In this document: in pieces, positions 1-32,880 of the stretch
Numbering within the stretch: the first letter of the stretch is position 1
How the letters are laid out: every line of letters begins with the position of its first letter
From: a virus
Virus record (IMG/VR): IMGVR_UViG_3300021131_000033
Coordinates: 1 to 32,880 of that record
Reading direction: 5' to 3' (one strand)
DNA: 32,880 nt
Made by a program: the position numbers and the translations under genes
The notes under the pieces: model-generated
Database searches by the model: none
What the model saw: only the letters and a program-made list of their open reading frames with translations
Told to the model about the DNA's origin: nothing

Positions 1-2
1 TA

Positions 3-1049
3 ACGGTAATTGGAGCGTCATACCTTTTAAAACAACAATCTCAAAGAGTATGGGCTAACGTTTCTGCAGACCAAGTTCTTACAGACATTGCTATTAGTAA
101 TAATTTTTCATATAACGCTGTGCCGCACCTTCGTATATACGACCAAGTATCTCAATCTGGAATGTCTGATTGGGAATTGTTAGTAAAACTAGCAAAACAA
201 TCTGGATATTCATTTAAAGCTGATAATACTGCTCTTATTTTTCAACCTCTTACTCAAGACTTTACTGATTTACGTCAACAAGCTGCGTATTACACTATGA
301 ATGGTTTAGATACAAAAAGCACTGGCATTTATTCTTTTAACCCTTTAATTGGCGAATCAATACCGTACCCAGATGCAAAAAAAGGTACTGTGGCTGTTGG
401 TGGAGTAAACCGAGAAAGTTCGGTAGACCACGTAAACACTAACCAAAATTCAATAACTACAACTAGAAAAATTTCTACGGCTCCAGTGTTTGATACTTAC
501 CATACAGGTACGGTAGCTCCTACATTTGAAATTGCTAAATACGAATCTGATGCTGCGGATGAGGTAAATAGATACGCTTATAGAGGGGATGTAGTTATTC
601 CTGGAAACCCTACATTACTTCCAGATTCGCCAATATATTTAGATGGTATTGGCTCTTCTTATTCTGGTTTTTGGACAGTACTGTCTACTGAAAATTACGT
701 AAAACAAGAAGTTTATACAACTACTATAGAGGTAGGAACAGATTCTTTGGGACTTTCTTCTACTTGGACAGATAATAAAAATGTTAACTACCCAGAACAA
801 TCTGTAAAAAGAGTGATAACCCCAGGAATTAGACAAAAAAATGTTGTTCCTAAAACAGTATTAAAAAAAATTGGTACATCTGTAAAAAAGAATGCAACTT
901 CACACGTATCTTCTGTAAAAAATGTTCCTAAATTAAAAGTTAAAGCTGCGCCTTCCCATCAATGGGTAGGAGTTACGGGTAATTTAAAAAAACCTCAAGC
1001 TGTAGATAAAAAAATGCCTCCAATAGTTTTACATAAGTTGTTAGGATAA
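3..1049 (+). CDS. Baseplate hub protein, VgrG/gpD (late control D)-like, 5' end missing
   Basis: The reading frame is open from the first bases of the window, so the gene begins upstream and about 348 codons are visible. A GTG at 120 is an internal codon, not a convincing start, because coding sequence runs through it. The segment with SADQVLTDIA, then SDWELLVKLAKQSGYSF and ALIFQP, is the typical pattern of the phage late-control D / T4 gp27 / VgrG hub family, in which this part of the fold follows a 'domain-specific loading' helix. The C-terminus is Lys-rich and low in complexity. The protein would form the trimeric hub at the tail tip that carries the spike encoded by the next gene, 2 bases downstream. 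Family assignment is by motif recognition only. Confidence 0.75.
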   Translation, partial: TVIGASYLLKQQSQRVWANVSADQVLTDIAISNNFSYNAVPHLRIYDQVSQSGMSDWELLVKLAKQSGYSFKADNTALIFQPLTQDFTDLRQQAAYYTMNGLDTKSTGIYSFNPLIGESIPYPDAKKGTVAVGGVNRESSVDHVNTNQNSITTTRKISTAPVFDTYHTGTVAPTFEIAKYESDAADEVNRYAYRGDVVIPGNPTLLPDSPIYLDGIGSSYSGFWTVLSTENYVKQEVYTTTIEVGTDSLGLSSTWTDNKNVNYPEQSVKRVITPGIRQKNVVPKTVLKKIGTSVKKNATSHVSSVKNVPKLKVKAAPSHQWVGVTGNLKKPQAVDKKMPPIVLHKLLG

Positions 1050-1051
1050 TC

Positions 1052-1546
1052 ATGGATAATACATTTTTTGGAATATATCGTGGAGTTTGTGTTGACAATG
1101 AAGACCCTGATAATACAAATAGAATCAGACTTAAAGTGCCGCAAGTTCTTCATACCAATATTACTAACTGGGCTTACCCATGCCTTCCAGTAGCAGATAA
1201 TGCTAACCATTTAGACCACCTTCCACACTTAGCCGCTGATGTCGCAGCTCTTTTAAATACGCATACAGCCCACACTATTAGCGGAACTACGGCTTCTGGA
1301 GGGTCTGTACCCCATACTCACACATTTACTACAACTGCTTCTCACGCAGCACACTCAGGTAACAGTGGAAGCCTTACTCATGCCCATGTAACTAGCACAG
1401 ATTTATTAGACAAAGATGGTTCAGAAGATGGTGGCACAGCTGCCGAGCATACGTACCATAGAAAAGTTCCCAACATTAATCAAGGTGTTTGGGTAATGTT
1501 TGAAGGCGGAGACGTCAACTTTCCAATATGGATGGGAGTGTACTAA
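1052..1546 (+). CDS. Baseplate spike protein, gp5/gpV-like OB-fold, with His-rich insertion
   Basis: 164 residues. The N-terminus (FFGIYRGVCVDNEDPDNTNR, then IRLKVPQV) and the C-terminus (GVWVMFEGGDVNFPIWMG) are the two halves of the OB-fold found in T4 gp5, P2 gpV and VgrG spikes, which sits on the hub and leads membrane puncture. Between them (about residues 50-140) lies an unusual His/Thr/Ser-rich stretch with repeated HxH pairs (HTH, HAAH, HAH). No lysozyme domain and no long beta-helix follow, so the protein is short for a complete spike. It ends in TAATG shared with the next gene. The family call is firm; the role of the insertion is unknown. Confidence 0.8.
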   Translation: MDNTFFGIYRGVCVDNEDPDNTNRIRLKVPQVLHTNITNWAYPCLPVADNANHLDHLPHLAADVAALLNTHTAHTISGTTASGGSVPHTHTFTTTASHAAHSGNSGSLTHAHVTSTDLLDKDGSEDGGTAAEHTYHRKVPNINQGVWVMFEGGDVNFPIWMGVY

Positions 1547-1941
1547 TGGAGCGCACAATAATTCTTCCTTTTTCTGTAGACGACTCAGGTGCAATCTTGT
1601 CGTCTAATGACCCTAAAAAAATATGGCAAAGCAGGGTTATAGCTGCGGTAATGACGCAATTTGGAGAACGAGTTCAACGTCCTACTTATGGGGGCACTAT
1701 AAAATCTTCTTTGTTTGACACTGCTGACGGCGCAACCACAGCCATAAAACGAAGTGTTGAAAATACCTTTGGCTCTTATCTAAAATCTTTAAAATTGCAA
1801 GATATACAAACCTCTATGGACTCACAACTGGGTACCCTAAGCGTTACAATTTACTATCAACTTCCTAGCGGGGAATTTGACCAAGTTTCAGTAAAGTCGG
1901 GCGCTTTGACCCGTTCAGGCGACTTAATCCAGGAGTACTAA
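1546..1941 (+). CDS. Baseplate wedge protein, gp25/GpW lysozyme-like family
   Basis: 131 residues. The ATG at 1546 overlaps the stop of the spike gene and has GGGAG 9 nt upstream, which makes it a better start than the in-frame ATG at 1528. The protein has the gp25 pattern: an N-terminal strand, then NDPKKIWQSRVIAAVMTQFG and ERVQRPTYGG, a helical middle, and a C-terminal strand (LGTLSVTIYYQLPSG). In contractile phages gp25 sits at the inner baseplate next to the gp6/J protein and helps start the sheath. The gene ends in TAATG shared with the J gene, so these two are very likely translationally coupled. Confidence 0.85.
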   Translation: MERTIILPFSVDDSGAILSSNDPKKIWQSRVIAAVMTQFGERVQRPTYGGTIKSSLFDTADGATTAIKRSVENTFGSYLKSLKLQDIQTSMDSQLGTLSVTIYYQLPSGEFDQVSVKSGALTRSGDLIQEY

Positions 1942-3656
1942 TGGCATCAAATTATGTTCCACAAGTAGACTATACGTCTCGTGATTACGCCGCTATACGC
2001 GATGATTTAATCGCTCTTATTCCATCTTTATTGCCTGAATGGACAACAACTGACGCCTCAGATTTTGGCATAACTTTAATAGAGCTGTTTGCTTATATGG
2101 GAGATATGCTCAACTATTACATTGACCGTTCAGCAAATGAAGGCTTTATAAATACTGCCACTCAACGAAGTTCGGTTCTTTCTATTGCAAAGATGCTTAA
2201 TTACAGCCCAAGCACGGGTACACCAGCTACGGCTACTCTTACATTTCAAAACTCTACGGCTTCTATAATTACTGTGCCAGCAGGTACCAAAGTCGCTACT
2301 ACAACTAGTGTAAATGGTTTAAGTACTCAAATTATATTTGAAACAAATTCCGAGGTAGATGTACCAGCCGCAGTTGGAGCAGTTAAAGGATATGCTTATG
2401 TCGTTGCTACTCAAGGTGTTACAGTAGTTGAAGAGTACGTTGGAGATTCCGATGGAACCGCATATCAAGTGTTTTCTTTGGCTCAAAATCCTCTTATTGC
2501 TAAAACCACCTCTGTTGTAGCTAATGGTGTTTCTTATAATGAAGTTAATTACTTATTAGATGCTGGGTATAACGACCCTGTTTACACAGTATCTACCGAT
2601 GCTAACTCAATATCATATATAAATTTTGGTGACAACATCAGTGGTCGTATTCCTCCTTCTGGTTCAATATATGTAACTTATAGAGTTGGTGGTGGAGTTA
2701 GTGGAAATGTGGGACCCAATAACCTTACCTATCTTCTTACAAACGTAGTAGCAGGATTAACAGTAAACAATGAATCTGCTGCCTCTGGTGGTGCTGACGC
2801 TGAATCAACTGACAGTATCAGATTTAATGCGCCTTTTGCATTAACTGCTTTAAATAGAGCCGTATCTTTATCTGACTATGCTGCCTTGGCAGTACAAGTT
2901 CCTTCAATAGCTAAAGCTGTTGCGGATGGAAGTGTCTACAACAGCATACTTTTGTACATGGCACCTTATGGTGATGGGAGTATTGGAACTCCTGGGTTAG
3001 ATGCAACTGGCGCTACTAATACAATTTTTTCTAACGCATCAACAGATTTGCTTACATTTTTAACCGATAAAGCTCCCGCAACTACTACTGTAACTATTTT
3101 GCCTCCAGTATACGTTCCTATTAACATTTCATTAACACTACATATAGCAGCACAGTATAAACAAAGCACTGTATCCAATGCTGTTTACGCTATTTTAAAT
3201 TCTTTACTAAGTTTTGATAATGTTATTTTTGCAGAACAATTTGTACTTCAGTATGTTTTGTCTGCAATTTCTACAATTGATGGAGTTTCTTACGCTGACG
3301 TTACGCTTTTAACTAGAGCAGATGCGTCATTTACTGGAGACATTACAGCAACAAGCCCAACAATAAGCAATGTTTCATCATTCTTAAATGTTGCTGTAGG
3401 ACAACAAATAGCGCTAATTGCAGGGTCTACTAGCACAGCAACCATTGCTCCAGGAACAACCGTATCTTCTTTTGATACAGGTGCTAAAACAATTACTATG
3501 TCCGCCAATGCGGGCGGAACTAGTTCTTCCACTGGAACATCTATATGGACCTCTTCTATATCTACCACGGGCATTAATAATGTTCAGTGTGCAACCAATG
3601 AAATTCCTAAAGCTGGGGTAATTACAATTACACCAGTTGGCGGAATCATAAGTTAA
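1941..3656 (+). CDS. Baseplate J-like protein (T4 gp6 / P2 gpJ family)
   Basis: 571 residues. The N-terminus YVPQVDYTSRDYAAIRDDLI, followed by LPEWTTTDASDFGITLIELF and YMGDMLNYYIDRSANEGF, is the hallmark of the baseplate J family, as is the central region SGGADAESTDSIRFNAP. Family members form the inner baseplate wedge ring. The C-terminal third (from about residue 450) is rich in Thr, Ser and Ile, repetitive beta-type sequence that may be a trimerising extension. The start overlaps the gp25 stop (TAATG). Family call is strong. Confidence 0.88.
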   Translation: MASNYVPQVDYTSRDYAAIRDDLIALIPSLLPEWTTTDASDFGITLIELFAYMGDMLNYYIDRSANEGFINTATQRSSVLSIAKMLNYSPSTGTPATATLTFQNSTASIITVPAGTKVATTTSVNGLSTQIIFETNSEVDVPAAVGAVKGYAYVVATQGVTVVEEYVGDSDGTAYQVFSLAQNPLIAKTTSVVANGVSYNEVNYLLDAGYNDPVYTVSTDANSISYINFGDNISGRIPPSGSIYVTYRVGGGVSGNVGPNNLTYLLTNVVAGLTVNNESAASGGADAESTDSIRFNAPFALTALNRAVSLSDYAALAVQVPSIAKAVADGSVYNSILLYMAPYGDGSIGTPGLDATGATNTIFSNASTDLLTFLTDKAPATTTVTILPPVYVPINISLTLHIAAQYKQSTVSNAVYAILNSLLSFDNVIFAEQFVLQYVLSAISTIDGVSYADVTLLTRADASFTGDITATSPTISNVSSFLNVAVGQQIALIAGSTSTATIAPGTTVSSFDTGAKTITMSANAGGTSSSTGTSIWTSSISTTGINNVQCATNEIPKAGVITITPVGGIIS

Positions 3657-3664
3657 GGATAAAT

Positions 3665-4141
3665 ATGACAGCTTCATACCCAGGTTCAGTTAGAACGTTT
3701 ACACCAAAAGTAAACATTGTAGACCTTATTCAGGCAGCGGACCCTAACTCCCTGTTTGAAGAAGTCACCGCTATTGAGTCCGTCATTGGAACAAGTCCAT
3801 CTGTAGCAACCGCTGCCGTAGCATCTGGTTGGGCAAACACTGCTACAGATTACACAACTATCTCTAGTCGTATTGCAAACATTGAAAAAGGAATTGTTGC
3901 AGATACTCATACGCAATATGTAAAAGTTGCTGGTGGAAGTACCGTTGTTACAAGTGATGCTGGTGTAACTGGTTTAATTATTAAGGGTTCAGTAAGTCAA
4001 TCCGCTAATCTTCAAGAATGGCAAGACTCAACAGGAACTGTTGTGGCATACGTAGACGCTTCTGGTAAGTTTAGTGCGGTGAACGTAAGCGGTGGAGGAG
4101 AAGGCGGATTTACAGGAAGTCTATTACTAGGCGGTATTTAA
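3665..4141 (+). CDS. Tail/fibre-associated structural protein
   Basis: 158 residues. The N-terminal part (about 1-75, containing VDLIQAADPNSLFEEVTAIE) resembles segments common in phage tail-fibre and baseplate accessory proteins. The part around residues 115-140 (LQEWQDSTGTVVAYVDASGK) is the short beta-repeat seen near the tips of many tail fibres, where an index-like strand pair precedes a trimeric needle. The C-terminus is Gly-rich. The position between the J protein and the gpI-like protein fits a fibre or fibre-attachment role. Start ATG is preceded by AAGGATAAAT. The exact role is inferred. Confidence 0.6.
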   Translation: MTASYPGSVRTFTPKVNIVDLIQAADPNSLFEEVTAIESVIGTSPSVATAAVASGWANTATDYTTISSRIANIEKGIVADTHTQYVKVAGGSTVVTSDAGVTGLIIKGSVSQSANLQEWQDSTGTVVAYVDASGKFSAVNVSGGGEGGFTGSLLLGGI

Positions 4142-6169
4142 TTGTCTAAATATGGCATTGACTACTATAACGCGGCCTATTACGGTTCTGGAACTCTTTC
4201 ACAATTTAACGCAACTCCTTTTACAGCTATTCCTAAAGATTACGGACGCATTTATTTAAGTTGGACTACTCCTTCTGGGCAATGGGATTATATTAGAGTA
4301 GTTAGAAGTTCTTATGGATTTCCAGTAACAGTAGACAACGGTGATATGTTATTTGAAGATGCTGTTGCATCCTCACGAGTTTCATACACAGATAACGGCG
4401 CAATTCCTAACAATATTGGACTTAAACATGGTCAAGCTTACTATTACAGCGTTTTTGTAAGAGAAACCGTACACAATTCGTGGTTAAACGCTGGCAATGC
4501 AATTGGAATTTCTGTTAAAAATTATAACACTACTAATACTATGTACAATTATTTACCTACTATTTTAACTTCTCAAGTTCCTTATGATTCTTCAGTAGAA
4601 CAAAGCAACGATGTATTACAAAGGTTTCTTAAATTATTTGCCCTTAATTTAGATTTATACAAAACTCAAACAGAAAATGTTATAAACAGGTACGACATAA
4701 CAAACTTAAACGGAATGTTAATACCTGTATTAATGCGTCAATTTGGAATGCGTTATGAGCCAGAACTAGGTTTAAAACAATCTAGAATTATTTTAAATAA
4801 CGCTATTAGACTTTATAAAAACAAAGGCAGTAAATTAGGTCTTTCAGAATATGTAAAAGCGTATGGTGGTTATGACAACACCATTGTTAAAGGTAAAAAT
4901 TTAATGTTAGACCAAAATGATTCTTCGTTTGAACAATCTATTGGTTCTTGGGCATCTATAAGTAACTGTACTTTGTCTCGTTATTTATCTACAGATAGTC
5001 CAACGGTGGTTCCTTACAATGAGCCTACTGCCCAATCTAATTTTCCAAACCTTCAAAAAGCCACTTTAAAAGTAACCGCTACAGCTAGCGCAGGAGTTGA
5101 AATTGCGCTTTCTGGTAGTAATCCAATTTACTATGGTATTCCTGTAACAGCAGGTTCTTCATATACTTTTACTGCGTATTCAAAAGCAGGCACAACTGGA
5201 CGTGGAGTAACCGCTAAGCTTGCGTGGTACACAAGCACAGGTGCCTTAATTTCTACATCTTCTGCTGGTTCATCAGTCACTAACTCCACAGGAAGTTGGT
5301 CTAGAGTTACTAAAACAGATACTGCTCCAACCAAAGCGTATTTCTGTGTCCCCCACCTTTTAATTGCAAACGCAGCATCTTCAGAAAAACATTACTTTGA
5401 TGCTCTTCAATTTGAACTTGGTTCTTCTGCTACTGCGTTTCAAGATGCTAGACAAATTAACATTACTCTTATAGCAACAAGAATTAATGAAATAACAAAT
5501 CCAAATTTTGCATCTCCAGAAACTGAATGGAGCGTTACAAACGGAACTATTGCAGTAACCACTGACCCAATGGATATCTTAGGTGTGTCTGGTTCTGTAA
5601 CAAATAGCGGTGAGGCTGGAGAAATTTATGCCAGTGCTGCAGGAACAGTAACCCTTACATCTGCGGCTATAAATGTTCTTTCTGGTAATGACTACACATT
5701 TAGCATTTACACAGCTGCTACAGATGCGGGCGATGTTCCTACTTCAGTAACTCCATATATTAATTGGTATGATGCTACTAACGCTTTAATCAGCACTAGT
5801 AACGGTCAACCACTAACTGCTGTTTCTACTCTTGTTCGTCCATTTGTTACTGCTATTTCTCCTAATAATGCTGCTACTGCAAAAATAGGCATTAAATGGA
5901 CAGCAACTGCTGCGGGAAGTGCTGGAAATGGTAACCAAGTAGTAGTTGATGCGGCGCTATTTGAAAAATCGGCTTTTGTGGGTTCTTTCTTTGATGGAAG
6001 TAACGGAGTAGCCCAACTCAGTGACCTATTCTGGGAAGGCACTACTAACGCCAGCCGTAGCCACTACTACCGCAACCGTTTTGCTGTACAGAGCCGTTTA
6101 GTCTCTACTATCCCCGACTGGAGTAACTTAGGCAGCACTTTTGAGCTGTTATTTGCTCAACCAAGTTAG
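4142..6169 (+). CDS. Tail protein, P2 gpI-like, with two carbohydrate-binding-like modules
   Basis: 675 residues starting at TTG, directly after the TAA of the previous gene, with GGCGG about 10 nt upstream. Residues 1-130 look like a fibronectin-type beta domain (LSWTTPSGQWDYIRVVRSSYG). Residues 150-250 (RFLKLFALNLDLYKTQTENV, then NNAIRLYKNKGSKLGLSEYV) are the conserved part of phage gpI/tail proteins that attach to the baseplate periphery. After that come two similar beta-sandwich modules, each starting with an N-x-x-F/SSFE-x-S-x-x-W pattern (about residues 260-440 and 455-630) and each with an aromatic/Gly pattern as in CBM4/9-type domains. The role would be baseplate edge plus host-surface glycan binding. 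The gpI part is likely; glycan binding is inference. Confidence 0.65.
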   Translation: MSKYGIDYYNAAYYGSGTLSQFNATPFTAIPKDYGRIYLSWTTPSGQWDYIRVVRSSYGFPVTVDNGDMLFEDAVASSRVSYTDNGAIPNNIGLKHGQAYYYSVFVRETVHNSWLNAGNAIGISVKNYNTTNTMYNYLPTILTSQVPYDSSVEQSNDVLQRFLKLFALNLDLYKTQTENVINRYDITNLNGMLIPVLMRQFGMRYEPELGLKQSRIILNNAIRLYKNKGSKLGLSEYVKAYGGYDNTIVKGKNLMLDQNDSSFEQSIGSWASISNCTLSRYLSTDSPTVVPYNEPTAQSNFPNLQKATLKVTATASAGVEIALSGSNPIYYGIPVTAGSSYTFTAYSKAGTTGRGVTAKLAWYTSTGALISTSSAGSSVTNSTGSWSRVTKTDTAPTKAYFCVPHLLIANAASSEKHYFDALQFELGSSATAFQDARQINITLIATRINEITNPNFASPETEWSVTNGTIAVTTDPMDILGVSGSVTNSGEAGEIYASAAGTVTLTSAAINVLSGNDYTFSIYTAATDAGDVPTSVTPYINWYDATNALISTSNGQPLTAVSTLVRPFVTAISPNNAATAKIGIKWTATAAGSAGNGNQVVVDAALFEKSAFVGSFFDGSNGVAQLSDLFWEGTTNASRSHYYRNRFAVQSRLVSTIPDWSNLGSTFELLFAQPS

Positions 6170-6172
6170 TAG

Positions 6173-6178
6173 TACTAT
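6173..6178 (+). promoter_or_regulatory. Candidate -10 box (TACTAT) 6 nt before an ATG
   Basis: TACTAT fits the TAnnnT form of a -10 element and ends exactly 6 nt before the ATG at 6185, where no Shine-Dalgarno sequence is present. Transcription would start at or next to the ATG, giving a leaderless message. TTGCTC at 6153 is a possible -35, though it is better spaced (17 nt) for the overlapping TATATC at 6176. Sequence evidence only. Confidence 0.3.
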
Positions 6179-6184
6179 ATCCCT

Positions 6185-6469
6185 ATGCTGAATTTATTAC
6201 TCGTAGGAATGTTTACCGCATTTTTTAGCGTTCTTATAGAACCTATTAAAGACCTCTTAACTATCGTTATTACAAGACGCGCCATAAATGGTTTCTTTTT
6301 TCTTTTGTTTTCCTTTTTAGGAACTCTCATTTTAGAGCCCAATTTCAATACTAAGCTAATTGTAAAAGTTGCTGCTGGAGCGTTTCTAGGTTCTTTCCTA
6401 GTAATAGTAACGGAACGCGTTACTACCTATCAAGCCGCGATTGTAAGGGCGGTTGGGCAAGACCGATAG
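6185..6469 (+). CDS. Small membrane protein, possible holin
   Basis: 94 residues, strongly hydrophobic. Segments at about 1-20, 35-52 and 60-80 look like membrane helices, separated by short charged stretches (EPIKD, TRRAIN, NTK), and the C-terminus is charged (TERVTTYQ..., ending GQDR). Length, three predicted membrane passes and a charged tail fit a phage holin, but no endolysin gene lies next to it, so this is only a possibility. A tail-associated or superinfection-related membrane protein is equally open. No Shine-Dalgarno sequence precedes the ATG. Confidence 0.6.
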   Translation: MLNLLLVGMFTAFFSVLIEPIKDLLTIVITRRAINGFFFLLFSFLGTLILEPNFNTKLIVKVAAGAFLGSFLVIVTERVTTYQAAIVRAVGQDR

Positions 6470-6482
6470 GTGTGTGTAGTAT
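6453..6482 (+). promoter_or_regulatory. Candidate promoter upstream of the 6508 gene
   Basis: TTGGGC (6453-6458), an 18-nt spacer and TAGTAT (6477-6482) form a sigma70-like pair. Predicted start is near 6489, leaving a leader of about 19 nt that contains the AAGGAGGA ribosome binding site. It sits at the junction between the tail module and the early/replication genes, a logical place for a new transcription unit. Confidence 0.35.
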
Positions 6483-6485
6483 GAG

Positions 6486-6503
6486 CCTCCACTGAAAAGG
6501 AGG
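6486..6503 (+). promoter_or_regulatory. Hairpin pairing CCTCC with the Shine-Dalgarno GGAGG
   Basis: CCTCC (6486-6490) can pair with GGAGG (6499-6503) across the 8-nt loop ACTGAAAA. The right arm is the core of the ribosome binding site of the gene starting at 6508, so the hairpin could limit translation initiation. The stem is only 5 bp but all G-C except one pair. If transcription starts near 6489 the left arm would be only partly transcribed, so this depends on the true start site. Confidence 0.3.
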
Positions 6504-6507
6504 ACCC

Positions 6508-7053
6508 ATGTACTTTGTATTAGTTGCGGGTAACGGTGAAAGCAGTAGGGCGAATACAGAAGCCCTTATGGAAGACCATTATTACGCTAAAGGTGCGGAA
6601 GGCACGTTAGTTCTTGCTTATGATAAGCAACCTACTAAGAGCCAAATTTTTGCCGCCCAGTACGCCAAAGAAAATAAAAAAGACATTATGGTCTTTTGTA
6701 ATGAAGATGCTCAGACAACAGGACTTCCTGGAGCCTCACAATCGCCCACCAGCACCCCTGTAGAGGACGCAACTAAGTTTCTCAATGGTCAGGACGCGGT
6801 AGCGTTTTTGCTTTGGTCTGAGGACGACGTAGCACTTTTGGTGGAATGTCAAAAGAACGGAATTCCAGCATCTAACCTATGTGATGGATTAGTGCCCCTT
6901 AACGAAATTCCCGCCCCTACAATTCTTGAGCCTGTTAAACCTAAGGTAGTAACTGCTCCAGTAGAACAGTTAGAGTTTGATTTACTGAAGTCTGTTGCGG
7001 AAATACAAAAGCTAGCCGAGGTTATTCTAAAGAACGTTCAAAGCCTTAAATGA
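6508..7053 (+). CDS. Unknown phage protein
   Basis: 181 residues, with a strong AAGGAGGA site 3-4 nt before the ATG. The first ~65 residues alternate beta strands and helices (YFVLVAGNGESS, GTLVLAYDKQP, KDIMVFCNED), which looks like a Rossmann-type alpha/beta fold, but I see no diagnostic motif. A Pro/Thr/Ser-rich linker follows. A second alpha/beta half (AVAFLLWSEDDVALLVECQ) leads to a Pro-rich linker and a C-terminal amphipathic helix (about 155-180) that could oligomerise. It is the first gene after a candidate promoter and its stop overlaps the winged-helix gene (ATGA). Function not recognised. Confidence 0.6.
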   Translation: MYFVLVAGNGESSRANTEALMEDHYYAKGAEGTLVLAYDKQPTKSQIFAAQYAKENKKDIMVFCNEDAQTTGLPGASQSPTSTPVEDATKFLNGQDAVAFLLWSEDDVALLVECQKNGIPASNLCDGLVPLNEIPAPTILEPVKPKVVTAPVEQLEFDLLKSVAEIQKLAEVILKNVQSLK

Positions 7054-7943
7054 AGAAGTTGTCCTTAAGGGCTAGAGCAACCCTTCATTATTTTGCCAAT
7101 AGCGATATGTCGATAAGCGCTGACCGTTTGGCTGAAGAGGTGGGGGAAGGGCGAAAAGCTATTCAAACAGCACTTAAAGAGTTAAGGGATGCTGGGTACA
7201 TAACAACTCGGAAAGAGCGGGTAAATAGCAAGGTTGTAACTGTAAGCTATGTGACAGAAAGCGGGTTTTTAGAGGCCAGTACTTGGGGTGTGAAGGCCCA
7301 TTCGTGGAGGTCACAAACCGACCTTCAGATACAGCACAATGTGCAGAATAGCATAATACAAGTATTAGCTTATTCTGCTAATAATATAAATAAAACAACA
7401 ATCGACAAGCGATTGGAGGAAAAAATGGGATATGAATTTTTTGAAGAGACCTCAAGCAGTGATGCCGATGAGCGAGAGGCCGAGCGCATAAAGGCTCGTG
7501 CCGAACAGCGTAAAGATTACCAAGAGCAAAAACTAAAAGAACATGCTAAAAAAGTAACGTCCCGCTCCACCAGGCTTACTAAAGACTGGACGGCTAACCA
7601 ATCCGCTTTAGAGTTTGAAGAGCGCATAAACGAGCTTTGGGATATTCCTCCTTGGAAAATATCGGGTAGTAGTTTTTATATTGCTTTTGCTTCAGCGCGT
7701 AGAAAGTTTGATACTAACGGGGATATAGAACTAGAAATGATGAACTTGTTCTTTACCCAGTTAAAACTTAACAAAGAGAGCGATGGCGAAAAGTTGTGGC
7801 GTCTGTTTATTCAGCGGTTTTCAGAGTTGGCTACTCAGGCTAGGCTTCGGGTCAATTCACCAGAGAACATAGAAACCGCACAAGTTGAGGCTGATGAATC
7901 TTTGGCTAAATTCCGCGCTAGAAGGGGTAAGAAAAATGTTTAA
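7050..7943 (+). CDS. Winged-helix DNA-binding protein, probable replication initiation role
   Basis: 297 residues, start overlapping the previous stop (ATGA). Residues 1-75 form a winged helix-turn-helix (SISADRLAEEVGEGRKAIQT as the HTH, then LKELRDAGYI and a wing). A middle charged coiled-coil segment (about 140-180, rich in E, R and K) links to a helical C-terminal domain (about 195-275). Phage and bacterial DnaD/DnaT/RepN-type proteins combine a winged helix with a helical domain and act with a helicase loader. The next gene is a DnaC-like ATPase, overlapping by 8 nt, which supports a role in origin recognition or helicase loading. The DNA-binding domain is seen; the replication role is inferred from context. 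Confidence 0.6.
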   Translation: MKKLSLRARATLHYFANSDMSISADRLAEEVGEGRKAIQTALKELRDAGYITTRKERVNSKVVTVSYVTESGFLEASTWGVKAHSWRSQTDLQIQHNVQNSIIQVLAYSANNINKTTIDKRLEEKMGYEFFEETSSSDADEREAERIKARAEQRKDYQEQKLKEHAKKVTSRSTRLTKDWTANQSALEFEERINELWDIPPWKISGSSFYIAFASARRKFDTNGDIELEMMNLFFTQLKLNKESDGEKLWRLFIQRFSELATQARLRVNSPENIETAQVEADESLAKFRARRGKKNV

Positions 7944-8625
7944 GTTAGAAGATTTTGATAAGAAGGTTCGCCGCCGTGCGTGGCTTCAAACCGCAAATAT
8001 TCCAAAGAACCGTTTTGGGTGGACTTTAGACGACTGTACAGATGCCCCAAAAACGGCTTTAGAGCCGATTAGAGACTGGTTTGAGGCGGTACGTGAAGGT
8101 CACATAATCCAAAAAATTGGAGACCCTGATTGTGGGCGTGGAATGCTTTTTTACGGAGCACCAGGAAGGGGAAAAACCACCCTTGCTTTGGCGGTAATTC
8201 AACAGATGATGGTCGAGTTTCCTCTTGAGGCTTTTGCCCCTTCTGAAAACAAAGTTTTAATTCGCCCTTGTTATTTTACTACTTTCAATGGGGTATTGGA
8301 TTTAAAGGGAAAACTTATGGATGAACCCACAGATTCTGAAGAGGCTTTATATGCTGGGATGTTAGGGGAGTGTAGAGATGACGCGTATAACATTAGGGTT
8401 TTAATAATTGACGATGTAGGCAAAGAACACACCAGCCTTTCAGGGTGGCAAAAAAATATGCTTCACCACGTATTAAGAACTCGGTTTAACAACGGACTAC
8501 CTACTATAGTTACGAGTAATATATCTCGTAATGATTGGAGCGCTTCTTACGGGGACGCTACAGGAAGCTTTATTAAAGAAGCTTTTTTATACGTTACTGT
8601 TGCTGGACCTCAGGACTTAAGATAA
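7936..8625 (+). CDS. DnaC/DnaI-like helicase loader ATPase
   Basis: 229 residues from the ATG at 7936, chosen because AAGGGG lies about 8 nt upstream; an in-frame ATG at 7885 is deep inside the previous gene and has no site. Walker A is GAPGRGKT, Walker B is VLIIDDVG and a sensor-1-like segment is TIVTSNIS, in the order of the AAA+ DnaC/IstB group. An N-terminal segment (about 1-55) may contact the helicase. The product would load the DnaB-like helicase encoded three genes downstream. The C-terminus is short compared with E. coli DnaC (245 aa). The gene ends in TAATG shared with the next. Confidence 0.8.
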   Translation: MFKLEDFDKKVRRRAWLQTANIPKNRFGWTLDDCTDAPKTALEPIRDWFEAVREGHIIQKIGDPDCGRGMLFYGAPGRGKTTLALAVIQQMMVEFPLEAFAPSENKVLIRPCYFTTFNGVLDLKGKLMDEPTDSEEALYAGMLGECRDDAYNIRVLIIDDVGKEHTSLSGWQKNMLHHVLRTRFNNGLPTIVTSNISRNDWSASYGDATGSFIKEAFLYVTVAGPQDLR

Positions 8626-8936
8626 TGGAGGAAACATTGAGCACCGAAGTAAAATTGCTTCAAGTGTTTCTTAATGACACACAAGTCCCAGGACCTAGCA
8701 TCTACGAAGTCGGTGTTACTGATGAAGGTAAGGTTGTTTGTACTTGCCCAGGATTTAAAGGTCGAAATTCTTGCAAACATTCAAAACTTGTTCAAGCACG
8801 TATGACTAACAATAATGGAGTTTATGTTCCTGAGTTATCTGTAGATGTAAAAGATGAAGATATTATTAAAGCTCATCTCTCTAATAAAAACAGTAGAGAG
8901 TTTATTATTAAATTTGGAATTCCAGAGGTAATCTAG
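8625..8936 (+). CDS. Small SWIM-type zinc-finger-like protein
   Basis: 103 residues. The segment VVCTCPGFKGRNSCKH gives C-x-C-x(8)-C-x-H, the SWIM zinc-finger signature, within a beta-strand context (YEVGVTDEGKVVCTC) typical of SWIM domains, which bind DNA or partner proteins. The ATG at 8625 overlaps the loader stop (TAATG), the usual arrangement in this genome. A TTG at 8637 has a better ribosome site (GGAGG at 8627, 5-nt spacing), so the true start could be four codons later. It sits between the loader and the helicase, so a replication-linked role is plausible but not shown. Confidence 0.6.
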   Translation: MEETLSTEVKLLQVFLNDTQVPGPSIYEVGVTDEGKVVCTCPGFKGRNSCKHSKLVQARMTNNNGVYVPELSVDVKDEDIIKAHLSNKNSREFIIKFGIPEVI

Positions 8937-8938
8937 AA

Positions 8939-9346
8939 ATGCGCAAAGGGGATATAAGCAACGACTTGCCCAAGCGCATAATTGTTACTGCTGATACTTT
9001 TTTAGACTACGACATTAAAGTTGTTAAAAAGTTAAAAGTTTTTCCAGTTACCACAAAAGATATTAAATACAACAGGTCATTACTTAGCCGACTATACGTT
9101 TTTGCTCAAAATGTGGGGTACACAATGGAGTTAGCTTCATTTACCTTGAATGATGCCGAATTACAGACAATGGTTGACAAGCTTGACAGGATGGGTACTA
9201 ATCCGTTTAGATACTTCACTTCCTACGAATCTATAGAACATTTGGTCTCTGAACTTCCCTACAGGCCAGAAGTCGTTGGAGTTTTAGATTTACCTTCTAG
9301 GATGCTACGTTACGGACACTGGGGATTGGACTTTACACAGCTATGA
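8939..9346 (+). CDS. Unknown protein in the replication operon
   Basis: 135 residues. I recognise no domain with confidence. The sequence is a compact alpha/beta protein: a strand-rich N-terminus (KRIIVTADTFLDYDIKVVKK), a helical middle (SLLSRLYVFAQNVGYTMELA, then DAELQTMVDKLDRMG) and a conserved-looking end (VVGVLDLPSRMLRYGHWGLD). It is cotranscribed with the loader and the helicase and overlaps the helicase start (ATGA). No strong ribosome site precedes its ATG. A replisome accessory role is inferred only from position. Confidence 0.5.
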   Translation: MRKGDISNDLPKRIIVTADTFLDYDIKVVKKLKVFPVTTKDIKYNRSLLSRLYVFAQNVGYTMELASFTLNDAELQTMVDKLDRMGTNPFRYFTSYESIEHLVSELPYRPEVVGVLDLPSRMLRYGHWGLDFTQL

Positions 9347-10572
9347 ACAAAGAGACGCTACTTCTTAGCAAGGCGATACAGGAGCGCGACCTCACTCAGC
9401 TGTTTCAACGCAACGTAAATGATTCTTGGTTTTTAGATAATGAAGATAGAAAAATTTGGTCGTTCTTAAAGTCCCATTTTACAAAGTATGGTGAGTGCCC
9501 AAGTGTTGATGTTATTAAGGCTAATTTTCCTTCTTACCGCGATGATGTAGTAATAAACGACAGCATTGAATACTTTTTAGATGAATTAATAGCAAACCGT
9601 CGTAAGGCCGCGACAATCACCATGATAGGTGACGCAATTGAAAAACTTGAGAAACAACGAGACCATGAAGGTGCCCTATTAGAAATTCAAAAGGGCGTAG
9701 TAAAACTTGAACAAGATGGATTAACTAAATCTTCTGATGTTGATATTACAGAAAATCCAATGCAACTTTGGGATGATTACCTTTACCGCAAAAGCAATCC
9801 AGGATTACTTGGAGTCGCTACAGGGTTTGCCACCATTGACGCTGCAACTAACGGTTTACAAAATGGTCAGTTAGTTATTATTGTTGCTCCACCTAAAACA
9901 GGTAAATCAACGCTTGCTTTGCAGATTGCTCAAAATGTTCATTTACAAAATAGTACGCCAATGTTTCAATCTTTTGAGATGACTAATCAAGAACAACTTT
10001 CTAGGTATGTTGCTATGAGGGCACGTGTTTCTCACACTCGGTATCAAGCTGGCGCCCTTACAGATGAAGAAGAGTCTAGAGTTAAATCTAAACTTAAAGC
10101 CGTAGCATCTATGAAAGAAAAGTTTTGGCTTGTAGGTGCCGTAGAAGGCTCTACTGTTTCTTCTATTGCCAGTAAGATTCAAGTACATCAACCAGACATT
10201 GTATTTATTGACGGCATGTATTTAATGGTTGATGAAAATGGTGAGAAGCCAGGTAGCCCACAAGCACTTACCAACATCACTCGTTCCCTAAAAAGGTTGG
10301 CTCAACGTGTTAATAAACCTATTGTTATCTCCACTCAAGTCTTAGAAAATAAGATGCGTAATGGTCAAGTTACTACAGACGCTATTGGGTATTCATCATC
10401 TTTCCACCAAGATGCGGATGTAATTTTTGGCCTTCAGCGTGAAGATGACAACGTAGATGACACTAGGTTGTTAAAGGTAATTGCTTCGCGTAATTCTGGT
10501 CCAGCAGAAGTATCTATGTTATGGGATTGGAATACAGGAACCTTCAGAGAGATTACGGCAGAAGACCTATGA
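9343..10572 (+). CDS. DnaB-like replicative DNA helicase
   Basis: 409 residues, ATGA overlap at the start. The N-terminal helical domain (about 1-120) resembles the DnaB N-domain that contacts primase. A RecA-like motor follows: TGFATIDAATNGLQNGQLVI, Walker A APPKTGKST (about 182-190), a 'FEMTNQEQLSRY' segment equivalent to the DnaB 'SLEMS' motif, and Walker B IVFIDGMYL. It is slightly shorter than E. coli DnaB (471 aa). It would unwind DNA ahead of the family A polymerase, loaded by the DnaC-like protein and working with the primase encoded immediately downstream. High confidence from the set of motifs and neighbours. Confidence 0.88.
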   Translation: MNKETLLLSKAIQERDLTQLFQRNVNDSWFLDNEDRKIWSFLKSHFTKYGECPSVDVIKANFPSYRDDVVINDSIEYFLDELIANRRKAATITMIGDAIEKLEKQRDHEGALLEIQKGVVKLEQDGLTKSSDVDITENPMQLWDDYLYRKSNPGLLGVATGFATIDAATNGLQNGQLVIIVAPPKTGKSTLALQIAQNVHLQNSTPMFQSFEMTNQEQLSRYVAMRARVSHTRYQAGALTDEEESRVKSKLKAVASMKEKFWLVGAVEGSTVSSIASKIQVHQPDIVFIDGMYLMVDENGEKPGSPQALTNITRSLKRLAQRVNKPIVISTQVLENKMRNGQVTTDAIGYSSSFHQDADVIFGLQREDDNVDDTRLLKVIASRNSGPAEVSMLWDWNTGTFREITAEDL

Positions 10573-11498
10573 CCGTAGAGGAGATGGAAGATTTATTAGA
10601 GCGTTTAAGCATTGAAGTTGTTTCTATACACGGAGATGAAATAAAGGCTCATTGTCCAGCTCATTTAGAACGTAAGGGAAGAGAAGACACCAATCCTTCT
10701 TGGTATATAAACGCAGATACGGGAGTTCACAATTGTTTTTCTTGTCATTTCAAGGGAAGTGTAGGTTCTTTAGTTGAGTACGTTCAGGGCGTTGATTCTG
10801 AAATGGCAAAGCAGTGGGTCAATAGTGGTGAGCGAAATTTAACTAGGGCTTTTGAGAAGTTAATTTCTCCAGCGCCTATACAAGAGCAAACAATTCGCGT
10901 TACTGAATCTATGCTTAGTGCTTTTGTGGCCCCTCCTGAATACGCGCTTAAAACTCGTGGGATAACTTCTATAGCCGCTGATTATTACGGAATACTATGG
11001 AACGCATCAAATGAAAGTTGGATACTTCCAATGCGTGACCCATACACTAATAAGCTTATTGGTTGGCAGGAAAAATGGTTTAAGGAGCGTAGATTTAACA
11101 ACTATCCACCAAAGGTAGTTAAGTCTTCTACATTGTTTGGGTATGAACGATATCAAGGCCCAGATATGGTTGTTGTAGAATCTCCGTTAGATGTGGCTCG
11201 TCTAGCTTCTATTGGAGTTTTAGGTGGCGTGGCTGTTTGTGGGTCTGCGGTGTCTAAAGACCAAATTAATCTTATTAGAAGTTCTAACCATATAATTTTT
11301 GCTATGGACAATGACCAAGCTGGTTTAAGTTCATCTTCCCTTTTGTTAGAATACTCAAAGAGCATGGGTTTTGATTGTTGGTTTTTTAACTATGACCAAA
11401 CCGACATGAAAGATATTGGCGCTATGAGCAAGTCTGAGATAATGTACGGTTTAGATAATTCAAGGCACTCAATTTACGGGAAGAGAGCGTTTTTATGA
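10569..11498 (+). CDS. DNA primase, CHC2 zinc finger plus TOPRIM
   Basis: 309 residues from the ATG at 10569, which overlaps the helicase stop (ATGA); an in-frame ATG at 10521 lies inside the helicase gene. C29-x2-H32 and C56-x2-C59 form the CHC2 zinc finger used for template recognition. The TOPRIM core is visible: VVVESPLDVA with E204, and FAMDNDQAG with D247 and D249 as metal ligands. The protein is about half the length of E. coli DnaG and lacks a helicase-binding C-terminal domain, a compact form common in phages. It would make RNA primers for lagging-strand synthesis. Confidence 0.87.
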   Translation: MTVEEMEDLLERLSIEVVSIHGDEIKAHCPAHLERKGREDTNPSWYINADTGVHNCFSCHFKGSVGSLVEYVQGVDSEMAKQWVNSGERNLTRAFEKLISPAPIQEQTIRVTESMLSAFVAPPEYALKTRGITSIAADYYGILWNASNESWILPMRDPYTNKLIGWQEKWFKERRFNNYPPKVVKSSTLFGYERYQGPDMVVVESPLDVARLASIGVLGGVAVCGSAVSKDQINLIRSSNHIIFAMDNDQAGLSSSSLLLEYSKSMGFDCWFFNYDQTDMKDIGAMSKSEIMYGLDNSRHSIYGKRAFL

Positions 11499-12031
11499 TT
11501 ATAGGACTTTCTGGATATGGTCGCAGTGGCAAGGACACTATTGCAGGACTTCTTCTGGGATTACATGGGTATGAACGCGTAGCTTTTGCTGAGCCAATAA
11601 AAAAATTGCTTTGTGAAATCAATCCAACTATTAATGATTTTGCCAGTACTTTAAATAGGGTTGTAGAACAACGAGGTTGGGAAGACGCTAAAAATTCTTC
11701 TGAAGTACGTAGGATGCTACAAAATTTAGGCATGTCTATGCGTAATATGTTTGGAGACGATATTTGGGTAACAGAAGCGTTTAAAAATTTAGATACATCT
11801 AAGAATTTAGTTTTTACAGATGTACGGTTTCCTAACGAAGCCGCCAAAATTAAAGAAGCCAATGGTCAAATATGGAAAATTTTGCGCCCTGGATACGCTC
11901 CTGTAAATGACCATCCTTCAGAATCCGCTATGGACTATTGGAAGTACGATAAAATATTAGTTAATAACTCAGGACTAGACGGTCTTAAAAGTCAGATAGA
12001 CGGCATCTTGAAAGCGAGCAATGAGCTTTAA
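11495..12031 (+). CDS. Deoxynucleoside monophosphate kinase
   Basis: 178 residues, ATGA overlap. The N-terminus MIIGLSGYGRSGKDTIAGLL has a P-loop (GYGRSGKDT) in the form typical of phage dNMP kinases related to T4 gp1. YERVAFAEPIKKLLCEINP, MLQNLGMSMRNMFGDD and VFTDVRFPNEAAKIK also match that family: an acceptor-site segment, a lid region with arginines, and a conserved 'DVRFPNE' loop. It converts dNMPs to dNDPs for phage DNA synthesis. It overlaps the next gene by 11 nt. Family call is good; substrate range cannot be read from sequence. Confidence 0.82.
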   Translation: MIIGLSGYGRSGKDTIAGLLLGLHGYERVAFAEPIKKLLCEINPTINDFASTLNRVVEQRGWEDAKNSSEVRRMLQNLGMSMRNMFGDDIWVTEAFKNLDTSKNLVFTDVRFPNEAAKIKEANGQIWKILRPGYAPVNDHPSESAMDYWKYDKILVNNSGLDGLKSQIDGILKASNEL

Positions 12032-13610
12032 AGGAACCCTACTTCCCTATCAACCAGAGGCAGTAGACCGCATGTGCGAGCGCAAGAAAATGCTTGTTGC
12101 TTACGACCTTGGTTTAGGTAAGACTGTAATAACCATTGCCGCCATTGAGCGTCTAATGGATTCACGCGAAATTAAAGAGCCAGGTTTGGTAATATGTTTA
12201 TCCTCACTTAAATATCAGTGGGCTAATCAGATTGAGAAATTTACCGATGGTACTTCACGTGCTCTGGTCATTGATGGAACCAAAGCTAAAAGAGCAGAAC
12301 AATATGAACAAGCATTCGATTGGAGAAATTCAAAGGTCGATTACATCATTCTTAACTACGAGCAAATTGTTAACGACTGGGATAGTGTCAAAAAACTCCC
12401 AAGAGGATTTGTAGTATTAGACGAAGCTACGGCTATAAAATCGTTTCGTTCTAAACGTTCTAAATACACAAAACGGTTATCTAATGCTCCGTATAGGTTT
12501 GCCCTTACAGGAACTCCTATTGAAAACGGAAAACCTGAAGAACTTTATAGCATTATGCAATTTGTTGATGGTGAAGTTCTAGGTAAATTTGAAAACTTTG
12601 ATAGAACGTTTATTGTACGAAACACTTGGGGTGGGGTAGAGCGGTACATTAATTTACGAACATTCCACGAGGTTATGAAAGAAGCTGCTGTACGTAAAGC
12701 ACAAAAAGACCCAGACGTTGCTCCGTTTCTTCCAGAGTCAATACACAAAGACCCTATACAAGTTGTCTTTGATAGAAAATCCGCTAAGTTGTATGAACGC
12801 ATTAGGAAAGATTTGTTACAGGACTTAGACGATGCTCAAGCAATGTTTGGCGGTTCGTTTAATATTTTGGCTCATTATGGAATTGAAAGCGCTCGCAATG
12901 GCCCTGAAGATGAAATGCGCGGAAAGATTATGTCTAAGATTGGGTGCCTTAAGATGCTCTGTTCGCACCCAGATTTACTGCGAACTAGCGCTAAAAAGTA
13001 TTTAGATATGATGGGCGAAGGTTCTGCCTACGCTAACGAGTTAGTACTAGACGGTGCTTTAGACACCGTAACTACCTCCAATAAACTGGAAACTCTTATT
13101 GAGTACGTTAAAGATTTCTTAGACCAGAACGATGAAAACAAGGTAGTAATTTTTGCAACTTATGTAGACATGCTGGATAAAATTGCAAATGCTTTGGGAA
13201 CAGAACAATGCCGTCTATACTCAGGTAAGTTAGACGCTAAGACTAAAGAGGAGAATAAAATTGCCTTTAACACTTTACCTTCGGTACGCGTCCTTATATC
13301 TTCTGATGCTGGTGGTTACGGCGTTGACTTGCCCGCCGCGAATCTTCTTATTAACTTTGATTTACCTTGGTCTTCAGGAAGTGCAACTCAACGCAACGGG
13401 CGTATTATGAGAGCTTCTTCCACATGGAAAACGATAGTTATTCAAGATTTTTTGATTGATGGCTCTATTGAAATGCGCCAGTATGACGCTCTACAACAGA
13501 AAAGTTCTGTGGCTAATGCCATCATAGATGGTGAAGGAATTGATGATAAAGGCGGAGTTCCGCTTACTGTAGGTAGTTTAAAGCAATTTCTAAACTTAGC
13601 TTCGGTGTAG
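12021..13610 (+). CDS. SNF2-family (superfamily 2) DNA helicase/translocase
   Basis: 529 residues. N-terminal lobe: Q-motif-like LLPYQPEAVDRM, Walker A DLGLGKT, motif Ia CLSSLKYQW, motif II VVLDEATAIK (DEAT), motif III LTGTPIENG. C-terminal lobe: motif IV-like KVVIFATYVDMLDKI, motif V ISSDAGGYGVDLPAA, motif VI QRNGRIMRAS. This order and the spacing between motifs III and IV fit SNF2-like translocases, common in phages with RecA-type recombination, where they remodel protein-DNA complexes or branched DNA. It follows the dNMP kinase and precedes a short ribbon-helix-helix gene. All motor motifs appear intact. Confidence 0.85.
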   Translation: MSFKGTLLPYQPEAVDRMCERKKMLVAYDLGLGKTVITIAAIERLMDSREIKEPGLVICLSSLKYQWANQIEKFTDGTSRALVIDGTKAKRAEQYEQAFDWRNSKVDYIILNYEQIVNDWDSVKKLPRGFVVLDEATAIKSFRSKRSKYTKRLSNAPYRFALTGTPIENGKPEELYSIMQFVDGEVLGKFENFDRTFIVRNTWGGVERYINLRTFHEVMKEAAVRKAQKDPDVAPFLPESIHKDPIQVVFDRKSAKLYERIRKDLLQDLDDAQAMFGGSFNILAHYGIESARNGPEDEMRGKIMSKIGCLKMLCSHPDLLRTSAKKYLDMMGEGSAYANELVLDGALDTVTTSNKLETLIEYVKDFLDQNDENKVVIFATYVDMLDKIANALGTEQCRLYSGKLDAKTKEENKIAFNTLPSVRVLISSDAGGYGVDLPAANLLINFDLPWSSGSATQRNGRIMRASSTWKTIVIQDFLIDGSIEMRQYDALQQKSSVANAIIDGEGIDDKGGVPLTVGSLKQFLNLASV

Positions 13611-13613
13611 ACT
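13608..13613 (+). promoter_or_regulatory. Candidate -10 box (TAGACT) 6 nt before an ATG
   Basis: TAGACT ends exactly 6 nt before the ATG at 13620, where no Shine-Dalgarno sequence is visible, so transcription could start at the ATG. The downstream bases (ACTGT) are shared with the box before 30007. No clear -35 is seen; the box overlaps the stop codon of the helicase gene. Confidence 0.25.
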
Positions 13614-13619
13614 GTACGG

Positions 13620-13769
13620 ATGCCTAAAGCCGCTAAGACTCCGACTCGCACCATCCGCGTACCAGATGACCTGTGGAAAGCTGTCCAAAAGAAGGCTGCC
13701 TCTGAGCGTGTAACCGTTACTAGTGTCATTATTAAGGCGCTTGAATCCTACCTAGTTGACAAGGCTTAA
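13620..13769 (+). CDS. Small ribbon-helix-helix (Arc/CopG-like) DNA-binding protein
   Basis: 49 residues: a basic N-terminus (MPKAAKTPT), a strand RTIRVPDDLW, helix KAVQKKAASER, the turn VTVTSV and helix IIKALESYL. This is the classic ribbon-helix-helix layout (a strand that inserts in the major groove as a dimer, then two helices), as in Arc, CopG and CcdA-type proteins. It lies 9 nt after the helicase stop, without a good ribosome site, and just before a candidate promoter, so it may act as a small repressor. Its base composition looks more GC-rich than its neighbours. No toxin partner is seen next to it. Confidence 0.75.
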   Translation: MPKAAKTPTRTIRVPDDLWKAVQKKAASERVTVTSVIIKALESYLVDKA

Positions 13770-13784
13770 TTAGAGTAATAACGT
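13756..13784 (+). promoter_or_regulatory. Candidate sigma70-like promoter
   Basis: TTGACA (13756-13761, consensus) and TAACGT (13779-13784, TAnnnT) with a 17-nt spacer. Predicted start is near 13791, giving a leader of about 20 nt before the ATG at 13812. The -35 box overlaps the last codons of the ribbon-helix-helix gene, an arrangement that would suit autoregulation by that protein. Confidence 0.45.
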
Positions 13785-13786
13785 TG

Positions 13787-13805
13787 CCCCTATCAACCTA
13801 AGGGG
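13787..13805 (+). promoter_or_regulatory. CCCCT / AGGGG inverted repeat over the ribosome binding site
   Basis: CCCCT (13787-13791) faces AGGGG (13801-13805) across a 9-nt loop. The right arm is the Shine-Dalgarno sequence of the gene at 13812. Similar C-rich/G-rich pairs occur in the leaders at 15387 and 22806. If transcription starts at 13791 the left arm would not be in the message, so either the start is further upstream or the repeat has a DNA-level role. Confidence 0.35.
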
Positions 13806-13811
13806 ATTTAA

Positions 13812-14189
13812 ATGGAAATTAACAATACGGTAAAACAATACCTTGCTCTTAAACAAGAGATGAAGTTTCTTTCTGAGCGCGAATCAGAATTAAAAAGTCG
13901 TTTATTAGAAGCTGTAAATCTTTTAGGCGAAGTTAACGGAAAAGGTCATACAATTCTTGAGGTAGACGGCGTAACCTTAACTAATCAACGTAAAGTATCT
14001 AATCCTATTGATGTTGAAGTTGCTGAAAAAATCATTAAAGAAAAAGGTTTAGAAGATACCTGTATGCCAAAGAAACCAACATTAGATTCACAAGCAATCA
14101 TGGCTGCTCTGTATAAGAAAGAACTTACAGAAGAAGAAATTGCCATTATGTTCCCAGACAAAGTTTCGTACGCGTTTATAGTCAAATAA
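13812..14189 (+). CDS. Unknown coiled-coil phage protein
   Basis: 125 residues. Residues 1-40 (NTVKQYLALKQEMKFLSERE...) form a predicted coiled coil. A short beta region (TILEVDGVTLTNQRK) and a helical half follow, ending in a strand (VSYAFIVK). Acidic and basic residues are balanced. The pattern of a helical hairpin plus small beta domain is seen in several phage accessory proteins near SSB and polymerase genes, but I cannot name a family. It has its own AGGGG ribosome site and candidate promoter, and couples to the next gene by TAATG. Confidence 0.55.
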   Translation: MEINNTVKQYLALKQEMKFLSERESELKSRLLEAVNLLGEVNGKGHTILEVDGVTLTNQRKVSNPIDVEVAEKIIKEKGLEDTCMPKKPTLDSQAIMAALYKKELTEEEIAIMFPDKVSYAFIVK

Positions 14190-14668
14190 TGACAGAAGAC
14201 TTCATTGATTCAACTTTTGCTGACTTGGACGCCTATTATCCAAACAGTAAAAGAAAGCGACGCGAGAGTGCTCCTAAAGCCGTTGAACACGTGCCGATAC
14301 TGCAATGGGATGCAAAGCCACAGGTCAATACACTCCCTAACGGACGGGATGTTGAATTGTTCACTGTTGGTGCGCTAGCTCAAGCTCTAGGAAGACCGTT
14401 TGTTTCAGTACGGGTCTGGAACGACAATGGGTACCTACCTAGGGCACCTTATCGACTACCCACTAAAAAGAATAAACACGGTGAGGAACATAAAGGAAGG
14501 CGACTTTATAGCCGAGCCATGATTGAAGCTGCTGTTGACATTTTTGCTAAGAATGGACTTCTAGACTTAAAGCGTATAGAATGGTCGTTACATCAGCACG
14601 TCTCAATAGAGATTGCTGAGGCTTGGAGTAAAATCCAAGAGCAAGAAACTCAAGCACTTCAAAACTAG
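14189..14668 (+). CDS. MerR-like helix-turn-helix protein
   Basis: 159 residues. The segment VELFTVGALAQALGRPFVSV followed by RVWNDNGYLPRAPYRLP and later GRRLYSRAMIEAAVDIFAK is the MerR/excisionase-type winged HTH pattern: a first helix pair, the 'W-x-x-x-G-Y-L-P' recognition segment, and the arginine-tyrosine strand before the next helix. A basic, Pro-containing N-terminal tail (KRKRRESAPK) and a C-terminal amphipathic helix flank it. It could regulate the SSB/polymerase genes or act as an architectural factor. The HTH is clear; the role is not. Confidence 0.65.
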   Translation: MTEDFIDSTFADLDAYYPNSKRKRRESAPKAVEHVPILQWDAKPQVNTLPNGRDVELFTVGALAQALGRPFVSVRVWNDNGYLPRAPYRLPTKKNKHGEEHKGRRLYSRAMIEAAVDIFAKNGLLDLKRIEWSLHQHVSIEIAEAWSKIQEQETQALQN

Positions 14669-14713
14669 CAGTTCAAACAAACTAAAAAGGAGCAATTCAA
14701 ATGGCAGTTCAAA
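14654..14713 (+). repeat. Four GCAnTTCAAA direct repeats around the SSB gene start
   Basis: Copies GCACTTCAAA (14654), GCAGTTCAAA (14668), GCAATTCAAA (14692) and GCAGTTCAAA (14704) surround the ribosome site AAGGAG and the ATG at 14701, spaced 14, 24 and 12 nt. The leader between is A-rich and appears unstructured. Because ssDNA-binding proteins of phages such as T4 repress their own message by binding an unstructured leader, this may be an autoregulatory site; this is inference. Confidence 0.35.
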
Positions 14714-15360
14714 GCACAGAAGATTTCGTCCCTGAAACAGACGATTTCTCAATTGAAAGTATCGAAGCTCGTCCTACAAATACTGTAGATACTAGCGATG
14801 CAATTAAGTCAGGTTGGGACGCCGTAGCAGATGACGTCAAGCCAAAGGAATACGCTAAGGATTTTAAGCTTAGTGAAACCCTTCAAGTAATTAAGTTCTT
14901 AGGTGCCGCTGAACCTATTAAATACAGCCAGCACTTCCTCACTGAAAAGAAAGAAGGACAGCGTTCATACGTCTGTCTAGGCACTGGCTGCCCACTTTGT
15001 TTAAAGCTTAGCCACAAGCCTGAAAAGAAGTATTTATTTTCAGTGGCTGTTCTATCACCAACTGAGACAACACTTACAAAACTTGTTGCCTCACCATTGT
15101 TCTTTAAGTCGTTATTTGCAGCGCACCATTCACCTTCAGGTCCATTGTCTAAAAACTATTGGGCTGTTGCGCGTCATGGTCAAATGCAATTTACTACTTA
15201 TACCCTAAACCCTGTAAAGGGTCGTGACCTCGGAGAAGACTTCGGTATTGACGAGGCTAAGGTTGAAGCTGCGGTTGCTGAAATGCAACCATTTGATTCT
15301 TCATCAATTCGTAAACTTTCTGTTTCCGAACTAGAAGATATCGCTAACGCTTTAATCTAA
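14701..15360 (+). CDS. Single-stranded DNA-binding protein (phage type)
   Basis: 219 residues, with AAAAAGGAG upstream. The middle of the protein holds RSYVCLGTGCPLCLKL with C-x(4)-C-x2-C (a probable zinc site), and beta-rich stretches (LQVIKFLG, KKYLFSVAVLS, MQFTTYTLNP) that suit an OB fold. The N-terminus is acidic and disordered-looking, and the C-terminus contains a helix rich in acidic residues (VSELEDIANAL). This matches the SSB-like proteins found just before family A polymerases in many actinobacterial phages. It is followed by a strong hairpin terminator, in keeping with high expression. Assignment rests on pattern and context rather than a diagnostic motif. Confidence 0.65.
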   Translation: MAVQSTEDFVPETDDFSIESIEARPTNTVDTSDAIKSGWDAVADDVKPKEYAKDFKLSETLQVIKFLGAAEPIKYSQHFLTEKKEGQRSYVCLGTGCPLCLKLSHKPEKKYLFSVAVLSPTETTLTKLVASPLFFKSLFAAHHSPSGPLSKNYWAVARHGQMQFTTYTLNPVKGRDLGEDFGIDEAKVEAAVAEMQPFDSSSIRKLSVSELEDIANALI

Positions 15361-15370
15361 AACTAGATGT

Positions 15371-15406
15371 AGGAAGGCCACGTTAACCCCTTTCCGTGGC
15401 CTTTCT
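15371..15406 (+). terminator. Hairpin terminator after the SSB gene
   Basis: AGGAAGGCCACG (15371-15382) pairs with CGTGGCCTTTCT (15395-15406) through 12 bp including one G-U, closing a 12-nt loop. The sequence after the stem is only moderately T-rich, so termination may be partial. The loop contains CCCCTT, complementary to the ribosome site of the polymerase gene (see the next entry). Confidence 0.6.
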
Positions 15407-15417
15407 GCCTTAAGGGG
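15387..15417 (+). promoter_or_regulatory. CCCCTT / AAGGGG pair: polymerase ribosome site can pair with the terminator loop
   Basis: CCCCTT (15387-15392) lies in the loop of the SSB terminator and is complementary to AAGGGG (15412-15417), the Shine-Dalgarno sequence 4 nt before the polymerase ATG. A pseudoknot or alternative fold could therefore lower polymerase translation on read-through transcripts. This is complementarity seen in sequence; function is inferred. Confidence 0.35.
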
Positions 15418-15421
15418 AAAT

Positions 15422-17422
15422 ATGAACATTATTACAACCAAAGAGCAACTAGACGAAATGGTTGCGTATTACTTAACACAAGAGTCTTTTTGTTATGACG
15501 TAGAAACCGTTGGACCACAACGGGGAGTTACAGTGGTTAACGAAGTTCTATGGATTTCTTTAGCAACTAATGGTCGTGGCGATGTTATTCCTATGGGTCA
15601 TCCAAACGGAGAATTTGAAGGGGAAGCATTTCCTTTAACACCTACTGGTCAACTTCGTAAAGAAGAAGGTTTGTCCATTAGAGAATCAGATTATTCAAAA
15701 GATAAAAGAAAAGCTATTACTACATATGGTCCAGCACCAACTCAGTTATTTCCTGCGGAAGTATTTTCCGCTTTGTACCCTTTAATGTTTGGTAAAGACC
15801 GCACTTTAGTAGGGCACAACCTTGTATTTGATTTAACTTCTGTTGCCAAATATTACGAAGGAGAAGTTCCTACAGGTCCATACTTCGACACAATGATTGC
15901 GTCATTTCTTTATGACAACAGGAACAAGAACAAGTGTGGACTTGATGATTGCCTTGCTCGTGAGTTTGGTTATCACATGGTAAAAGGCGTAGGTAAAGAG
16001 GTAGAGAAGTACGCTTTTAGCACCGTAGCAAAGTATGCTTATTTAGACGCCAAATACACTTACATGCTTTACAAAAACGTATTACAGAAGAAGTTGGAAG
16101 AAGGTCAGTTAACCAAGGTTATGAACTTAGAGATGAGCGTATTAAAGGTTCTGTGTTCTATGAAATTATCTGGCGCCCCTATAGACATTGACCAGTTACA
16201 AGTCCTACATGACCAATTAGAGATTAACATTGAAAAGGCACGTTCTGATGTTTACCGTACTGCTGGCAAAGTATTTAACATTAACTCTAACCCTGAGAAG
16301 CAAGTGCTCCTATTTAGTTCTAAGTCAGATGGTGGACAGGGTTTAAAACCAAAGATATTAACTGATAAGGGTAAGAAGAAGGATGAAGGCGGAGAGGCGT
16401 TAGATATCTCCGACTACTCAGTGTCCAGCCCTGCCCTTGAGCTTTACAGAGGCAGTAATGAGTTGGTAAACGCTTTGCTTGAATACTCAGATTTAAACAA
16501 GATGTTAACGACTTATGTAATTCCTTACTTAGGTGGCGAAATTACACGCACCAGTAATGGCAAGTCTAAGATTTCACAGAAAGAAAGCCTTCTTATAAAC
16601 GGCAAGATTCACTGCGACTTTGTACAGCACGGCGCTGAGACTGGAAGATTTTCTAGTCGTAACCCCAACCTTCAAAACATTCCCGCACCCGAAGACCCAG
16701 ACAAAGTTCCTGAAGATAAACAGTATGGTCGTATGTTGCGTAATTTATTTGCCGCCCCTGAAGGTTACAAACTTGTAGTGGCTGACTATTCACAGATTGA
16801 ACCCAGAGTAATTGCTTCAATGGCTAAAGACCCTATTATGTTAGACAACTATCTAAACGGTAGAGATATTTATACAACTGTAGGTGACACCATGGGAGTT
16901 AATAGAAAGGCTGGAAAGGTACTTGTATTGGCTATGGCATACGGCGTAGGTCCAGATAAAATTGCCACACAGATTGGTTGTACAGTTACTCAAGCCAAAT
17001 CACTTCTTCAAGATTTTTCAAGTAAATTTAAAGCCGTTGATAAATACCGCATATTAGTCGTTGGGAGCACTCGTCAGCGTGGGTATGTAACCACCCTACT
17101 AGGAAGGCGTAGATATCTTCCTGAGATTAATTCCAAAAACTTTGGTGAGAAAGCAGGGGCAGAACGCCAAGCTTTTAACACTCGTATTCAAGGTTCAGCT
17201 GCAGACATCATTAAGCTAGCTATGGTTCGAGCCTACGACATGCTTCCAAAAGAGTCTAAGCTTCTTCTTACCGTGCACGATGAATTAGTTACGCTTACCC
17301 CAGACGATAAAGTAACCGAAACTGCCGAGGCTATCCGCGAGGCTATGGAGGGTATTAACCTTCTTGATGTACCCTTGATAGCGGATATTAAAACGGTTCA
17401 GAAGTGGGGAATGGCTAAATGA
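15422..17422 (+). CDS. Family A DNA polymerase with 3'-5' exonuclease
   Basis: 666 residues. Exonuclease domain: CYDVETVG with D26/E28, VGHNLVFDL with D137, and YAYLDAKYTY with D209, all metal ligands present. Polymerase domain: TGRFSSRNPNLQNIP, motif A VADYSQIEPR (D455), motif B RKAGKVLVLAMAYG (R495, K499, Y507), and motif C LTVHDELV (D620). The residue equivalent to E. coli Phe762 in motif B is Leu503. There is no N-terminal 5'-3' exonuclease domain. The product is the replicative polymerase, next to SSB and RecA genes. The stop is shared with the next start (ATGA). Confidence 0.93.
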   Translation: MNIITTKEQLDEMVAYYLTQESFCYDVETVGPQRGVTVVNEVLWISLATNGRGDVIPMGHPNGEFEGEAFPLTPTGQLRKEEGLSIRESDYSKDKRKAITTYGPAPTQLFPAEVFSALYPLMFGKDRTLVGHNLVFDLTSVAKYYEGEVPTGPYFDTMIASFLYDNRNKNKCGLDDCLAREFGYHMVKGVGKEVEKYAFSTVAKYAYLDAKYTYMLYKNVLQKKLEEGQLTKVMNLEMSVLKVLCSMKLSGAPIDIDQLQVLHDQLEINIEKARSDVYRTAGKVFNINSNPEKQVLLFSSKSDGGQGLKPKILTDKGKKKDEGGEALDISDYSVSSPALELYRGSNELVNALLEYSDLNKMLTTYVIPYLGGEITRTSNGKSKISQKESLLINGKIHCDFVQHGAETGRFSSRNPNLQNIPAPEDPDKVPEDKQYGRMLRNLFAAPEGYKLVVADYSQIEPRVIASMAKDPIMLDNYLNGRDIYTTVGDTMGVNRKAGKVLVLAMAYGVGPDKIATQIGCTVTQAKSLLQDFSSKFKAVDKYRILVVGSTRQRGYVTTLLGRRRYLPEINSKNFGEKAGAERQAFNTRIQGSAADIIKLAMVRAYDMLPKESKLLLTVHDELVTLTPDDKVTETAEAIREAMEGINLLDVPLIADIKTVQKWGMAK

Positions 17423-17880
17423 AATGGTTTAAGCGCAAACCTCGGTACACCATACAAAATACAGAGATACCTTTTAGCACAATTACTCGTTGGTCTTTAT
17501 ACGATTTAAGCGTTGAATACCCTAATGAAATTTCAGTTCTTCTCGGATTAAACCCAGTTAGTGAAGAAGGCGAAAGAAAAGAAATAAGAGATAGTGAAGA
17601 CCGTCTAGAGTCTTTAGATGAACTACTTCCCTTTATAGACATAATTAGTGAGCTTAACGCCAAGATTATTGTTGCGGTACAGATGCGTGATACGACTAAA
17701 GAAGGGTTGGCAGATAAAGAAGATTTTGGTCCTGAAGAGTTAAAACACATGACTGAGTTCTATAAGGCTATAGGATTTTCGTCTTTAGTAACCGCCTTTT
17801 CATCTGGTATAGAACTTGATATTATCCATCCCAGTGCGCTAAGTACAGGGGAATACTATAAGGAGGAAAAATATGAGTAG
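17419..17880 (+). CDS. Unknown protein downstream of the polymerase
   Basis: 153 residues, ATGA overlap with the polymerase gene. Basic N-terminus (MKWFKRKPR), then a mostly helical, acidic protein with a charged middle (EEGERKEIRDSEDRLESLDE) and an amphipathic helix near residues 70-90 (IIVAVQ). No known motif. It overlaps the next gene by 8 nt and is part of the polymerase-RecA operon, so a replication accessory role is possible. Confidence 0.5.
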   Translation: MKWFKRKPRYTIQNTEIPFSTITRWSLYDLSVEYPNEISVLLGLNPVSEEGERKEIRDSEDRLESLDELLPFIDIISELNAKIIVAVQMRDTTKEGLADKEDFGPEELKHMTEFYKAIGFSSLVTAFSSGIELDIIHPSALSTGEYYKEEKYE

Positions 17881-18247
17881 TAATTGGTGGGCAGATAAAT
17901 TAGGAACGCCCCAACAACCAAGACAGCCGCAACAACCGTTGGCGCCTGTTCCACAACAGTACGTGCCACAACAGCCTGTGTACCCTCCGCAACCCGCGCC
18001 AGTTCAATACCCACCATCACAACAGATTCAAACAACACCTCGTTGTCCTGGATGCGGTAGTGGAAACTTCTCAGGTGCAGAAGGTACAAGACCTCGTTGT
18101 TACGATTGCGGTTACCCAATTCAACAATCAGGTTCAGGTGTAGGTAAAGGAATTGTTGGAACTCCAACAGCGTCAGGACCAGCTCAACCAGCAAGACAAG
18201 TTCCATCAGGCGGATTTAACCCACAGACAATCATTGGACATATTTAA
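17873..18247 (+). CDS. Pro/Gln-rich protein with a zinc ribbon, upstream of recA
   Basis: 124 residues with a strong AAGGAGGA site. Residues 10-55 are a low-complexity Gln/Pro stretch (repeats of PQQP). Residues about 56-85 hold RCPGCGSGNF and RCYDCGYP, two C-x2-C pairs of a zinc ribbon. The tail is Gly/Ser/Pro-rich, ending GGFNPQTIIGHI. A disordered chain around a small zinc module suggests a protein- or nucleic-acid-binding adaptor. It lies directly before RecA with TAATG coupling. The function is not known. Confidence 0.6.
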   Translation: MSSNWWADKLGTPQQPRQPQQPLAPVPQQYVPQQPVYPPQPAPVQYPPSQQIQTTPRCPGCGSGNFSGAEGTRPRCYDCGYPIQQSGSGVGKGIVGTPTASGPAQPARQVPSGGFNPQTIIGHI

Positions 18248-19311
18248 TGGCAATTGCAAATGCAGAACTGCTTAAGGTTATTAACAAGATTAACAAAAAA
18301 CTTGGAGCAGATACAGTAGTTCTTGGTGAAAATATAACTAATACCAATGGGCGCATGACTACTGGCTCACTTGCATTTGATGTTGCTTTGGGCGGAGGTT
18401 GGCCTGTTAATCAATGGCACGAACTTATTGGGGAAGCATCCAATGGCAAAACAGCAATAGCGTTAAAAACTATTGCTGCTAATCAACTTAAAGACCCATC
18501 ATTTACTACAGTGTGGGTTGCTGCAGAAGAATGGGTACCAGCTTACGCAGAAATGTGCGGTGTTGATGTATCCCGAGTTTATGTAATATCAACTAACATT
18601 ATGGAGGATGCGTATGAGTCTGTTATCGAAATTGTGGAAAGCAAAGCCGTGGATTGCGTTGTTATTGATAGCCTTCCTGCCCTCGTTCCTTCATCAGAGG
18701 ATACAAAAGAAATGGAAGAATCAACAGTAGGTAGAACCGCTTTACTTACTAATAAGTTTTTTCGTAAAGTAGGCAAAGCTTCTAAACGTTCTTTAGTTGA
18801 AGCAGAGCGTCCTTTTATTGGAATTATGATTAACCAATGGCGTTCAAAGATTGGAGTTATGTATGGAGACCCACGCACAACTCCAGGTGGTCTAGGTAAA
18901 GATTACGCTTTCTTCACCCGTATTGAGATTAAGAGAGATGATTGGATTGAAGTAGGAACAGGTCAAGAAAAGCACCGTGTAGGACAGACTATTAAGATTC
19001 GTACTATTAAGAACAAATCTGCCCCACCGTCTCAAACAGCCTTTGTGGATTTTTATTTTGCCCCAGGAGGTTCCGTAGACCGTGGTAACTATGATTTTGC
19101 TAAGGAAATAGTTGCTATGGGTATCATAAACAAGGTTATTACACGGGCTGGTGCCTACTACAGGTACGCGGAACGACAATGGCTCGGCGCAGATGGTATG
19201 CTAGCCTCCATACGGGAAGAGATAGACCTGAAAGAAACCCTAGAGCGCGATGTTTTAGACTCAATTAAAGCGGGTTCTAAATTCGTAGCAGAAGACTCCG
19301 ATGAGGAGTGA
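18247..19311 (+). CDS. RecA-family recombinase
   Basis: 354 residues, close to the 352 of E. coli RecA. TTGSLAFDVALGGGWPVNQW, Walker A GEASNGKT, Walker B CVVIDSLPAL, and the L2 region IMINQWRSKIGVMYGDPRTT PGG are all in place (the last equals the E. coli 'FINQIRMKIG... TTGG' stretch). The N-terminal oligomerisation helix is short, and the C-terminus is acidic (EDSDEE), as in bacterial RecA. It would catalyse strand exchange for recombination-dependent replication and repair, probably with the Cas4-like nuclease and resolvases downstream. Confidence 0.9.
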   Translation: MAIANAELLKVINKINKKLGADTVVLGENITNTNGRMTTGSLAFDVALGGGWPVNQWHELIGEASNGKTAIALKTIAANQLKDPSFTTVWVAAEEWVPAYAEMCGVDVSRVYVISTNIMEDAYESVIEIVESKAVDCVVIDSLPALVPSSEDTKEMEESTVGRTALLTNKFFRKVGKASKRSLVEAERPFIGIMINQWRSKIGVMYGDPRTTPGGLGKDYAFFTRIEIKRDDWIEVGTGQEKHRVGQTIKIRTIKNKSAPPSQTAFVDFYFAPGGSVDRGNYDFAKEIVAMGIINKVITRAGAYYRYAERQWLGADGMLASIREEIDLKETLERDVLDSIKAGSKFVAEDSDEE

Positions 19312-19642
19312 AGGACAAAAGCAGTCTAAGAAACATGAGGCACGATTAGCAAAAAAGTTTGATGGCAAGCGCACAGCAGCCAGTGGAGCTTTTTGGAATC
19401 GTAAAGGCGATGTCCGAACTGATGAACTTTTAATAGAACATAAGTGGACGGGCAAAGCCTCCTTCACTGTCAAAGCGACAGTTTTGGAGAAGATTGTCAA
19501 TGAAGCAATTCTTGATAGCCGAATGCCTGTCCTTGGTATTAGTCTTAACAACGAGAATTACATATTGCTTTTAGAAGACGACTTCCTGGAACTTCGCCAG
19601 AATATTCAGGAGTGTACTTGTACGAAGGTTCAGGAAGTGTAG
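19301..19642 (+). CDS. Hjc-like PD-(D/E)xK nuclease (Holliday junction resolvase type)
   Basis: 113 residues, starting inside the last codons of recA (ATG at 19301; GGAG overlaps the end of recA). KKHEARLAKKFDGKRTAASG, then WNRKGDVRTDELLIEHKWT, gives the E...GD...ExK order of archaeal-type Hjc/phage RecB-like resolvases: the Asp of GD and the Glu/Lys of EHK are the catalytic set. The C-terminal half (MPVLGISLNNENYILLLEDD) completes the alpha/beta core. The protein would cut branched DNA made by RecA. A second, unrelated resolvase gene (RuvC-like) lies at 21296. Confidence 0.7.
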   Translation: MRSEGQKQSKKHEARLAKKFDGKRTAASGAFWNRKGDVRTDELLIEHKWTGKASFTVKATVLEKIVNEAILDSRMPVLGISLNNENYILLLEDDFLELRQNIQECTCTKVQEV

Positions 19643-19950
19643 AAGATTGGCGTTATACCGCCAAGTGTCGAGGTATGGACACAGAACTTTGGTACCCACC
19701 TAGAGATAAAGCAAAATACAAAAATATTGCCGATAAATCTAAAGCCGTGTGCTTTGGTAAAGATGGCGCCCCTGAGTGCCCAGTACGTTTGCAGTGCCTA
19801 TTGTATTCAGATAAGATGGACGAACAACACGGAATCTGGGGCGGACTCAGCCATCGTGAGCGCAACGCACTTAAGAGAAAAGCTGCTAAAGTAGGACTTA
19901 CATTGGAAGAATGGATTATTAAAAATGGTGGGAAAAGACGACAACCTTAA
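19618..19950 (+). CDS. WhiB-family iron-sulfur regulator
   Basis: 110 residues from the TTG at 19618, which has AGGAG at a 5-nt spacing; a GTG at 19612 is in frame but overlaps that site. Four cysteines (C17, C45, C54, C60) would bind the [4Fe-4S] cluster, and EQHGIWGGLSHRERN is the WhiB G-[VI]-W-G-G turn and basic DNA-binding tail. Cysteines two and three are separated by 8 residues rather than the usual 2. WhiB proteins are almost confined to actinobacteria and their phages, where phage versions can block host WhiB function or control late genes. This is the strongest host clue in the window. Confidence 0.85.
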   Translation: MYEGSGSVEDWRYTAKCRGMDTELWYPPRDKAKYKNIADKSKAVCFGKDGAPECPVRLQCLLYSDKMDEQHGIWGGLSHRERNALKRKAAKVGLTLEEWIIKNGGKRRQP

Positions 19951-20812
19951 GGCCTCAGGAACGTTAAAACAATTTCTTGATGCAGGTAAATCAACTACCC
20001 GCGTACTTAGTCAAGTAGAGCGATATGTGATTGTTAATCCAGAAGTATCCGATAGACGAACAGATGTTTTTCATCCTTCAGCAATGGTTAAAGATGATTG
20101 GTGCCACAGAGGTTCTTATTTTTTGCTTTTAGGTTACCCACCACTTCCAGATAAATATAAAAGAACATTAAGTCAAAAACGCGTATTTAGAATAGGCCAC
20201 GACATACACCATGGTTGGCAAGATATCTTTAAAGATATGGGAACTTTGTGGGGTAAATGGAGATGCCCTGAATGTGATGAAACATTTTTAGGACAACCAA
20301 AAGACCACGAAGATGACGTTCATCCTAGTAATTATGAGTATTTAGAAGTTCCGTTGTTTTATGAACCACTAAGAATTGCTGGTCATGCTGACGGTATTTT
20401 AATTGGGTTTGGTGAACCTTTATTACTTGAAATTAAATCAATTGGTGTGGGAACGTTTAGATTTGAAGCACCACAACTTATGGCTGAACACAATGGCAAT
20501 TTAGATAATATGTGGAAGGCTTTAAACGCTCCATTTATGTCCCACATTAAACAAGCTCAGTTGTATATGAAATTAGCTGAACTTATTGGATTAGAACATC
20601 AACCCCAAGAAGCTTTGTTTTTATATGAAAATAAATCCAATCAAACTTCTAAAGAATTTGTAATACCTAAAAGTGATTTTGGTACTGCCCATATTTTAGA
20701 AGATGCCAAAAGTATCATCGAGGCTATTGAAAGGAAAGAACCTCCTACCTGTAATATTGACGCCAATGCTGGTTGTTACCAATGTAAAGGATACGATGAT
20801 GTTCAATCTTGA
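19925..20812 (+). CDS. Cas4/RecB-like PD-(D/E)xK exonuclease with Fe-S cysteines
   Basis: 295 residues, overlapping WhiB by 26 nt. Nuclease motifs: GHDIHHG near residue 92, AGHADG (D156), LEIKS (E169, K171) and HIKQAQLYM (Q210). C60 together with C276, C284 and C287 matches the one-plus-three cysteine pattern that holds a [4Fe-4S] cluster in Cas4 and AddB nucleases. An insertion CPECDETFL with downstream His residues (about 114-135) looks like an extra zinc finger. In phages without CRISPR these enzymes resect DNA ends for recombination. No Cas1/Cas2 genes are present, so a CRISPR role is not supported. Confidence 0.78.
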   Translation: MVGKDDNLKASGTLKQFLDAGKSTTRVLSQVERYVIVNPEVSDRRTDVFHPSAMVKDDWCHRGSYFLLLGYPPLPDKYKRTLSQKRVFRIGHDIHHGWQDIFKDMGTLWGKWRCPECDETFLGQPKDHEDDVHPSNYEYLEVPLFYEPLRIAGHADGILIGFGEPLLLEIKSIGVGTFRFEAPQLMAEHNGNLDNMWKALNAPFMSHIKQAQLYMKLAELIGLEHQPQEALFLYENKSNQTSKEFVIPKSDFGTAHILEDAKSIIEAIERKEPPTCNIDANAGCYQCKGYDDVQS

Positions 20813-21296
20813 AGCTACAGGAATTAGCAAAGAAGTTATTTTAGTATTAGAAAAACAAGGTTTAGCAGTAAGACAGACCTTAGACCTTGATATGCCAGAT
20901 TTTCCTGAAGACATAACTTTGATAGATGACCAAGAGTTGATGGTTATGGCATCTAAATACATGGAAAACTACAACATGATGCGTACTCAAACAGCTTGTG
21001 CTCAAATAGCAGAACTTGAAGCAGAAAATGATTACGACTTATCTGAGGCTAGAGCGTTACTTAACACCTCTACTGGTAAGACCACAGAAAAAGCTGGGCT
21101 ATTAAAAGCTGCTGTATTAGCTATGCCTGATATACAGGAAAAATTAAAGGTTAAAAATTACACGTATGCTTATCGTAAATTGATGGAAACTACGCAAGAC
21201 AACATGGAACGATACTACGGCTTAGTAAGTCGGGAATTAACAAGGCGCACTTCCAGTGACCGCGACCGTATGCGTAATAATAAGTTCACAGCCTAA
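20796..21296 (+). CDS. Unknown protein in the recombination operon
   Basis: 166 residues from the ATG at 20796 (AAAGG 5 nt upstream; a second ATG follows at 20799). An earlier in-frame ATG at 20703 lies well within the nuclease gene. The protein is largely helical, with a possible coiled-coil stretch (AELEAENDYDLSEARALL) and a basic C-terminus (RELTRRTSSDRDRMRNNK). It sits between a Cas4-like nuclease and a RuvC-like resolvase, with a stop/start overlap to the latter, which hints at a recombination accessory factor. I cannot assign a family. Confidence 0.55.
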   Translation: MMFNLEATGISKEVILVLEKQGLAVRQTLDLDMPDFPEDITLIDDQELMVMASKYMENYNMMRTQTACAQIAELEAENDYDLSEARALLNTSTGKTTEKAGLLKAAVLAMPDIQEKLKVKNYTYAYRKLMETTQDNMERYYGLVSRELTRRTSSDRDRMRNNKFTA

Positions 21297-21850
21297 TGGC
21301 AAAAGGTCCAAAAATATTTAATGGTGGGTTAAAAAGTGAGCATCCTGTATATATAGGGATTGACCAGTCTTATAGTGGGTTTGCTATAACCGCGTTAGAT
21401 GCTGAAAATAAAAGTGATTACTACTCAATTGTGTATAAAGCTGAAGGTAGCGGTGTAGACAGGCTTAAAGGCATCCAAGCTTTTGTTATGGAAGTCTTAA
21501 CTGAGTTTACTATTGTGGATGTAGCTATGGAAGGTTACGCATTTGGCTCCCAAATGGCTAACATGCTTGGAGAGCTTGGCGGTATGGTGAAGATGACCTT
21601 GCGTGATTTTGGCGTTTATCCCCTTATTGTCCCCCCTACTAACCTTAAGAAGTACGTTACAGGTAAAGGTAACGGCGTATCTAAAAGCCAAATGCTCCTT
21701 TATGTATTTCGTAAATGGGGCGCAGATATAACAGATGATAATGCTGCCGATTCCTACGCCCTAGCCAAGCTGGTGTCGGGTGCGCATGTATTAGAATACG
21801 AAAAAGAAGTGTATGATAAACTTCAAGACCCAAAGTTTAGGGAGAGATAA
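21296..21850 (+). CDS. RuvC-like Holliday junction resolvase
   Basis: 184 residues. VYIGIDQSYSGFAITALD supplies the first RuvC Asp (D23) in the usual GIDxSxxGxG context, VDVAMEGYAFG supplies the Glu (E79), and TDDNAADSYALAKL the C-terminal acidic residues (D148, D152). This is the RNase H fold of RuvC and the phage/poxvirus resolvases. Length matches RuvC (173 aa in E. coli). It would cleave four-way junctions before packaging. Start overlaps the previous stop (TAATG). Confidence 0.8.
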   Translation: MAKGPKIFNGGLKSEHPVYIGIDQSYSGFAITALDAENKSDYYSIVYKAEGSGVDRLKGIQAFVMEVLTEFTIVDVAMEGYAFGSQMANMLGELGGMVKMTLRDFGVYPLIVPPTNLKKYVTGKGNGVSKSQMLLYVFRKWGADITDDNAADSYALAKLVSGAHVLEYEKEVYDKLQDPKFRER

Positions 21851-22002
21851 TGGCGAAGTCTAAAGGCAATAGAAACGATGCTAGACCTAACGGTAAAGCA
21901 TCTAAAAAACATCCAAAGACTAATGTTAAAAAAGGCAAAACAATTGACGGTTATTCCCCAGCCAAGATTGCTATTCGTAAAGCAAAGAGGTCATCGCAAT
22001 GA
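21850..22002 (+). CDS. Small Lys-rich protein
   Basis: 50 residues, very basic (MAKSKGNRNDARPNGKASKK and similar throughout) and without hydrophobic core, so probably disordered; it may bind nucleic acid. TAATG coupling to the resolvase gene and ATGA overlap with the next support it as a real gene. No family recognised. Confidence 0.55.
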   Translation: MAKSKGNRNDARPNGKASKKHPKTNVKKGKTIDGYSPAKIAIRKAKRSSQ

Positions 22003-22217
22003 ATATTGAAGCAATGAATGTTCTTAAGAAATTACGTGAAGCAAAGAGATTGGTAGAACAGTTAGAACGAGAATACCGAGGCATTTGTGATTGTAATGAA
22101 AAACTTCCAGGAGTAGAGCCCACGCATAAAGACATGCTTAGTGGGTGGTCATACACCAAAACTCACAAAACATGCGAATACCACACATATAAGGCTATGA
22201 GACATGCCAGTTTATGA
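21999..22217 (+). CDS. Small helical protein with Cys/His residues
   Basis: 72 residues. Residues 1-28 are an amphipathic, charged helix (NVLKKLREAKRLVEQLEREY), likely a coiled coil. A segment with C-x-C (ICDCNEKLPG) and a later C-x-x-H (TCEYHTY) could bind a metal. ATGA overlap with the previous gene. Unknown role. Confidence 0.55.
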   Translation: MNIEAMNVLKKLREAKRLVEQLEREYRGICDCNEKLPGVEPTHKDMLSGWSYTKTHKTCEYHTYKAMRHASL

Positions 22218-22371
22218 TTTTGCTTGTGTGTCGTGCGATTTACAAGTTGAACGATATTTTACATTTAATGAAGAACACCGCGTTGAATGTGAAACTTGCG
22301 GTAATCAAATGATAAAAATAATGCCGTCAATACCCGCTCATTTTAAAGGCGGAGGATGGGGAGGACAATGA
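22204..22371 (+). CDS. FmdB-type zinc ribbon protein
   Basis: 55 residues: MPVYDFACVSC, then RVECETCGNQM, then a C-terminal AHFKGGGWGGQ. The opening P-x-Y-x-[FY]-x-C-x2-C, a second C-x2-C about 20 residues later and the 'FKGGGW' end are the signature of the FmdB/CxxC_CxxC_SSSS zinc-ribbon family, widespread in bacteria and actinobacterial phages; its biochemical role is not established. It begins 14 nt before the end of the previous gene and overlaps the next by 4 nt (ATGA). Confidence 0.7.
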   Translation: MPVYDFACVSCDLQVERYFTFNEEHRVECETCGNQMIKIMPSIPAHFKGGGWGGQ

Positions 22372-22607
22372 ACAGCTTTCAAATTAATGACCATGAATGG
22401 GCAGAAAACGTTCAAAGAGAGTTAGATGAATATATAAATGCTCTTCAAAGTTGGTATGTATACGGTGAAGAGGAAGGCGAAGAACCTGAGCCTATTTCAG
22501 GACTTCCTTACTGTGGTTGTGAAACTTGCTATTGGCGTGAAGTTTTGGCCTTTGTATCCCCACGTATTATGAACGCTCAAAATAGCAAACAGATTGAACT
22601 GGCCTAA
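22368..22607 (+). CDS. Small acidic Cys-motif protein
   Basis: 79 residues from the ATG at 22368 (GGAGG and GGGAGG upstream, ATGA overlap). Helical N-terminus (EWAENVQRELDEYINALQSW), a highly acidic stretch (GEEEGEEPEP), then PYCGCETCYWREVLAF with C-x-C-x2-C. A possible metal site in an otherwise helical protein; no family recognised. Confidence 0.55.
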   Translation: MNSFQINDHEWAENVQRELDEYINALQSWYVYGEEEGEEPEPISGLPYCGCETCYWREVLAFVSPRIMNAQNSKQIELA

Positions 22608-22786
22608 TGCCACTAGACCTACGAGATAAAGACAACCCATTACATGTCTGCGTTTGTGGGTCTACCCTTTGGAACGTCCAAGCAATGTTTGAAGATGGCG
22701 AAATTTCGCTTTATATGCTTGATATGGAGTGTGCGCTTTGCCAATCTAAAGCAACTGCTCCTACCCCAATAGACCACGTTTTTTAA
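22607..22786 (+). CDS. Small zinc-ribbon-like protein
   Basis: 59 residues: HVCVCGSTLWNVQAMFEDGE gives C-x-C, then beta strands, then MECALCQSKATAP gives C-x2-C. The two pairs around a short beta sheet fit a zinc ribbon. TAATG coupling to the gene before; no gene follows directly, and the next leader begins here. Role unknown. Confidence 0.6.
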   Translation: MPLDLRDKDNPLHVCVCGSTLWNVQAMFEDGEISLYMLDMECALCQSKATAPTPIDHVF

Positions 22787-22792
22787 CCTTAC

Positions 22793-22842
22793 AGTAGTTG
22801 GATAACCCCTCATAATTTAGGGGTACTACTAATCCGACTACT
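22793..22842 (+). promoter_or_regulatory. Structured leader upstream of the SpoVS-like gene
   Basis: Two nested stems: an outer stem of AGTAGTTGGAT (22793-22803) with ATCCGACTACT (22832-22842), 11 bp with one G-U, and an inner hairpin of ACCCCT with AGGGGT (22805-22810 / 22819-22824) around the loop CATAATTT. The ribosome site AAAGGA (22843-22848) lies just outside the outer stem. ACTACTAA is repeated at 22825 and 22837 and recurs in the leader at 28885. The pairing is direct sequence observation; control of the downstream gene or mRNA protection is inference. Confidence 0.5.
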
Positions 22843-22854
22843 AAAGGAACATTA

Positions 22855-23136
22855 ATGACTGAAGCATCAGAAGAAAGCATTTTGCGCGTTGGCGCAGGAA
22901 GTAACCCACAAGCCGTAGCATCAGCAATTGCACACAGTATTTATGAAACTCGTGGGTGCAAGATTCGCGCCGTAGGCGCTGGAGCCGTTAACCAAGCAGT
23001 TAAAGCAATTGCAATTGCGCGTGGTTATACAGCACCAAGAGGCTTAGATTTATCCTGTATTCCAGGATTTGCTAGTATTGAAAGCCACGATGGACAGATT
23101 AGCGCCATCGTATTTGTAGTATCAGCGGCAGGTTAA
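22855..23136 (+). CDS. SpoVS-family protein
   Basis: 93 residues. ILRVGAGSNPQAVASAIAHS, then IRAVGAGAVNQAVKAIAIAR and APRGLDLSCIPGFASIE, then ISAIVFVV match the stage V sporulation protein S family closely along its whole length (about 86 aa in Bacillus); the family has an Alba-like fold thought to bind nucleic acid. The N-terminus adds a short acidic tail. In Bacillus spoVS affects sporulation and septation. It is unusual in a phage; here it could bind phage or host DNA/RNA. It has its own structured leader and is followed by a basic protein gene and terminator. Confidence 0.88.
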   Translation: MTEASEESILRVGAGSNPQAVASAIAHSIYETRGCKIRAVGAGAVNQAVKAIAIARGYTAPRGLDLSCIPGFASIESHDGQISAIVFVVSAAG

Positions 23137-23189
23137 GCCATTATTTTGGCCTTAAATGCCTTATTGTTATTTAACCCCCTTTGCAAAGG
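23131..23189 (+). promoter_or_regulatory. Spacer with weak hairpins and a palindromic ribosome site
   Basis: TTAAGCC (23133-23139) can pair with GGCCTTAA (23148-23155), one base bulged; the run after it is only weakly T-rich, so a weak terminator at best. CCTTTGCAAAGG (23178-23189) is a perfect 12-bp palindrome whose right half, AAAGG, is the ribosome site of the gene at 23197. Functions are inferred. Confidence 0.3.
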
Positions 23190-23196
23190 AATATAA

Positions 23197-23520
23197 ATGA
23201 AAACAGATTCAAAGAAAAATCCAGCACCATTGGCTCCAACATCTGCTGAGCCATCAAATGCTGCAGGTTCTAAACCACGCGTTGCACCTACAGAAAAGGG
23301 CACGCTTATGAAGAAGAAGAACGCTGCTGCTGGTGGAGCAACAGGTACTACAGGACATCGTTCCCATGTTAAGGCTCGTTCAGGCGCTCGTTACGGTATC
23401 CGTGTAGGATTCCAAAAGCAAGAGGCACCAGAAGCTGGAGCAACTCAAAGTAACGGAAAAATTATTCCTGCAGCTATCAACCGCTCAAAGCCAAATTTCA
23501 ACGCAGGTATGGCTGAATAA
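23197..23520 (+). CDS. Basic low-complexity protein paired with the SpoVS-like gene
   Basis: 107 residues, rich in Ala, Gly, Pro, Lys and Arg (net charge about +12), with little predicted order: MKTDSKKNPAPLAPTSAEPS, a GTLMKKKNAAAGG segment, then VKARSGARYGIRVGFQKQ and a C-terminal AAINRSKPNFNAGMAE. Composition resembles nucleoid-associated or DNA-compacting proteins, or a small virion protein. It shares a transcription unit with the SpoVS-like gene and precedes a strong terminator, suggesting abundant expression. No family recognised. Confidence 0.55.
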   Translation: MKTDSKKNPAPLAPTSAEPSNAAGSKPRVAPTEKGTLMKKKNAAAGGATGTTGHRSHVKARSGARYGIRVGFQKQEAPEAGATQSNGKIIPAAINRSKPNFNAGMAE

Positions 23521-23536
23521 CCCTTTTAGTAAATTT

Positions 23537-23562
23537 GCCCCTAGGAAACTAGGGGCTTTTTT
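23537..23562 (+). terminator. Rho-independent terminator
   Basis: GCCCCTAG (23537-23544), GAAA tetraloop, CTAGGGGC (23549-23556): a perfect 8-bp stem followed directly by six T (23557-23562). This is the best terminator in the window and ends the SpoVS/basic-protein unit. Confidence 0.92.
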
Positions 23563-23576
23563 ATTGGTGTCTCAGT

Positions 23577-23605
23577 TTGTTCTAAGCATGTATATATGGT
23601 TGAAT
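23577..23605 (+). promoter_or_regulatory. Candidate promoter after the terminator
   Basis: TTGTTC (23577-23582), a 17-nt spacer and TTGAAT (23600-23605) lie between the terminator and the ATG at 23613, which has no Shine-Dalgarno sequence. The -10 ends 7 nt before the ATG, so the message could be leaderless. The -10 is weak (4 of 6 consensus bases), and a TATATA at 23593 is an alternative. Confidence 0.3.
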
Positions 23606-23612
23606 TACACCT

Positions 23613-23864
23613 ATGTCACTTAAAGATGAATTGGCTGCACGCTCACCAAGGTCTACTTCTGGCACTTATTCCAAGGGTAGATGTGGTGTAAATGAGTGGT
23701 TGAAGCTTCAAGACGATAAGTTGATATTAGAGTTTAAAGAAATACTAAACACTGACGCTTCAACTATGGAGTTGCACAGGTTTTTGCAAAGTAAGTTTGA
23801 TAATTTAACTTTTAGTTTGACTACATTTCGTACTCACAGAAACCGTTGGTGCACATGTCCATAG
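23613..23864 (+). CDS. Small unknown protein upstream of the phosphoesterase
   Basis: 83 residues. Basic N-terminus (ARSPRSTSGTYSKGRCG), then helices (VNEWLKLQDDKLILEFKEIL and MELHRFLQSKF) and a helix or strand ending TTFRTHRNRW. The arrangement could be a small helix-turn-helix DNA-binding domain, but no motif is diagnostic. It overlaps the phosphoesterase gene by 10 nt and is the first gene after a strong terminator. Confidence 0.55.
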   Translation: MSLKDELAARSPRSTSGTYSKGRCGVNEWLKLQDDKLILEFKEILNTDASTMELHRFLQSKFDNLTFSLTTFRTHRNRWCTCP

Positions 23865-25057
23865 AAGATGAAAACTCAAAAAGTATAAAAGAATCATTTC
23901 AAGATTTCATCAAAGCTGGCAAAGAAGGCTCAGATGATTTAACTCGTGGCATACCAGAAACTTGGCGCCCACGTTCTGAAGTTGATGCTCAAGGTGGTTT
24001 TGTAGTTTCTACGCCTTTTGTAGGGGAAACTGTTCCAGGTGCTAGAGACGCACTAATCGAGGCTAACTTAAACCCTGATGAGTGGGAAGTTGTAAATGTA
24101 CGCCGTGGTCGCTGGCAACGTTATGATGGTGAATGGTTAGAATCCCTACGCCTTAACATCGTTCCCGCTCATGGCACAAGTAAAGATTATGATGCAGAAA
24201 AATTAATTGAAGAAATTTCACAATGGAAACCTGGGTTTTATGAAGGTAGCTTTAAAGGGGATTTAACTGCCGTATATAGTTTAGGGGATACTCAATATGG
24301 TAAAGACGACACACCAGCAATTGTTGACCGTGTACTTCGTACTTTTGATGAGTGTGTAGAACATCAAAAGTTACTTAACCTCAAGTACCCAGGACGTATT
24401 AGCCAAATTGCGCTTCCACAACTTGGTGACTGTATTGAAGGTATGACCAGTCAAAAAGGTAAAGTAATGGGCCGCCACGACATTGGAGTTGCACAGCAAG
24501 TGCAAGTTGGTCGTCGTATTCTTATGGCACAGATTAAATCTATGGCAGTATTAGCGCCAAAGATTATTGTTCCAGTAGTTCCAGGAAACCACGATGAAGT
24601 TCAACGTTTCTTAGTTTCACGCCCTGAAGATTCTTGGCAGATTGAAATTGTTCGAGCCGTTGAAGATGCGTGTATGGAGAATGAGTTCCTAAAGGACCGC
24701 GTAGAATTTCGTTATCCTGCAAAAGATGACAGCACACTTGCAGTTAATTTAAGTGGCGTTTTATACGGTATGGCTCACGGTCATCAAAAAGCTAACATGG
24801 TTAATTGGTGGCAAGGTCAAGCAATGGGTCGTTGTGCGGTAGCAAACGCAGATATATTAAATGTCGGGCACCTTCACCACTATGACGTACAAAGTGTAGG
24901 CATGCGTTTATTTATACAAAACCCAGCTATGGACAATGGTTCATCTTGGTGGCGTGATAAATCGGGCCTTGAATCCCATCCAGGAATCGTATCTTTAGTC
25001 GTAGGAGAAGGTTTTGATGCTCGTAGAGAGTTAGTAGTGCTAGGTGGCTTCCGCTAA
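23855..25057 (+). CDS. Calcineurin-like metallophosphoesterase
   Basis: 400 residues from the ATG at 23855 (GTG at 23849 and TTG at 23846 are in frame). Metal-site motifs are in order: SLGDTQYGKD (about 143-150), PQLGDCIEG (GD-x-x-E, 191-194), VVPGNHDEV (GNHD, 244-247), GMAHGHQK (about 306-311) and NVGHLHHYD (GH-x-H, 338-342). The first motif reads D-x-Q rather than D-x-H. The N-terminal ~135 residues, with a strand/Arg-rich segment (VRRGRWQRYDGEW), are an extra domain. Relatives include Mre11/SbcD-type DNA nucleases; without an SbcC partner here the substrate is open. Protein is likely to act on DNA or cyclic nucleotides. Confidence 0.78.
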   Translation: MSIEDENSKSIKESFQDFIKAGKEGSDDLTRGIPETWRPRSEVDAQGGFVVSTPFVGETVPGARDALIEANLNPDEWEVVNVRRGRWQRYDGEWLESLRLNIVPAHGTSKDYDAEKLIEEISQWKPGFYEGSFKGDLTAVYSLGDTQYGKDDTPAIVDRVLRTFDECVEHQKLLNLKYPGRISQIALPQLGDCIEGMTSQKGKVMGRHDIGVAQQVQVGRRILMAQIKSMAVLAPKIIVPVVPGNHDEVQRFLVSRPEDSWQIEIVRAVEDACMENEFLKDRVEFRYPAKDDSTLAVNLSGVLYGMAHGHQKANMVNWWQGQAMGRCAVANADILNVGHLHHYDVQSVGMRLFIQNPAMDNGSSWWRDKSGLESHPGIVSLVVGEGFDARRELVVLGGFR

Positions 25058-25062
25058 AACGT

Positions 25063-25079
25063 GGCGTTTTTCAAACGCC
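25063..25079 (+). other. Perfect hairpin after the phosphoesterase gene
   Basis: GGCGTTT (25063-25069) pairs with AAACGCC (25073-25079) over a TTC loop, starting 6 nt after the stop codon. No T-run follows, so a terminator is not supported; an mRNA-stabilising 3' hairpin is a fair guess. Confidence 0.35.
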
Positions 25080-25098
25080 CTATAATAAGGAGAATAAA

Positions 25099-25329
25099 AT
25101 GACACACGATGAATTGCTGGCATTACTGAAACCAATGACCAATGATGATGCTATCTTTATGAAAGATGCCCTTCGTGTAGTAGTGGAATTACACAAACCG
25201 ATTGAAGGGAAATGTAATCTTTGCGCCTTCACTCTATACATAACACCAATGGGTATTCCATACGAGCATACCTATACAACTGATTACCCTTGTGCCACCA
25301 TCAAGGCTATTGAGAAGGAGTTAGCCTGA
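25099..25329 (+). CDS. Small Cys-motif protein
   Basis: 76 residues with AAGGAG upstream. Helical N-terminus (DELLALLKPMTNDDAIFMK), a beta segment with GKCNLCAFTLYITPMG (C-x2-C), and a later YPCATIKAIE. The C-x2-C plus a single C could bind zinc with a His. No family recognised. A perfect TATAAT (25081-25086) lies directly before the ribosome site; because a start from it would remove that site it is probably coincidental. Confidence 0.5.
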   Translation: MTHDELLALLKPMTNDDAIFMKDALRVVVELHKPIEGKCNLCAFTLYITPMGIPYEHTYTTDYPCATIKAIEKELA

Positions 25330-25353
25330 CAACCACTCAATTTAGAGTATCCT
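25326..25353 (+). promoter_or_regulatory. Candidate promoter giving a leaderless HNH message
   Basis: CTGACA (25326-25331), a 16-nt spacer and TATCCT (25348-25353), which ends 6 nt before the ATG at 25360. No Shine-Dalgarno sequence precedes that ATG. Sequence evidence only. Confidence 0.35.
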
Positions 25354-25359
25354 AGAGTA

Positions 25360-25761
25360 ATGATGGATATTCCTATGAAAGAGTGCACTTCTTGTAGACA
25401 GTCGTTTCCTGAGACTAAATACAAGATGCGATGGTCTAAAGGACGTCAAGGCGGTACTCGTCAAGCTATGTGCAATAGGTGCTTGTATGTTAAATATACT
25501 CGCCCTAACGTAGAACGTAAAATGGCAAAAATTCATGCGTATCAGATAGAAAAAGGTTGCGCTGATTGCGGTTATAACAAACATGCTGCAGCACTTGAGT
25601 TTGACCATCTTCCAGGTACAGAAAAGTTTTTTAATATAGGCGAAGAAATTGGTAATAGAAGCGTAGAATCTATATGGTCAGAGATAGCTAAGTGCGAAGT
25701 TGTTTGCGCTAACTGTCACGCAATTAGAACTGTTGAACGTAGAGAGAGGGTTGACATATAA
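25360..25761 (+). CDS. HNH endonuclease-like protein with zinc ribbon
   Basis: 133 residues from the first of two adjacent ATGs. Residues about 9-42 hold C-x2-C (ECTSCRQSF) and C-x2-C (MCNRCLYV), a zinc ribbon. The HNH core follows: GCADCGYNKH, then ALEFDHLPG (with the His of H-N-H), then CEVVCANCHAIRTVERR. HNH phage proteins act as homing, packaging or host-cleaving nucleases; this short form, next to small unknown genes, fits a free-standing homing type but the role is open. The stop overlaps the next start (TAATG). Confidence 0.75.
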   Translation: MMDIPMKECTSCRQSFPETKYKMRWSKGRQGGTRQAMCNRCLYVKYTRPNVERKMAKIHAYQIEKGCADCGYNKHAAALEFDHLPGTEKFFNIGEEIGNRSVESIWSEIAKCEVVCANCHAIRTVERRERVDI

Positions 25762-26301
25762 TGCCAGGTCCTCATCAGAATGTTCAAAACCTTGGTGCCG
25801 CAGGTATGTATGGAACAAATACAAACTACGGCGGAGGCGGCGTTCCAGTCGCCAGGAGTGAACTTGACTTCTTACGTTTAGGCGTAGGTCGTCAGCCTTC
25901 TGCGGAGTATCCCTGACGGCTATTTAGGAACAATTAGAACTCGTAGAGATGACCGTGGTCGTCCAGGTTCTACATCAGAAAATGTTTTAGATTCACTTAA
26001 AGTTCGCATTACACAACGCGGTTATCAACGCGGTGTACATAAAGGCGAGCGCATTGACTCCGCTGGTTATTACTATCCAGATGAGTTGAGACCAGAGCGT
26101 GGAATTTTGCGCCAAATGAACTCAACTAGAGAAGGCAATGTTTTGATGTCAAAGAGAAACTCAGATGCACAACATCTGGCACCAGCTCCACACTTACCTA
26201 ATGATGGTAAGGCAGGTCCTGCTGCAAAGAGTGATGCACCTATGGGTGTTAACCTTAATCGTGCAAAGCGATTGAGTTCCCTATCACCAAATTGGAAATA
26301 A
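25761..26301 (+). CDS. Unknown protein expressed through a +1 ribosomal frameshift
   Basis: The first frame runs from the ATG at 25761 for 51 codons to TGA at 25914. The +1 frame is open across that point and continues from 25915 to TAA at 26299, so a shift gives one protein of about 179 residues: a Gly/Asn-rich N-terminus (NLGAAGMYGTNTNYGGGG), then ARSELDFLRLGVGRQPSAEYP joining DGYLGTIRTRRDDRGRPG, a middle YYYPDELRPERGILRQ, and a basic Ala/Pro-rich end. The join reads as natural sequence. No ORF with an obvious start lies in the second half: its first good ATG is at 26116 and would lack the conserved-looking segment. The family is not recognised; it opens the small-gene island. Confidence 0.7.
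25904..25917 (+). promoter_or_regulatory. RF2-like programmed +1 frameshift signal
   Basis: GGAG (25904-25907, Shine-Dalgarno-like), TAT, CCC, TGA, C. The bacterial prfB signal is G-rich Shine-Dalgarno, TAT, CTT, TGA, C at the same spacing. The P-site codon CCC can slip to CCT (25912-25914) in the +1 frame, the stop is the weak UGA-C context, and the upstream GGAG lies 3 nt from CCC as in prfB. Shift out of frame 0 joins the two halves of the gene described above. Confidence 0.7.
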
Positions 26302-26658
26302 ATGTCAGGAAGAATGGCAGACGGTGTTTACTCCCGCAAACCTTGGCAAGCACCTCCAGAGGCCGCCTACCCACCGCAGCAATATATTGGCCCTTTTGCA
26401 TCTAACCAAGAGCGTCTACTTAGCCAATCATTAGCTGCTAATACAATGACAGGGCAAGAACTACAAGAATATGTGCGCCCCCCACTTCCTCAGATAGTAT
26501 TATTTCCAGAGAGATACGGATACACAGATACAGAAATAGGCATTGGGGACATAATTGAACTTCCAGGACGAGCACAACAACGTGTAGAGTCTGATTATAG
26601 CCAGACACCAAACACCACAGAGAGCACCAGCACTAACTCACTAGGAGGTTCCGTATAA
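26302..26658 (+). CDS. Unknown protein, small-gene island
   Basis: 118 residues, starting directly after the frameshifted gene. Pro/Gln/Tyr-rich N-terminus (WQAPPEAAYPPQQYIGPFAS), a middle with helix (NQERLLSQSLAANTM) and strand (PQIVLFPERYGYTDTEIGIG), and a Thr/Ser/Asn-rich tail. Looks partly disordered, like a linker or structural protein. No family recognised. Confidence 0.5.
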   Translation: MSGRMADGVYSRKPWQAPPEAAYPPQQYIGPFASNQERLLSQSLAANTMTGQELQEYVRPPLPQIVLFPERYGYTDTEIGIGDIIELPGRAQQRVESDYSQTPNTTESTSTNSLGGSV

Positions 26659-26975
26659 TGGCAAAGAAATCACAACCTTCTGCAGGTATGCGCAAAGTTA
26701 TAAAAAAAGCTGAAAAAATTGCATCTATTAAAAGAGTCGGTCATGGAGAAGGCGGAGAAGTATCGGTAGCGACTAAGCATCTTGCCCCTCAAGGCCCTAA
26801 AAAAGATTCAACTCGACCAGTAGTAGAGGGCCTTGCTGACACAACTGGTGAAATTCGCACTTTCCCAACTAAAGGAAAAGTTCGTAATTTTGACAAAAAT
26901 ATATCTAAAGCAGAATCAAGAGCAACTGCGTTTATTAACGCTAGCACTGATGGAAAGCTTTACGGTGGGCGATAA
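26658..26975 (+). CDS. Unknown basic protein, small-gene island
   Basis: 105 residues. Very basic N-terminal helix (MRKVIKKAEKIASIKRVG), a Gly/Lys-rich middle (GPKKDSTRPVVEGLADTTGE) and a basic end (SKAESRATAFINASTDGKLY). Likely binds nucleic acid or another protein. TAATG coupling at both ends; preceded by AGGAGG. No family. Confidence 0.5.
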   Translation: MAKKSQPSAGMRKVIKKAEKIASIKRVGHGEGGEVSVATKHLAPQGPKKDSTRPVVEGLADTTGEIRTFPTKGKVRNFDKNISKAESRATAFINASTDGKLYGGR

Positions 26976-27157
26976 TGGGACGCAATAATAAGGATTTTCA
27001 CGATGCCACAGAGCACGTAATGGATTATGAAGAAAACCCTAATACAGGCACTTGGCATGAGGTTATTCAAAAAGGTGATGGTATGTCAGCCCCAGCCTAC
27101 ACACGTTTAGCACCTAAGACATATCCTGGTTTAGCTCCTAAGAAAGATAAAAACTAA
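26975..27157 (+). CDS. Unknown small protein, small-gene island
   Basis: 60 residues, mixed charge. Residues 1-25 (NNKDFHDATEHVMDYEENPN) are acidic; the end has the repeat-like YTRLAPKTYPGLAPKKDKN, a duplicated LAPK. TAATG at both ends. Function unknown. Confidence 0.45.
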   Translation: MGRNNKDFHDATEHVMDYEENPNTGTWHEVIQKGDGMSAPAYTRLAPKTYPGLAPKKDKN

Positions 27158-27387
27158 TGAAGAATGACCCAGGATTACTTACTGATTCCACAGGAGAAGG
27201 CATGGCTGGAGCTGAGGATGTGCGCCTAGATACCCAACGCGACCTATCCAAGACCTACTACAACGGTTCTAAACCTTGTATTGAGTGTGGAATGTTATTA
27301 AACCCAGTACAATCATTACATATGGAGATGTGCCCAAATTGCACACGCCGTAAGCATTCCAAGCAACTAAAAGGACGGATGGCATAA
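27157..27387 (+). CDS. Small zinc-ribbon-like protein, small-gene island
   Basis: 76 residues. Acidic N-terminus; GSKPCIECGMLLNP and EMCPNCTRRKHS form two C-x2-C pairs about 20 residues apart, a zinc ribbon, followed by a basic tail (KQLKGRMA). TAATG at both ends. Could bind DNA or RNA; no family. Confidence 0.55.
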   Translation: MKNDPGLLTDSTGEGMAGAEDVRLDTQRDLSKTYYNGSKPCIECGMLLNPVQSLHMEMCPNCTRRKHSKQLKGRMA

Positions 27388-27593
27388 TGACAGTTAATAA
27401 TTCGCGTTCAGAGAACGTTTCACTAAATGAAGGCGCAACAGACGGTAAGTACCGTAAGCGTCGTCCAAACACCACTGTTATTCCAGGCCTTGGAGACCAG
27501 ACAGTAGTTCAAAATCGTGCAGGTTTGCACCCTTATATGAATTATGGCTTCATCAACTCTGAAGAAGCGTCTAAAGTAAACCCAGGTAAGTAA
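27387..27593 (+). CDS. Unknown small protein, small-gene island
   Basis: 68 residues: basic middle (GKYRKRRPNTTVIPGLGD) and a segment GLHPYMNYGFINSEEASK that could fold as a small beta/helix unit. No ribosome site is strong; TAATG coupled to the gene before. No family. Confidence 0.45.
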   Translation: MTVNNSRSENVSLNEGATDGKYRKRRPNTTVIPGLGDQTVVQNRAGLHPYMNYGFINSEEASKVNPGK

Positions 27594-27595
27594 TT

Positions 27596-27802
27596 ATGAC
27601 TGAAGACAGAGCTTACGACTCACGTCGCGTTCCAAACGTAGACCCTAAAAACTTTACTGACCCAGCTGAATACCAAGAAGCAGTAGAAGCTGCACGAGGT
27701 ACCGCACCCGCAGCAGAACCAGATTCACCACGAATGACTGCTGCATTACGTAAAGCAAAAGACCCTGCAACCAGGGCTAACATCAGAGATATGTTGGGTT
27801 AA
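27596..27802 (+). CDS. Unknown small protein, small-gene island
   Basis: 68 residues. Acidic first half (RAYDSRRVPNVDPKNFTDPA) and a helical C-terminal half (SPRMTAALRKAKDPATRANI). Start ATG follows the previous stop by 2 nt. No family. Confidence 0.45.
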   Translation: MTEDRAYDSRRVPNVDPKNFTDPAEYQEAVEAARGTAPAAEPDSPRMTAALRKAKDPATRANIRDMLG

Positions 27803-27805
27803 GTA

Positions 27806-27997
27806 ATGCACCCTAAAGAACCTCAGTTTCCTACCCATAATCCTGCTGAAGGAACGTTATGGAAGCGTGCTGCAGAAGAACCTAAAGAAGATAGATATGA
27901 TTACAACATGCGTAAATTTGGTGGAGAGTTAGAAGAAGCTAGAGAAAACAACAAAGCTTGGGAAGCAGAACGAGCAGATTATTGGAATAAAAAATGA
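27806..27997 (+). CDS. Unknown small acidic protein, small-gene island
   Basis: 63 residues. Begins MHPKEPQFP, a start also seen, in variant form, in the genes at 27994 and 28362. A long charged helix follows (RKFGGELEEARENNKAWEAE), probably coiled coil. ATGA overlap with the next gene. No family. Confidence 0.5.
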   Translation: MHPKEPQFPTHNPAEGTLWKRAAEEPKEDRYDYNMRKFGGELEEARENNKAWEAERADYWNKK

Positions 27998-28365
27998 ACC
28001 CTAGTGAAGAGCAGATTCCGCGCCCTGAAGGTATGAAAATGACTGTATCTAAAGAGTCATTAGACCGCAATGGTGAACGTCATTATTCATGGAAGGGTAG
28101 CGAACTGTATCCAGCATCATTTGAAGATGTTCCTGGCCCACTTCGTGGAGTAAGAACTAAAACTAATCCAGATGCACATGTAAAAGTAGTTGACCCTACT
28201 AAGATGTCTTCTGCAAAATTACCTCAAGAAGGAATTAATAACCTTAGTACTTATATTACTAATAGAGCTGCTAGTGGTGAAGGCGCAAAAGTATCTGGTG
28301 AAAGAATTGCTAAAGAAAACGCTAAGAACCCTAAAAAAGTATTAAAGTTTGACGATACAAAATGA
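27994..28365 (+). CDS. Unknown protein, small-gene island
   Basis: 123 residues. Begins MNPSEEQIP, related to the starts at 27806 and 28362. A basic/acidic mix follows with a central PASFEDVPGPLRGVRTKTNP and a Lys-rich C-terminus. Longest of the three related-start genes. ATGA overlap with the next gene. No family. Confidence 0.5.
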   Translation: MNPSEEQIPRPEGMKMTVSKESLDRNGERHYSWKGSELYPASFEDVPGPLRGVRTKTNPDAHVKVVDPTKMSSAKLPQEGINNLSTYITNRAASGEGAKVSGERIAKENAKNPKKVLKFDDTK

Positions 28366-28484
28366 AACCTACTCAAGCGCAATTTCCTGAAGATGACCGC
28401 CCAGAAGGTTGGGACCATTTAACCCCAGAAACCATGGATGAGATGGAACAACACTACGTTAAAGAACAACGCAAGGACAGTTAA
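28362..28484 (+). CDS. Unknown 40-residue protein, small-gene island
   Basis: 40 residues, beginning MKPTQAQFPEDDRPEGWD, with the same M-[HNK]-P-x3-Q-[FI]-P pattern as the genes at 27806 and 27994, then an acidic helix (ETMDEMEQHYVKEQR). ATGA overlap at the start and TAATG at the end support translation despite the small size. No family. Confidence 0.5.
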   Translation: MKPTQAQFPEDDRPEGWDHLTPETMDEMEQHYVKEQRKDS

Positions 28485-28867
28485 TGTCTGAAACACCAGA
28501 AGACCGTGGTCCAAGCAGCCTACGAATTGTAAATTACGACCCTTCTAACCCTATTCATGTTGGCATTGTTCGTACTAAAGATGTAAACAATCAAATTGAT
28601 ACGCCACGACAAAACGACGTTGTTAAAAGAATTGTTATGCCTGTAGCTCCAGGTAATGAAGAAGAACCAAAACTTTCAGGTCGTCATATGACCAATGAAG
28701 AAAACGCTGAATATGTTGTACCAAAAAAACACAGAATTAAACAAGAAGGGGCGGTTAAAAAACCTGCACTTCAAACAGAATCCCAGAAAGCTACCTCTAA
28801 AGAAGAATTGCGTAAACGCGATATTGAGGCTAGAAACGCTAGGTTGGCAGCTTTAAAGAAAAAATAA
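28484..28867 (+). CDS. Unknown charged protein, small-gene island
   Basis: 127 residues. N-terminal half has short beta-like stretches (LRIVNYDPSNPIHVGIVRTK, VVKRIVMPVAPG); the C-terminal half is a long, highly charged helix (SKEELRKRDIEARNARLAAL) ending in lysines. Last gene of the island. No family. Confidence 0.5.
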   Translation: MSETPEDRGPSSLRIVNYDPSNPIHVGIVRTKDVNNQIDTPRQNDVVKRIVMPVAPGNEEEPKLSGRHMTNEENAEYVVPKKHRIKQEGAVKKPALQTESQKATSKEELRKRDIEARNARLAALKKK

Positions 28868-28874
28868 CTTGTGG

Positions 28875-28880
28875 TAAGAT
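28875..28880 (+). promoter_or_regulatory. Candidate -10 box before the 28905 gene
   Basis: TAAGAT fits a -10 element; no good -35 is seen at the usual distance. A start near 28887 would leave a leader with ACTACTAA (28885-28892, also present twice before the SpoVS-like gene) and the AGGAG ribosome site. Confidence 0.25.
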
Positions 28881-28904
28881 ATCGGACTACTAATAGGAGT
28901 AATG

Positions 28905-29471
28905 ATGGCATACGATTTAGCGCAGTTTAAAAAAGCTGAGATAGACCCAAATGAACCACACATGCGGTTGCTCAAATGCCTTAGATGCCGCACCCTTGAG
29001 GAAGTTCCTGATTACGAAGGTCCTGATGGTGGAGAAAACACCCAAGAGTATGATTTAACACTTAAGTTTTATACAGACCAACATGTTCAAGGAAAATGTA
29101 ACCGTGAAGATTTTGTTACTGTTAGATTTCCTACAAGATTTTGGGTTATTCCAAAAGTAAAAGAAGGCATTATTGCTAATATAAATGATGGTGCTGAAGG
29201 ATTAGATGTATTTGGAACCAATTTTTATGCCACCAAAGCTAACTTAACTTCTGATGCTATGAATTGTTGGATAAAAGACCACAACAGCACCAAAGATTGC
29301 GCAGATTATAAAAGCTCTAAAAAAGAACTTAAACCAGGTACAGCCAAAGAACGTTTAGCTGCAGGTTTAGAAAAAGAGGCAAAAGGTCCAAAGGTTTACC
29401 TATGCGATTATTGCCCTTACAAGTCTATTGTTCAAAAGAAAGCTTTTAAGAAACAAGGACATTACGATTGA
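28905..29471 (+). CDS. Unknown protein with two Cys pairs
   Basis: 188 residues from the second of two adjacent ATGs, the one with AGGAG at a 5-nt spacing. N-terminal LLKCLRCRTLEEV (C-x2-C), a middle alpha/beta region (FVTVRFPTRFWVIPKV), further single cysteines (GKCNRED, MNCWIKD, DCADYK) and a C-terminal VYLCDYCPYKSIVQKKAF (C-x2-C, with a His two residues from the end). This resembles a protein with more than one zinc site. It stands as first gene of a new unit and overlaps the next start (TGATG). No family recognised. Confidence 0.55.
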   Translation: MAYDLAQFKKAEIDPNEPHMRLLKCLRCRTLEEVPDYEGPDGGENTQEYDLTLKFYTDQHVQGKCNREDFVTVRFPTRFWVIPKVKEGIIANINDGAEGLDVFGTNFYATKANLTSDAMNCWIKDHNSTKDCADYKSSKKELKPGTAKERLAAGLEKEAKGPKVYLCDYCPYKSIVQKKAFKKQGHYD

Positions 29472-29740
29472 TGGCACTTAGTATAGAAACCGCATTTATT
29501 ATTGCAATGCGGGCAGACGGTTCATTTTTTGCCACTACTAATTTTAGTACAGAGTTTGAGATGCAACGAGAAGCCAAAGCTTCTGATATCAAACACGGCT
29601 GTAACGACATCCTAACCCTTTTAGAAAACAACGATTTAGCCAACCTTATTGTGACTAAATTGGCAGCTGAGCCTCAATCTGAGTCGGAAAAGACGGCTAG
29701 TTCAATGCGCCAAGCTCTATCTGAAAAGGGTATACTGTAA
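29471..29740 (+). CDS. Unknown small protein
   Basis: 89 residues from the ATG at 29471 (TGATG overlap; a TTG at 29468 is in frame). Beta-hairpin-like N-terminus (ETAFIIAMRADGSFFATTNF) followed by helices (EMQREAKASDIKHGCNDILT and LLENNDLANLIVTKL). Small alpha/beta protein of unknown role. Confidence 0.5.
   Translation: MALSIETAFIIAMRADGSFFATTNFSTEFEMQREAKASDIKHGCNDILTLLENNDLANLIVTKLAAEPQSESEKTASSMRQALSEKGIL
29731..29736 (+). promoter_or_regulatory. Candidate -10 box (TATACT) before the 29761 gene
   Basis: TATACT fits the -10 consensus in five of six positions and ends 24 nt before the ATG at 29761, which has AAGGGG as ribosome site. TACTGT/ACAGTA (29733-29750 region) forms a small inverted repeat over the predicted start. 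No good -35. Confidence 0.3.
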
Positions 29741-29760
29741 CTACACAGTAAGGGGCTCTA

Positions 29761-29991
29761 ATGGCAACTCCTCGCAAGAAACAAACAGCGAAAGCTGTTA
29801 AATCTGATGAGCTAACACCTTTAGATATTCATGCAATTCAATTGCACGAACTGTATAAATCATTTCGTAAAGCAGGATTTCCTGTAGATATTTCCATGGC
29901 GCTTATTACAGATAAAGGCGCACACCCTGATTGGTTTTACACTTTAGTCCCAGATTTAGAACTATTAGAAGACGAAGAAGACGAAGACTAG
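29761..29991 (+). CDS. Unknown small acidic protein
   Basis: 76 residues. Basic N-terminus (ATPRKKQTAKAVKSDEL), helical middle (DIHAIQLHELYKSFRKAGF), and a strongly acidic C-terminus (LEDEEDED). The acidic tail resembles those of proteins that bind DNA-binding proteins or basic partners. Ribosome site AAGGGG. No family. Confidence 0.5.
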   Translation: MATPRKKQTAKAVKSDELTPLDIHAIQLHELYKSFRKAGFPVDISMALITDKGAHPDWFYTLVPDLELLEDEEDED

Positions 29992-29994
29992 AGA

Positions 29995-30000
29995 TATACT
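29995..30000 (+). promoter_or_regulatory. Candidate -10 box (TATACT) 6 nt before an ATG
   Basis: TATACT ends exactly 6 nt before the ATG at 30007, with no Shine-Dalgarno sequence, so a leaderless message is possible. It shares TATACTGT with 29731. No convincing -35. Confidence 0.3.
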
Positions 30001-30006
30001 GTCCTA

Positions 30007-30939
30007 ATGGACTTTAACGTTGCATTGACTAAACATGCAACACCTGTGTCCTTAGAACCAGCAGATACTTCGTATTTTAGCGCCCCTGCAGCTGGATTAG
30101 ACCCTAGATTATTTAGGGATAACCACCTTATAGGTAGTGTTCGTAATGGAATATTTAGCATTTTATTTGACCATTTACGTCGCCATTATTATAACCCTGA
30201 AGCTTATGTTCACGTATGGTTGGCAGGCAGTGGAGTTTCCTACCAGTGGGCAGCAAATCGCACACCAGCAGATTTAGACTGCTTAATAGGCATTGACTAC
30301 ATAGCGTTCCGCAAATCCAACACAAAATTTGTAGGACTAAGCGACCAAGAAATTGCCTCAATGATTAACGAAGATTTTCGCGCTGAGTTGTACCCACAGA
30401 CGGAGAATTACCTGGATTCCTTTGAGCTTACTTTCTATGTCAATGTTGCCTCAGATATTCGCACCATAAAACCTTACGCTGCCTATTCATTAACAGATGA
30501 TGATTGGACAGTAGAACCATCAGAGCCTATTTTGAACCCAAAGAAAGATTGGGAAAGAAAGATAACTCGTGATGAAAGCATGACCGTAGAAATTTTAGAA
30601 CGTTACTCGCAAGCCCTTGCCAATATAGGAACAGCCACTACCGACACAGCCCGAGTTAATTCTGAAGCTGTGCTGAAACGGGCAGTTGACCAAGGAGCCG
30701 CGTTATTTGAGGATATTCACCACGGACGTGGTTCTGCGTTTAGCCCCAGCGGTCAGGGGTACGCAGACTATGCTAACTACCGTTGGCAAGCAGGAAAGAA
30801 GTCGGGAGTAGTTCAAGCACTAAAACAATTGAAAGAAATATCTACCAAGACACGGCAAGAATTTGAGTCCCAGACATATGGTATGGAACTTCCAACTGCT
30901 AATGTTTTAGTACGTAGAGCAGCGCTATACAAGCGCTGA
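30007..30939 (+). CDS. Nucleotidyltransferase-fold protein
   Basis: 310 residues. WLAGSGVSYQWAANRTPADL followed by D-C-L-I-G-I gives the nucleotidyltransferase pattern of a Gly-Ser turn (G74-S75-G76) and, after a helix, a D-x-D pair (D89, D91) that binds metal-NTP. The rest is mixed alpha/beta, then a helical C-terminal half (EILERYSQALANIGTATTDT and later QALKQLKEISTKTRQEFESQ). This could be a tRNA- or protein-modifying NTase or an antibiotic-type enzyme; the target is not clear. No ribosome site; a candidate -10 box ends 6 nt before the ATG. The gene has no toxin/antitoxin partner that I can see. Confidence 0.6.
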   Translation: MDFNVALTKHATPVSLEPADTSYFSAPAAGLDPRLFRDNHLIGSVRNGIFSILFDHLRRHYYNPEAYVHVWLAGSGVSYQWAANRTPADLDCLIGIDYIAFRKSNTKFVGLSDQEIASMINEDFRAELYPQTENYLDSFELTFYVNVASDIRTIKPYAAYSLTDDDWTVEPSEPILNPKKDWERKITRDESMTVEILERYSQALANIGTATTDTARVNSEAVLKRAVDQGAALFEDIHHGRGSAFSPSGQGYADYANYRWQAGKKSGVVQALKQLKEISTKTRQEFESQTYGMELPTANVLVRRAALYKR

Positions 30940-30962
30940 CCCTAATTTAATCGGAGCACATT

Positions 30963-31418
30963 TTGGCAATAGTAATGTTCGTTGATGGAGTTTTGCGCTC
31001 CGAATCAGGTAGCCCTATTTATCAGGGTCTTGCCCTTTATCGTATGTTCAACGAAGATGTGCGTGTAATTTTATTAACAGATGACCGTGAAAAAACTAAC
31101 CGTTGGTTGTTAGAACATAAGATTAATAAGTTTGATGACCTCATAGATAGAAACGTTCCAGGCGTGTTAGAAGACCCTGATATAGAACAGGTTAAGTACG
31201 TTCGTTCTCAAGGTAAAGTAGAATTAGTAGTAACTTCCGATACAGAGCTAGCCAAAAAACTATTGGAAATAGGATTAGATACCCTTTTATTTTTGCACCC
31301 AACTTACCTTCGTCCAGAGTTTAGACCAGACGGTCGTCAAGGTATGAAAAGTTGGGCGGCTATAGAAGAAGAAATAGATAAGCAGATTGAGATGATTAGA
31401 GAAGACCCACGAGTTTGA
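30963..31418 (+). CDS. HAD-like protein, probably without catalytic nucleophile
   Basis: 151 residues, TTG start with GGAG at a 6-nt spacing. IVMFVDGVLRSESGSPIYQG and VRVILLTDDREKTNRWL are motifs I and II of the HAD fold (hhhhDxDGxL and hhhhT). In motif I the first Asp, the nucleophile, is replaced by Phe (F-V-D-G), so phosphatase activity is unlikely by the usual mechanism. Motif III region VELVVTSDTELAKKLLEIG is present in part. It overlaps the next gene (TTGA). A binding or regulatory role is possible. Confidence 0.6.
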   Translation: MAIVMFVDGVLRSESGSPIYQGLALYRMFNEDVRVILLTDDREKTNRWLLEHKINKFDDLIDRNVPGVLEDPDIEQVKYVRSQGKVELVVTSDTELAKKLLEIGLDTLLFLHPTYLRPEFRPDGRQGMKSWAAIEEEIDKQIEMIREDPRV

Positions 31419-32880
31419 AAATCATCTACCTTGGTGCTGAAGTACCCAGTAACCGCACACTACTTGAGACAACTACAGCCAACCATGTTGGGGTAAGTTT
31501 TTGGCGCCTTGTAAAACGTGGACTACCCAAGACTAAGACCTATCTAATAGACAATTACTTTTCAGATGATTCCTATGTCTATGCCCATGCTGGTATACCC
31601 AAAACAGAGAACCTCAGCCTAGAAGAGCTAGAAGAATTTGCCGTCCTTTACGAAGATTTTATAGCCAACAATATAGACCGTTTAATAACCTTTAATGAGT
31701 TAGTTCACCCTAAGCTAAGTCCAGAGTTTATAGAGGAACAACGCAAGACTTGTTGGGCTGATGTGCCACCATCTAAATTCCAACCAGTATGGCAATCACA
31801 AATGGGCGTAAATAACCTTAAGCAGATGGCTGAGCACTACCTAGACATCGGGCTTATGGGAGACGATATAGAGCACGAGAGCCAGCTTGCCGCCATTACA
31901 AGGGGCATGAGCGCTCGTGGCACACGCTTCCACGCCATTAATACAGCCAAGCCTTACAACCTACGACAGGTCAAGGTAGAGTCCGTCAGCACCCTTTCCT
32001 GGTTAGCTCCAATGCTTCACGGTGAGACCATTGTGTGGGACGGTACTAAGTTAGTTAGATATAACAAGAAGATGAAAGAACAAGCTCGTACTCGCTATAG
32101 GAACATCTATGAAAAAGCTGGGCTTGACTACGATTTAATAATGGAAGATGACCCACAAGAAGTTTGCCGATTGGCAGTTTGGTCTTACGAACAATACGAA
32201 GCGAGGTTAAATGTGAACGGTGATGATGCCTTCTTATCGCATGATAGCGAGTGGAATGAAGTGGAGGAAAGTGGGGAAAGTACTCCAGCTATAAGCGATA
32301 ACAAGGGGGTTGGGATGCGGAAACTTGAGCCCAGAAATCCTGAAGAAATGCGCAATTTACCTGTCTTTGGATATGACTTTAAGACCGTAATTGAGACAGA
32401 TGAAGATGGTAAAGATGTCATTAAAGATGTGCCTGTTATCAGGTCGCAATCAGCCACTTTACGTCAATGCGATACTTGTTTTGTAGCTGCTAATTGCCCT
32501 GCTTTTAAACCTCAAAATTCCTGCGCCTTCAACCTTCCTATTGAAGTAAAGACTAAAGACCAACTAAAGAGTTTGATTAACGCAATAGTAGAAATGCAGG
32601 GACAAAGGGTTGCTTTTATGCGTTTTACTGAAGAAATGAATGGTGGATACGCAGACCCAAATGTTTCGCAAGAGATTGACCGACTATTTAAATTAATTAA
32701 AACCGTTAAAGAATTGGACGATTCAACATCATTTATTAAGATGACTGTAGAAGGAAAAGGAGCATCTGCTGGCGTGCTTTCCAACATATTTGGAGACCGT
32801 GCGCAGGCGCTAAAAGAGCTCCCAAACGGTGGTCTCAATGAAGTTGAAACAACTAAAATAATTAAAGATTTGAGCGAAGA
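31415..32880 (+). CDS. Large protein with possible TGT/DpdA-like domain and Cys cluster, 3' end outside the window
   Basis: At least 488 codons, open to the window's end, starting at TTG 31415 (TTGA overlap with the HAD-like gene). First part (about 1-270): KIIYLGAEVPSNRT, RLITFNELVHPKLSPEF and GTRFHAINTAKPYNLRQVKV, then ESVSTLSWLAPMLHGETIVW, an order reminiscent of the TIM-barrel of tRNA-guanine transglycosylase and its phage relative DpdA (segment equivalent to 'fHgfG...SVDSSSWL'). A Ser/Glu-rich linker follows (about 275-305). The last part has a four-Cys cluster QCDTCFVAANCPAF...SC (C-x2-C-x5-C-x7-C) and helices with DRLFKLIKTVKELDD. The TGT-like reading is tentative; no firm catalytic residue is identified. 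Confidence 0.5.
   Translation, partial: MKIIYLGAEVPSNRTLLETTTANHVGVSFWRLVKRGLPKTKTYLIDNYFSDDSYVYAHAGIPKTENLSLEELEEFAVLYEDFIANNIDRLITFNELVHPKLSPEFIEEQRKTCWADVPPSKFQPVWQSQMGVNNLKQMAEHYLDIGLMGDDIEHESQLAAITRGMSARGTRFHAINTAKPYNLRQVKVESVSTLSWLAPMLHGETIVWDGTKLVRYNKKMKEQARTRYRNIYEKAGLDYDLIMEDDPQEVCRLAVWSYEQYEARLNVNGDDAFLSHDSEWNEVEESGESTPAISDNKGVGMRKLEPRNPEEMRNLPVFGYDFKTVIETDEDGKDVIKDVPVIRSQSATLRQCDTCFVAANCPAFKPQNSCAFNLPIEVKTKDQLKSLINAIVEMQGQRVAFMRFTEEMNGGYADPNVSQEIDRLFKLIKTVKELDDSTSFIKMTVEGKGASAGVLSNIFGDRAQALKELPNGGLNEVETTKIIKDLSE

Follow-up and report, generated by a model that had tools for sequence, protein, structure and literature searches.

The 32,880-base virus record analysed here, hereafter the window, encodes a WhiB regulator and replication genes and also contains a gene that is split between two reading frames, with a stop codon at the joint and a motif around it resembling the frameshift signal of bacterial prfB. 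Hundreds of relatives encode the same protein in a single frame. The locus therefore raises the question of why a phage gene should carry an interruption that the ribosome has to correct.

A split gene with a prfB-like signal

A preliminary description of this locus had placed a 51-codon frame 0, ending at the TGA at 25914, ahead of a 128-codon +1 frame, and these coordinates were confirmed (Table 1). The one-base insertion that separates the two frames sits within an otherwise invariant AEYP/DGYLGT stretch, and a shift at this point would give a fusion with QPSAEYPDGYLGT across the frame junction. There is no start codon in the +1 frame from its upstream stop to the shift site, so reinitiation there is unlikely, and we rejected this route at the frame-0 stop. 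Searches of the product against Pfam, PHROG and PDB sequences gave no match, and its AlphaFold model was poor (mean pLDDT of 57).

Table 1 Features of the split gene and its surroundings in the window
Feature	Position	Strand	Remarks
WhiB-family regulator	19612-19950		Pfam PF02467, E = 4e-15
HNH endonuclease gene	25360..25761	+	133 aa; PHROG 2255 HNH endonuclease, E = 4e-29
Split gene, both frames	25761-26301	+	179-residue fusion expected if a +1 shift occurs
Start codon ATG of split gene	25761-25763
Frame-0 part	25761..25916	+	51 codons, TGA stop; matches residues 1-51 of single-frame relatives
Stretch common to the window and the shifted, HNH-less L224 and L220	approx. 25809..25913	+	Read as a co-conversion tract
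RF2-like signal GGAG-TAT-CCC-TGA-C	25904..25917	+	Sequence motif
Shine-Dalgarno (SD)-like GGAG	25904-25907
Slippery codon CCC	25911-25913
Extra base relative to single-frame relatives	25913..25914	+	GAGTATCC-TGACGG versus GAGTATCCCTGACGG (alignments)
Frame-0 stop TGA	25914-25916
C after the stop	25917
+1-frame part	25915..26301	+	128 codons (DGYLGT...); T25914 must be skipped to enter it
First codon of +1 frame (GAC)	25915
Stop of +1 frame	26299-26301

The likeness to prfB that had been proposed for the signal holds for the order and spacing of its elements, which comprise an SD-like sequence, a 3-nt spacer (even TAT), a pyrimidine slippery codon, UGA and then C, but not for duplex strength or for the slippery codon itself. 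Across 24 distinct shifted sites, the SD-like element is GGAG in 20 and GGAA in four and ends 3 nt before the slippery codon, which is CCC in 19 and CCT in five. UGA is followed by C at all 24 sites, compared to GAC in only 43 of 153 in-frame relatives. The predicted duplex with the anti-SD sequence before the slippery codon reaches -6.1 kcal/mol in most shifted sites, versus -10.7 kcal/mol for the prfB sequence, while the in-frame relatives have a median of -1.4. In an RF2 context, few codons slip as readily as CCC when a stop follows (PMC10885494). At six loci (L203, L204, L209, L217, L218 and L219) CCT-TGAC replaces CCC-TGAC; there the slip would run from CCU to CUU, with weaker pairing of tRNA-Pro. 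A downstream RNA stimulator was dropped as a candidate, since the 80 nt after the stop fold no better than shuffled sequences (z = 0.64) and an Rfam search for RNA structure at the site gave no convincing match.

Conservation of the insertion

The same one-base insertion is present in the window and in 26 other IMG/VR contigs; a pattern allowing any single extra base at the joint matched 27 contigs, of which 26 are true relatives. All shifted sites share the consensus GCGGA(G/A)TA(T/C)CC(C/T)TGACGG. The preliminary description had suggested checking relatives for the TGA and the SD-like element; TGAC and GCGGA(G/A) are retained in all 26 shifted relatives, with both halves open except at contig ends. 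Patterns with the extra base placed behind the Asp codon, or with one base removed at the Pro codon, matched nothing, and a wider insertion pattern without the downstream constraint added two matches, both of them unrelated and due to chance. For the in-frame pattern there were at least 120 matches. With the downstream protein as query, viral contigs yielded more than 500 related stretches; of the best 80, three carry the insertion, and in the other 77 the Pro and Asp codons share one frame (or differ by one substitution).

Both halves of the shifted genes are under purifying selection. In the downstream frame dN is far below dS, with dN/dS of roughly 0.03-0.25 among shifted pairs. Ala48 is encoded by GCG and Asp52 by GAC in each of 20 distinct shifted genes, among which the other conserved codons nearby all vary; in-frame relatives favor GCA (60%) at Ala48 and GAT (70%) at Asp52. 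Together, the low dN/dS and the invariant GCG and GAC codons indicate that the downstream frame is translated and that the motif appears to be selected.

Single-frame relatives had been expected, at the outset, to mark the insertion as an assembly error. Such relatives were found but do not make it one, because independent contigs, all of them metagenomic, share the same extra base. A prfB-like programmed +1 frameshift in the split gene, as first proposed from the motif, is strongly supported by this comparative evidence, given the shared insertion, the open and selectively constrained halves, the single-frame relatives and a signal kept in 27 contigs.

An HNH gene accompanies the shifted allele

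Directly upstream of the split gene lies an HNH endonuclease gene, whose stop overlaps the split-gene start codon. FDH, NCH and zinc-type cysteine pairs are conserved among its homologs, and intact homologs in the same slot amount to 15 distinct sequences. When only loci with at least 650 bp upstream were considered, an orthologous HNH gene was present at 16 of 22 distinct shifted loci versus one of 149 in-frame loci (Fisher p = 5e-15, without correction for relatedness and with two loci carrying another HNH type counted as in-frame HNH loci). Independent pairs on the tree point the same way, with seven agreeing and none disagreeing with the link (p about 0.016). Over the tree, the HNH gene is gained or lost at least 11 times and is therefore mobile; we infer that it is a free-standing homing endonuclease. 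The six shifted loci without an HNH gene are explained here as cases in which resistance would have been retained after HNH loss or transmitted alone.

Ahead of a normal single-frame gene, two loci (L004 and L047) have a different HNH type in the same slot (-609 to -177 from the joint), which makes the slot a possible hot spot for endonucleases with different targets. The contig of L227, which has a shifted, HNH-bearing locus, contains elsewhere (L303) a further HNH gene that is a distant relative (36% identity). We also searched for frameshift signals around the HNH relatives L247-L316 (identity roughly 32-64%); the motif was matched in a few places, none of them in a convincing split conserved gene.

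Scattered distribution and recombination patches

On a protein tree of 153 sequences, which does not separate gains from losses of the shift, the shifted state changes 14 times, at least 13 of them on well-supported branches. It changes 15 times when the tree is built from the downstream coding region but nine times when it is built from the 31 codons ahead of the site. The nearest neighbor of a shifted gene was also shifted in 16 of 20 cases for the 31-codon tract versus 11 of 20 for the downstream region.

Near-identical phages differ in a patch of roughly 90-120 bp ending at the insertion, and other near-identical phages differ in the HNH gene plus a diverged flank running through the site. 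For example, the 1.9 kb compared between L224, a shifted phage without HNH, and the in-frame L001 show 93-100% identity (mostly 97-100%) outside the patch, but identity falls to 80% and 71% in the two 60-bp bins from -120 to 0, where the extra base is also found, and is back at 100% in the 60 bp that directly follow the site; the L224 patch is up to 95% identical to the window. Similarly, most of both flanks match at about 90-98% between L214 (shifted, with HNH) and L189 (in-frame, without HNH), which differ by the inserted HNH gene and a diverged tract (about 72-77%) from -120 to +60, beyond which identity is again 85-100%. The only in-frame phage with an orthologous HNH gene, L008 (also listed as L237), has a window-like tract, 95-100% identical to the window. 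Its site, GCGGAGTATCCTGAAGGC, has no extra base but replaces Asp52 with Glu (GAA) in the near-invariant stretch, possibly a second type of resistant allele.

Co-conversion-like flanks were thus seen in the pairs L224/L001, L214/L189 and L008/L005, among a limited number of pairwise tracts inspected, some of which were too diverged for tract limits to be set. To judge from these alignments, the patch pattern is the footprint that homing and co-conversion around a cut would leave, with two ways of altering the target.

Probable host

The WhiB gene is consistent with an actinobacterial host. Among isolated phages, Streptomyces phages such as BRock and GiJojo have the closest counterparts of the window's DNA polymerase and split gene, and more distant homologs of the split gene occur in actinobacterial genomes; on these grounds the host is likely actinobacterial. 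A Terracoccus sp. genome (L232, 1980-9641) contains an in-frame version of the gene together with several of the window's neighboring genes in the same order, which suggests a provirus-like relative.

The prfB frameshift has been reported absent across 2,658 Actinomycetota genomes, and Mycobacterium smegmatis shows only about 6% shifting at a prfB motif (PMC12421855). In both actinobacterial genomes that we checked, prfB was in one open frame, and the classic prfB motif was found in one of 199 genomes of the phylum. This exact motif, AGGGGGTATCTTTGAC, lies in L323 (G005:C116:3442-3457), against the reported absence, and could come from a contaminating contig.

A proposed homing cassette with a recoded target site

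The explanation that we consider probable is a mobile HNH cassette accompanied by a cleavage-resistant allele of the neighboring gene, whose protein is restored by an RF2-like signal. Because the extra base travels with the HNH gene, it most likely guards the phage from cutting while leaving the protein unchanged. The HNH protein would recognize and cut the DNA coding for the near-invariant AEYPDGYLGT stretch in cassette-free phages, and repair templated by a cassette phage would copy in the HNH gene, its flank and the altered site. The extra base would shift the spacing inside the recognition sequence and so block cutting, an effect that synonymous changes may not achieve. During translation, the ribosome would pause at UGA-C with the upstream GGAG paired to 16S rRNA, tRNA-Pro would slip from CCC to CCU (or from CCU to CUU), and synthesis would proceed in the +1 frame at a rate that we presume to be useful. 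We also lean towards the broader reading that this is a DNA-level immunity allele that spreads by homing and has moved among many actinobacterial phages, with the inserted base blocking the endonuclease and the frameshift making it silent in the protein.

The main worry is that frameshifting in the likely host may be inefficient, given the reported absence of the prfB shift from Actinomycetota and the low value for M. smegmatis; the phage, for its part, may need little of the product.

Of the other explanations, an unlikely one is that the shift is a regulatory sensor, in which low RF2 or stressed termination raises the amount of full-length product and the HNH gene merely hitchhikes. All of the prfB elements are present in the same order, and UGA-C and GCGGA(G/A) are strictly conserved across 27 contigs. 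Nevertheless, most relatives encode this protein without a frameshift, the shifted state flips many times on the tree, the gene does not encode RF2, and the HNH tie and the patch footprint would be left unexplained. The earlier suggestion that sensing RF2 is the purpose of the site is therefore not upheld: single-frame relatives, at least 13 switches and the tracking of the HNH gene and recombination patches all speak against it.

We regard as quite improbable the idea that the shift serves to balance a 51-residue N-terminal protein against the 179-residue fusion, with both products of use. Structural genes of Listeria phages PSA, A118 and A500 do yield two products at CCC-UGA (PMC5009743), but here the stop falls inside the most conserved stretch instead of at a domain border, and the in-frame relatives make no short form, so the family does not need one.

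It is very unlikely that the HNH protein, instead of being a homing endonuclease, is a nuclease domesticated by the phage, and that the shifted site marks a hot spot of recombination without any protective effect. A packaging role is known for some phage HNH genes (PMC10448857), and the other HNH type in the slot of L004 and L047 accompanies an ordinary in-frame site. Against this, the sporadic presence of the gene, with at least 11 gains or losses, is atypical of a domesticated gene, and it is difficult to account for the one-base insertion unless the target was selected against.

An error of sequencing or assembly, or an allele in decay, would fit an extra base that lengthens a CC or CT run by one in metagenomic contigs, but is highly improbable. 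The identical insertion recurs in 26 other contigs, which come from many metagenomes and all have TGAC and GCGGA(G/A); near-identical genes assembled separately share it; it comes with linked synonymous differences over about 100 bp; dN is much below dS downstream; and neither of the two other indel positions tried yielded a case.

If the proposed homing cassette with a resistant, recoded allele is correct, the locus is a further case, after T4 gene 60, of translational recoding owed to a selfish endonuclease, and one spread over tens of phages, so that gains, losses and transfer become traceable. A coding sequence too conserved to change could then evade a nuclease by a ribosome-corrected indel, which would explain seemingly pointless programmed frameshifts in some phage genes. 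The comparison also assigns a prfB-like signal to Actinomycetota phages, whose hosts reportedly lack prfB frameshifting; the immunity allele would thus use a frameshift that the hosts do not use in their own prfB.

Comparison with known systems

Although its signal would work alike, the split gene falls outside prfB, from which it differs in slippery codon and encoded protein. The prfB slippery sequence is CUU_U (rarely UUU_U), whereas here it is CCC or CCU, and the GGAG of the split gene pairs more weakly than the prfB SD sequence. Whereas prfB encodes RF2 and is autoregulated, the split gene does not encode RF2 and has no Pfam or PHROG family, and the likely host phylum of the window is one reported to be without the prfB frameshift (PMC12421855).

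The tsh genes of Listeria phages PSA, A118 and A500 undergo a +1 frameshift at CCC-UGA (PMC5009743) and offer a phage precedent for slipping at a proline codon that UGA directly follows. There, however, the shift adds a second product from a structural gene, whereas in the split gene it would restore one protein, encoded in a single frame by relatives, and is tied to an endonuclease gene.

Phage endonucleases of the free-standing type cleave at sites hundreds of bp away from the gene that encodes them, and co-conversion accompanies the cut (PMC2988022). The Seg and Mob enzymes of T-even phages resemble the present case in the position of the endonuclease beside its target gene (here a predicted one), in flank co-conversion and in sporadic distribution (PMC2988022). 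The likeness to them is one of arrangement, as the HNH sequence family was not matched to the T4 Mob proteins, and the resistance proposed here would come from a frame-shifting base rather than from ordinary polymorphism. Among open-licence papers, represented mostly by titles and abstracts, we found no report of a single-base frameshift in a nuclease-protection role.

The closest precedent in logic appears to be T4 gene 60, in which a bypassed insert of 50 nt may have protected against the adjacent homing endonuclease (PMC5009743). Both cases combine an interrupted conserved phage gene, recoding at a stop and an adjacent homing endonuclease (here a putative one), and in both the insert and the endonuclease travel together; for the split gene it was conservation that we judged. 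The T4 gap is 50 nt long and is bypassed with the help of nascent-peptide and stem-loop signals, whereas the insertion in the split gene is a single base with the architecture of an SD-stimulated +1 slip, in an allele that belongs to actinophages and appears to have been transferred repeatedly among many of them.
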